Positions 1 to 46,546 of a stretch of 46,546 nt of DNA are shown here, in pieces. The stretch covers positions 1 to 46,546 of the forward strand of contig JAPLXV010000020.1 in NCBI GenBank assembly GCA_026395895.1. The letters are read 5' to 3'. The position numbers and the translations under genes are program-made. Origin of the DNA: Candidatus Nomurabacteria bacterium (GTDB lineage Bacteria > Patescibacteriota > Minisyncoccia > Phycocordibacterales > UBA9973). How positions within the stretch are numbered: position 1 is the first letter of the stretch; the number at the start of each line of letters is the position of its first letter. The notes beneath the pieces were generated by a model that ran no database searches, was not told where the DNA came from, and saw only the letters and a program-made list of their open reading frames with translations.

Positions 1-648
1 TTAAAAAATAAAATCGCGCTTGTGCGTGGCGTTGTTCCTTTGGTGCAAATAGATATTTGTGACGGAATTTTTGTGCCGTCAAAAACCTGGCCATTTGAAT
101 CAACCCTAGACGAACATTTTAATAAAATTCTGAATGAAGAAGAGGGAATACCTTTTTGGGAAGATATTGATTTTGAGCTTGATTTAATGGTGACGGATGC
201 TGTAAGAAATTTTGATATTTATACAAAACTAGGAGCCAAAAATATTATTTTTCATATTGAAGCTGTTGGTGATTTGGAGGAATTTAAAAATTTTTTGGAA
301 GGGATAGATATGTATACGCGCGAAATGATAAAAATAGGAATAGCCATAGACATAAAGACATCAGTAGAGAGAGTTTTTTCACTGATTAATGATGTTGATT
401 TTGTTCAATGTATGGGCATAGATAGAGTCGGTTTTCAAGGACAAGAATTTGATAAAAAAGTTTTAGATAATATAAAAAAACTAAGAGAAAAATTTCCAGA
501 TATTGCCATATCTGTTGATGGCGGAGTGGATTTTGAAACAGCACCTGCGCTTATAAGCGCAGGTGCTTCTCGTCTTGTTATTGGCTCGGCCATTTTTAAT
601 ACGGACGATATTATCGGGACCATAGAAGAATTTAGGAACCTAAAATAA
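1..648 (+). CDS. rpe: Ribulose-phosphate 3-epimerase family protein, 5' end truncated by window edge
   Basis: Translation reads through the window start (LKNKIALVRGVVPLVQIDICDG...); conserved SVDGGVDFETAPALISAGASRLVIGSAIF motif. Confidence 0.8.
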   Translation, partial: LKNKIALVRGVVPLVQIDICDGIFVPSKTWPFESTLDEHFNKILNEEEGIPFWEDIDFELDLMVTDAVRNFDIYTKLGAKNIIFHIEAVGDLEEFKNFLEGIDMYTREMIKIGIAIDIKTSVERVFSLINDVDFVQCMGIDRVGFQGQEFDKKVLDNIKKLREKFPDIAISVDGGVDFETAPALISAGASRLVIGSAIFNTDDIIGTIEEFRNLK

Positions 649-653
649 GACCT

Positions 654-1253
654 ATGATAAAGCTTATTATGTTTGATTTTGACGGGGTTATAGATAACAA
701 CTATAATTTAAGTTTTGAATTGTGTTCCAAAAAATTTTTAAATATAACTGTAGAAGAACATAAAAAACAATATGACGGTAATGTTCATTTAGAAAGAGAA
801 AAAATGAAAGAGAGAGATACTGGTTTTGATTTCTTGAAATGTTTAAGTGACGGTAGAAAAGATAGAAAAATAGAAGAAGAAACTAAGAGCACTCTAGTTG
901 ATTTAGTAAAAAATTTTAAGTTAGGGGTAATTTCTTCTTGCCACGAGTATGGAATAAAAGATTATTTAAAAAATAATGGAGTAGATAATTTATTTTCTTT
1001 TGTTTATGGACTTGAAACTCATAAATTAAAAACTTTTAAATTCAAAAAAATCTTAAACGAATTTAACCTAAAAGAAAATGAATGTATTTTTATTACCGAT
1101 ACTCTTGGCGATATTTTAGAAGCCAATGAAGTGGGCATAAAGACCATAGCAGTGGATTTTGGTTATCATGAAAGAGAAAGATTGCAAAAAGGCAACCCCC
1201 TAAAAATAATTTCTAGGTTTGAGGAGCTAATTGAGACTGTAAAAAATTTGTAG
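654..1253 (+). CDS. HAD-superfamily hydrolase (phosphatase-like)
   Basis: MFDFDGVIDNN motif I, FITDTLGDILEANEVGIKTIAV motif IV. Confidence 0.8.
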   Translation: MIKLIMFDFDGVIDNNYNLSFELCSKKFLNITVEEHKKQYDGNVHLEREKMKERDTGFDFLKCLSDGRKDRKIEEETKSTLVDLVKNFKLGVISSCHEYGIKDYLKNNGVDNLFSFVYGLETHKLKTFKFKKILNEFNLKENECIFITDTLGDILEANEVGIKTIAVDFGYHERERLQKGNPLKIISRFEELIETVKNL

Positions 1254-2067
1254 AAAATGACACAATCCATATAGCCAATACAAACGGTGCGGTAAGAGTT
1301 TCTACTCCAATTTTATCTAAACCAAGATTTAATAAAACTGACAGAATAATTGCCGTTGTAATTAGCAAAAATTTATTATTTTGTTTGCCACTTAAGGCAA
1401 TTCCACACAGAACAGCATTATATCCAAAAAGACCAATATTAATCATACTAAGAGGTAAAGAGATAAGGACAGCGAATAAAGAGCCTAGCAATGATCCATA
1501 AAGGGCATAATATGCTGATGTTTTTGAGTTGATGATGATTCCGATAAAAAATAATATGCCAGTGATAATATTTTCTTGAAACATTACTTGACCGAAGCCA
1601 GTAGTAATCGATGAAAATAAATTAAAAAAATTATTTTGCATTAATGGAGAGACAACAAAAGAGATAAGATTAAAAAATACAAAACCAAAAATTATTATCC
1701 AAGTAGAAATAACAAATGGTGCAGAAAATGCAGGAATTTTTTTACTCATAATATGCATTATTAAAGTGGACAAAATAGCACCGATGATTATGGCAATAGT
1801 TGTAATAAAATTAAATCCAAAGAAATAAAAAATTGCAATTCCAACCAATGTTCCATTAAATCCATATAAACCTTTCTCTATCTCTTCTTTTGAGTATTTA
1901 AGATATTTAGCAAATAAAGTACTGATAATGTTTCCCAAAAGAGCGCCTAAACCAAAAATCCACGAATTGTAAAAAATTCCTATTAAGAACAACAAACCAG
2001 TCCAAGCATTTTCTTGTAACATTACTTGCCCAACACCCCGCAAGATTATTTTTACATAGTTTTTCAT
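1213..2067 (-). CDS. Urea transporter (UT) family membrane protein
   Basis: Duplicated GxGQVMxQEN...TGxLFxIGIxxNS and GLYGFNGTLVGIA / GLFGYNAVLCGIA motifs typical of the UT family; hydrophobic throughout. Confidence 0.75.
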   Translation of the reverse strand: MKNYVKIILRGVGQVMLQENAWTGLLFLIGIFYNSWIFGLGALLGNIISTLFAKYLKYSKEEIEKGLYGFNGTLVGIAIFYFFGFNFITTIAIIIGAILSTLIMHIMSKKIPAFSAPFVISTWIIIFGFVFFNLISFVVSPLMQNNFFNLFSSITTGFGQVMFQENIITGILFFIGIIINSKTSAYYALYGSLLGSLFAVLISLPLSMINIGLFGYNAVLCGIALSGKQNNKFLLITTAIILSVLLNLGLDKIGVETLTAPFVLAIWIVSFSTNFLQSQLAPQT

Positions 2068-2130
2068 AGATATATTAATTATAGGTTTTTCTCATAGTAT
2101 TTACAAATCTATTTTGGTATAATTACCTTT

Positions 2131-2967
2131 ATGCTTTTGACTGAAGAAAAAATTAAAAAGTTAGAAAAAACTGCGAATCTCATTCGTCAGAGTATTATTG
2201 AGATGCTAGTGGAAGCAAAAAGCGGACACACAGCTGGACCACTTGGTATGGCTGACATTTTTACTCTTTTTTATTTTCATGTTTTGAAACATAATCCGAA
2301 AGATCCATTTTGGGAAGAACGGGATAGATTGGTGCTTTCCAACGGACACATTTGTCCGGTGCTTTACGCTACTATGGCGCATAGCGGATATTTTCCGATT
2401 GAAGAATTAAAAACTTTACGAAAACTTGGCACACGCCTTCAGGGTCATCCACATCGAGAATATTTACCATTTGTTGAAAACTCTTCAGGTCCGCTTGGTG
2501 AAGGACTTTCGCAAGCAATAGGCATGGCCTTGGCTGATAGAATAGATGGAAAAGAGAAGGATAGATTTATTTATTGTTTTATGTCTGACGGAGAATTGGA
2601 TGAAGGAAATTCTTGGGAAGCCATAATGCTGGCTGGCAAACATAAATTAAATAATTTAATTGCAGTTATTGATAGAAATAATATTCAAATAGATGGTAAT
2701 ACCGAACATATTATGCCACTTGAACCGTTGGCAGATAAGTGGCGAGCTTTTAATTGGCATGTGATAGAAGTGGGAGGGCATGATTTTAAAACTTTGAACG
2801 AAGCAGTGGAAGAAGCGCAGGAAATATTTGAAAAACCTACTGTCATTATTGCGCATACCATTCCTGGTAAAGGAGTGAGTTTTATGGAACGAGATTATAA
2901 ATGGCATGGCAAACCACCAACTAAAGAAGAAGGTGAAATGGCACTTAAAGAATTACAAAATGCTTAA
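2131..2967 (+). CDS. Transketolase N-terminal (TPP-binding) subunit
   Basis: SGHTAGPLGMADIFTLFYF, SNGHICPVLYA, GPLGEGLSQAIGMA, MSDGELDEGNSWEA motifs. Confidence 0.93.
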   Translation: MLLTEEKIKKLEKTANLIRQSIIEMLVEAKSGHTAGPLGMADIFTLFYFHVLKHNPKDPFWEERDRLVLSNGHICPVLYATMAHSGYFPIEELKTLRKLGTRLQGHPHREYLPFVENSSGPLGEGLSQAIGMALADRIDGKEKDRFIYCFMSDGELDEGNSWEAIMLAGKHKLNNLIAVIDRNNIQIDGNTEHIMPLEPLADKWRAFNWHVIEVGGHDFKTLNEAVEEAQEIFEKPTVIIAHTIPGKGVSFMERDYKWHGKPPTKEEGEMALKELQNA

Positions 2968-3994
2968 TCCAAAATTAAAATTAAATCCGAAAATTTTCAA
3001 CAGTGACCCCGAAGGAAAGCAAGCTTCCTACGGAGCAGGTGTTGAACAGGTAGCAATAAGAAAGGGCTTTGGAGATGGACTGCTTTTGGCGGGGGAAGCA
3101 GATAAAAATGTTGTGGCTCTTTGCGCGGATTTGACAGAGAGTACCCAAATGAATTTATTTGCTGAAAAATTTCCAAAAAGATTTATTGAAATGGGGGTAG
3201 CGGAACAAAATCTGGTGACTGTCTCTTCGGGCATGGCTGCCATGGGTAAAATTCCTTTCTGCTCTTCTTATGCCATGTTTTCTCCGGGACGCAATTGGGA
3301 ACAAATACGAACAACTATCGCCTATAATGATAAACCTGTAAAAATAGTCGGTTCGCATGCCGGTATTTCGGTCGGAGCCGATGGAGGCACCCATCAGGCG
3401 CTGGAAGATATTGCTTTAATGAGGGTGATTCCCAATATGGATGTCATTTCTCCTTGCGATGCCATAGAAGCAAAAAAAGCGACTTTAGCCTTGGCTAAAA
3501 CTGGCAAGCCAGCATATTTGCGTTTAGCTCGTGAAAAAACGCCGATTTTAACGACAGAAGAAACACCTTTTGAATTTGGAAAAGCACAAATTTATTGGGT
3601 ACCGGATGTTGGAATTGCTCAAGTGGGGATTATCGTTACTGGTAGTTTGACTTATCGCGCTATGCTTGCGGCCAAAGAATTAGAAAGTAAGGGAATAAAA
3701 ACAAAAGTAATGAATTTGTCTTCTGTTGTGCCGATAGACGTGGAAGCTATTGTGACTTTAGCTAAAGAGAGCAAAGCAATAGTAACCGTGGAAGAGCACC
3801 AAATAAAAGGAGGAATGGGTTCAGCGGTGGCGGAAGTGCTGGCGCAAAATTATCCTGTGCCGATAGAATTTGTCGGAGTGCAAAACAGTTTTGGCCAATC
3901 AGGCACGCCGGATGAATTGATAAAACATTATGAAATGGATGTACCAGATATTGTACTTGCGGTGGAAAAAGTTTTAAAGAGAAAACTTACTTAA
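2960..3994 (+). CDS. Transketolase C-terminal subunit; start moved to ATG 2960 (MLNPKLKLNPKIF), overlapping the upstream stop
   Basis: CADLTESTQMNLFAEKFPKRFIEMGVAEQNLVTVSSGMA; the ATGCTTAA overlap suggests translational coupling. Confidence 0.92.
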   Translation: MLNPKLKLNPKIFNSDPEGKQASYGAGVEQVAIRKGFGDGLLLAGEADKNVVALCADLTESTQMNLFAEKFPKRFIEMGVAEQNLVTVSSGMAAMGKIPFCSSYAMFSPGRNWEQIRTTIAYNDKPVKIVGSHAGISVGADGGTHQALEDIALMRVIPNMDVISPCDAIEAKKATLALAKTGKPAYLRLAREKTPILTTEETPFEFGKAQIYWVPDVGIAQVGIIVTGSLTYRAMLAAKELESKGIKTKVMNLSSVVPIDVEAIVTLAKESKAIVTVEEHQIKGGMGSAVAEVLAQNYPVPIEFVGVQNSFGQSGTPDELIKHYEMDVPDIVLAVEKVLKRKLT

Positions 3995-4179
3995 ATTTCT
4001 TCGATTAATTTTATTAATTCTTTTTTGTATTCGTTTTCATTCTTGTCTTTAGATTTTATTAAATTAATTAACTCTAATACTCTTTCTATTTTTTTTTCTC
4101 TAATTTCCCATCTTTCTTCATGTTTGTGTTGTAAAGAGGTACTTGCACTGCCATTATCTTGATTATATTCTTCTATCAT
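3991..4179 (-). CDS. Small charged hypothetical protein
   Basis: 62-aa ORF immediately downstream of the PfkB gene on the same strand. Confidence 0.45.
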   Translation of the reverse strand: MIEEYNQDNGSASTSLQHKHEERWEIREKKIERVLELINLIKSKDKNENEYKKELIKLIEEI

Positions 4180-4180
4180 T

Positions 4181-5191
4181 TTAATTTACTTTCTTAATCT
4201 TATAACTCTCTGGTGCGATTTTTAAATATCCTTCTAATTTTTCACGATTAAGCAATCCTTCTCTTGCTCCGACGTATTGAACTACAGACATTGAATTTAT
4301 CGGTCCCCAAGAAAATGCTTCAAGAGGGGATTTGCCTAAAGCAAGAGCGGCCGTAAAAGTAGAAGAAAAAGCATCTCCAGCACCAGTACGTTCTACAGGT
4401 GGAGCAATATCTGGGTAGATAGGATTATGCCATAATTCTCCATTTAAATATAAATAAGCGCCATTTGGTCCGTCACTGATGACAACTATCTTTGGTCCCA
4501 AAGCAGCGATGCTTTTTGATAATATTAGAACATCTTTATTTTGTATGTTTAATATTTTTTCGGCTTCTTCTAAATTACAGAAAAAAACTTCCGTTCGAAG
4601 ATAAATATCTTTTAAAGCTCCCGTACCGAATTTTATCTGAAAAGTACCTGGCTGGAAGGCAAGCTTTACATCTGGATGTCTTTGTAAATAATTTGTTATT
4701 TCAGAATGAAAAGGCAAAGAATTTTCCCCCATTGAACTTAAATAAATCCAATCTGGCTTAGAAATCAGACTTGCTTCTTTAGTATCTATCCAATGACGTT
4801 CATAACTTTGGTGTTTTATTAAAATTGTTCTATCAATATCATACCAAAGGACATAATGATAATTTGTGAGTTTGTTTGTCTCTGTTTTTACAAGAGTTGT
4901 ATCAATGTTTTCTTTTTCCAAAACAGCCAAACAATCTTTCCCGTTTTGATCATTACCGATATTTGTCATCAGAGCGGTACTTAATCCAAGGCGAGCAGCA
5001 GCCACGGCGGCATTTGGACTATTTCCAACAGCAGGGACAACAGTTACTGATTCGTAGGGTACCTTGTCCCCGAAGCGAAAACAAAGTTCACAGGTGTCTG
5101 TATCTATTTTACAATGCACATGAGCATCCTTTATTTTTATAAAGCAATCAGTTACTATATCCCCAATTGCCAGGAAATCTATTTTTTTCAT
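4181..5191 (-). CDS. PfkB-family carbohydrate kinase
   Basis: GNSPNAAVAAARLGL, ERTGAGDAFSSTFTAALALG signature. Confidence 0.9.
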   Translation of the reverse strand: MKKIDFLAIGDIVTDCFIKIKDAHVHCKIDTDTCELCFRFGDKVPYESVTVVPAVGNSPNAAVAAARLGLSTALMTNIGNDQNGKDCLAVLEKENIDTTLVKTETNKLTNYHYVLWYDIDRTILIKHQSYERHWIDTKEASLISKPDWIYLSSMGENSLPFHSEITNYLQRHPDVKLAFQPGTFQIKFGTGALKDIYLRTEVFFCNLEEAEKILNIQNKDVLILSKSIAALGPKIVVISDGPNGAYLYLNGELWHNPIYPDIAPPVERTGAGDAFSSTFTAALALGKSPLEAFSWGPINSMSVVQYVGAREGLLNREKLEGYLKIAPESYKIKKVN

Positions 5192-5239
5192 ATGGTATAA
5201 TCATAGCACATTTATTTAAAAATATTAAAACAATAACGT

Positions 5240-6691
5240 ATGTCTAAAAAAACGATTTTAGTTTTGTTAGGTTTTGCTTTTTTATTAAATTTTCGTTTAG
5301 CTTGTGCAGGGGTGATTATAAATGAGGTGATGTATGCACCGGCAAGTGGAGATAGTGAATGGATAGAAATTTTTAATTCTGGAAGTGAGTCTATTGATTT
5401 AAGTGATTGGAGATTTTTTAATAACGAGACTGATTCTGCTCCACTTCGATTACAGAAAGGATCTGCTATTTTACCTGGAGGCGGAAATGGGTACGCAATT
5501 ATAACAACAACGTCTGATTGGAATTCTTTTTCAGGAACAGTTTTTAGTTCATCCCAATTTTCTCTTCCTAATGATAGTTCTAAATATAATACATATAAAG
5601 CTATTGCTGATTCAAATAAGCAAATTATTAATTCTATAACTTATACAACTTCTACAGATACTTCAAATACTGGCAATTCTCTTTCATTAATAAAAGGAGA
5701 ATGGAAATCAGCAACTAAAACACCAAACGCGCAGAATTATAATTCTGTTGAAATTCTCCCAGCATCAAATAATAATTCAGGTAGTTCTGGTAGCAATTCT
5801 TCAACACAAAGTACTACACAAACAAAAATAGTAGAAATTCCAAAAATTAAAACAGAAATTACCACTAAGACGCTTGCTTTTGTCGGAATTCCAATTGAAT
5901 TTAGTGCAAGCACTACAGGACATTCTAATGAACTTTTAAATTATGGTAAATATTTTTGGAATTTTGGCGATGGCGATTCTAAAGAAACCAAAGTAAGCGA
6001 TACTGCAAAATTTACGCATACTTTTTTCTATGAAGGTGAATATACTATTGCTTTAGAATATTATCAAAATTATTATTCTGAAAGTCCTGATGCGTCTGAT
6101 GAAATAACTATCAAAATAATACCGGCCAATGTTTCAATATCTAATGTTGGAGATGAAAAAGATTTTTTTGTAGAAATTTCAAATGATACTGATTATGATG
6201 CGGATATTTCAAAATGGATTCTTTCAAGTAGTCAAAAAAGTTTTACTTTACCGAGGAATATGATTTTGGAGTCGAAAAAGAAAATTATTTTGTCTCCTAA
6301 AATTACCGGTTTTTCTATTTTAGATAAAGACACTTTGAAATTGTTAAATTCTCAATGGGGAACAGTTTTTGATTATTCAGCTTCGCTAAAACCTGTTGAG
6401 GTTTTAGCGAAAAAGTCTGTAAAAGTTTCTACAGCAATATCAACAGCGGTGAAACCGCCAAATGGCGGTTTCACCGCTGAATCTGCCAACGAGCAAATTC
6501 CTTCCGATAATTTAGAAGCAACAGCTGTAAAAAGTGATACAAACACGGGAACGGGAAACAATTTGATGTATGGAATTGGTTTATTTGCTTTTCTTGGCCT
6601 CAGCACAAGTGCAGCTTATTTTGTTCGTGCTCGCAACAGAAAAATAATTCCTGGAGTTCCCGGTGGAGATTTTAATATCATAGATGAATAA
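5240..6691 (+). CDS. Secreted/surface protein with lamin-tail domain and PKD-like domain, C-terminal TM helix
   Basis: Signal peptide-like N-terminus; VIINEVMYAPASGDSEWIEIFNSGSESIDLSDWRF (LTD); FWNFGDGDSKE...HTFFYEGEYTIAL (PKD); YGIGLFAFLGLSTSAAYFV near C-terminus. Confidence 0.8.
   Translation: MSKKTILVLLGFAFLLNFRLACAGVIINEVMYAPASGDSEWIEIFNSGSESIDLSDWRFFNNETDSAPLRLQKGSAILPGGGNGYAIITTTSDWNSFSGTVFSSSQFSLPNDSSKYNTYKAIADSNKQIINSITYTTSTDTSNTGNSLSLIKGEWKSATKTPNAQNYNSVEILPASNNNSGSSGSNSSTQSTTQTKIVEIPKIKTEITTKTLAFVGIPIEFSASTTGHSNELLNYGKYFWNFGDGDSKETKVSDTAKFTHTFFYEGEYTIALEYYQNYYSESPDASDEITIKIIPANVSISNVGDEKDFFVEISNDTDYDADISKWILSSSQKSFTLPRNMILESKKKIILSPKITGFSILDKDTLKLLNSQWGTVFDYSASLKPVEVLAKKSVKVSTAISTAVKPPNGGFTAESANEQIPSDNLEATAVKSDTNTGTGNNLMYGIGLFAFLGLSTSAAYFVRARNRKIIPGVPGGDFNIIDE
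6444..6479. repeat. In-frame hairpin in the LTD protein gene, perfect 17-bp stem and 2-nt loop
   Basis: cagcggtgaaaccgcca-aa-tggcggtttcaccgctg. Confidence 0.95.
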
Positions 6692-6721
6692 CTTGGTTAT
6701 TTTATGCTAGAATAAATCATT

Positions 6722-7540
6722 ATGTCTATAAATATTGGTATTGTTGGGCTGCCAAATGTTGGAAAATCGACGCTTTTCAATGCATTGACCAAAAAAAGCG
6801 TGCCGGCTGAAAATTACCCGTTTTGTACCATTGACCCATCGGTAGGCATTGTGCCTGTGCCGGACGAGCGTCTGACTAAACTTTCGGAAATTTCTAAATC
6901 AAAAAAAACTATTCCGGCAGTAGTGGAATTTGTTGATATTGCTGGTTTGGTCAAAGGGGCATCGGAGGGTGCAGGACTGGGTAATAAATTTCTTTCACAC
7001 ATTCGGGAAGTAGATGCCATATTGGAAGTAGTAAGAATTTTTGAAGATAAAACTATGATTCATGTTCATGATCAAATTGATCCTCTTTTTGATATTGAAG
7101 TTATAAATTTTGAATTGGAACAAGCTGGCATTAAAAAACCGACTCTATATGTTTTGAATACTTCGGAAGCAGTAGATAATATAAAAAAAGATTTTATTGC
7201 AAAACTTCCCGGACCGTACATAGAAGTTGACCCGATTTTTGGTACAGGTTTAAATAATTTAATTAAAGCTAGTTATGATTTGTTAAATTTGATTACTTTT
7301 TTTACCACCGGAGAAGATGAATCTCGCGCTTGGACTATTCGTCGTGATTCAACTGCACCAATGGCAGGCAGAGCGATTCACAATGATTTCAAAGATAAAT
7401 TTATTCGAGCAGAAGTGATTAGTTGTGAAAAATTATTAGAAGCTGGTTCATATGTCAAAGCCAGAGAAAAAGGTTGGGTTCGAACCGAAGGCAAAGAATA
7501 TATTGTAAAAGATGGGGATGTAATAGAGTTTTTGATATAA
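6722..7540 (+). CDS. ychF: OBG-type GTPase YchF, shortened (272 aa, coiled-coil domain missing)
   Basis: GLPNVGKSTLFNALTKKSVPAENYPFCTIDPSVGIVPVPDERL; VDIAGLVKGASEGAGLGNKFLSHIREVDAI; C-terminal TGS domain ARAWTI..GRAIHNDFKDKFIRAEVI...GKEYIVKDGDVIEFLI. Confidence 0.92.
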   Translation: MSINIGIVGLPNVGKSTLFNALTKKSVPAENYPFCTIDPSVGIVPVPDERLTKLSEISKSKKTIPAVVEFVDIAGLVKGASEGAGLGNKFLSHIREVDAILEVVRIFEDKTMIHVHDQIDPLFDIEVINFELEQAGIKKPTLYVLNTSEAVDNIKKDFIAKLPGPYIEVDPIFGTGLNNLIKASYDLLNLITFFTTGEDESRAWTIRRDSTAPMAGRAIHNDFKDKFIRAEVISCEKLLEAGSYVKAREKGWVRTEGKEYIVKDGDVIEFLI

Positions 7541-7542
7541 AC

Positions 7543-8559
7543 ATGAAAAACGAAAAAGAAAACAAGATAAAAATTTTTTGCGCAAAAGATTGGCATGATT
7601 ATGAATTGTTAGATACTGGAGAAGGGGAAAAATTGGAAAGATTTGGTCCATATACTTTTGTGCGTCCTTATGAAGGTGCTGTTTGGAAAAAAACTTTAGG
7701 CGAAAAAGAATGGTCAAAAACTGACGGAAAATTTTGGAGTTCAAAAGTTGGAGCCAAAGCTGGTTGGAAGTTCAAAAATCCCGAGGGTAACCCTTGGGGA
7801 AACTCTCTTAAGGGTTACCCTCGGGATTTTAAGTGGGAGATGTCATATAAAGGTATTAAATTTTTGGTTTCGCCGACACCTTTTAGACATTTAGGATTCT
7901 TTCCAGAACAAGCGAGTCATTGGGATTTTATAGAGGAGAAGATTGAGAAGCGGATTAATTCTCCTCTTGAGGAGTACCCAAAGGGGGAGGTGAATGAATT
8001 TTCCACCCCGTCTCGCAAACGAGCCACCCCTCAAGAGGGGAATTTAAGAATTAGATTTCTGAACTTGTTTGGCTACACCGGAGTGGCAAGTTTGTTTGCT
8101 TTGCGTGCAGGAGCGGAAGTGACTCATATTGATGCTTCCAAAATATCTACTGAATGGGCCAAAGAAAATCAAAAAATTTTTGGTTTAGAAAAAATGCCGA
8201 TGAGAATTATTTGTGAGGACGTGATGAAATTTTTGGAACGGGAAACAAAAAGAGGGAATAAATATGATGCAGTCATAATGGATCCACCGAAATTCGGCAG
8301 GGGACCCAAAGGGGAAACTTGGGAAATAGAAAAAGATTTGCCAAAACTTCTTTCTCAAGTGCGAAAAATTTTGAGTGACAAACCACTTTTTGTAATTTTA
8401 AATTCCTATGCCATAGATTCGTCTTCGTTATCTCTCGGTTATGCTTTGGAAAATGCTATGATTGGCTTGAAAGGGGAGGTTTCGTCTGGAGAACTTTGTT
8501 TGCCAGAAAAATCTAATGGCAGAAATATCTCGCTTTCAAATACTGCTATTTTTTGCTAA
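7543..8559 (+). CDS. Class I SAM-dependent methyltransferase, RlmI/RlmK-like
   Basis: FLNLFGYTGVASLFALRAGAEVTHIDASK; VIMDPPKFGRGPKGETW; start set to ATG 7543 rather than the ORF-track start. Confidence 0.8.
   Translation: MKNEKENKIKIFCAKDWHDYELLDTGEGEKLERFGPYTFVRPYEGAVWKKTLGEKEWSKTDGKFWSSKVGAKAGWKFKNPEGNPWGNSLKGYPRDFKWEMSYKGIKFLVSPTPFRHLGFFPEQASHWDFIEEKIEKRINSPLEEYPKGEVNEFSTPSRKRATPQEGNLRIRFLNLFGYTGVASLFALRAGAEVTHIDASKISTEWAKENQKIFGLEKMPMRIICEDVMKFLERETKRGNKYDAVIMDPPKFGRGPKGETWEIEKDLPKLLSQVRKILSDKPLFVILNSYAIDSSSLSLGYALENAMIGLKGEVSSGELCLPEKSNGRNISLSNTAIFC
7775..7830. repeat. In-frame hairpin in the methyltransferase gene, perfect 21-bp stem
   Basis: aaaatcccgagggtaaccctt ... aagggttaccctcgggatttt. 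Confidence 0.95.
7957..8044. repeat. In-frame palindromic element, family A (encodes NSPLEEYPKGEV...ATPQEGN), in the methyltransferase
   Basis: aattctcctcttgaggagtaccc(a/g)aagggggaggtg...ccacccctcaagaggggaa; near-copy at 12501. Confidence 0.92.
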
Positions 8560-8570
8560 TATATAAGGAT

Positions 8571-9575
8571 ATGGAAACAAATAAACCAAAGTTAAATGTA
8601 GGGTTTTTTTTCTTGTGTTTAGGATTATTAATAACATTAATAACTTCTGTCGTGTCTTTTCTTAATCTTGTTTTTGGGACATTAAATAAAGAATTTCCAG
8701 ATGTTCTAAATTCCAACTATCAATATGGATATTCGACCTATGATTACGATAATATTCGCATGGCTCTTGCCACACTTATAATTTTCTTTCCAATTTTTCT
8801 GGCTGTTTCTTATTTTTGGAGAAAATATTCTAAAGGTGAAATGGGCACCTTTGACCAAACAATAAAAAAATGGGTAATGTATATTATTTTATTTCTTTCT
8901 TCTGTTGTTATGGTGATAGATCTTGTTGCTCTTGTAAAATATTTTATTGCTGGAGAAATAACTAATAGATTTATTTATAAAGTACTTTCAGTTTTTGTAA
9001 TTGCAGTTTTAGTTGGATTTTATTATATCCTACTAGTTAAAGGAAAAGAAAAAAAGAGTACAGGAATAATTTTTGGGTCAATTGGTTTAATTCTTGTGAT
9101 TGCTTCTGTTTGGTATAGTTTTTCAATTATGGGAAGTCCAGCAAAACAAAGATTGCTTCGTTTAGATGATAGGAGAGTAAATGATTTGCAAAGTATTCAA
9201 TATCAAGTAATTAATTATTGGCAACAAAAAGAAAAATTACCTACAAAACTTTCTGATCTTTCTAATCCAATGACAGGATATTCATTGCCTGTTGACCCAG
9301 AATTTGCGAAGGGAAATACTTATGAATATATTCCAAAAGAAAAATTAAAATTTGAACTTTGCGCAACTTTTGCCTTACCAATGCCAAAAGGATGGAGGGA
9401 GTATTCTAATGGCGGTAGAATTATGCCAATGATTGCATCTGATGTAAAAGAAACATCTTCAATATCTTATCCATATCCAGGCGGTATTAATGAATCTTGG
9501 GATCATCAAACAGGACGAACTTGTTACGAAAGAACAATAGATAAAGATATATATAGACCATTTCCAAAAAATTAA
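8571..9575 (+). CDS. Multi-TM membrane protein (DUF5671-like)
   Basis: Several TM helices; DQTIKKWVMYIILFLSSVVMVIDLVALVKYFIAGEI segment; start set to ATG 8571. Confidence 0.55.
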   Translation: METNKPKLNVGFFFLCLGLLITLITSVVSFLNLVFGTLNKEFPDVLNSNYQYGYSTYDYDNIRMALATLIIFFPIFLAVSYFWRKYSKGEMGTFDQTIKKWVMYIILFLSSVVMVIDLVALVKYFIAGEITNRFIYKVLSVFVIAVLVGFYYILLVKGKEKKSTGIIFGSIGLILVIASVWYSFSIMGSPAKQRLLRLDDRRVNDLQSIQYQVINYWQQKEKLPTKLSDLSNPMTGYSLPVDPEFAKGNTYEYIPKEKLKFELCATFALPMPKGWREYSNGGRIMPMIASDVKETSSISYPYPGGINESWDHQTGRTCYERTIDKDIYRPFPKN

Positions 9576-9578
9576 AGG

Positions 9579-12500
9579 ATGAAAAATTACAATCATAAAA
9601 AAATAGAAAAAAAAGTTCAGAAAGAATGGGAGAAGAAAAAAATTTACTCTGCATCTGAAAAATCTAAAAAACCTAAATTTTATGGTTTGATTGAATTTCC
9701 ATATCCATCAGCCGATGGACTACATGTAGGGCATCCACGACCATATATCGGCATGGACGTTATTTCCAGAAAGCGCAGAATGGAAGGTTATAATGTTTTA
9801 TATCCTATTGGTTGGGATGCTTTTGGTTTGCCGACAGAAAATTATGCTATTAAAACCGGCAAAAAACCGGCCGTTGTTACAAAGAAAAATACAGATACAT
9901 TTAGAAGGCAACTTAAAGAGCTTGGATTTTCTTTTGACTGGTCTCGGGAAATAAATACCACCGATCCAAAATATTATAAATGGACTCAATGGATATTTTT
10001 ACAATTTTTCAAAAAGGGTTTGGCTTATAAAGCGAAGTCTTATATAAATTGGTGTCCGAAAGATAAAATTGGTCTTGCTAATGAAGAAGCTGTAGGCGGT
10101 ATTTGCGACCGTTGTGGCAGTGCGACAGAAAAAAGAGAAAAAGAACAGTGGATGCTTGGTATTACAAAATATGCAGAAAGATTAGATAAAGATTTGGATT
10201 TAGTAGATTATCCAGAGCGAGTAAAAACTCAACAAAGAAATTGGATAGGAAAGTCAGAAGGAAGTGAGATTAAATTTAAAATAAAATGCAACCCCTCCCT
10301 AACCCTCCCCGAAGGAGAGGGAGAATACAACTACTTGATTTTGCCAGGTTGGGAAAGTAGTCCAAATGACCATTTTTATCAATGGCTAAAAAAAGAATTA
10401 GAACCGGCTAAAGTAGAAATAGTTAAATGGTCTGGATCTGCTACAGAAAAATGGGTTGATTTAGTTTTAGAAAATTACAAAATTAATAGAAATACTATTA
10501 TTATTGGGCATAGTTTAGGTGTTGCGGTTGGAATGAAAGTTATAGAAAAATTAAATTATAAAATTGCTGGACTAGTTTCGGTTGCAGGTTTTGTTGAACC
10601 AAAATTTAAAGATCACGCTAGACCTTTTGCAGAAACATTTGAATGGAAATTTAATTTTCAAAATATAAAAGAAAAGACAAAATTTATAAAAATTCTAAGC
10701 GATAAAAGTGACTATGCTGTTTCATTACAGCAAGGAAAAATTTTAGCAGAAGAATTAAAAGGTCAATTTATTGAAGTAATTGCGAACAAACCTCATTTCT
10801 GCGGAAAAGCAGAACAAGCTATACTTAATTCTATTTTGAAAGAAAATACCTACCCCCTCACCCCCTCCCAAAGGGAAGGGGAATTTGGATATCATACTAC
10901 TGACCCCAAAACATGGAAAGCTCTTCAAGATCGTGTTTTAGAGATGAGAAATAATCCAACTCAAGCTGAAGATAAATTATGGCAATCATTGCGAAAAAAT
11001 TTGACAGGATATCATTTTAGAAGACAGCATATTATTGACAGATTTATTGTTGATTTTGTTTGCGTTGAAAAAAAACTTGTTATTGAAATTGATGGAGATA
11101 TACACGACTACAAAAAAACAGAAGATGAAGAAAGGACGAAAATATTAAATCAGTTAGGTTTTGGAGTTTTGCGTTTTTTAAATAATGAAGTAATCAAAAA
11201 TAAAGAAAATGTTTTAAAGAAAATAATTTTAAAACTAAACAGTGTTAGCAATACCCTCTCCTTTGGGGAGGGTCAGGGAGGGGTGTTTGTGGAGGATTTG
11301 GGAGAGATTAAAGTATTTACAACAAGAGCTGATACTCTTTTTGGTGTGACATATGTTGTGCTTGCGCCTGAGCATGAATTAATTTCAAAAATTAAACCAA
11401 GAATTACAAACTGGGCTGAAGTAGAAAAATATATCAAAAATTCAAAAAAGAAATCAGAAATTGAAAGAACAGATGATAAAAAAGAAAAAACAGGAGTTGA
11501 ATTGAAAGGAATAAAAGCAATAAATCCGGCAAACAATGAAGAAGTACCTATATGGATTGCGGATTATGTTTTATTAGATTATGGTACAGGAGCAGTAATG
11601 GCTGTACCACAACACGATAATCGCGATAAAGAATTTTCAGAAAAATATAAATTACCGATAATAAATAAGCCACTTGTTGATGCTCAAGAAATTACAAAAA
11701 AAGTTGATGGGAAAATGGTAACAAAATTTAAATTACGAGATTGGGTATTTTCTAGGCAAAGATATTGGGGAGAACCGATACCGATAATAAATTGCGAAAA
11801 ATGCGGATTGGTGGCAGTGCCGGAAAAAGATTTGCCGGTAAAATTACCGGAAGTAAAAAGTTATCAACCAACAGATTCAGGGGAATCACCACTTGCCAGC
11901 ATTTCAAAATGGGTAAATGTAAAATGTCCTAAATGCAAAGGTCCAGCTAAACGAGAAACCGACACAATGCCAAATTGGGCGGGAAGTTCTTGGTATTATT
12001 TGAGATATGCTGATTCAAAAAATAATAAAGTTTTTGCGGACAAGAAAAAATTAAAATATTGGCTAAGACCTACCCCTAACCCCTTCCGAAGGAAGGGGAA
12101 CAAAGACACCGATTTTTCCCTCTCCTTTGGGGAGGGTTTGGGAGGGGTGGATTGGTATAACGGCGGAATGGAACACACTACTTTGCATCTTTTGTATTCA
12201 CGTTTTTGGCATAAATTTTTATATGATTTGAAATTAGTTCCGACCGCTGAACCTTACAAGAAAAGAACTTCTCACGGAATGGTTTTGGGCGAAGGGGGAG
12301 TAAAAATGTCAAAGTCCTTGGGCAATGTCATAAACCCAGACGATATTGTAAAAATTTATGGGGCAGATACTTTGCGTATTTATGAAATGTTTATGGGACC
12401 GTTTGAAGATTCTGTAGCGTGGAGTACTGAAAGTATAATCGGTTCAAGAAGATTTGTAGAAAAAGTTTGGAGGATAGGAGAAAAAATTGCGAAGCAGAAA

Positions 12501-13073
12501 AATTCTCCTCTTGAGGAGTACCCGAAGGGGGAGGTGGAAAAATTATCCACCCCGGCTAAAGCCACCCCTCAAGAGGGGAATAAAATACTTCAAAAACTTC
12601 TCCACAAAACAATCAAAAAAGTTTCAGAAGATATAGAAAGTATGCGATTTAATACAGCTATTTCCGCCATGATGATTTTAGCAACTGAAATGGAGAAGAG
12701 TCAAAGCCGGCCCTTAGGAATTCAAAAAGGACCGGCCTTGACTCTTGAAGATTATGAAAAATTCTTGAAGATTCTTTCGCCTTTTGCTCCGCATATTGCG
12801 GAAGAAATCTGGGCTAATTTGGGCAATAAAAAATCTATTAGTTTTTCAAGTTGGCCCAAATGGGACGAAAGTTTAGTAAAAGATCAGGAAATAAAAATTG
12901 CTGTACAAATAAACGGCAAAGTTAGAACTGAAATTTTGATTCAGGCTAACGACAGTGAAGAAGACGTAAAGAAAAAAGCTCTCACAAACCAGACTGTTTT
13001 AAGGTACACAATGAATAAAACACCCCAGAAAATAATTTATGTCAAGAACAGAGTTATTAACATATTGTGTTAA
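9579..13073 (+). CDS. leuS: Leucyl-tRNA synthetase with in-frame RBBP9-like hydrolase and DUF559 domains inserted near CP1, plus additional palindromic insertions
   Basis: HIGH-like GLHVGHPRPYIGMD, KMSKSLGN, TTRADTLFGVTYVVLAPEH, TDTMPNWAGSSWYYLRY; insertion between SEGSEIKFKIK and GEIKVFTTRAD. Confidence 0.95.
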   Translation: MKNYNHKKIEKKVQKEWEKKKIYSASEKSKKPKFYGLIEFPYPSADGLHVGHPRPYIGMDVISRKRRMEGYNVLYPIGWDAFGLPTENYAIKTGKKPAVVTKKNTDTFRRQLKELGFSFDWSREINTTDPKYYKWTQWIFLQFFKKGLAYKAKSYINWCPKDKIGLANEEAVGGICDRCGSATEKREKEQWMLGITKYAERLDKDLDLVDYPERVKTQQRNWIGKSEGSEIKFKIKCNPSLTLPEGEGEYNYLILPGWESSPNDHFYQWLKKELEPAKVEIVKWSGSATEKWVDLVLENYKINRNTIIIGHSLGVAVGMKVIEKLNYKIAGLVSVAGFVEPKFKDHARPFAETFEWKFNFQNIKEKTKFIKILSDKSDYAVSLQQGKILAEELKGQFIEVIANKPHFCGKAEQAILNSILKENTYPLTPSQREGEFGYHTTDPKTWKALQDRVLEMRNNPTQAEDKLWQSLRKNLTGYHFRRQHIIDRFIVDFVCVEKKLVIEIDGDIHDYKKTEDEERTKILNQLGFGVLRFLNNEVIKNKENVLKKIILKLNSVSNTLSFGEGQGGVFVEDLGEIKVFTTRADTLFGVTYVVLAPEHELISKIKPRITNWAEVEKYIKNSKKKSEIERTDDKKEKTGVELKGIKAINPANNEEVPIWIADYVLLDYGTGAVMAVPQHDNRDKEFSEKYKLPIINKPLVDAQEITKKVDGKMVTKFKLRDWVFSRQRYWGEPIPIINCEKCGLVAVPEKDLPVKLPEVKSYQPTDSGESPLASISKWVNVKCPKCKGPAKRETDTMPNWAGSSWYYLRYADSKNNKVFADKKKLKYWLRPTPNPFRRKGNKDTDFSLSFGEGLGGVDWYNGGMEHTTLHLLYSRFWHKFLYDLKLVPTAEPYKKRTSHGMVLGEGGVKMSKSLGNVINPDDIVKIYGADTLRIYEMFMGPFEDSVAWSTESIIGSRRFVEKVWRIGEKIAKQKNSPLEEYPKGEVEKLSTPAKATPQEGNKILQKLLHKTIKKVSEDIESMRFNTAISAMMILATEMEKSQSRPLGIQKGPALTLEDYEKFLKILSPFAPHIAEEIWANLGNKKSISFSSWPKWDESLVKDQEIKIAVQINGKVRTEILIQANDSEEDVKKKALTNQTVLRYTMNKTPQKIIYVKNRVINILC
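10289..10326. repeat. C/G-rich palindromic element at the leuS / RBBP9-like domain boundary
   Basis: acccctccctaaccctccccgaaggagagggagaa. Confidence 0.8.
10851..10886. repeat. C/G-rich palindromic element between the RBBP9-like and DUF559 domains
   Basis: taccccctcaccccctcccaaagggaaggggaattt. Confidence 0.8.
11251..11285. repeat. C/G-rich palindromic element at the DUF559 / leuS boundary
   Basis: ataccctctcctttggggagggtcagggaggggtg. Confidence 0.8.
12071..12150. repeat. Double C/G-rich palindromic element in leuS (PTPNPFRRKGN...SLSFGEGLGG)
   Basis: tacccctaaccccttccgaaggaagggg ... ccctctcctttggggagggtttgggagggg. Confidence 0.85.
12501..12581. repeat. In-frame palindromic element, family A, in leuS
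   Basis: Near-identical to 7957-8044. Confidence 0.92.
12699..12743. repeat. In-frame palindromic element, family B (RPLGIQKGP), in leuS
   Basis: agtcaaagccggcccttaggaattcaaaaaggaccggccttgact. Confidence 0.92.
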
Positions 13074-13174
13074 GAAATATATTGTTCAATATGTCTGGTT
13101 TGTAGTATGATATAAGTATCAATATAGTCGTTGAAGCTTTTATAAGTGTTTTTTAATAAAAAGTAGTAAAAATT

Positions 13175-15268
13175 ATGTTATCAAATATTTTAGATAGAAT
13201 TTCTTTTTGGTCACTTTTTGTGGTGATTGTGTTATTACCAGTTTTCTTTTTACCTTTTACTCAAATTCCCATCGAGACTTCTAAAGGTCTACTTTTGGTA
13301 GTGGGTTTGGTCGTCTCTGTTATTTTTTGGATAGCAGCTAGATTTTCAGATGGTAAAATCAGTATAGCTAAATCTTGGTTATTGCTTTCTGGTTTTGGTA
13401 TTCTTCTAGTGTTTTTCATTTCCGCTTTGTTCTCTTCAGCTTCACAGGTATCTCTTTTTGGTATAATGCTTGATATTGGAACTTTCTATTTTATGTTGGG
13501 AGCATTTCTTTTAATGTTGGTTTCTTCTATTGTCTTGAAAGATATTAAAAATGCAAAAACAGTTTTCTGGGGCGTGATTTTATCTTCCTTTGTTTTATTT
13601 ATATTCCAAGGTTTACGTTTATTTTTGCCTGATTTATTATCGTTGGGAGTTTTAGGTGGAAAAACCGATACCATTTTAGGTTCCTGGAATGCCTTTGGAC
13701 TTTTTGCCGGATTTTCTACTATTATAGCTCTATTTATAATGGAATTTTTCTCAATACCAAAAATAACTAAATGGTTATTAGGAATTTTAATTATACTTTC
13801 AATCATACTGGCTGCAGCAGTAAATTTTCCTTTGGTTTGGGAAATTCTTGGAATTTTTGCTTTGATTATTTTTGTTTATAAAGTTTCATTTTCTTTTGGT
13901 GGAGAAAAGGAGGAGGGTGCGAAGAAACATTTTCCAACTTTTTCTTTTGTGGTAGTTATGATTTCGCTTTTGTTTTTTATGTCAGGTCAATATATTGGAG
14001 GAATTTTGCCAAATAGTTTAGGTTTATCGAATGTTGAAGTTAGACCTTCTTTAGGAGCGACAATGACTGTAACCGGAAGCACTCTTATGAAAGATCCAAT
14101 TTTAGGTGCAGGTCCAAATAAATTTGCAGAAGTATGGGCAATGTATAAACCTCAAATCATTAATTCTACTCAGTTTTGGGATACCTCTTTTAATTCTGGT
14201 TCAGGTTTATTGCCAACTTTTGCTTCCACTACCGGAGTTTTGGGTATTTTGGCTTGGCTTATATTCTTTGTTTTATTTATAATTGCCGGTGCAAAATCTC
14301 TTTTCTCTAGCATTAGAAACAATATGAGTTGGGAAGTAGTGACGTTTTTTGTAGCCTCTCTTTATCTGTTTGTCTCATCTTTCTTCTATTCTACAGGTAA
14401 TGTTATGTTTCTGTTGGCTTTCGCTTTTACAGGAATATTTATAGGGTTATCTTCTTCTAGTCGTTCTAATGAACAAGCAACAATATCATTTTTAGATGAT
14501 CCTAGAAAAAGTTTTTTCTCCATACTTATTCTGGTAGTTTTGATGATTGTTACCGCAGCCGCTGGATTTAAATATGTAGAACGATTAGCTTCTGTTTCCT
14601 ATTTTGGAAACACACTTTCTGCTACAACTATCCCAATCGCCGAGAACTCCATTGGTAAGGCTATTGCGCTATCTCAGAATGATTTATATTTTCGTACTTA
14701 TGCGCAGGTTTATCTTACTAAAATTAATTCTATAGTCGCCAAAGGAGCTTCTTCTTTGTCTGACGCAGATAAAGCTGATTTACAAGCAAGTTTTGATCAA
14801 GCAGTAAATGGCGCACAATCGGCAGTAGTTTACGATAAAACAAATTATTTAAATTACAATTCATTAGGAGTCGTCTATAACACAGTTGGGTTACTCGGAG
14901 TAAAAGATGCTTACGCTAAAGCAACCGAAGCGTATAAAACAGCCTCAACTCTTAATCCATTAAATCCAGGAATTAAACTTGCTATAGCGCGTGTCTATTT
15001 TGCTGATGGAAAAACAAAAGAAGCAATAGATTCCGCCAAAGAAGCTCTTACCTTAAAACCTGATTATATAGAAGCTTTAATTACTATTTCTCAAATAGAA
15101 AAAAGTGATGGAAATACCTCTTCTGCTATTTCTTATGCAGAACAAGCTCTTTCTCTTGCTCCCGACAACAAAGATTTGATTGATTATGTTAATTCCTTAA
15201 AGAATAGAACCTCTGTCACTCTTCCTTCTACGGCTCCTACTACGAACAACACTAAAGCAAAACAGTAA
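13175..15268 (+). CDS. O-antigen ligase-like multi-TM protein with C-terminal TPR repeats
   Basis: About 10 TM helices followed by TPR units (YKTASTLNPLNPGIKLAIARVYFADGKTKEAIDSAKEALTLKPDYIEAL). Confidence 0.75.
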   Translation: MLSNILDRISFWSLFVVIVLLPVFFLPFTQIPIETSKGLLLVVGLVVSVIFWIAARFSDGKISIAKSWLLLSGFGILLVFFISALFSSASQVSLFGIMLDIGTFYFMLGAFLLMLVSSIVLKDIKNAKTVFWGVILSSFVLFIFQGLRLFLPDLLSLGVLGGKTDTILGSWNAFGLFAGFSTIIALFIMEFFSIPKITKWLLGILIILSIILAAAVNFPLVWEILGIFALIIFVYKVSFSFGGEKEEGAKKHFPTFSFVVVMISLLFFMSGQYIGGILPNSLGLSNVEVRPSLGATMTVTGSTLMKDPILGAGPNKFAEVWAMYKPQIINSTQFWDTSFNSGSGLLPTFASTTGVLGILAWLIFFVLFIIAGAKSLFSSIRNNMSWEVVTFFVASLYLFVSSFFYSTGNVMFLLAFAFTGIFIGLSSSSRSNEQATISFLDDPRKSFFSILILVVLMIVTAAAGFKYVERLASVSYFGNTLSATTIPIAENSIGKAIALSQNDLYFRTYAQVYLTKINSIVAKGASSLSDADKADLQASFDQAVNGAQSAVVYDKTNYLNYNSLGVVYNTVGLLGVKDAYAKATEAYKTASTLNPLNPGIKLAIARVYFADGKTKEAIDSAKEALTLKPDYIEALITISQIEKSDGNTSSAISYAEQALSLAPDNKDLIDYVNSLKNRTSVTLPSTAPTTNNTKAKQ

Positions 15269-15284
15269 TAATTAAATAAAAAAG

Positions 15285-16964
15285 ATGCAGAGGATCTTGA
15301 GAATTTTCAGTAAGGAGTATGGGAATATAAACCAAGCCGCATTGCTTTTGGGTTGTTTTACTTTTCTCTCTCAGGTTCTGGCTCTCTTTCGTGATAGATT
15401 TATCGCGCATTTCATCGGCCCGTCGGCTGGACTTGATGCTTATTATGCTGCCTTTCGTGTGCCAGATCTTATTTTCATTTCCATTGCATCTCTTGCTTCT
15501 ATCACCGTGCTTATTCCTTTTATTGTTGAAAAAATGAATGGAGAAAAAGTGACCGACGAAGCACGCAAAGTATTGAATGATGTTTTTACTGTTTTTTTTA
15601 TAACCATGGTGGTTGTCTCTTTTGTAGCTTTTTTAATTATGCCTTACTTGGCTTCTTTTATCGCACCAGGTTTTACACCAATAATGCAAGCAAAGGTAGT
15701 TCTATTTTCACGAATAATGTTGCTTTCTCCGATTTTAATGGGACTTTCAAACCTTTTTGGAACGGTTACTCAACTTTTTCGTAAATTTTTTATTTATTCT
15801 TTGAGTCCTATTTTCTACAATATTGGTATCATCATTGGTATCACTTTTTTGTATCCAATTTTTGGAATTAATGGTTTAGTGTTGGGTGTTGTCTTAGGAG
15901 CATTGATGCATCTTTCCATTCAAGTGTTCGCTTCTTTCGGATGTGGATTTACTCCTAGGTTTTCCTTTAATATTAATTTTAAAGAAATAAAAAAAATAGC
16001 TCTCACTTCGCTTCCAAGAACTTTAGGACTTTCTTTTAACAACATTGCTCTTATTTCAATTATTGCTTTTGCTTCTTATCTATCAAGCGGCTCAATTTCA
16101 ATTTTTAATTTTTCATTTAATCTTCAATCAGTACCGCTTAATATTATTGGAATTTCTTATGCCGTAGCTGCTTTTCCGACTTTAGTAAAATCTTTTTCTG
16201 GAGAAAAAAAAGATGAGTTTAGAAATCATTTAAAATCTACAGCCAGACAAATAGTTTTTTGGTCTCTGCCGGTGATTTTTCTTTTTATTGTGCTTCGCGC
16301 CCAAATAGTGCGTGTGATACTTGGCTCAGGTAGTTTCTCTTGGGAAAACACTCGTTTAGTGGCAGCCTCTGTGGCAGTTTTTTCTATTTCCATTCTGGCT
16401 CAAGGAATGACGGCTCTTTTGTCTCGGGCTTATTATGCCACAGGCAACACTAAACGTCCCCTAACAGTTAATTTATTTTGTTCCATCTTAATCATAATTT
16501 TATCTTTTGTTTTTCTTCGTATTTTTGAAAATGTAGCAGTCTTTCGTTATTTTATAGAATCTTTATTAAAAGTTGAAAATATTTCAGGTACAGAAGTTTT
16601 AATGCTTCCTTTGGCATATTCCGTAGGCACGATTCTCAATTTTATTTTGCATTGGTATTTTGTCCGCAGAGATTTTATGGAGCACGAATCTTTTATTACT
16701 AAAACTTTTTTTCAAAGTTTAGGCGCTTCATTTTTTATTGGAGTTGTAGCTTATATAGGTTTAAATATTTTTTCACCAATCTTTGGTACTACTACCGGTT
16801 GGGGAGTATTTTTGCAAGGATTTATTTCAGGAATTTTAGGTATTGGCGTTGGAGTGCTGGTGTTATATCTTTTGAAAAATGAAGAAATCAAAGACCTAGT
16901 AAAAACTCTCAAAACCAAATTTTGGCGCACCGGCGTTCTGGTCGCTCCGCAAGAAGAACTTTAA
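15285..16964 (+). CDS. murJ: Lipid II flippase MurJ/MviN
   Basis: LALFRDRFIAHFIGPSAGLDAYYAAFRVPDL; 559 aa polytopic. Confidence 0.9.
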   Translation: MQRILRIFSKEYGNINQAALLLGCFTFLSQVLALFRDRFIAHFIGPSAGLDAYYAAFRVPDLIFISIASLASITVLIPFIVEKMNGEKVTDEARKVLNDVFTVFFITMVVVSFVAFLIMPYLASFIAPGFTPIMQAKVVLFSRIMLLSPILMGLSNLFGTVTQLFRKFFIYSLSPIFYNIGIIIGITFLYPIFGINGLVLGVVLGALMHLSIQVFASFGCGFTPRFSFNINFKEIKKIALTSLPRTLGLSFNNIALISIIAFASYLSSGSISIFNFSFNLQSVPLNIIGISYAVAAFPTLVKSFSGEKKDEFRNHLKSTARQIVFWSLPVIFLFIVLRAQIVRVILGSGSFSWENTRLVAASVAVFSISILAQGMTALLSRAYYATGNTKRPLTVNLFCSILIIILSFVFLRIFENVAVFRYFIESLLKVENISGTEVLMLPLAYSVGTILNFILHWYFVRRDFMEHESFITKTFFQSLGASFFIGVVAYIGLNIFSPIFGTTTGWGVFLQGFISGILGIGVGVLVLYLLKNEEIKDLVKTLKTKFWRTGVLVAPQEEL

Positions 16965-16971
16965 AATACAC

Positions 16972-16994
16972 TGCGTTAGGTCTTGCCTAACGCA
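16972..16994. repeat. REP-like hairpin upstream of the RAYT gene, loop TCTTG
   Basis: tgcgttagg-tcttg-cctaacgca, perfect 9-bp stem. Confidence 0.85.
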
Positions 16995-17018
16995 TTATAA
17001 ATTTGATATTATATTTAT

Positions 17019-17678
17019 ATGTCTATTAGAAAAACCGATTTAGTTGAAGGTGAATATTATCACATTTATAATCGCGGAAACAGTAAACAAAAAATCTTCC
17101 ATGACAAAGAAGATTATTTGAGATTTATCTCTTTATTTTATATTTCCAATTCAAGTGAAAGTTTTAATTTTTACGATTTAGGTCGGAATACCAATTTTAA
17201 TGTTTATGAAATAGAAAGAATTAACCCTTTGGTTGATATTGGTGCATACTGTTTAATGCCAAACCACTTTCATATACTAATAACTCAAAAGATAGAAAAC
17301 GGGATAAGTAAATTTATGCAGAAATTAAGTACCTCTTATTCAATGTATTACAATAAAAAATACAAAAGAACCGGAGGATTATTTGAAGGGAAATTTAAAT
17401 CGCAACACACAGAAACAGATAATCATTTAAAATATTTATTTTCATATATACACCTGAATCCAATAAAACTTATTCAAAAAGATTGGAAAGAGAAGGGGAT
17501 TAAAAACAAAAAAGAAGCCCTAAAATATTTATCTAGCTATTTCTACTCAAGTTATTTAGATTTTATCGGAGAAAAAAGAATTCAGAATAAAATACTAGAC
17601 ACAAATTCATTTCCAAAATATTTTCCCAATAAAACTTCTTTCGTTGAAGAAATCTTAGATTGGTTATCACTGCGTTAG
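17019..17678 (+). mobile_element. REP-associated tyrosine transposase (RAYT, Y1_Tnp/IS200-like)
   Basis: EGEYYHIYNRGNSKQKIFHDKEDYLRF; AYCLMPNHFHILI (HxH); YHLNP-like SYIHLNPIKL; flanking hairpins. Confidence 0.9.
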
Positions 17679-17694
17679 GCAAGACCTAACGCAG
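17670..17694. repeat. REP-like hairpin downstream of the RAYT gene, loop CAAGA
   Basis: ctgcgttagg-caaga-cctaacgcag; reverse-complement orientation of the upstream hairpin; contains the RAYT stop codon. Confidence 0.85.
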
Positions 17695-17740
17695 TAGGTT
17701 TTAAGCTCTATCTAGCATATAGTAGTGAATTTTTTAAAAA

Positions 17741-17751
17741 TATGCTATAAT
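17741..17751 (+). promoter_or_regulatory. Extended -10 promoter element (TATGCTATAAT) for the phage-like cassette
   Basis: Same TATGCTATAAT as upstream of several other genes here. Confidence 0.55.
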
Positions 17752-17793
17752 TTTAAAAAGATTTTTAATAGAAAATAATATAATAATATTAAA

Positions 17794-19326
17794 ATGAAAA
17801 TTAAGCAAAGCAAAGCAAAGCAAAGCAAAGCAAAGCAAAGCAAAGCAAAGCAAGAACCAGAATGTAAAAAACATAAATGGATTCCACTAGCTGGAAAAGG
17901 TAAAAAAGGAAAGAAGGTCCCTACCGCTCTTTTTACTTGTCTTAAATGTGGAGATTTGAAAGTCGGTACTCATACTATAAAAATATCTAGATATAGAATG
18001 GATATGGGAGAGTTGCCGATGAATAGTATTGCTGGAATTAAATTAATGAATCAACCTTCTGCTGATTTAACTGCTTCTGGATTAATTATGACTGCTACGG
18101 TAGATACTAATGCTCAAGGAATCGGAGCTCCACTCTATATGGCAGCCAATGGACATCTTATCACTGCTGATGCAGATACCAGTGCTACTTCTCCTTGTGT
18201 CGCTTTAGCCATGGAAACTGGTACAGGATCTAAGAAAGTTTTAGTTCATGGTGTTCTAAGAGTGGATGCTTGGAACTGGACCACTGGCCCAGGAGATGCC
18301 AGTTTGATTTATGTCTCTACTAATGTTGGAACTCTTACACAGAATCAACCTGGTACAACAAACACAATAATTCAACCAGTCGGTTGGGCATTGACTGCTG
18401 ATTCTGTTTATTTTTCCCCAACTATGATGTATATAACTCATGATGTTACTTGGTATGGAGAGAGAGGAGTTATATTTGCTGGAGCAATTGCAATATGGAC
18501 AGAGGTTAATTCTATAGATTATATAACTATAAGTTCTTTGGGAAACGCAGCAGATTTTGGAGATTTATCTGCAACAAACCGTTCTTTTGGTGCACTTTCC
18601 AATGGTAATAGAGGGGTATGTGCGTGTGTAGGAATGAATACCAATGTAATAGAATATATTACAATTTCCACTACTGGTAATTCTACTGATTTTGGAGATG
18701 CTACATATACTCAATATACTTATAGAACTGGTTTATCAAGCACAGTAAGAGGTTGTTTTGCTGGTGGATTTTATTCGGGTGGAGGCGAATATAATGTTAT
18801 AGAATACATAACAATTGCTTCCACCGGTAATGCGGTTGATTTTGGAGATATTACAACAGTGATGCGAGAAGGAGGATGTTGTTCTAATAACACAAGAGGT
18901 ATATTGGGAGGAGGAATTACAGATGATACTCCGACTTACAGAAATATTATAGATTATATAACAATAGCTTCTGTTGGTAATGCAACAGATTTTGGCGATT
19001 TAACCTCAGCAAGAGTTGGTGCTGCTTGTTCTAATAATATTTTGGGTGTTATTTCTGGAGGAAGTGGCACGGGTAATATTATTGACTATGTAACAATAGC
19101 AACAACTGGCAATGCAACAGATTTTGGTGATACTATTGTTGCAAGAGGTGTACCGGCGGCATGTTCACATAACATTAAAGGAGTATGGGCGGGCAGTGGT
19201 ACGGGATTGGGTAGTAGTCTTTCTAATGTAATAGATTACATTTTATTTTCAACATTGTCTAATAGTACGGATTTTGGAGATTTAACAGTTCCTCGGCATA
19301 TGACAGCGGGTTGTTCAGGAAATTAA
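17794..19326 (+). CDS. Phage-type repeat protein: SKAKQ repeat and zinc ribbon, then capsid/tail-like domain, then 6-7 kelch-like repeats
   Basis: CKKH..CLKCG; (N)(V/I)I(D/E)YITIxxxGNATDFGDLT...CSxNxRGVxxGG repeats, as I recall from phage structural proteins. Confidence 0.7.
   Translation: MKIKQSKAKQSKAKQSKAKQEPECKKHKWIPLAGKGKKGKKVPTALFTCLKCGDLKVGTHTIKISRYRMDMGELPMNSIAGIKLMNQPSADLTASGLIMTATVDTNAQGIGAPLYMAANGHLITADADTSATSPCVALAMETGTGSKKVLVHGVLRVDAWNWTTGPGDASLIYVSTNVGTLTQNQPGTTNTIIQPVGWALTADSVYFSPTMMYITHDVTWYGERGVIFAGAIAIWTEVNSIDYITISSLGNAADFGDLSATNRSFGALSNGNRGVCACVGMNTNVIEYITISTTGNSTDFGDATYTQYTYRTGLSSTVRGCFAGGFYSGGGEYNVIEYITIASTGNAVDFGDITTVMREGGCCSNNTRGILGGGITDDTPTYRNIIDYITIASVGNATDFGDLTSARVGAACSNNILGVISGGSGTGNIIDYVTIATTGNATDFGDTIVARGVPAACSHNIKGVWAGSGTGLGSSLSNVIDYILFSTLSNSTDFGDLTVPRHMTAGCSGN
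17806..17850 (+). repeat. Pentanucleotide tandem repeat (CAAAG)x9 in the 5' coding region
   Basis: Nine consecutive CAAAG units counted directly. Confidence 0.97.
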
Positions 19327-19377
19327 TCCCATTAGAGATAAAAACACGCTGCGAGCCCTCGCAATCTCTAACGGGAT
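19326..19377. repeat. Intergenic inverted repeat ATCCCATTAGAGAT ... ATCTCTAACGGGAT with inner GCGAG/CTCGC
   Basis: 14-nt arms complementary with one G-T type mismatch. Confidence 0.7.
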
Positions 19378-19392
19378 AAAAAATAAACAAAA

Positions 19393-20370
19393 ATGACAAA
19401 AAAACAAAACAAAAAAAAGACAGATATAACAAAAAAGGGTGACAACTCCCTAGATATATTAGACAATTCTTTATTCGGTTCAAAAAGCAATACCGATAAG
19501 ATTATCACCAGAGCAACTGATGAAAAGTTGTTTCAGTTAAAAGCTCTTACCTCTGAAGATTTAACCAAAATTGCCAATTTCATGCCCGAAGTAAATCGGG
19601 CCACAAATGCTTTCGGCAAAACTCAATCCCAGTTTATGAATAATATCATGACTATCTCCTCTTTTGGAGTTTATAGAAATCTAAGACAAGTGATGTCGGA
19701 AGTTGAACGTCGTCGCTCGGCCTTAAAAGAAAACGTCTTCAAAATGAAAAAACAAATGATTGAGTTGATGGAAAAGAAAGAAAAATTAGTAAAGTTGATG
19801 TCGGAAAATAATCCTGAGAGTAAATACAAAATTACTTTATTGCAAGTAGAAATAGAGGAACTGGAATCAAATACTTTGGATGCTAGATTATATATAGAAG
19901 GAGCGCTAAAAACTATTTATGCGTATGAACTGGCCTACGAAGATATGATGAAAAATAATAATGTTCCAAAAGATTGGGACGAAAAAAATTTTGAAGAGGA
20001 TGAAGAACGTCATCACATTACTAAAGCTTTTCAACAGGCCCACGCTGATATGATTTCAACGGGCAGAATTGGGCAAGGTAATCACGAATATATGTGGCAA
20101 TGTGGCATCAATCCTCAAAGCGCCTGGAACGATTTGACTACATATATCAATGAAGAAAATCAAAAATATGCGGAAAGTGCAAAAAGCGGAGTGCTTTCAG
20201 ACCAACCAGAGCCAAAACTAGAAATTGATTCTTTTATTAAATTCTTAAATGATATGTATCAGAAATATAAAGGAAGTTCCCGAAAGATACTGGAAATGAA
20301 AGGTATTAAGGGCGATGGCTATTATGATGAGGCAGTCTTTAGAGATTTAAATCAAAAGATGGATTTGTAA
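19393..20370 (+). CDS. Hypothetical protein of probable phage origin
   Basis: Long coiled-coil; sits between the phage-type repeat protein and a phage-type glycosyltransferase, 1-bp overlap with the next start. Confidence 0.55.
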   Translation: MTKKQNKKKTDITKKGDNSLDILDNSLFGSKSNTDKIITRATDEKLFQLKALTSEDLTKIANFMPEVNRATNAFGKTQSQFMNNIMTISSFGVYRNLRQVMSEVERRRSALKENVFKMKKQMIELMEKKEKLVKLMSENNPESKYKITLLQVEIEELESNTLDARLYIEGALKTIYAYELAYEDMMKNNNVPKDWDEKNFEEDEERHHITKAFQQAHADMISTGRIGQGNHEYMWQCGINPQSAWNDLTTYINEENQKYAESAKSGVLSDQPEPKLEIDSFIKFLNDMYQKYKGSSRKILEMKGIKGDGYYDEAVFRDLNQKMDL

Positions 20371-21002
20371 TGGAAAATAAAATCAACATATTAATCGGAA
20401 CGCCAGCTTATAACGGTCAACTGCATATTGATTTTGTCAATTCTATATTAGATTTTCATAAGAACAAACTCCCCTTCACTCTTATGATGATTGGCAATGA
20501 ATCTCTCATTACCAGAGGAAGAAATACTATACTTTCGTTTTTTAATGAGCACAAAGAATTTACTCACCTTCTATTTTTAGATGCTGATATAGGTATTCAA
20601 GCAGTTGATGTTATAAAATTACTGCAACACGAAAAAGATGTCATTGGCGCACCGGTTCCTCTCAAAGGTTATGATACTAAAGGTGGAAAAGTTTATAACG
20701 TCACTAATCCTATCAAAGACGGTGATCTTTTTGAAGTTGATAAAGTAGGAACAGCTGTATTTATATTATCAAGAAAAGCAGTTGATTCACTGGTAGAAAA
20801 AGCCGAAAAATATAGTGGCAACCCTTATACCAGAGGAGTAAATACTGGTACAATACAATATGATGTATTTAAAACCGGCGTGGAAAATGGAATTTATTTA
20901 AGTGAAGATTTTTATGTTTGCAAAACACTGAAAGATTTGGGGTATAAAATATATGTGGATGATACAGTAATGACAGTACACAATGGAATGTATAAATTCT
21001 AA
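20370..21002 (+). CDS. Phage-type GT-A glycosyltransferase
   Basis: ILIGTPAYNGQLHIDFVNSI; NESLITRGRNTILSFF; THLLFLDADIGIQ. Confidence 0.75.
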   Translation: MENKINILIGTPAYNGQLHIDFVNSILDFHKNKLPFTLMMIGNESLITRGRNTILSFFNEHKEFTHLLFLDADIGIQAVDVIKLLQHEKDVIGAPVPLKGYDTKGGKVYNVTNPIKDGDLFEVDKVGTAVFILSRKAVDSLVEKAEKYSGNPYTRGVNTGTIQYDVFKTGVENGIYLSEDFYVCKTLKDLGYKIYVDDTVMTVHNGMYKF

Positions 21003-21039
21003 AAATAGTAATTTTCTAAAATTCTGTTATATTTAAAGG

Positions 21040-22956
21040 ATGGATTTAAAACATATACGAAACTTTAGTATTATAGCTCACATTGATCACGGCAAGAGTA
21101 CCTTGGCGGACAGGATGCTTGAAATTACACATACTATTCCAGAGCGCAAAATGCGTGACCAAGTTCTTGATTCCATGGAACTTGAACGCGAACGAGGAAT
21201 CACCATCAAAATGCAACCCGTTAGGATGGAATACTCACCTAAAGTTTCCCCGAAGCCCAGCTTAGGGGAAGATCCCCTAAGCTGGGCTTCGGGGAAGAAG
21301 GAGAACGAAACTTATATTTTAAACCTGATTGACACTCCCGGCCACATAGACTTTTCTTATGAAGTTTCTCGAGCCCTAAAGGCCGTAGAAGGCTCTATTT
21401 TATTGGTTGATGCAACACAGGGGGTACAGGCACAAACCCTTACTACGCTTAATATGGCGCGTGAGGGAGGCCTTAAAATCATCCCAGTGCTTTCAAAGAT
21501 TGATTCGCCCTTAGCTCGAGTAGAAGAAGTAAAAAAAGAAGTTGTAGATCTTTTGAATTGCAATCCTGATGAAATACTTTTGGTTTCTGGGCGTACGGGG
21601 GAAGGAGTAGAAAATCTTTTAAATGAAATTATAAAACGTGTTCCACCACCGACCCCTACCCTCCTCCCCCTTACTAAGGGGGAGGTGCCAAAGGCGGAGG
21701 GGGTGCTTCGTGCCCTAGTTTTTGATTTCAAATATTCAAATCATAAAGGAGTAATAGTTTTTATTCGACTGTTGGATGGAAAAGTCAAAAGAGGTGAGAA
21801 TTTGATTTTTTCAGTATCAGGCGAAAAATTTAATTCTCTAGAAGTTGGTACTTTTTCTCCAGAAGAAACTCCACGTGATTTTCTTTCAGCAGGAGATACC
21901 GGTTATATTGTCACCGGTATTAAAAGACCGGGTATTGCTTCGGTTGGGGATACTATCACTAAGGAGAAAAATCCATTACCTGCACTTGCTGGTTATATGC
22001 AACCAATGCCTGTGGTTTGGGCTTCTGTTTTTCCAGAAGATGCGGATGATTTTATAGAACTTAAATCTGCACTAGGTAAATTAAAACTTTCTGATTCCTC
22101 TTTTTCTTATGAGGAAGAATCATCTGGGTCTCTTGGGCGTGGTTTTCGTTGTGGTTTTTTAGGGATGTTACATTTGGAAATTATTACCGAAAGATTAAGA
22201 AGAGAGTTTAATTTAAAATTAGTTATTACTACGCCGTCTATAACTTATGAAGTGATCCTAAAAAGAGGCAACAATGAAAAAATTTACCCGCACACTAAAA
22301 ATAGTGTGCGGGTGTATTCACCGTATTTTTTTCCAGATGACGGAAACATAGAAACTGTATTGGAGCCTTGGGTAAAATTAAAAGTGATTACTCCGGTAAA
22401 ATATTTAGGTAATATTATGCAGTTACTTTTTGATCACGAGGCAGAAATAGGGGAAACAAATAACTTTGGGAACAATCGTTCTTCTTTATCTGTTAAAATG
22501 CCACTTCGGGAACTGATGCGTAATTTTTTTGATGAGTTAAAAAGTGTTTCATCCGGCTATGGGTCAATTTCTTACGAAATAGATGAAATGCGAGAAGCAA
22601 ATGTTACCAGACTGGATCTTTTAGTGGCTGATGAAGTTGTACCGGCTTTTTCTAAGGTTGTTTCTAAAAAAAGAGCGGAAGAGGAAGCAGAAGAAGCAGT
22701 AGAAAAATTAGCAAATTTATTGCCTCGGCAAATGTTTACTTTAAAAATTCAAGGCCGTGCGCTTGGACGTATTATTTCTTCTCGCACGCTTTCTGGGATG
22801 AAAAAAGACGTTACTCAACATATGTATGGAGGTGATATCACTCGCAAAATGAAACTTCGCGAAAAGCAGAAAAAAGGAAAAAAGAAAATGAAAGAACGCG
22901 GAAAAGTAAATATTCCACAAAATGTATTTTTGAAAATGATGATAAAAGGAGAATAA
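21040..22956 (+). CDS. lepA: Elongation factor 4 (LepA)
   Basis: IRNFSIIAHIDHGKSTLADRMLE; DTPGHIDFSYEVSRALKAVEG; GFRCGFLGMLHLEIITERL; YGGDITRKMKLREKQKKGKKKMK. Confidence 0.96.
   Translation: MDLKHIRNFSIIAHIDHGKSTLADRMLEITHTIPERKMRDQVLDSMELERERGITIKMQPVRMEYSPKVSPKPSLGEDPLSWASGKKENETYILNLIDTPGHIDFSYEVSRALKAVEGSILLVDATQGVQAQTLTTLNMAREGGLKIIPVLSKIDSPLARVEEVKKEVVDLLNCNPDEILLVSGRTGEGVENLLNEIIKRVPPPTPTLLPLTKGEVPKAEGVLRALVFDFKYSNHKGVIVFIRLLDGKVKRGENLIFSVSGEKFNSLEVGTFSPEETPRDFLSAGDTGYIVTGIKRPGIASVGDTITKEKNPLPALAGYMQPMPVVWASVFPEDADDFIELKSALGKLKLSDSSFSYEEESSGSLGRGFRCGFLGMLHLEIITERLRREFNLKLVITTPSITYEVILKRGNNEKIYPHTKNSVRVYSPYFFPDDGNIETVLEPWVKLKVITPVKYLGNIMQLLFDHEAEIGETNNFGNNRSSLSVKMPLRELMRNFFDELKSVSSGYGSISYEIDEMREANVTRLDLLVADEVVPAFSKVVSKKRAEEEAEEAVEKLANLLPRQMFTLKIQGRALGRIISSRTLSGMKKDVTQHMYGGDITRKMKLREKQKKGKKKMKERGKVNIPQNVFLKMMIKGE
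21246..21296. repeat. In-frame hairpin in lepA, perfect 23-bp stem and 5-nt loop
   Basis: ttccccgaagcccagcttagggg-aagat-cccctaagctgggcttcggggaa. Confidence 0.95.
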
Positions 22957-22994
22957 TGAAAAAAGTTTTCTAAACGAGGACACTGAATTTTGCT

Positions 22995-23108
22995 CTATTT
23001 TAGATTAAATATAGGCGAATAGAGCAAGATCATACTGATTATGATTAGTATAACAAGCACTGTCCAAATTACTTGAATTTTCTTTTGGTGTTTTTTATTG
23101 AAAAACAT
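22995..23108 (-). CDS. 37-aa single-TM small membrane protein (absent from the supplied ORF track)
   Basis: MFFNKKHQKKIQVIWTVLVILIIISMILLYSPIFNLK*; intergenic, divergent from 23128. Confidence 0.6.
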   Translation of the reverse strand: MFFNKKHQKKIQVIWTVLVILIIISMILLYSPIFNLK

Positions 23109-23127
23109 ACTATAATAATACCATATC

Positions 23128-23505
23128 ATGAGAAGTTTTCAAAAAAGTGAAAAATTAAAACATGTAATGCAATCAAAGCTTTTTTTGATATTTCTGGGGA
23201 TTGTGATACTTGTTTTTGTTTTCAGTGTATTTAGTTTTTGGGGAAAGATGGAAGAAACTAGTAAAAACAAAAAAATAGCAGAAGATAAAATCGCGGAATT
23301 GGAAAAATCAAAAGAAAAACTTAACTCTGATATTGCTAATTTAAAAACAGAAAAAGGAGTAGAAGAAAATATTAGAAACAAATTTGGTTTGGCCAAAGAA
23401 GGGGAGAATATGATTCTAGTAGTAGATGATAAAAGTTCATCGGAAGTTCCTAAAAATACTGATTCCGGAGGCTTTTTTTCTTGGTTAAAGAATTTGCTCC
23501 AATAA
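23128..23505 (+). CDS. Septum formation initiator (FtsB/DivIC-like) protein
   Basis: Short N-terminus, one TM, coiled coil, EENIRNKFGLAKEGENMILVVD. Confidence 0.75.
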   Translation: MRSFQKSEKLKHVMQSKLFLIFLGIVILVFVFSVFSFWGKMEETSKNKKIAEDKIAELEKSKEKLNSDIANLKTEKGVEENIRNKFGLAKEGENMILVVDDKSSSEVPKNTDSGGFFSWLKNLLQ

Positions 23506-23527
23506 AGCCTTATGCTATAATTAAAGT

Positions 23528-24535
23528 ATGAAAATAGCATTTTTCGAATCGCCAGCAGTTGATAAAAATATTATTGAACAATCACTTGGCGACATGGAAG
23601 TCTCTTTTTATGATCAAAAATTAGACAAAGATAGTATAAATAAAGCAAAAGAAGCTGACATTGTTTCTATTTTTATTGATTCAGTAATCAGTAAGGATAT
23701 TATTGACTCATTGCCTAATCTAAAATTTATTGCCACTCGCTCAACCGGCTTTGAACATATTGACCTTCCATACTGCGCACAAAAAGGAATATCGATTTCT
23801 TATGTGCCTTCCTATGGGGATCACACGGTTGCCGAAATTGCTTTTGGATTTATATTGAATCTTTCTAGAAATATTTTAAAAGCTAATAATCACATAAGAG
23901 AAACGTCGGATTTTAATCTTTCTTCCTCATTCCGCGGTTTTGATTTGAACAATAAAACAATTGGCGTTGTCGGTACCGGACGAATCGGAAGAAATGTCAT
24001 TAAAATTGCCAAAGGTTTTAATATGAATGTTATTGCCTGTGACTTTCATCCAGATTTAGAATTTGCCAAAATAAACAATTTTGAATATAAAAATTTTGAA
24101 GAAGTTATTAAAGAAGCAGATATCATATCTTTGCATGTTCCGTTTACAAAAGAAAATAATCATATGGTAAACAAAGATGTTATTTCTAAAATGAAAAAAG
24201 GCGTTTTACTTATAAACACTGCCAGAGGATCTTTAGTTGATACTGAGGCATTGATTTGGGGAATTAAAGAAGGAATCATCGGTGGCGCTGGGCTCGATGT
24301 TTTGGAAGAAGAGAGGGAATTAAAGATTGAAAATGAACTTTTCAATTCTAATAGTTCAAAAGATATTGATTATAAAATGTTAGAAGAAGACCATCTGTTA
24401 ATGAGTATGCCGAATGTCATTATTACTCCTCATATTGGTTTTTATACAAAAGAAGCTGAAGCAGAAATTATAAAAACAACTATAGAAAATATAAAAGGAT
24501 TTGTTAATAGTCATCCACAGAATTTAGTAAAATAA
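23528..24535 (+). CDS. D-isomer-specific 2-hydroxyacid dehydrogenase
   Basis: GVVGTGRIGRNVIKIA NAD-binding motif; LINTARGSLVDTEALIWGIKEGIIGGAGLDVLEEE; ITPHIGFYTKEA. Confidence 0.9.
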   Translation: MKIAFFESPAVDKNIIEQSLGDMEVSFYDQKLDKDSINKAKEADIVSIFIDSVISKDIIDSLPNLKFIATRSTGFEHIDLPYCAQKGISISYVPSYGDHTVAEIAFGFILNLSRNILKANNHIRETSDFNLSSSFRGFDLNNKTIGVVGTGRIGRNVIKIAKGFNMNVIACDFHPDLEFAKINNFEYKNFEEVIKEADIISLHVPFTKENNHMVNKDVISKMKKGVLLINTARGSLVDTEALIWGIKEGIIGGAGLDVLEEERELKIENELFNSNSSKDIDYKMLEEDHLLMSMPNVIITPHIGFYTKEAEAEIIKTTIENIKGFVNSHPQNLVK

Positions 24536-24536
24536 T

Positions 24537-25817
24537 ATGACTGTGCACTCTATAAAAAATTTTGATGAATTGGCAACGACTCCAAATCGTAAGATGGCTT
24601 TAGAAATAATAGAGACTGGACTTGAGGCTATTAACACAGAGAAAGTTATCGAAGATTCAATATCTTTAGTGGGAAGTGCTTTGTTTATAAAGGGAAAAAG
24701 TTTTAATCTTACGAAGTTCAAAAAAATAAAAGTTGTTGGTTTTGGAAAATCATCTCCTGACGCAGCTTTAGCCTTGGAGAAAATTTTAGGAAAGAGAATT
24801 AGTGGGGGAGCTGTTATTGGACTTCAAAAAGTGCCGACAGAATATATTGAATCTTTTATCGGTACGCATCCGAGACCGTCAGAAACGAATATTGAGGCTG
24901 GAAAAAAAATCTATGAAATAATAAATGAATCAAATGAGGACGATTTGATTATTGTGTTGGTTTCTGGTGGTGGTTCTGCTCTTCTTTGTTATCCGGAAAG
25001 CGAATATACGGAAGGCGCCAGACTTTACGATGAGTTTTTAGAATGTGGAAAAACAACCATAGAGATGAATATAGTAAGAAATCATTTGTCTCTCTTGAAA
25101 GGTGGCGGATTGGCAAAATTGGCTTATCCAGCCACGGTTATTGGGCTTGTTTTTTCTGATGTGCCAGGAGATCATTTTGAATATGTTGCTTCTGGATCAA
25201 CTTATAAAGATAAAACTACTATAGGCGATGCTAAACAAATTATTAAAAATAATAATTTAGGAAAATTCGATTTGATTGAGACACCCAAAGAAGATAAATA
25301 CTTTGAAAATGTTTGTAATTTTATTCTTGTTTCAAATAAAACGGCCGTGAAAGCAATGGAGAAAAAAGCGGAAGAATTTGGATTAGAGGCCAATATTATT
25401 TCGACAGAATTATATGATGAAACGAACCGAGCGCTTGATAAAATATTTGCAGCCAAAAAGGATAATTTTGTAATTTTAGCCGCCGGTGAGCCTCGTATTG
25501 TGGTTAAAAAAGGGGGAGGTAAGGGCGGGAGGAATTTGCATATGGGATTAGAAGTTTTGAAAAATAAAATGATAGAGGCGAATAGTGATTCTGTTTTTAT
25601 ATCGTTTGCATCCGACGGGATGGATAATAGTGATGCGGCGGGAGCTATTGTAGATAAAAAGACAATAGAAAAAGTAGAAAAATTAAATTTAAATATAAGT
25701 GATTATTTACAACGTTTTGATTCATATAATTTTTTCCAAAAATCTGGTGACATAATTATGACTGGCGCAACCGGCGCCAATGTTTCGGACTTAATGATTT
25801 TACTAAGTAAGAAGTAA
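24537..25817 (+). CDS. Glycerate 2-kinase (MOFRL/DUF4147 type)
   Basis: VLVSGGGSALLCYPE; GTHPRPSETNIEAGKKI; GGKGGRNLHMGLEVL; FASDGMDNSDAAGAIVD. Confidence 0.85.
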   Translation: MTVHSIKNFDELATTPNRKMALEIIETGLEAINTEKVIEDSISLVGSALFIKGKSFNLTKFKKIKVVGFGKSSPDAALALEKILGKRISGGAVIGLQKVPTEYIESFIGTHPRPSETNIEAGKKIYEIINESNEDDLIIVLVSGGGSALLCYPESEYTEGARLYDEFLECGKTTIEMNIVRNHLSLLKGGGLAKLAYPATVIGLVFSDVPGDHFEYVASGSTYKDKTTIGDAKQIIKNNNLGKFDLIETPKEDKYFENVCNFILVSNKTAVKAMEKKAEEFGLEANIISTELYDETNRALDKIFAAKKDNFVILAAGEPRIVVKKGGGKGGRNLHMGLEVLKNKMIEANSDSVFISFASDGMDNSDAAGAIVDKKTIEKVEKLNLNISDYLQRFDSYNFFQKSGDIIMTGATGANVSDLMILLSKK

Positions 25818-25823
25818 AAAACA

Positions 25824-26687
25824 ATGAGCAAATCTTTCTTTTTTGTTGATGATAGTGGTTCAAAAGAGTGGGAAACACCTTATGCTTTTGAATTTACAAA
25901 AAAGCCACCGATTAGAAATGAAGATAATTTAAAATTTTGGCGAGGGAATTACTTTGTTCTTGCTGGTATATATGTTTCTACTGATTCAATCGCAATAATA
26001 AATCCAGAAATAAATATTCTAAAAAAGAATTTTTTTGGAACAAAATATGTAGAAATTAAGTCAGAATGGTTAAGAAATCCACACAAAAGAAGAAAAAAAT
26101 ATCTTGAACCATATAGTAAAACTGAAGAAGAACTTAAAAAATTTGTCGAAGAGAAATGGTATGGTTTATTTGGAAAATATAAAAATGAAATTCAAATACA
26201 GGCATTTGTTTTAGATAAACGTTTTTATAGCAAAAAGAGAGAAAAAGAAACTCCATTACAAGAACTTATACAAGTTTTATTTGATCGAGTTGAACTTCAT
26301 CCAAACTGTGATTGCGAAATTGTTTTTGATCAAATGGATGCAAATATTAAATCACAAAAACATAATCAAGGAGTTATTTTAAAAATTTCTAAAAAAGAAT
26401 TAGACCTAAGATCTTTCTATAAAAAATATTCTCATACTGACATTCGTTTTGAAGATTCTATTAATTCAAATTTTTTACAAGTTGCTGATACTGTCGCTTA
26501 TAATGTATTTCGTCAGTTTGTTCAACACGGAGATAGTTGGGAAGGTTCAGATGGAGATACTTTAAAAGAGTATTCCTTTTTTTCAAAAATTATTCCTAAT
26601 TTTTATCATAAAAATAAGAGAATAGCAGGATATGGAATTATTAAAATTCCAGACACAAAGAAAATAAGATGGAGTCGTAAAGAATAA
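25824..26687 (+). CDS. DUF3800-family protein
   Basis: FFFVDDSGSKEWETPY N-terminus; conserved acidic DSI...LQVADTVAYNVFRQF C-terminus. Confidence 0.75.
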   Translation: MSKSFFFVDDSGSKEWETPYAFEFTKKPPIRNEDNLKFWRGNYFVLAGIYVSTDSIAIINPEINILKKNFFGTKYVEIKSEWLRNPHKRRKKYLEPYSKTEEELKKFVEEKWYGLFGKYKNEIQIQAFVLDKRFYSKKREKETPLQELIQVLFDRVELHPNCDCEIVFDQMDANIKSQKHNQGVILKISKKELDLRSFYKKYSHTDIRFEDSINSNFLQVADTVAYNVFRQFVQHGDSWEGSDGDTLKEYSFFSKIIPNFYHKNKRIAGYGIIKIPDTKKIRWSRKE

Positions 26688-26689
26688 AA

Positions 26690-26787
26690 AACAAAAAATC
26701 CCCACAATTTGTGAGGTTCTTTTGTGGTCAGTTCCTTTCGGTCCCATCATTCGCTGAGAGGATGGCTAGATGTTTAATCAACCGACC
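26690..26787 (-). ncRNA. Candidate small RNA antisense-oriented between DUF3800 and eno
   Basis: Minus strand: TTGACT-18 bp-TATAAT promoter (26794-26823), predicted TSS at GGTCGGTT, closing GGTCGGTT/AACTGACC helix, CCATC/GATGG hairpin, terminator CCTCACAAATTGTGGGGATTTTTT. Confidence 0.65.
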
Positions 26788-26866
26788 GAGTACATTATAT
26801 CAAAATGTCCGACAAAAAGTCAATAGTTATCCACAGGTAAAAAATGTGTTAAAATATAAGGATAGT

Positions 26867-28084
26867 ATGGATAATAAAATCACAAAAATAATAGCTGAAG
26901 AGGTAAAAGATTCACGAGGAAATCCGACTATTAAAGTGACAGTTTTTTCAAATGACAAATTTGATAGTTTTTCTGTACCGTCTGGAGCTTCTACGGGTAC
27001 AAATGAAGCGCATGAATTGAGAGATAAGGACGGTAAAGGTGTAAAAAAAGCAATTGAAAATGTAGATAATATAATTGCTCCGGCACTGGTTGGCCAAAAT
27101 GTTTTGAATCAAGAAGAAATTGATAGAATTATAATTAAACTAGACGGAACCAAAAATAAAGATAATTTAGGTGGCAATGCCATGATTGGCGTAAGTATCG
27201 CTTGTGCTAAAGTAGGAGCAAAAGTTTCTAGCCTAGAAACTTTTGAATATTTAAGAGAACTGAAAGAAATAAAACCATCTAGAAAAGTCCCATATCTTTA
27301 TATGAATTTAATAAATGGGGGTAAGCACGCGAAAGATGATTTGGCTTTTCAGGAATACCATATTGTGCCAGATATTGATTATGTAAATGAAGCGGTTGAA
27401 ATTGGAATTAAAATACAAAATACTTTGAAAGAAATGATAATGAAAGAATTGGGAGAAGAATCTGTTGTTTTGGGAGACGAGGGAGGATTTGCGCCACAAA
27501 TAAGTGATATAAGAAAACCACTTGAATATTTAAGTAGAGCAATCAAAGAAAATGGGTTAAAGGGGAAAGTACGATTGGCTCTGGATGTAGCTGCGTCGTC
27601 TTTTTATGATAACGAAGAATATAAGGTTGATGGGAAAAATATTTCAAAAGAAGAATTAATGAAAATTTATAGTGATTTGATAGTTGAATTTGATTTGCTT
27701 TCTATTGAAGATCCGTTTGATGAAGAAGATTTTGCTAGTTTTAGAAAATTGAAAGAGAATAATAAAGGTCTTTTGGTGGTTGGGGATGATTTGACTGTTA
27801 CAAATTCGTTGCTTCTTGAAAAAGCCATAGCAGAAAAAAGTATCAATGCCATGATTATAAAACCAAATCAAATTGGTACCCTTACCGAAACTCTAGAAAC
27901 TATGCGACTAGCCAGAGAAAATGATATTGAGCTTATTGTAAGTCATAGAAGCGGGGAGACAGATGATGATTTTATTGCCGATTTAGCCTACGCTTTCGGC
28001 TGTTTCGGCCTAAAATCCGGCGCTCCGTCCAAACCAGAAAGAAAAGTAAAATATGATAGGTTAATTAAAATAAGTGAGAAATAA
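26867..28084 (+). CDS. eno: Enolase; start set to ATG 26867
   Basis: ITKIIAEEVKDSRGNPTIKV; SGASTGTNEAHELRD; LGDEGGFAP; SIEDPFDEEDF; IIKPNQIGTLTET; SHRSGETDDDFIADLA. Confidence 0.95.
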   Translation: MDNKITKIIAEEVKDSRGNPTIKVTVFSNDKFDSFSVPSGASTGTNEAHELRDKDGKGVKKAIENVDNIIAPALVGQNVLNQEEIDRIIIKLDGTKNKDNLGGNAMIGVSIACAKVGAKVSSLETFEYLRELKEIKPSRKVPYLYMNLINGGKHAKDDLAFQEYHIVPDIDYVNEAVEIGIKIQNTLKEMIMKELGEESVVLGDEGGFAPQISDIRKPLEYLSRAIKENGLKGKVRLALDVAASSFYDNEEYKVDGKNISKEELMKIYSDLIVEFDLLSIEDPFDEEDFASFRKLKENNKGLLVVGDDLTVTNSLLLEKAIAEKSINAMIIKPNQIGTLTETLETMRLARENDIELIVSHRSGETDDDFIADLAYAFGCFGLKSGAPSKPERKVKYDRLIKISEK

Positions 28085-28089
28085 ATTTT

Positions 28090-28560
28090 ATGGAAATAAA
28101 CCAAGAATCTTTTATAAAAATAAAAGAGAGAGCTGAAAAGTTATATTTAAATAAAAAAGAAATTTATTGTCCGTATTTTCAAAAGAAAGTTATTTTAAAC
28201 TCAGATGGCTTTCATCATTTGCAGTTTTCAAGTCGTAGAGAAAGGAATAAAAATGAACAATTTTTTAAATTTCGTCTTTTGCAATCAGCGTTAGAAATAA
28301 TAGGAAAATCTGGGACTATTCAAGAATACAGGAAAATATTAATGCCGATTGGTAAAAAATCAAAACAAGATGGTTTTGTTAAAATGAAAGAAGTTGAATT
28401 TTGGGGACTGGTTGCTATAGTTGGTGAAAGATCAAAGAAGATAAAAGCCATATTAAGAAGAGTTGGTGATGGGAATATTACTTTTTGGAGTGTTATGCCT
28501 TATTCAAAAATAAAGAATGGTGAACAGAAAATATTTACAGAGGGGATTGAAGAAGATTAA
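28090..28560 (+). CDS. Putative Barnase/EndoU/RelE-like (PBECR-type) nuclease domain protein
   Basis: IYCPYFQKKVILNSDGFHHL...KFRLLQSALEII...KIKAILRRVGDGNITFWSVMPY pattern; family-level call from memory only. Confidence 0.45.
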   Translation: MEINQESFIKIKERAEKLYLNKKEIYCPYFQKKVILNSDGFHHLQFSSRRERNKNEQFFKFRLLQSALEIIGKSGTIQEYRKILMPIGKKSKQDGFVKMKEVEFWGLVAIVGERSKKIKAILRRVGDGNITFWSVMPYSKIKNGEQKIFTEGIEED

Positions 28561-28561
28561 A

Positions 28562-28651
28562 ATAAAAAACGCCTCAAATGAGGTGTTCTTTATTATGCCT
28601 GGCTTCAGCTTAGGAATACCTTAGCTGAACGGGGCTTACGCCCACAGGCAC
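28562..28651 (-). ncRNA. Candidate small RNA with three-way junction and intrinsic terminator
   Basis: Minus strand: TTGATT-17 bp-TATATT promoter (28658-28686); closing helix TGCCTG/CAGGCA, hairpins GGGC-GTAA-GCCC and TTCAGCTAAGG/CCTAAGCTGAA; then CACCTCATTTGAGGCGTTTTTT. Confidence 0.7.
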
Positions 28652-28735
28652 ACAGAGAATATAGCACAAAAATATGATAAAATCAATAAGTAAAGACAAC
28701 TGTGGATAACTTATAATCATGCTTAGAATAAATTT

Positions 28736-29662
28736 ATGAAACCAATATTGATAACAAGTTATGTGAATCCTGATATAGATGGAATGGCTGGGGTTTTTGC
28801 TTATTCTGAGTTTTTGGAAAAAACTGGGATAAATAATACTATAGGTGTGATGGGAGAGATTCACGATGAAGCTAAATATGTTTTAGATCGTTTTAATTTT
28901 GAATATCCACCAGTTATATTAAATTCAAATAATTTTGAAAAAGTTATACTTATTGATACTTCTGATTTAAATGGGATTGAAGGAAATATTGAATTAGAAA
29001 AAGTTATTGAAATTATTGACCATAGAACGATTCATGAAGCAGATAAATTTCCAAATGCAAAAATTCAAATAGAACTTGTCGGTTCAGTTGCTACTTTAAT
29101 TACGGAGAGATTTATTCAAAAAAATATTGAAATATCTAAAAAATCAGCCATTTTACTTTTAAGTGCCATTATTTCTAACACCTTAAATTTTAAAGGTGGA
29201 GTAACAACTGAACGTGACAAAAAAGCAGCAAAATATCTTACTAAAATAGCGCAGTTGGCTGATAATTTTTGGAAAGAACTTTTTGAAGCTAAATCTGATT
29301 TGTCTGGTAATAAATTGAAAGATAGAATCTTAGGAGACTTAGCTTGGTTTAATATTATAGATAAAAAAGTTGGTATAGCTCAACTCGAGATAATTGGAGT
29401 AAAAAAATTAATTGAAAAGAAACAGGATGAAATTATTGAAATTTTAGAAAATATAAAAAAAGAAATGAATTTTGATTTAATTTTTCTAAATGCGATTGAA
29501 CTTGAAGAATATAAAAACTTTTTTGTAACTAGCGATGATAAAACAAAATATCTTTTAGAAAAAATATTGAATGTTAAATTTGATGGATTTGTGGCTGAGA
29601 AATCAAATTTGATTATGCGTAAACAAATTGTTCCATTATTAAAAGAAGAATTGGAGAAGTAA
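28736..29662 (+). CDS. DHH-family phosphoesterase / Mn-dependent inorganic pyrophosphatase-like
   Basis: ITSYVNPDIDGMAGVFAYSEFL; VILIDTSDLNGIE; IIDHRTIHEAD. Confidence 0.8.
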   Translation: MKPILITSYVNPDIDGMAGVFAYSEFLEKTGINNTIGVMGEIHDEAKYVLDRFNFEYPPVILNSNNFEKVILIDTSDLNGIEGNIELEKVIEIIDHRTIHEADKFPNAKIQIELVGSVATLITERFIQKNIEISKKSAILLLSAIISNTLNFKGGVTTERDKKAAKYLTKIAQLADNFWKELFEAKSDLSGNKLKDRILGDLAWFNIIDKKVGIAQLEIIGVKKLIEKKQDEIIEILENIKKEMNFDLIFLNAIELEEYKNFFVTSDDKTKYLLEKILNVKFDGFVAEKSNLIMRKQIVPLLKEELEK

Positions 29663-29692
29663 ATTATGTAAATTATGCTATAATATCTATAT

Positions 29693-32113
29693 ATGCCAGA
29701 AGAAAATTTTGTAAAATGGTTTAGCGAAGTGGGGATTGATGATGTTCCATCGGTGGGTGGTAAAAATGCCGCTTTGGGAGAAATGTATTCTAACCTTGTT
29801 CCACTTGGGGTAAATGTGCCAGATGGTTTTGCTCTTACGGCTGACGCTTATCGTCATTTTTTTAAAAAGACTGGTTTAGATGAAGAAATAAAAAAAATTC
29901 TCTCAGACCTTGATACTCGAAATATTAACAATCTTCAAGTTCGTGGTAAAAAAGTTCGGGAGACGATTTTGAAAGCTATCTTACCACAAGATTTGCAAGA
30001 TGTAATTACAAAATCTTACGCAGAGTTAGGAAGAAAATATGGAAAAGATAGTGATGTAGCTGTTCGTTCTTCAGCCACCGCTGAAGATTTACCAGGGGCT
30101 TCATTTGCCGGCCAACAAGAAACTTTTTTGAACGTACATGGAATAGAAAATGTGCTTGTGGCCACAAAAAAATGTATTGCTTCACTTTTTACCGATAGAG
30201 CTATTTCTTATCGAGCGGACAAGGGATTCTCACATTTTGACGCTGCTTTATCTGTCGGTATTCAACGTATGATACGTTCCGACCTTTCTTCTTCAGGTGT
30301 AGCATTTACTATAGATACAGAAACGGGTTTTGATAAAGTTATTTTAATAAATGGCATATATGGTTTAGGTGAATTTATCGTGCAAGGAAAAGTTATTCCG
30401 GATGAATTTATAATTTTTAAACCGACGCTGGAAAATGGCAGTAAAAATCCAATTATTGGTAGAAATATTGGCAAGAAAAATATAAAACTTGTTTATGCTC
30501 AAGAGGGGACGAAACAAGAAAAAGTTTCTTTATTAGATCAACAAAAATTCTGTATCACTAATGAAGAAGCCATAAAACTAGCTAAGTGGTGTTTGCAAAT
30601 TGAAAAATATTTTTCCAAAAAACATAATCGTTATCAGCCGATGGATATTGAATGGGCTAAAGACGGTAAGACAGGTGAATTATATATCGTGCAAGCAAGA
30701 CCGGAGACGGTTATTTCGGGACAAGATAAAAATGTTTTGAGAGAATATAAATTAGAAAAAACAAGCAAAGTATTAGTGAGCGGTATTGCTGTAGGCGCAA
30801 AAATAGGCAGTGGAAAAGTTCGTGTTTTGTCTAGCGCTAAAAATATTTCTGCTTTCAAAAAGGGAGAAGTGTTGGTGACAGAAATCACTGATCCAGACTG
30901 GGAACCAATTATGAAAATCGCTAGTGCTATTGTGACAGACAAGGGTGGACGCACATCTCATGCAGCTATCGTCTCTCGCGAATTGGGTATTCCTTGTATT
31001 GTAGGTTCAAATAATGCCACTAAAGTGCTTAAAAACGGTCAAGAAGTGACAGTAGATTCTTCTTCTGGGCAAGTTGGGGTAGTTTATGAGGGTATCATTC
31101 CATTTAAAATAATAGAACATCGTTTAGATAATATACCTAAAATAGAAACAAAAATTATGGTAAATATCGGTTCTCCGGATGAAGCATTCAAAAATCATTA
31201 CCTTCCGGCTGAAGGAGTTGGTTTAGGAAGGCTAGAATTCATTATTATTTCACATATTCGTCTTCACCCAAATGCTTTAATTAATTATAAAAAACTAAAA
31301 GAAGGTAAAAAGACTCCTTATATACAGAAATTACTTAAAGAAGTTGATAATTTAACACCTCTATATAAAGATAAAACACAATTTTATGTGGATGAACTTG
31401 CTTTAGGAATTGCAAAAATTGGGGCTACATTTTTTCCTAACAAAGTGATTATTCGTTTTTCTGATTTTAAAACAAATGAATATCGCACACTTATTGGTGG
31501 AGAATTGTATGAACCTTATGAAGAAAATCCGATGTTAGGTTGGCGTGGGGCTTCTCGTTATTATGATCTAAAATTCAAAGAAGCTTTTGGTCTTGAATGC
31601 AAGGCTATGAAAATTGTGCGAGAAAATATGGGGCTGACAAATGTTATTCCGATGATTCCATTTTGTCGAACTCCTGAAGAAGGGAAGAGAGTGATAGAAG
31701 TAATGAAAGAATATGGTTTAGACAGAGAAAAAGATAAAACACTCAAAGTCTATGTAATGTGCGAAATTCCTTCCAACATTCTTTTAGCCGATGAATTTTT
31801 AGATATTTTTGATGGTATGTCAATCGGGTCAAATGATTTAACTCAGCTTACTTTAGGACTGGATCGCGACTCTGGAATAGTTACTCATATCGCAAATGAA
31901 AATAATCCAGCCGTAAAAAAACTGGTAGCTGAAATTATTCATAAATGTAAAGATAAAAATAAATATATAGGAATTTGTGGACAAGCGCCGTCGGATTATC
32001 CAGAGTTTGCGCAATTTCTAGTAGATGAAGGAATAGAAAGCATGTCCCTTAATCCCGACACGGTTATTAAAATTATTATGTCACTTGCCGAGAACAGTAA
32101 TAAAAAAGTATAA
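29693..32113 (+). CDS. ppsA: Phosphoenolpyruvate synthase
   Basis: VGGKNAALGEMY; VRSSATAEDLPGASFAGQQETFLNV; TDKGGRTSHAAIVSRELGIPCIVGS; CEIPSNILLADEFLDIFDGMSIGSNDLTQLTLGLDRDS. Confidence 0.96.
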   Translation: MPEENFVKWFSEVGIDDVPSVGGKNAALGEMYSNLVPLGVNVPDGFALTADAYRHFFKKTGLDEEIKKILSDLDTRNINNLQVRGKKVRETILKAILPQDLQDVITKSYAELGRKYGKDSDVAVRSSATAEDLPGASFAGQQETFLNVHGIENVLVATKKCIASLFTDRAISYRADKGFSHFDAALSVGIQRMIRSDLSSSGVAFTIDTETGFDKVILINGIYGLGEFIVQGKVIPDEFIIFKPTLENGSKNPIIGRNIGKKNIKLVYAQEGTKQEKVSLLDQQKFCITNEEAIKLAKWCLQIEKYFSKKHNRYQPMDIEWAKDGKTGELYIVQARPETVISGQDKNVLREYKLEKTSKVLVSGIAVGAKIGSGKVRVLSSAKNISAFKKGEVLVTEITDPDWEPIMKIASAIVTDKGGRTSHAAIVSRELGIPCIVGSNNATKVLKNGQEVTVDSSSGQVGVVYEGIIPFKIIEHRLDNIPKIETKIMVNIGSPDEAFKNHYLPAEGVGLGRLEFIIISHIRLHPNALINYKKLKEGKKTPYIQKLLKEVDNLTPLYKDKTQFYVDELALGIAKIGATFFPNKVIIRFSDFKTNEYRTLIGGELYEPYEENPMLGWRGASRYYDLKFKEAFGLECKAMKIVRENMGLTNVIPMIPFCRTPEEGKRVIEVMKEYGLDREKDKTLKVYVMCEIPSNILLADEFLDIFDGMSIGSNDLTQLTLGLDRDSGIVTHIANENNPAVKKLVAEIIHKCKDKNKYIGICGQAPSDYPEFAQFLVDEGIESMSLNPDTVIKIIMSLAENSNKKV

Positions 32114-32124
32114 TAGACGTCTAT

Positions 32125-32337
32125 ATGCTTGTAATATCTCAAACAATTTTTTATATAGTATCATCGGTCGCAATCATAGTCGTAGGGGTGCTACTTATAA
32201 TAATGATATATTATTTAATATGTATTTTAAGAAATACTCGTAATATTTCTAATGACATTAGTCAGACTTATCATAAAACAAAAAGAAGTATTAAAAAAAT
32301 TATTAGCTCATTTAGTAAAAAAAATCATGACAACTAA
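32125..32337 (+). CDS. Small membrane protein with one N-terminal TM helix
   Basis: IFYIVSSVAIIVVGVLLIIMIYYLICI; overlaps the next CDS start. Confidence 0.5.
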   Translation: MLVISQTIFYIVSSVAIIVVGVLLIIMIYYLICILRNTRNISNDISQTYHKTKRSIKKIISSFSKKNHDN

Positions 32338-32665
32338 AACAAAAAAACAAGAAAACAAAAAAAGTAGTAAGTTTTTAAGCGGTGCATTAATCGGAGCAGC
32401 TTTAGGGGTAGCGGTAGGGATTTTTTCTAATTCAGAAAAGGGAAAAGAATTAAAAAAAGAAATGAAAGATAAAATGGCAGATTTTTATAAAACAGTTGCT
32501 CCAAAATTGAAAAAGATGAAGGAAGTAGGGGAGAAAGAATATAAAACATTCATCAATAAAGCTTTAGTTGATTACAACAAAGACGGAAAGTTCGACAAAG
32601 AAGATCTAAAAAAATTAGCCCAACACGCCCACGCTTCTTGGAAACACCTAAAGAAGCATTTGTAG
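32327..32665 (+). CDS. YtxH-like protein with EF-hand-like C-terminus; start set to ATG 32327
   Basis: SGALIGAALGVAVGIFSNSEKGKELKKEMKDK; DYNKDGKFDKEDL. Confidence 0.65.
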   Translation: MTTKTKKQENKKSSKFLSGALIGAALGVAVGIFSNSEKGKELKKEMKDKMADFYKTVAPKLKKMKEVGEKEYKTFINKALVDYNKDGKFDKEDLKKLAQHAHASWKHLKKHL

Positions 32666-32679
32666 AAATCAATAAAAAA

Positions 32680-32764
32680 GCAAGGAGAAGCCCCCATATA
32701 CGCCATGGCTGATATGGGGGAATTTTGTTTCCCCTAAGCTGGGCTTAGGGGAAGAGATACTTGC
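32680..32764. other. Branched palindromic structure: outer GCAAG/CTTGC enclosing two strong hairpins
   Basis: Hairpins 32691-32699/32712-32720 (CCCCCATAT) and 32729-32739/32743-32753 (TTCCCCTAAGC). Confidence 0.55.
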
Positions 32765-32797
32765 TCAAAAAACAAAACAACGATATATTTTACATAT

Positions 32798-32868
32798 GCG
32801 GGATTAGTTTAGTGGTAGAATGAGTCCTTCCCAAGGATTAGACGGGGTTTCGATTACCCCATCCCGCA
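32798..32868 (+). tRNA. tRNA-Gly(CCC)
   Basis: gcgggat/atcccgc acceptor; anticodon loop TTCCCAA; no encoded CCA. Confidence 0.92.
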
Positions 32869-32967
32869 CAAATTAGACAGGAATAAAGAGCTTTTAGTCA
32901 AGAAATTTTACTTGACGAGTATGCTATAATGAAAATAATTAATAATTAATCAATTTTTAAAAACATT

Positions 32968-33204
32968 ATGAAAAATGTAACGATTTATTCAACACCATCT
33001 TGTCACTTTTGCCACATGGCAAAAGATTTTTTTAAGGCTAATAATGTAGCTTACACAGAATATGATGTAGCTAGCAATCTTGAAAAAAGAAAAGAAATGG
33101 TAGAAAAAAGCGGACAAATGGGTGTGCCTGTTATTATCATAGGCGATGAACTTATTGTAGGCTTTGATAAACCTGAGATAGCAAGAATGTTAGGGTTTGT
33201 CTAG
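32968..33204 (+). CDS. Glutaredoxin
   Basis: VTIYSTPSCHFCHMAKDFF; GVPVIIIGDELIVGFD. Confidence 0.92.
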   Translation: MKNVTIYSTPSCHFCHMAKDFFKANNVAYTEYDVASNLEKRKEMVEKSGQMGVPVIIIGDELIVGFDKPEIARMLGFV

Positions 33205-33206
33205 AA

Positions 33207-34151
33207 ATGAAAAAAATATTCAAAATAATTTTTTATCTAATCGCCTTGAGCGCTGTGGTTTTTTTGTTTCGAGCTCCACTCACCCAAGTTTTATTGAGTT
33301 TACAAAATAAATATTTACCTTGCAGTCATCCCATAACATATTCCGTTGGTTCTTTTGATGAAAGATTTGGTATATCAAAAGAAAAATTTCTTAGTATTGC
33401 AAATACCGCAAAAGAGACATGGGAAAAATCTATTGATAAACAATTATTTACTTATGCGCCAAACGGCGACGGAGAATTAAAAATAAATCTCATTTATGAT
33501 ATCCGGCAAGAAGCGAGCCAAAAATTAAAAAATATAGGTATTACGGTAAGTGATAGCAAAGCATCTTATAATGACCTTAAGTCAAGATATAATACTATGC
33601 AAGCTGACTATTTGAAACTTAAAACTGAATTTGAATCACGAGTCACAGCGTTCCAAAATCGTCAAAATGCTTATGCAAAAGAGGTTGTATATTTTAATGC
33701 AAATGGGGGAGCATCCGAAACTGATTTTAATCGTTTAAATAAAGAAAAAAATTATCTAGATACAGAGTTTATAGAAATAAATAAATTACAAGCAGGGCTT
33801 AACTCTGAAGTAGATAATATTAATGCATTGGTAGTTGTTTTGAATCGTCTTGTTTCTTCCTTAAATTTGGAAGTAAAGAAATTTAACACAATTGGTAGTG
33901 ACTTGGGTGGGGAATTTGAAGAGGGAACATACAAAGAAAGTTCTGCTGGTAGAGAAATTGATATTTTTCAATTTGACAATGAAGGAAAGTTGGCAAGAGT
34001 TTTAACGCATGAATTTGGGCATGCCTTGGGGTTGGAACATTTAGAAAATCCAAAAGCAGTAATGTATCGCTTGAATAATGGAGTAAATGAAAAACTGATG
34101 ATTGATGATATTTTAGCCTTGAAAAAACGTTGTGGTTTGTCTGCACTCTAA
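33207..34151 (+). CDS. Secreted matrixin-type (metzincin) zinc metalloprotease with coiled-coil insert
   Basis: HEFGHALGLEH zinc motif followed by NPKAVMYRLN Met-turn; N-terminal TM. Confidence 0.85.
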   Translation: MKKIFKIIFYLIALSAVVFLFRAPLTQVLLSLQNKYLPCSHPITYSVGSFDERFGISKEKFLSIANTAKETWEKSIDKQLFTYAPNGDGELKINLIYDIRQEASQKLKNIGITVSDSKASYNDLKSRYNTMQADYLKLKTEFESRVTAFQNRQNAYAKEVVYFNANGGASETDFNRLNKEKNYLDTEFIEINKLQAGLNSEVDNINALVVVLNRLVSSLNLEVKKFNTIGSDLGGEFEEGTYKESSAGREIDIFQFDNEGKLARVLTHEFGHALGLEHLENPKAVMYRLNNGVNEKLMIDDILALKKRCGLSAL

Positions 34152-34168
34152 AAGAAATAAAACTTTTG

Positions 34169-34240
34169 TGTCCTCGGTAGGAATTGAACCTACATCAACG
34201 CCTTAGGACGGCGCGATTCTATCCGTTGAACTACGAGGAC
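34169..34240 (-). tRNA. tRNA-Arg(CCT)
   Basis: Minus strand GTCCTCG...CGAGGAC acceptor; anticodon loop GTCCTAA; T-arm GGTTCAATTCC. Confidence 0.92.
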
Positions 34241-34324
34241 CTAAGTATAAACTCTTATAATTTAACACAAAAAACCAAAATTTGAAAATTGGCTTTTTGT
34301 GAGAGCTATGCTAAAATGTCGTTT

Positions 34325-34591
34325 ATGGATCCAGAAACCAAGCAATTACTTCAAAATACATTAGCTCTTGCTGAAGAAAATAATAAGATGCTTCACAAGA
34401 TTAGAGGTGTTCAAAAGAGGGAGACTTTTTGGAATGTGTTGAAGTTTATTATAATAATAGCTATTGCTGTCGGATCTTTTTATTATGTAGAACCTTATTT
34501 AAATAAAGTAATGGGTCTTTATAATTCAGTTACTGGGATGGAACAAAAAATAAACAATAGTCCCATCCAAGGTTTGTTGAAAAAGTTATAA
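34325..34591 (+). CDS. Small hypothetical protein with one TM helix
   Basis: VLKFIIIIAIAVGSFYYVEPYL; TATGCTAAAAT 7 nt upstream of ATG 34325. Confidence 0.55.
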   Translation: MDPETKQLLQNTLALAEENNKMLHKIRGVQKRETFWNVLKFIIIIAIAVGSFYYVEPYLNKVMGLYNSVTGMEQKINNSPIQGLLKKL

Positions 34592-34601
34592 AATTAAAAT
34601 A

Positions 34602-34675
34602 TGCCTAGGTAGCTCAGTAGTAGAGCGTTCCCCTGAAGAGGGACAGGTCGGGTGTGCGATTCACCCCCTAGGCAC
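34602..34675 (+). tRNA. tRNA-Phe(GAA)
   Basis: tgcctag/ctaggca acceptor; anticodon loop CTGAAGA; D-arm GCTC-AGTAGTA-GAGC. Confidence 0.85.
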
Positions 34676-34681
34676 AAGAAT

Positions 34682-35155
34682 TTAAATAGATTTAACCTTA
34701 ATAGTGTTTTTCTTTTCTTTATCTACTTTTTGTATTTTGATGGTCAATAGGCCGTGTTTTTCTGTCGCTTCCACTTCTTCTGGTTCTACTTCTTGAGGCA
34801 AAAGTATTGAACGGGAAAATTTTCCCCAATAAAGTTCCTTAATGAAATAATTTTCTTCATCTATATTTCTGTTTTCTTCTCTTTTTCCTTTTATGGTAAT
34901 CATATCTCTGGCGATAGTAAGTTCTAGATCCTCTGGTTTAACACCAGCTACCATAGTTTGGACCATAATATCTGTTGGTGTCTGATAAACATCAACAGTT
35001 AATTCTAACTCCTCATTCTCTTCTTCCATCCAACCGTTACCATTTTTTTTATCTCCCTTTATAGGTTCAGCACTAACTTCTATTTCTTCTTCTTCAGCGC
35101 GAATGCTCCCAGTTAATCTATCAAAAAAACTTCTTTTTTTATTTTGTGTATTCAT
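34682..35155 (-). CDS. Hsp20/alpha-crystallin small heat-shock protein
   Basis: TPTDIMVQTMVAGVKPEDLELTIARDMITIKGKREE; GLLTIKIQK. Confidence 0.88.
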   Translation of the reverse strand: MNTQNKKRSFFDRLTGSIRAEEEEIEVSAEPIKGDKKNGNGWMEEENEELELTVDVYQTPTDIMVQTMVAGVKPEDLELTIARDMITIKGKREENRNIDEENYFIKELYWGKFSRSILLPQEVEPEEVEATEKHGLLTIKIQKVDKEKKNTIKVKSI

Positions 35156-35159
35156 AATT

Positions 35160-35870
35160 TTAATTTTTTATACTCATTCTTCTTAATTTTTCAAAAATTA
35201 ACATAATAATAATTGTAACGACCCAAAGAAAACCCATCACTCTTAGAAAATTACTTCCTTTATCTTCCATTATAAAAAAATTAAAGACACTATGCAAGGC
35301 GATGGCCAATATAAGACCCGCAAAAAGATATATTTTCTTTATAAACTTACCCATAAAAAATGAAAGTCCCAGGGCAACGCCTATAATTCCACTTGATACA
35401 GCATGAAGAAGGGTAGAGCCAAGGAATCTAAGTTGACCAGTCAGCAGGCCTACGGTAGTTTGACCCAATGAAAGTGGTTTAATTAGGAACATAGTATTTT
35501 CAAGTGCCGCGAACCCCAAAGCAACGGTAATTAAGAAAATTGGCCAATCTATCGGTTCGTCAGCACGTTTTGTTTTATAAATTAGAATTACTACACCTAG
35601 ATATTTCATTATTTCTTCTATGCTTGCCCAGCTAATGATTTGCCATTCTGATGAAGTTATATTATTTTGAACAAATTTTTGAGCTGGTATAACGAAAATA
35701 ACCGAAATCATACCGACAATAAATAATATAACAATAAGTCCTGTTGGTTCAGGTTTTTCTTTATCTTCTCTGAGCCAAAACCAAAGCCAGAAAAGAGCAG
35801 GAGCCACTCCCAATAAAAGTGCCAAACCTAAAATTTTTGGATCAGTTGTCATTGGATTTACCCTGAGCAA
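35160..35870 (-). CDS. PrsW-family intramembrane protease
   Basis: WASIEEIMKYLGVV EE motif, ALGFAALENTMFLI, LLHAVSSGIIGVALG, ALHSVFNFF. Confidence 0.85.
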   Translation of the reverse strand: MLRVNPMTTDPKILGLALLLGVAPALFWLWFWLREDKEKPEPTGLIVILFIVGMISVIFVIPAQKFVQNNITSSEWQIISWASIEEIMKYLGVVILIYKTKRADEPIDWPIFLITVALGFAALENTMFLIKPLSLGQTTVGLLTGQLRFLGSTLLHAVSSGIIGVALGLSFFMGKFIKKIYLFAGLILAIALHSVFNFFIMEDKGSNFLRVMGFLWVVTIIIMLIFEKLRRMSIKN

Positions 35871-38058
35871 AGAAGGGCCATTTTTCTATTATTAAAAGAT
35901 TTTTATTTTTTACAGGAAGCATTGACCAAATTTCTTCAGTAATGAAGGGCATAAATGGGTGAAGAACTTTTAGGAGTATAATTAAATGAGTAAATAAAAG
36001 TGCTTTGGCTGAATCTGAATTTTTATTTTCTAGAATTTTTTTCTTTGATCTTTCAATAAGAATATCAGCAAAAGTATGCCAAAAATAATGATAAAGTTTT
36101 TCAGCTACAATATAGAATTTATAATCATCCATTTCTTTAGTAATTTCTCGAACTAGTGTTTCTAACTCTTCATTCGATTTTTTATCTTCCTCATCGTAAA
36201 CAGGATTTTCCGGAACAAAAAAATTTTTAGTATTATCTAAGACAAAACGAGCAGCATTCCAGATTTTATTTGCAAATTTACTATAAGCTTTTACTTTTTG
36301 AATATCAAATTTACTATCTGCCCCTGGTCCAATACCGACAATCATAGACATTCGAAGAGCATCAGCTCCATGTTCTTTTATTATTTCTATAGGATCTATG
36401 CCGTTACCCAGTGATTTACTGAATTTTTGTCCTTTTGCATCTCTAAGTATTCCATGAAGATATACCACCTTAAAAGGAATTTCGCCTATTAAATATTGGG
36501 ACATTAAAATCATACGCGCAACCCAGAAGAACAATATTTCGTATCCGGGGTTTATAACACTTGTCGGATGGAAGTTTTTTAAATCAGATGAATTTACATT
36601 GGGCCATCCAAGTGTAGAAAAAGTCCAAAGCCCAGAAGAAAACCAAGTATCTAAAGTATCTTCATCTTGAACCCAATTTTCAATATCTTTTGGTGGATTG
36701 ATATCGCAATATATTTCTTTATTCGGCGCTTGCCCCGTACCAAGCCTTGCTTTAGTACTGGGGTACCAAACAGGAATTTGATGTCCATACCAGATTTGAC
36801 GAGAAATACACCAATCCCGAAGATTTTCAATCCAGTTATAATAAACTTTTTCAAAATGACTAGGAAGAATTTTTATTTTTTCTTTTTTTATAGGCTCGAG
36901 CATCAACTCCTTTAGTGATTTATTGTTACGAGAAGGGATTTTCTTATTTACATCAACGAACCACTGGAGCATAATTTGCGGTTCAATCATTCCACCAGAC
37001 CGGTCGGCAGTGGCTACTCTATTCACATAATTTTCATCAATGAAAACAAGCAATCCTTTTGCCTTCAATTTTTCTACAATTTTTTCGCGGGCATCGCTGA
37101 TTTTCATTCCAGCGAATTCTCCAGCCACAGGAAGTAATCTTCCATACTTATCAATGATTTGTTCTTTGTCTAATTTATATTTTTAGGCTAGAGCAAAATC
37201 TTCATGCGAATGCCAAGGAGTAATAGTCATCACTCCAGTTCCAAATTCTATATCAATCATTTCATCTTTTATGACAGTCGCCTCGATGGGTCCATTAATC
37301 CATTCTACTGTTAATTTCTGCATATGTTTCCAATCTTTGTATCTTTTGTCATCCGGATGCATGACTACATATTTATCACCAAATTTTGTTTCTGGTCGCG
37401 CTGTTCCTATTTCAAATGGGCCATATTTAAAAGTATAGAATTTACCTTTTTTTTCTTCATATATTGTTTCATCGTCGGAAATGACGGTTTGACCTTTTGG
37501 GTCCCAATTGACGATACGATTTCCACGATAAATAAGACCATCGTCATACATTTGCTTGAAAGCTGTTTTGACAGCGAGATTGCGTTTTTTATCAAGCGTA
37601 AAAGCCTCACGAGACCAATCAAGAGACGTTCCAATTTTTCGAAGCTGACTTTCTATTGTTTTTTTACTTTCATCCACAAATTTATCAACACGTTCTAAAA
37701 ATTTTTCTCGTCCAATATCTTTTTTCTTTAAACCTTCTTTTTCTAAAATTTTTGTAACTTTTGAATCAGTAGCGATGGCCGCATGATCCACTCCGGGGAG
37801 CCACAAGGTTTTTTTACCTTGCATTCTGTTATAACGAATTATTGTATCTTGCATAGAGTCTTCTAGGGTATGACCCAAGTGAAGCACTCCAGTGGCATTA
37901 GGTGGCGGAAGAACGATTGAAAAAGATTCAGCGTCAGGTTTTATTATTCCTTTTTCCACACATACATCTGGATTAAAAAAACCGCTCTCTTCCCAGAGCT
38001 TATAGATTTTATCTTCTGTTTCTTTTGGGTCGTAGGGCTTTAGTAGTCTGTCATCCAT
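35842..38058 (-). pseudogene. valS: Valyl-tRNA synthetase read as one frame but interrupted by a single in-frame TAA (37183-37185)
   Basis: N-part MDDRLLKPYDPKETEDKIYKLWEESGFF...PNATGVLHLGHTLEDS...EDFALA*; frame continues KYKLDKEQIIDKYGRLLPVAGEFAGMKISDAREKIVEKL...KFSKSLGNGIDP. Confidence 0.85.
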
Positions 38059-38090
38059 TACTAAATAATATCATAGAATATTGGTATTTT

Positions 38091-39215
38091 CTACTTTAAC
38101 CGTAGATTGCCCTTGGCTTTTATATTAAAGGTTTTTCTTGTCTTTTTATTGTTTTTTATGTAATTTAAATACCCAGCCATACCTATCATTATAGAGTTAT
38201 CGCCGGTTAATTTATTTTCAGGAAAAAGCAATGCGATGTTTTTTCCCATAGCTTTTTTCATTTCTCTTTGCAGGTGTTTATTACAAGCAACTCCACCTCC
38301 GACTATAATTGTTTTAACTTTATATTTTTCTTTTGCTTTTATTGTTTTATGGATGAGGACATCTACCACAGCGTTTTCAAATTCCAAAGCAATTTTTGCT
38401 TTTGTTTTTTCATCTAGGGTTCCGATTTTTTTAATTAAATAAAGAACAGCGGTTTTTAATCCAGAAAAAGAAAAATCAAAATTTTTACTATGAAGTATAG
38501 GGCGGGGGAGCACAAAAGAGGAGAAAGTCGGCCCTTTTTGGATTCCTAAGGGCCGGCCTTCTCCACAGTTTCTTTCTTTTTCTGCTAATTTTGAGATTTG
38601 AGGTCCGCCGGGGTAGGGAAGATTCATCATTCTAGCAACTTTATCAAATGCTTCTCCGGCGGCATCATCTAATGTTTCGCCTATAATTTTATATTGCATC
38701 CAATTTTTAAAAAGTATCAATTCAGTATGTCCGCCAGAAACAAGCAAAGACAAAACTGGGAAATTTATTTTGGGAATTGTAAATTTACCCTTAGGTTTTC
38801 CAAAGACAGATAGAATATGTCCTTCCATATGATTTACTGGAATGAGAGAAATTTTCCATTTTTTTGCTAATTCTTTTGCGAAAATAATTCCACTCCAAAG
38901 TGCTGGTTCCAGTCCTGGTCCATAAGTTACAGCAATTAGGTTTATGCCCAAATTTCTCAAAGTCGGCCCTTTTTGAATTCTTAAGGGCCGGCCTTGGGAA
39001 ATTTTGAACACTTCTTCTAAAAGTATAGGCAGATTTTTTATATGCTCTCTTTTAGCAAGCATCGGGTACACTCCGCCGTATGGAGCATGAATTTTTATTT
39101 GCGAATTTGAAACATTGGCTAAAATTTTAAAAGAAGGTTTTTTTATACCCCCTTTTACTTCCATTATAGTTATCCCTGTGTCATCACAAGATGTTTCAAT
39201 ACTTAAAATTCTCAT
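38091..39215 (-). CDS. tsaD: tRNA N6-adenosine threonylcarbamoyltransferase with two in-frame palindromic insertions
   Basis: ILSIETSCDDTGITIMEV; NHMEGHILS; LSLLVSGGHTELILF; YPGGPQISKLA; VVGGGVACNKHLQ. Confidence 0.95.
   Translation of the reverse strand: MRILSIETSCDDTGITIMEVKGGIKKPSFKILANVSNSQIKIHAPYGGVYPMLAKREHIKNLPILLEEVFKISQGRPLRIQKGPTLRNLGINLIAVTYGPGLEPALWSGIIFAKELAKKWKISLIPVNHMEGHILSVFGKPKGKFTIPKINFPVLSLLVSGGHTELILFKNWMQYKIIGETLDDAAGEAFDKVARMMNLPYPGGPQISKLAEKERNCGEGRPLGIQKGPTFSSFVLPRPILHSKNFDFSFSGLKTAVLYLIKKIGTLDEKTKAKIALEFENAVVDVLIHKTIKAKEKYKVKTIIVGGGVACNKHLQREMKKAMGKNIALLFPENKLTGDNSIMIGMAGYLNYIKNNKKTRKTFNIKAKGNLRLK
38520..38564. repeat. In-frame palindromic element, family B, copy 1 in tsaD
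   Basis: ggagaaagtcggccctttttggattcctaagggccggccttctcc. Confidence 0.92.
38954..39000. repeat. In-frame palindromic element, family B, copy 2 in tsaD
   Basis: ttctcaaagtcggccctttttgaattcttaagggccggccttgggaa. Confidence 0.92.
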
Positions 39216-39216
39216 G

Positions 39217-39289
39217 TGGGCGGTACAAGAGTCGAACTTGTGGCCTTGTCTACGTCAAAGACACGCTCTACCAACTGAGCTAACCGCCC
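39217..39289 (-). tRNA. tRNA-Val(GAC)
   Basis: Minus strand GGGCGGTTAGCTCAGTTGGTAGAGC; loop TTGACGT; TTCGA T-arm. Confidence 0.95.
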
Positions 39290-39302
39290 CCATGTTTTTA
39301 TA

Positions 39303-40520
39303 TTACATCTTAGCTTGGATTCTTTCAAGAGCTACGATGAAAGCGCCACGACGAAGGTCGGTAGAATATTCTTTTGCTTTTTTAAATGTTTTTTGAGCAG
39401 CGTCATTCATCATCGGCAAGAGTTTGTTGAATACTTCTTTTTCACTCCAGTGTTCTCCCTTCAAATTCTGATCCCATTCAAAATAGGAAACTGTTACACC
39501 ACCAGAATTTGCTAAAATATCTGGCACCACAGGGATGCTCTTTTTGAACAAAATTTCATCAGCTTCGGGTGTAATAGGCCCATTGGCAAGCTCTAAAATC
39601 GCCTTAGCGCGCACTTTATCAGCATTAGTATTGGTTAGCTGATTTTCAAATGCGGCAGGGATTAAAAGGTCGCATTCTGTCTCTAGAAGTTCTTCGTTAG
39701 TCAAATTTTTACTTCCTTCAAAATCCGCAAGGGAACCGGTTTTCTTCTTGTGTTCAGTAAGTTTTTCTAGATCAAGACCATTTTCATTATAAACTCCTCC
39801 TTTTGAATCAGAGATAGCTATGATTGTATGTCCATTTTCTATAAAAATTTGAGCTGCGTTTGATCCGACATTTCCAAAACCTTGTACCACCACTTTGCAT
39901 TTATCTGGAAGTCCAATTTGCGTACGCAAAGAATCAAAAACATAAAATCCGCCAAGTCCGGTGGCTGGTCCGCGTCCGGCTGACCCACCTTTGTCTAAAG
40001 GTTTGCCCGTAAAAGTAGCTCCAGTTTCATCGCCAGTAATTTTTGTATATTCGTCTGACATCCAAGCCATTATTTCGGGAGTGGTATTCACATCTGGTGC
40101 TGGTACATCTTTTTTAGGACCTAAAACATCTGAAAGTTTTTGGACCCACCCACGAGAAAGTCTCTCTAATTCTATTTTTGATAATTCTTTTGGGTCAACT
40201 GTAATTCCACCCTTGCCTCCACCCATCGGAATTCCAGCCACGGCACATTTTAATGTCATCCAAAAAGCCAGAGCTTTTACTTCATTTATTTCGGTATCTT
40301 GGTGATATCTAATTCCACCTTTGTAGGGTCCTAAAGTATTATTATATTCAACTCGATATCCTTCAAAGATTTTCATAGAACCGTCATCCATTTTAACTGG
40401 GATTGAAATTATAATATCACGATCAGGTTGTCGTAATCTGGTTATAAATTCATCGCCAAAATCTTTAATTTTGGCAACTTTATCTAATTGGGTCATTCCA
40501 TTTTGAAAAGGGTTTTGCAT
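39303..40520 (-). CDS. gdhA: Glutamate dehydrogenase
   Basis: YHQDTEINEVKALAFWMTLKCAVAGIPMGGGKGGITVDP; VVQGFGNVGSNAAQIF; NSGGVTVSYFEWDQN. Confidence 0.95.
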   Translation of the reverse strand: MQNPFQNGMTQLDKVAKIKDFGDEFITRLRQPDRDIIISIPVKMDDGSMKIFEGYRVEYNNTLGPYKGGIRYHQDTEINEVKALAFWMTLKCAVAGIPMGGGKGGITVDPKELSKIELERLSRGWVQKLSDVLGPKKDVPAPDVNTTPEIMAWMSDEYTKITGDETGATFTGKPLDKGGSAGRGPATGLGGFYVFDSLRTQIGLPDKCKVVVQGFGNVGSNAAQIFIENGHTIIAISDSKGGVYNENGLDLEKLTEHKKKTGSLADFEGSKNLTNEELLETECDLLIPAAFENQLTNTNADKVRAKAILELANGPITPEADEILFKKSIPVVPDILANSGGVTVSYFEWDQNLKGEHWSEKEVFNKLLPMMNDAAQKTFKKAKEYSTDLRRGAFIVALERIQAKM

Positions 40521-40628
40521 ATTTTTTTTCTTGTCCCGTAGTGAGCTTTGCTCTACTACTGGGATTGTTTTTTATTAATAATAGGTTTTAGATTATACTA
40601 TTTTTTATATGAATTTGCTATGAATCAT

Positions 40629-41390
40629 TCAAAAAGCAAGTTTTTCTAATATCGCGAGTTCTTCTTTAGTGTTGGGCTGTAGTCCTTCAATCAGGTTTGC
40701 CACTGGCACTGCTTCAATTTTTTTGTTTTGGTCGCGAGCTATTTTTATAAGGTCAGTCAAATAATATTCACCCTGCACATTTTCGTTTTTTATTAAGTTA
40801 ATATTTTTCCAAAGCCAATCTGAATTAAAAGCATAGACTGCCGGATTTAGTTCTTTAATTAATTTTTCTTTTTCTGTAGCATCTTTAAATTCAACTATGC
40901 CCACAACTTCTCCATTACTTCCGCGCATTATTCTACCGAAATGTCTTAAACCAGACCTCCATTCTTCAAAATCTGGCATTAAGACTGTGGCCATAGTTAT
41001 AGTTGATTTTTTTTCATTATGTTTTTTTAACAGACGTTCAATAGTTTCCTTTGAAATAAGTGGTTGATCTGAAGAGAGTACCAATACTATTTTGTGATTG
41101 GGATGAACTTTATTTTTGGCCGATGAGACCGCGTGTCCTGTTCCTAATTGTTTTTCTTGTTCTGCATATAAAAAGCTGTTTCCCAATACTTCTATTATTC
41201 TTTCTTTTTTATGACCCACCACAATTATTGGTTTGATTAGCAAATGCAAAGTGGAAATAGTATCAAGTATGTGTTTAATAAGTGGTTTATTTTTTAACAT
41301 AACAAGTGCTTTAGGTTCGTCGGATTTCATTCGAACTCCTTTTCCAGCAGCCAATATTATTATTTGAGTATCATCTTTCATACGTGTCAC
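40629..41390 (-). CDS. Sugar nucleotidyltransferase (GlmU N-terminal-like)
   Basis: IIILAAGKGVRMKSDEPKALVMLKNKPLIKHILD; EQLGTGHAV; VQGEYYLTDLI. Confidence 0.85.
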   Translation of the reverse strand: MTRMKDDTQIIILAAGKGVRMKSDEPKALVMLKNKPLIKHILDTISTLHLLIKPIIVVGHKKERIIEVLGNSFLYAEQEKQLGTGHAVSSAKNKVHPNHKIVLVLSSDQPLISKETIERLLKKHNEKKSTITMATVLMPDFEEWRSGLRHFGRIMRGSNGEVVGIVEFKDATEKEKLIKELNPAVYAFNSDWLWKNINLIKNENVQGEYYLTDLIKIARDQNKKIEAVPVANLIEGLQPNTKEELAILEKLAF

Positions 41391-41426
41391 AAATTATATA
41401 CCAAAACAGAATCATTACTAGTTGAT

Positions 41427-42017
41427 TTATTTTACTTGATGTTTTTCAATTTCTTTTAAAACCTTTGGAATTTTTTTGAAATCTTCAATCAATACTTCGC
41501 GCATTGAACCGTCATATAAAGCTGCCGCTGGGTGATAAAGAGGGAAGAAATATTTGGTTGATATACCAGCAAAAGATTTGATTAATAATTTTCCATGAGC
41601 TTGAGAAATTTGCAGGTCGGGAAAAAAATTATTCATGGCATGACGACCTAGAAAGATTATTACTTTAGGTGAAATAGTTTTTAGTTCTTCTAAAAGCCAT
41701 TCTCGACAAGCGCTTTTTTCTTCAGGTAGGGGATCGCGATTATTGGGTGGGCGGTATTTTACAATATTGGTAATATAAATGTCTTCTCTTTTTAAATTGA
41801 TAATGGAAAGCATTTCGGCTAAAAATTTACCTGCCGACCCAACAAAAGGTCGGCCTTGTTCATCTTCCGAACGTCCTGGCGCTTCGCCGATAAAAACAAT
41901 TTCTGCCTCAGCATTGCCATCCCCAGGCACAGGTTGCTTGGCAGTCTTTTTTAGTCTGCATTCGCACTTCTCAAACCACTTTTTATGAATGTTTTCCAAT
42001 TTTTGTTCTTTAGTCAT
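41427..42017 (-). CDS. Uracil-DNA glycosylase, family 4/5
   Basis: VFIGEAPGRSEDEQGRPFVGSAGKFLAEML; YITNIVKYRPPNNRDP; PLYHPAAALY. Confidence 0.92.
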   Translation of the reverse strand: MTKEQKLENIHKKWFEKCECRLKKTAKQPVPGDGNAEAEIVFIGEAPGRSEDEQGRPFVGSAGKFLAEMLSIINLKREDIYITNIVKYRPPNNRDPLPEEKSACREWLLEELKTISPKVIIFLGRHAMNNFFPDLQISQAHGKLLIKSFAGISTKYFFPLYHPAAALYDGSMREVLIEDFKKIPKVLKEIEKHQVK

Positions 42018-42049
42018 ATGCAGTCTTTATTGTATAAAATTTAAGCCTG

Positions 42050-43020
42050 TTTTAACAGGACAAAAATAGCGTATTCTAATCAGAAGCTTGGACGGAATTA
42101 ATTAATAATTGATTAGGCGTTTTTAAATTTAAACTAAGGTGCAGTCGTTCTTGATTGTAGTATTGCAGATATTTTTTAAGTTCGCAATTAATCTTTGAAA
42201 CATCATTGGGTAATTTATCTAAACATTCTTCCTGGATGGTTCGGTTTACTCTTTCAATATGAGCATTATCATTCGGTTTGCCGATTCTGGTATATCTATG
42301 ATCTTTTTGTATTCTGGAAGTGAACCATTTAGAAAATTCTGGTCCATGGTCAGACTGCAACATTTGAAAACGGAACACTGCATTTTTTTGCGCTTCATTT
42401 ACAAATCTGATTGTTTGTCTTCCATTCATTTTTCCATAGGCTTTGGCATAGACCCACCTAGAATACACATCAATCAAAACAAAAACATACAATCTTTTCT
42501 TTTCATTAATCATCCGGTGAATAGTATCAATTTGCACCAAATCGCCTGATTTAAGAGGATATGGACGATCTACAGGTGGATGATATCGTTTCCACTTACT
42601 TCTTTTCTTTAAAAGCCCACACCTGTCTAAAGTTCTTTTAACTGAAGACAATGAAGTTTTAATTCCTTGATTAATTAATTCTTGATGGACTACCTCCGCA
42701 CACCTTTTGTTCTTAATTCTTTGTTGAAATATTTTCCAGACTAAATCATTGCTTAATTGTTTGGGATGATGTTTGGGTTTTGAAGAAAGTGTAGGGATTG
42801 GACCATATCCCAAAATTTTTGCTTTCTTTACCCATTTACATATCGTACTGGAACCGACTCCGTATCTTCGACCAACTTCTTCCTTACTAAAGCCCCTCCT
42901 TACCATATCCGCAGCATCTCTACGAACTTTTGGCATATGTGGATTCTTTGTGTATGACATATATCTATTTTACTACCTCAATCCGTCCAAGCTATTGAAC
43001 CATTACGGAATAGTTGCTTT
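42050..43020 (-). mobile_element. IS481-like insertion sequence; outer boundaries approximate
   Basis: Transposase ORF between inverted cores agcttggacgga (42085-42096) and tccgtccaagct (42982-42993). Confidence 0.7.
42076..42960 (-). CDS. IS481-family transposase (HTH plus rve integrase core)
   Basis: GFSKEEVGRRYGVGSSTICKWVKK; VQIDTIHRM...VFVLIDVYSRWVYA; LQSDHGPEFSKWF; NDNAHIERVNRTIQEE. Confidence 0.9.
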   Translation of the reverse strand: MSYTKNPHMPKVRRDAADMVRRGFSKEEVGRRYGVGSSTICKWVKKAKILGYGPIPTLSSKPKHHPKQLSNDLVWKIFQQRIKNKRCAEVVHQELINQGIKTSLSSVKRTLDRCGLLKKRSKWKRYHPPVDRPYPLKSGDLVQIDTIHRMINEKKRLYVFVLIDVYSRWVYAKAYGKMNGRQTIRFVNEAQKNAVFRFQMLQSDHGPEFSKWFTSRIQKDHRYTRIGKPNDNAHIERVNRTIQEECLDKLPNDVSKINCELKKYLQYYNQERLHLSLNLKTPNQLLINSVQASD

Positions 43021-43106
43021 TTGATAAAATTGTTGTATAATCTAATTGGGTAAAAATTAAATAAAGAAGTCCTTTCAACTAGCAGTTAATTTTTGTGGAG
43101 GGTTGT

Positions 43107-43334
43107 ATGTGTATTCTGGGAATAGAATTTTCGCAGTTTCAAATTTTTCTAGTTTCTGTTTTTTTATTGTCCCTCGTCTTTTCAGTAGTAGGTTGGAGTA
43201 TTTTAGAAAAAGACCCATATGGTTCCTTTGTCTGTAGAAATCATTCAACGGAGAAACCGTTGGGGGAAAAAATTGCCAAAATCTCTACAGCCATGATTTT
43301 TGTCTCTGGTTTTGTGCTGTTTTTGTCTTTCTAA
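43107..43334 (+). CDS. Small two-TM membrane protein
   Basis: GGAGGGTTGT ribosome-binding-like stretch; SQFQIFLVSVFLLSLVFSVVGW and ISTAMIFVSGFVLFLSF. Confidence 0.55.
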   Translation: MCILGIEFSQFQIFLVSVFLLSLVFSVVGWSILEKDPYGSFVCRNHSTEKPLGEKIAKISTAMIFVSGFVLFLSF

Positions 43335-43366
43335 AATAAAAAAGGTTTTTTGAAAACAAAGTTGGA

Positions 43367-43597
43367 GTGAGTATGAACCTATATCAAACAATTTTACTCA
43401 CTATTGCTGTTCCCATTTGGATTTTGACAATAGTGAGTCAGGTTTGTCTTTCAAGAGAGAAGAACGATTTTGAAAAAGAAAATCCTTCAATTTCTTGGAG
43501 AACAACGAAAGGAGAGAAATTATTGAAATTGCTGAAAATTGCTTCCGTAATTTTGTTTTTTGTTACTTTCCTTTCTTTTCTAGAGATTATAGAATGA
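43367..43597 (+). CDS. Small two-TM membrane protein
   Basis: TILLTIAVPIWILTIVSQV and IASVILFFVTFLSFLEII; same layout as the preceding ORF. Confidence 0.55.
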   Translation: MSMNLYQTILLTIAVPIWILTIVSQVCLSREKNDFEKENPSISWRTTKGEKLLKLLKIASVILFFVTFLSFLEIIE

Positions 43598-43640
43598 TTC
43601 CCCTTTTCTTGTTAACTCAAGACAGGGGAATTCTTTTTTT
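43596..43640 (+). terminator. Intrinsic terminator after the small membrane protein pair
   Basis: GATTCCCC ... GGGGAATTC followed by TTTTTTT. Confidence 0.75.
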
Positions 43641-43700
43641 GACAAAAACAAGGCGGTGTTTTTTGATTGATGTTCGAACTTTTTTTGACGAAAATCCGAA

Positions 43701-43819
43701 TTCCGAATTTTAAAATCCAATCGCTCGGGCGGGCAAAAAGGAAGGGGGTTGGGGGGAAGGAATTTTTGCCCGCCCTCGCTTTCCAATTCCAATTTTTTTT
43801 CGCCGCCGCCGAATTTCGT
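43701..43819. repeat. Left copy of perfect 119-bp inverted repeat; contains a hairpin with G-rich loop
   Basis: ttccgaattttaaaatccaatcgctcgggcgggcaaaaagg...cgaatttcgt identical to the reverse complement of 46428-46546. Confidence 0.95.
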
Positions 43820-43856
43820 GCCGGTGAAACTGGCGCGCCGCCTAAAATTTAAGTTT

Positions 43857-43878
43857 TTCTTTGGCGGTAAATTCTTTT
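43857..43878. repeat. Junction motif copy A (ttctttggcggtaaattctttt)
   Basis: 21-bp core shared with 44436 and 45652. Confidence 0.9.
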
Positions 43879-44428
43879 ACTTTTTAAGCTTGCCTAACAA
43901 TTCCTGTGCTTTTTTCTTGGTTGCATTTCTGGTGTTCCCCGTCTGTTTTTCAAGAAAATTCGATACTTCCTTTTTGTTTTTAATTTGATCCTTAAACTTT
44001 CCTAAAGCTAGTATCGCTTTTCCCAAAGCAACATTTCTGCATTCGGCCGTCTCGTAATTGTAGTTTTCAACTTTCAGTAATTCGCTGATGATTCTATTCT
44101 GATATTCAGGCTTGTGTGTAGCAATCTCCGATAGGCACAGAATTGTATTATTGGCGGTAATCATTTTGCCGCCGTTCAAAAATTTAATAAGCCGAGGTAG
44201 TAATTTATCAACTGTTTTCTTTTTATCAACGCGGGATAAATACCCAATTACTCGAATTGCCGTCCATTTAATTATTTGATTTTCACTGTCCAAGAGTTTT
44301 ACGAAAAAATCAAAGTTTTGATAAAGTCCAACAGGGTATTTTTTAGAAATGGCAATCGCTTTCTTGGCACTTCCATATTTTACCTTGGGGTCGTCAGATA
44401 AAAGATTGTTTAAATTTATTTTACACAT
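43877..44428 (-). CDS. HEAT-like repeat protein
   Basis: Helical repeats (FVKLLDSENQIIKWTAIRVIGYLSRVDKKKTVDKLLPRLIKFL). Confidence 0.6.
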   Translation of the reverse strand: MCKINLNNLLSDDPKVKYGSAKKAIAISKKYPVGLYQNFDFFVKLLDSENQIIKWTAIRVIGYLSRVDKKKTVDKLLPRLIKFLNGGKMITANNTILCLSEIATHKPEYQNRIISELLKVENYNYETAECRNVALGKAILALGKFKDQIKNKKEVSNFLEKQTGNTRNATKKKAQELLGKLKK

Positions 44429-44435
44429 AGTTTTT

Positions 44436-44457
44436 TTCTTTGGCGGTAAATTCTTTT
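44436..44457. repeat. Junction motif copy B
   Basis: ttctttggcggtaaattctttt. Confidence 0.9.
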
Positions 44458-44464
44458 TTAATAG

Positions 44465-45307
44465 CTACTTTTTTAGCCCGTTAAGCACAGTTGTCTCTAT
44501 ATTTTTATTGATATTTTTACTATTAAAATCAGCTATTCTATTCTGAGCATTTAAAGGAAAAATCGTTTTAATGTCTTTTGAATACAGCGAACCATCTCTC
44601 GGTACTTCATAAGAAAATTTACTTATATCATAAAATGACAATTGGTTTGGATAGTCTATTTTAGTTGGTACCGATAATCCGCTCAATTCCTTCAGTTTTC
44701 CATTTTGCATAATAAACTCTCCACAGCGAACCCAAACATACAACGGGAACAGGCCATTTTCTGTTGGATTTAAATTTTCAATAACGCAAAAATTGCGGCT
44801 GTCATTTGTTGTTTTCCAACTAAAATATTTTTGCGTTAAAAGATAATCCGTAATAGCTTTTTCCACTTGATCATTACCAAAACTGGATGGAGTTGGTTTT
44901 TCTGTTTGATCATCATTTGGCAACGTAGCTTTACATGTTTTTGGAGAAATATTAAGAGTGGTGTCATTGATACTTGGATCGAATTTATCAATTTCTACAA
45001 CACCCTCATTGCTATTAACAAAAAAACATTTTGCGCCAATTATTGGTTTTCCTGATCCCTCTTGGATAAACGCCACATACCATCCGTCATTTGCTTTTTC
45101 TGTTTTAATGGATTTGGGAGGCAAATTGTCACTCGGATACCCTCTCAATTCGGGAAATTGATCTTTTATCGTTTTAATTGCTTTGAATTCGCTCATTGAC
45201 CATGGTGTGGTAATTCTAGACCCGTTGAGATACAAATAAATAACACCAACGCAAGATAAGATAATAAGAATTGAGATTGCGACAGGAATTTGTGTTTTAT
45301 TTTTCAT
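44465..45307 (-). CDS. Secreted or membrane-anchored hypothetical protein; start set to ATG at 45307
   Basis: MKNKTQIPVAISILIILSCVGVIYLYL anchor followed by a soluble domain. Confidence 0.5.
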   Translation of the reverse strand: MKNKTQIPVAISILIILSCVGVIYLYLNGSRITTPWSMSEFKAIKTIKDQFPELRGYPSDNLPPKSIKTEKANDGWYVAFIQEGSGKPIIGAKCFFVNSNEGVVEIDKFDPSINDTTLNISPKTCKATLPNDDQTEKPTPSSFGNDQVEKAITDYLLTQKYFSWKTTNDSRNFCVIENLNPTENGLFPLYVWVRCGEFIMQNGKLKELSGLSVPTKIDYPNQLSFYDISKFSYEVPRDGSLYSKDIKTIFPLNAQNRIADFNSKNINKNIETTVLNGLKK

Positions 45308-45314
45308 AATCTTT

Positions 45315-45629
45315 CTATAATACCGCTTTAACAATAAACCCAATAATGACACTTCCGACTATGCCAATTCCAATAATCGGCGCGTAAGCTCTGGTAATAA
45401 TGGCTGAAGGCACGCTCAAACCGACTCCCAATAATAAACCTGTCAAAGCCGGATGTAATCCTAAATTAACATTCGGAATTAGAAAACCGATCATAAATCT
45501 TTCTATAAAAGCGGCGCTCATTGCCTCATTTCTTTTACGATTGTTCTCGTATTTCAGCGGAATCATAATCAGCACATCAATTATCCCGAAAGCCAAACCG
45601 CAAATTGTTCCTAAAATTATCTTATTCAT
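45315..45629 (-). CDS. Small Gly-rich multi-TM membrane protein
   Basis: ILGTICGLAFGIIDVLIMIPL; GLLLGVGLSVPSAII; IIGIGIVGSVIIGFIV. Confidence 0.55.
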   Translation of the reverse strand: MNKIILGTICGLAFGIIDVLIMIPLKYENNRKRNEAMSAAFIERFMIGFLIPNVNLGLHPALTGLLLGVGLSVPSAIITRAYAPIIGIGIVGSVIIGFIVKAVL

Positions 45630-45638
45630 ATTATTATT

Positions 45639-46106
45639 TTATCTATTTTCCTCTTTGGCGGTAAATTCTTTTTCTTTGCAGATCAAAGAAATAACCGTTC
45701 CATATACTAACCACTCAAAGAGCGACTGAAGGGTAAAATATACCAACGCACCAGTGGCGATATTCATCATTAGATACATTGTAACGAGCGCCGGAATCGG
45801 TCCAACAATCCAAACGATAATCCCAAAACTTAATCCCTTTTGAATTCCTTTTCCGGGCAGTCCCTTTTCAATAAGAGCGAAAACAAAAGCGAAAATAACT
45901 GCGAGGACGATGTTCAAAAGAAAAAGAATAATCCACCATTGGGCTGACATATTGAATCCTTGAGCTGGTGTCCATTTCCAAATACTTGTTGGCTCAAGTT
46001 GAAAAACTTTTCCAAAAAGGAAGTAGCTTTCACCGCCGATAAGAAAACTTATAAAGAAAATTGCGAGACCAGCAAGAAGAATTCTTTTATAATTTAAGTT
46101 TTTCAT
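45639..46106 (-). CDS. Four-TM membrane protein
   Basis: Hydrophobic 155-aa ORF; C-terminus KEFTAKEENR is encoded by junction motif copy C. Confidence 0.55.
   Translation of the reverse strand: MKNLNYKRILLAGLAIFFISFLIGGESYFLFGKVFQLEPTSIWKWTPAQGFNMSAQWWIILFLLNIVLAVIFAFVFALIEKGLPGKGIQKGLSFGIIVWIVGPIPALVTMYLMMNIATGALVYFTLQSLFEWLVYGTVISLICKEKEFTAKEENR
45652..45673. repeat. Junction motif copy C
   Basis: tctttggcggtaaattcttttt. Confidence 0.9.
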
Positions 46107-46309
46107 TTTATTAAATCCTCTATTGAAACGCCAAGAGCTTTGGCAATTTTTGCCATAGTTTGAACGCTCGGCTTATTAACAGCACCGCTTTCGACTTTGG
46201 TAAGCGTTGTATATTTAATATCTGCTTTCCTCGCCAAATCATCTTGTGTTAAGCCAAGTTTAGCCCGTGCCTTCTTTATATTTTCGCTGATTGTTTTTCC
46301 ACTTGTCAT
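46103..46309 (-). CDS. XRE-family HTH transcriptional regulator
   Basis: ISENIKKARAKLGLTQDDLARKADIKYTTLTKVESGAVNKPSVQTMAKIAKALGVSIEDLIK. Confidence 0.9.
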   Translation of the reverse strand: MTSGKTISENIKKARAKLGLTQDDLARKADIKYTTLTKVESGAVNKPSVQTMAKIAKALGVSIEDLIK

Positions 46310-46320
46310 AATAGTAAAGT

Positions 46321-46373
46321 TTTGGTAGTATTGTAGTAAGTATGATTATTACCCTTATTACTATACTACCAAA
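46321..46373. promoter_or_regulatory. Candidate operator upstream of the XRE regulator: perfect 11-bp inverted repeat TTTGGTAGTAT ... ATACTACCAAA
   Basis: Perfect complementary arms 46321-46331 and 46363-46373, directly upstream of 46309. Confidence 0.6.
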
Positions 46374-46427
46374 TAAAATGAAAACAATCAAACAAATTTC
46401 TTGGCGGCGCATTTCGCAAAGCGAAAT

Positions 46428-46546
46428 ACGAAATTCGGCGGCGGCGAAAAAAAATTGGAATTGGAAAGCGAGGGCGGGCAAAAATTCCTTCCCCCCAACC
46501 CCCTTCCTTTTTGCCCGCCCGAGCGATTGGATTTTAAAATTCGGAA
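46428..46546. repeat. Right copy of the 119-bp inverted repeat, at the window end
   Basis: Exact reverse complement of 43701-43819. Confidence 0.95.

What the first reader, a model, noticed from the sequence alone, without database searches (positions are those of the whole stretch)
26690..26823. Candidate roughly 95-nt small RNA transcribed opposite to eno
Sequence, minus strand: TTGACT-N18-TATAAT. The predicted start coincides with GGUCGGUUGAUUAAACAUCUAGCCAUCCUCUCAGCGAAUGAUGGGACCGAAAGGAACUGACC, whose ends pair (GGUCGGUU/AACUGACC). A terminator CCUCACAAAUUGUGGGGAUUUUUU follows. Promoter, fold and terminator agree in phase. I could not match it to the SRP, 6S, tmRNA or RNase P signatures I know.
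Basis: partly seen in the sequence, partly recalled or inferred. Interest (0 to 1): 0.75.

Follow-up and report, generated by a model that had tools for sequence, protein, structure and literature searches.

The report
Cloverleaf RNA paired with DUF3800 gene
A small bacterium of the Patescibacteria carries a real, previously uncatalogued ~96-nt structured RNA that always sits tail-to-tail with a gene for a predicted RNase-H-like nuclease (DUF3800), which suggests a two-part RNA-protein module rather than an RNA that acts on the neighbouring enolase gene.

Summary
The minus strand at 26823-26692 has a near-consensus promoter (11/12), a ~96-nt RNA and an intrinsic terminator. The RNA matches no Rfam 15 family, including the DUF3800-associated motifs.

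The important neighbour is not eno but the DUF3800 gene (25824-26687), on which the RNA converges. Every usable relative of this DUF3800 protein (two other genera of the order, Roizmanbacteria, Woesebacteria, Shapirobacteria) has a homologous RNA at the same place and orientation, with its 3' end within -24 to +4 nt of the DUF3800 stop.

The family folds as a cloverleaf with a conserved 12-nt loop (CUCUnAGCGuAU). 97% of cells pair, and 12 of 20-21 pairs show compensatory double changes (0/500 shuffles). In one Woesebacteria genome separate deletions hit both partners. Two loci lie beside defence genes.

A second module of the same layout lies 1.8 kb away: an LPD3-like gene (28090-28560) with a convergent three-way-junction RNA, conserved at 28/28 loci inspected.

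DUF3800 was already known to associate with ncRNAs, so this is a new RNA class of a known kind. Best mechanism (inferred): the RNA binds and controls the DUF3800 nuclease, as antitoxin or cofactor. No transcript or binding data were available.

The parts
26692..26787 (-). RNA1: ~96-nt structured RNA gene (cloverleaf body 26787-26726, linker, terminator)
   Evidence: CM R1 match 94.7 bits over all 99 positions; sequence
26794..26823 (-). Promoter of RNA1: TTGACT-N18-TATAAT with extended -10 TG; TGTGGATAAC just upstream
26726..26787 (-). Cloverleaf: P1 26787-26780/26733-26726; P2 26779-26777/26771-26769; UAG 26768-26766; P3 26765-26761/26748-26744 with conserved 12-nt loop 26760-26749; P4 26741-26740/26735-26734
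   Evidence: RNAalifold and pair counts with compensatory changes in all four helices
26692..26716 (-). Intrinsic terminator of RNA1 (stem 26716-26700 plus T run), probably acts in both directions
25824..26687 (+). DUF3800 protein, 287 aa, predicted RNase-H-like nuclease; converges on RNA1
   Evidence: Pfam PF12686 E 7.5e-13; invariant acidic motifs; weak RNase HII fold matches
26867..28084 (+). eno, divergent neighbour, probably not functionally tied to RNA1
28562..28650 (-). RNA2: second convergent RNA, three-way junction plus terminator
28658..28686 (-). Promoter of RNA2: TTGATT-N17-TATATT
28090..28560 (+). 156-aa LPD3-like protein, partner of RNA2
   Evidence: 9 of 25 family members match Pfam LPD3, best E 3.9e-9; homologs carry RNA2

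Best explanation
The element is the RNA half of a two-gene module. Shown from sequence: a DUF3800 gene and, tail-to-tail with it, an RNA gene with its own promoter-like sequence and terminator, inherited together and folding into a conserved cloverleaf. Inferred: the RNA is made constitutively and separately from the DUF3800 mRNA, binds the RNase-H-like DUF3800 protein through its fold and conserved P3 loop, and controls its nuclease activity. This would be an RNA antitoxin or essential cofactor in a mobile defence or toxin-antitoxin-like module. The absence of any variable unpaired segment makes a guide role unlikely.
For: RNA1 homologs lie at every DUF3800 relative found with at least 40% identity and usable sequence, on the opposite strand abutting the stop codon. 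Compensatory changes: 12 of 21 pairs in 6 sequences, 97.5% of cells paired against 25-48% when slid, 0/500 shuffles; 8 sequences give 97.3% and 12 of 20 pairs. A phylum survey of 384 genomes with the covariance model found one further strong match, again beside a DUF3800 gene, although the model had not seen it (39.9 bits). In Woesebacteria GWB1_33_22 a ~34-nt deletion removes the DDSG motif and shifts the DUF3800 frame, and a separate 63-nt deletion removes the RNA promoter and 5' strand of P1; syntenic GWF1_31_35 has both intact. DUF3800 has invariant D9/D10, E77, D131, D169, D222, and the best fold matches are RNase HII. PMC10910872 predicts an RNase H fold for DUF3800 and notes prior ncRNA association. 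Neighbours include Thoeris ThsB and a type IIG R-M gene. RNA1 has no repeats and ends in a terminator.
Against: No expression, binding or toxicity data. Only eight sequences, one a remnant and one cut by a contig end. The co-loss is a single case. The fold match to RNase HII is weak (E 0.03, mean pLDDT 67.6). Defence neighbours at two loci may be coincidence. Antitoxin and cofactor roles cannot be separated from sequence.
Confidence: 0.6

Rival explanations
1. A cis-antisense regulator: RNA1 pairs with the 3' end of the DUF3800 mRNA, as in convergent type I toxin-antitoxin pairs, and lowers its expression.
For: Tail-to-tail layout; at L094, L099 and L100 the RNA 3' end overlaps the end of the DUF3800 gene by 20-24 nt.
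Against: Antisense pairing does not need a covarying fold, yet the fold is under selection. In the window the RNA stops 4 nt short of the coding sequence, and the shared terminator should end the mRNA before most of the complementary region.
Confidence: 0.12
2. RNA1 guides or scaffolds DUF3800 for movement of the cassette or for target cleavage, like an omega RNA or a bridge RNA of IS110 elements.
For: RNase-H-like partner, patchy distribution and different neighbours at each locus, insertion between glycerate kinase and eno.
Against: No variable guide-like unpaired segment; RNA ends at a terminator; no multiple copies (one RNA1 in the own genome). Insertion boundaries and terminal repeats were not mapped.
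Confidence: 0.13
3. A trans-acting sRNA that base-pairs with other mRNAs through the exposed CUCUnAGCG loop, with DUF3800 only a neighbour.
For: Own promoter and terminator; conserved single-stranded loop.
Against: Association with DUF3800 across distant lineages and co-decay with it would be unexplained.
Confidence: 0.08
4. An ordinary divergent promoter with a protective terminator: the transcript is a by-product.
For: Several other gene-tail sites in the genus show a similar promoter and only a simple hairpin terminator.
Against: Four helices with compensatory changes and a conserved loop are not expected of a by-product.
Confidence: 0.04

Closest known systems
DUF3800-associated RNA motifs (Rfam DUF3800-I RF02969, DUF3800-IX RF02968 and others)
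   Same: Structured RNA next to a DUF3800 gene; association already reported (PMC10910872; Rfam families listed in PMC11701678).
   Different: No match of RNA1 or its relatives to any Rfam model even at permissive thresholds. Whether the known motifs are also tail-to-tail could not be checked: the original paper is not held and no instance was found.
Type III toxin-antitoxin systems (ToxIN, CptIN, TenpIN)
   Same: Works-like candidate: a structured RNA may restrain a nuclease partner.
   Different: In type III systems the RNA is a run of direct repeats upstream on the same strand, and the toxin is an endoribonuclease of another fold (own knowledge). Here a single non-repeated RNA is convergent with an RNase-H-like protein.
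Convergent type I toxin-antitoxin pairs of Gram-positive bacteria
   Same: Tail-to-tail layout with overlapping 3' ends (own knowledge).
   Different: Toxin there is a short hydrophobic peptide; here a 287-aa nuclease-like protein and a covarying RNA fold.
Omega RNAs and IS110 bridge RNAs
   Same: Non-coding RNA encoded beside an RNase-H/RuvC-like protein.
   Different: No guide-like variable segment evident; transposon ends not mapped.

Membership tests
Rfam DUF3800-I to -XI motifs | Covariance-model score at or above the gathering cut-off | tested here: not met
   No hit for window or 14 loci at gathering; none up to E 10 for window, L099, L100
DUF3800-associated RNAs (kind, not a family) | Structured RNA repeatedly adjacent to DUF3800 genes | tested here: met
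DUF3800 (PF12686) | Pfam score above cut-off 21 bits | tested here: met
   49.9 bits, E 7.5e-13
Type III toxin-antitoxin | Antitoxin RNA of tandem repeats upstream of the toxin on the same strand | tested here: not met
   RNA1 is single-unit, downstream and convergent
Type III toxin-antitoxin | RNA neutralises a toxic nuclease by binding | not testable with these tools
   needs expression and binding assays
Type I toxin-antitoxin | Small hydrophobic peptide toxin | tested here: not met
   partner is a 287-aa DUF3800 protein
Omega RNA / bridge RNA | Variable guide or target-binding segment | tested here: inconclusive
   none evident in eight aligned RNAs; too few sequences for a firm test
tRNA, SRP RNA, 6S, tmRNA, RNase P RNA | Rfam model match | tested here: not met
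   only four ordinary tRNAs in the window, none at this site

The most novel reading that the evidence does not exclude
Patescibacteria use a general two-part design, a mobile nuclease-like gene facing its own structured RNA tail-to-tail, in which unrelated proteins (DUF3800, LPD3-like and perhaps NYN and ADP-ribosyltransferase types) are each controlled by a cognate cloverleaf or three-way-junction RNA: a new type of RNA-controlled toxin or defence module.
Probability: 0.33. Interest if true: 0.85.

Novelty: new member of a known kind. Interest (0 to 1): 0.63.

Why it matters
DUF3800 proteins have been linked to unexplained RNAs, but what the RNAs do is open as far as the held literature shows. 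A compact cloverleaf with a fixed tail-to-tail layout, a clear interaction candidate (the P3 loop) and a case of joint decay makes the partnership directly testable in E. coli. The second, far more common RNA family beside the LPD3-like gene suggests that such modules are a recurrent theme in tiny-genome bacteria.

Tried and rejected
Nucleotide search for the RNA alone in 100 relatives gave only promoter fragments and chance matches. Attempts to scan viral contigs failed because the server did not answer. Plasmid and phage records have no relative of the DUF3800 protein, and plasmids none of the RNA. Searching for a known DUF3800-I instance to compare layout found none. Of the weaker model matches in the phylum survey (under 27 bits) the three inspected, L105, L108 and L111, looked like chance terminators. 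A coding reading of the RNA was rejected: the only AUG lies in the P3 region, is disrupted by covarying changes, and is followed at once by a stop in L095 (from the sequences). The tempting promoter motif TGTGGATAACTATTGAC is shared by several unrelated sites in the genus, so it is a promoter feature and not a mark of this family.

Full report
Check of the observation. The reported sequence is where it was said to be. The promoter TTGACT-N18-TATAAT (26823-26794, minus) is the best of 28 promoter-like sites in 24-29 kb, but such sites are not enriched over shuffles, nor are terminator-like sites. The RNA with terminator is more stable than shuffles (z -3.1); the body alone is not (z -1.2). The motifs therefore justified a look but did not prove a gene. 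The RNA diverges from eno, whose real start is 26867, and converges on the DUF3800 gene 25824-26687.

Known families. Rfam 15 finds only tRNAs in the window at gathering scores. Permissive scans of the window site and of two homologs give nothing better than E about 0.6 and no DUF3800 motif.

Context in relatives. In most same-genus relatives, glycerate kinase is followed directly by eno, so DUF3800 plus RNA is an insertion. In two relatives (G047, G023) a NYN-domain gene occupies the slot, also followed by a minus-strand promoter and a hairpin terminator.

The RNA follows DUF3800. Homologs of the DUF3800 protein are rare: 4 of 297 genomes in the order, and in the class sample only one other weak fragment; 5 loci in a scan of GTDB genomes. 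All with usable sequence carry a homologous RNA on the opposite strand, abutting the stop codon: G083 (L094), G116 (L095; L102 is nearly the same), Roizmanbacteria (L098), Woesebacteria (L099, remnant in L101) and Shapirobacteria (L100). Two fragments (L096, L097) have no RNA. A covariance model from six RNAs (R1), run over 384 genomes of the phylum, gave one further strong match, L104, again beside a DUF3800 gene. Other matches were under 27 bits.

Structure. RNAalifold on six sequences predicts a four-helix cloverleaf. Counting a named structure: 97.5% of cells paired, 12 of 21 pairs with a change on both sides, none of 500 shuffles as good, and slid controls at 25-48% paired. Eight sequences aligned to the model give 97.3% and 12 of 20. 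That alignment is fitted to the structure, so one search is the cleaner test. Conserved parts are P1, the UAG linker and the P3 loop CUCUnAGCGuAU. In alignment A2 the L100 row was typed with one T too few in the terminator T run; no pair is affected, and one search uses the stored sequences.

Joint decay. L101 against syntenic L099 (87% identical) shows a ~34-nt deletion that removes the DDSG motif and shifts the DUF3800 frame, and a 63-nt deletion that removes the RNA promoter and the 5' strand of P1. One case, but what a functional pair predicts.

Protein. Invariant acidic residues lie in DDSGS, E77, D131-K132, FDQM and NxLQxAD. The AlphaFold model is of middling quality (pLDDT 67.6, pTM 0.73). 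Its best matches in the PDB are RNase HII, E 0.03-0.07, in line with the published RNase H reading of DUF3800 (PMC10910872). L100's DUF3800 starts directly after a type IIG R-M gene, and L099's lies near Thoeris ThsB. This suggests, without proving, a defence or toxin-like role.

Second module. 1.8 kb away, the 156-aa ORF 28090-28560 is also met tail-to-tail by an RNA (28650-28562, minus). Homologs of this protein occur in 32 of 297 genomes. All 28 loci inspected by eye have the RNA at the gene's tail; an automated fold scan recovered the three-way junction in 24 of 26. Fifteen sequences show double changes at 12 of 19 pairs. Rfam has no match. The protein family matches LPD3 in 9 of 25 members and has no solved relative by sequence or fold. 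A second copy with its own RNA lies at G000:C32. R1 recognises some of these RNAs weakly (17-26 bits), which may reflect only the shared P1-plus-terminator layout.

Mechanism. Shown from sequence: a co-inherited protein-RNA pair with a selected RNA fold. Inferred: binding, and control of nuclease activity. An antisense role does not explain the covariation; a guide role lacks a guide segment; a pure by-product is contradicted. Antitoxin and cofactor roles remain undecided.

Novelty. DUF3800-associated RNAs are a known kind, so this is a new member of that kind, outside every Rfam model. The more novel reading is that unrelated nuclease-like genes in these bacteria share a tail-to-tail design with cognate structured RNAs.

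Noticed in passing
window 28090-28560 (+) and 28650-28562 (-): LPD3-like gene with a convergent, covarying three-way-junction RNA conserved at 28 of 28 loci inspected across the order; matches no Rfam family.
   Followed up: yes
G000:C32:23446-23531 (L121): Second copy in the same genome of the LPD3-like gene with its own convergent RNA.
   Followed up: partly
G000:C33 (L061), also L043 and L047: Another DUF3800 subfamily (matches PADLOC PDC-M04A) with a convergent promoter and a short near-perfect hairpin (GGGCGUCGACCGUUAGGACGAUGGCCC) at its tail.
   Followed up: partly
L054, L058, L045, L104: NYN-domain nuclease genes that also face a convergent promoter and a short hairpin RNA.
   Followed up: partly
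L057: ART-PolyVal (ADP-ribosyltransferase) gene with a convergent promoter plus hairpin RNA at its tail.
   Followed up: no
L042, L044, L046, L048-L052, L055, L056, L059: Genus-wide promoter TTGYATAACTATTGACTTTT followed by a hairpin/terminator-like leader and GTTTGGCGGAGCACAACCGC before the start codon of a conserved gene; may be an attenuator or riboswitch-like leader (L062 has the promoter and GGCGGAGC stretch but lacks the hairpin).
   Followed up: no
L016, about 150-40 bases upstream of eno: In G003 eno is also preceded by a divergent promoter and short hairpin RNA, with an unidentified gene in the slot.
   Followed up: no

Follow-up and report, generated by a model that had tools for sequence, protein, structure and literature searches.

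The small RNA gene predicted at positions 28562-28686 of the window (the whole 46,546-nt stretch of DNA analysed) belongs, as judged by sequence comparison, to a module of two genes that had no name so far, pairs the RNA with a toxin-like protein and is spread across Patescibacteria. No published description of such a module was found in a literature search covering few subscription journals. The locus is probably a type III-like toxin-antitoxin or abortive-infection module, for which we infer toxicity, RNase activity, binding and a role in defence. The original prediction of a candidate small RNA held as far as it concerns a structured RNA that has a promoter and a terminator of its own, but not for a free-standing gene next to eno. 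Comparative data strongly support such an RNA, whose transcription is predicted.

The promoter is on the minus strand, as had been proposed, and consists of a -35 hexamer, TTGATT (28681..28686), detected by consensus scan, a spacer of 17 nt and a -10 hexamer, TATATT (28658..28663), which is preceded by TG and separated by 6 nt from the first paired base; the promoter recurs at the same position in 48 of 48 homologous loci. The predicted RNA (28595..28651, minus strand, 57 nt; covariance-model match of 87.5 bits) folds into a three-way junction, here named from its 5' end. Helix P1 (28651-28645/28601-28595; GUGCCUG/CAGGCAU) closes the junction and is followed by a single U, by helix P2 (28643-28640/28635-28632; GGGC/GCCC), which is capped by the GNAA tetraloop GUAA, and, after CG, by helix P3 (28629-28623/28610-28604; UUCAGCU/AGCUGAA), which is joined through an A on either side to an inner 3-bp helix (AGG-UAUU-CCU) and is linked back to P1 by GC. 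The intrinsic terminator of the RNA (28562..28590, minus strand), a hairpin with a U-tract, was the only terminator-like site found within 28000-28800, where 0.2 were expected, and a T-run lies downstream of the RNA in all 48 loci. The RNA unit, three-way junction and then terminator, folds at -45.1 kcal/mol (z -5.9), and none of 200 shuffles was as good. Furthermore, the RNA matched none of the Rfam 15 families at gathering score and gave only chance matches at relaxed thresholds, so it does not have to be redefined as a member of a known family. The terminator is nearly symmetric and could also be used by plus-strand toxin transcripts, that is, bidirectionally; sharing with a plus-strand transcript was part of the original prediction, but the gene that reads into it is that of a 156-aa protein and not eno.

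The comparison of homologues indicated that the fold is under selection and that the promoter position is conserved. In an alignment of 38 RNAs, 97.0% of the cells of the 21-pair structure were paired, compared with only 23-50% for control structures slid by 1-3 columns, and in nine of the 21 pairs both partners had changed (34 double-change cells, 8.2 in shuffled alignments, 0 of 500 shuffles), so the proposed comparative folding did bring out compensatory changes. In 15 more divergent RNAs, double changes were found in seven of the eight P1 pairs. The distance from the end of the TAnnnT box to the first paired base was 6 nt in 35 of the 48 RNAs, 7 nt in nine and 4 nt in four, and therefore the predicted start is the first base of P1, in agreement with the original prediction. 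Additionally, with a -35 box included, 75% of the 48 upstream regions reached a score of 9 of 12 or higher, vs 5% of shuffled ones. It is this comparative evidence that makes the promoter credible, because the pattern by itself is at chance locally (4 found vs 3.7 expected in the consensus scan). That chance-level count in a single region is what would be seen if the locus held only a bidirectional terminator and chance secondary structure, with no functional RNA, but the covariation, the promoter position and the recurrence in dozens of genomes refute this reading, and we give it practically no weight.

The 156-aa gene (28090..28560, plus strand) was unannotated. It starts 5 nt past the eno stop and its stop codon touches the terminator, and gene (plus strand) and RNA (minus strand) are thus placed tail to tail on one common terminator. 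The protein is charged, with a mixed helix/strand model, and we propose it as an RNase toxin with a BECR/RelE-like fold on the basis of this model and of homologues with a convergent RNA. In congeners, eno is directly followed by PPDK or other genes, and the window carries ~1.6 kb of additional DNA with the toxin, the RNA and a DHH/DHHA2 phosphoesterase gene (28736..29662, plus strand; Pfam). The latter, divergent from the RNA promoter, is probably a passenger outside the module. Just 5' of eno, the window also encodes a DUF3800 protein (25824-26687).

The RNA and the protein gene are linked well beyond the window. DNA searches detected RNA homologues, 79-89% identical, in four further genomes from the order, of which two belong to the same genus and two to other families; in three of them a gene for a 156-aa-protein homologue lay tail to tail with the RNA, and in the fourth (G051) the RNA was alone. 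When the 297 genomes of the order were searched with the protein, matches were obtained in 32, and at least 28 of the 30 homologue loci examined had an opposite-strand -10 box, a stem around two hairpins and a terminator just past the protein stop, the exceptions being one atypical (L066) and one frameshifted (L068) locus. A separate collection yielded 36 protein relatives, almost all of them carrying the label Parcubacteria or Patescibacteria, and 34 had the convergent RNA unit; the other two were a truncated homologue (L101) and an internally deleted one (L104). Across the phylum, a protein profile had matches in 34 of 379 genomes, and the convergent unit is present at the majority of these loci, with P2 changed from GGGC/GCCC to AACC/GGUU in some versions of the RNA. 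No clear RNA was seen beside L229-L234 and L238, the short LPD3-like proteins that have diverged most. In Patescibacteria, nearly every intact homologue, down to ~28% identity, is accompanied by the convergent promoter/three-way-junction/terminator unit. From these sequence comparisons, it is well established and almost certain that the RNA exists and is paired with the protein. The distribution is sporadic (about 11% of the genomes of the order), with several paralogues per genome and no fixed neighbourhood.

Some loci were peculiar in other respects. The truncated toxin homologue (L101:3001-3387, 50% identity) is in the genome of a Mucilaginibacter pankratovii isolate, lacks the RNA and possibly was transferred from a patescibacterium. 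Among the loci seen, only L104:2895-3328 has the RNA in front of its internally deleted toxin with both on one strand, which is the classical type III order. Apparent second copies of the RNA, partial or divergent, adjoin the first at L128:1440-1560 and L105:3497-3766.

RNA and protein have also diverged together (Mantel r 0.736, 0 of 2000 permutations), although part of this correlation is due to joint inheritance. The genome of the window has a second pair (G000:C32), whose protein is 32% identical to the first, and each of its two RNAs is closest, at 0.87-0.96 identity, to the RNAs that accompany the same type of protein in other genera. On these identities, the RNA tracks the protein type rather than the genome. 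Tight linkage and co-divergence would fit any obligate ribonucleoprotein, including one in which the RNA serves as guide or cofactor and both partners form an active effector instead of a toxin-antitoxin pair; we regard this as unlikely, since the RNA has no variable guide segment and a cofactor role would leave unexplained both its retention after toxin loss and its carriage alone by phages, described below.

Convergent genes on a common bidirectional terminator, with a terminator segment that is complementary by position, are likewise compatible with a type I-like antisense antitoxin, in which the RNA would pair with the toxin mRNA and block its translation or stability. Fst RNAI/RNAII is a convergent type I pair whose genes lie tail to tail on a bidirectional terminator, and our locus has the same layout but differs in the lack of an antisense signal and in the large soluble protein. 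Cognate RNA-mRNA duplexes were no better than non-cognate ones (-34.6 vs -34.2, rank 0.499), with the whole mRNA or with its 5' region, the longest perfect complement was at chance (6.87 vs 6.82 nt) and the positional overlap is limited to the terminator. In addition, it is the three-way junction that is conserved and not the overlapping terminator, the toxin is a soluble 156-aa fold rather than a short hydrophobic peptide, and RNA copies occur on phages without terminator overlap with a toxin. An antisense antitoxin is therefore quite improbable, and the absent antisense signal favours direct action of the RNA on the protein.

The nature of this protein was approached by modelling. Two alignments gave AlphaFold2 models with pLDDT of 87 and 84, both of which showed helices followed by four long strands. 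Foldseek against the PDB returned nothing below E 0.001, and the BECR/RelE names come from a second look with VIA-align only, in which CdiA-CT Kp342 (6cp9, Z 4.5) and BrnT (Z 3.9) ranked high for the first model, together with HigB2 (Z 3.0), tied with unrelated chains, and RelE (2khe, Z 4.5), HigB, YafQ and RelK ranked high for the second. All the Z-scores are low (4.5 or less) and sequence identity to BECR toxins is about 13% or less, so the fold was called because the matched names were consistent, the scores being weak. The BECR/RelE fold, in which N-terminal helices precede a four-stranded sheet, is the largest group of RNase toxins. The active site of BECR RNases combines a His in a helix with an S/T in the last core strand (PMC5512222), a layout reproduced by H43, invariant and in helix H38-45, and S134, nearly invariant and in the last strand, E131-137. 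CdiA-CT Kp342 is itself a BECR tRNase, whose active-site residues include H170 and T255 (PMC9086364). The 156-aa protein thus models, weakly, as a BECR/RelE-type RNase fold, and it is the modelled fold alone that points to a putative RNase activity. CdiA-CT Kp342, BrnT and RelE/HigB/YafQ, its best structural neighbours, share the helix His and the strand-4 S/T but are neutralised by immunity or antitoxin proteins, whereas we propose an RNA here.

The protein also appears to be distantly related to the phage domain LPD3. LPD3 proteins were the top-ranked matches among viral predicted structures, and two homologues (L062, 28.2 bits; L069, 37.1 bits) exceeded the Pfam cut-off of 27 for LPD3 (PF18798), with the other members below it and no Pfam match, LPD3 included, for the window protein. 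LPD3 is a domain of large injected phage polyvalent proteins (PMC5512222), whereas the window protein is the product of a stand-alone gene that has an RNA as partner. No match to ToxN, AbiQ, CptN or TenpN was obtained for the window protein in Pfam or PADLOC, or for 24 homologues in Pfam and NCBIfam, and Abi_2/AbiD/F was likewise absent for the window protein (Pfam, PADLOC) and the 24 homologues (Pfam). The protein found no reliable family assignment in NCBIfam, PHROGs or PADLOC, and a PDB sequence search gave no match.

An antitoxin is expected to outlive its toxin, and this asymmetry was found. When the 297 genomes of the order were scanned with a covariance model of the RNA (R1), it matched in 34. 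Among 37 full-length matches, 21 adjoin a match to the protein, which is broken in some cases, and the other 16 lack such a neighbour; in eight RNA-bearing genomes, a search relaxed to E 10 found no toxin at all. In one locus (L110) the toxin is reduced to its last codons (FTEGIEE-stop) beside an intact RNA, two others (L125, L131) look alike, and a further two (L133, L136) carry the RNA with broken toxins. These orphan RNAs, which persist with promoter and fold intact, could also be stable or regulatory RNAs with a cellular role of their own, the protein being a processing or binding partner and no toxin system being involved; the placement of some copies in tRNA arrays and in tmRNA (see below) fits such a role. 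The sporadic distribution, the several paralogues per genome, the many decayed proteins, the BECR/RelE-like fold and the variable neighbourhood all speak against it, and we consider it as improbable as the antisense reading. A 14.5-bit R1 match within the window (21243-21299, ~57 nt) was rejected as a member, as it is a perfect 24-bp inverted repeat inside an ORF. This ORF resembles a translation factor (LepA/EF-4-like) and the palindrome is apparently in frame, a possible in-gene palindromic insertion.

The RNA was also found on phages. A scan of IMG/VR with a 20-nt RNA core pattern retrieved L242 and L241, and a looser pattern L243-L247, with R1 scores of 84.6 bits for L242, 59.9 for L245 and L246 (same sequence), 42.4 for L243 and L244 (same sequence) and 31.5 for L241; L247 (16.8 bits) was left out of the count as a phage copy. 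At least four phage lineages thus have the RNA without the toxin, since no toxin relative is encoded on the RNA-bearing contigs (best tblastn E 0.04). L242 has terminase and P22-like portal genes, and its RNA has a TTGACT/TATAAT promoter at the usual position. L245 carries genes for terminase, portal and capsid, and the RNA copy lies between tRNA-Lys and tRNA-Gly in an 18-gene tRNA array (L245:629-2257). In L244, terminase and portal genes are just downstream. L241, which encodes a large protein 37% identical to the L242 portal, carries a trimmed RNA copy (L241:985-1032) inside a tmRNA (771-1121), where, by its place in the Rfam alignment, we read it as appearing to replace a downstream pseudoknot. 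Host and phage copies have in common GUGGGCGNAAGCCCCGUUC and a 3' GAAG, and vary in the length of P1 and the tip of P3; the conserved parts may constitute the recognition core. No match was found for the window protein in phage and plasmid collections (tblastn), for two toxin proteins in viral contigs, or for subfamily B and C RNA motifs in viral scans. Phage RNA without toxin is what would be expected if the RNA disarms a bacterial defence toxin. The phage PhiTE escapes ToxIN by RNA mimicry (PMC3475682).

Taken as a toxin-antitoxin module, the locus could function as follows. The 156-aa protein would be a BECR/RelE-fold endoribonuclease toxin, and the ~60-nt RNA, expressed from its own promoter, would fold, stay in excess and neutralise the toxin by direct binding through a recognition core made up of the GNRA-capped P2 hairpin, the CGUUC linker and the 3' GAAG, while the common bidirectional terminator would hold the convergent transcripts apart. 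On shut-off of host transcription by a phage, the RNA would decay first and the toxin would be freed, and phages could counter this with toxin-less RNA as a decoy. Direct neutralisation is supported indirectly, as it fits the linkage, the co-divergence, the lack of antisense signal and the phage-borne RNA.

In type III systems (ToxIN, AbiQ/antiQ, CptIN, TenpIN), an RNA binds and neutralises an endoribonuclease toxin by which it is also processed. The module resembles these systems in opposing a small structured RNA to an endoribonuclease toxin (proposed here) of similar size, in the terminator next to the RNA and in its sporadic distribution. However, type III RNAs are tandem repeats with pseudoknots located upstream of, and co-transcribed with, a toxin of the ToxN family, whereas here a single non-repeated three-way junction has its own promoter on the opposite strand, downstream in nearly all loci, and the protein is not ToxN by Pfam and is modelled as BECR/RelE-like. 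As neither the toxin family nor the gene layout agreed when tested, the module cannot be classed as type III; it appears to work like type III yet to form a separate class. A second parallel is AbiF/RCd22 of Clostridioides difficile, where a toxic protein is paired with an ncRNA that acts in trans by direct binding, as proposed here (PMC12373285). AbiF belongs to the Abi_2/AbiD/F family, with links to Cas13, and RCd22, which has two abiF motifs, precedes the gene on the same strand (PMC12373285), whereas our module is convergent and has no Abi_2 match.

On balance, we favour an independently evolved class of RNA antitoxin, with a BECR/RelE-fold RNase and a convergent three-way-junction RNA, widespread in Patescibacteria and countered by phage RNA decoys, although with less confidence than the toxin-antitoxin reading itself. 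The partners of RNA antitoxins described so far are, to our knowledge, ToxN-like toxins together with a few Abi proteins, and not toxins of the BECR/RelE fold, and we know of few anti-phage defences in Patescibacteria. If our reading is correct, RNA neutralisation of protein toxins would have arisen again with a different RNA, fold and gene order, and the phage decoys would be standing natural counter-defences. The RNA model is also a way to find phages that attack the mostly uncultured Patescibacteria, and the module is small, with direct predictions testable in E. coli.

Lastly, two kinds of repeats were observed elsewhere in the window. GC-rich hairpin repeats (AAAGTCGGCCCTT...AAGGGCCGGCCTT) are dispersed at 12703-12739, 38524-38560 and 38959-38995, and a perfect 119-nt inverted repeat (43701-43819/46428-46546), the second arm of which is the contig end, is probably a repeat or an assembly end.
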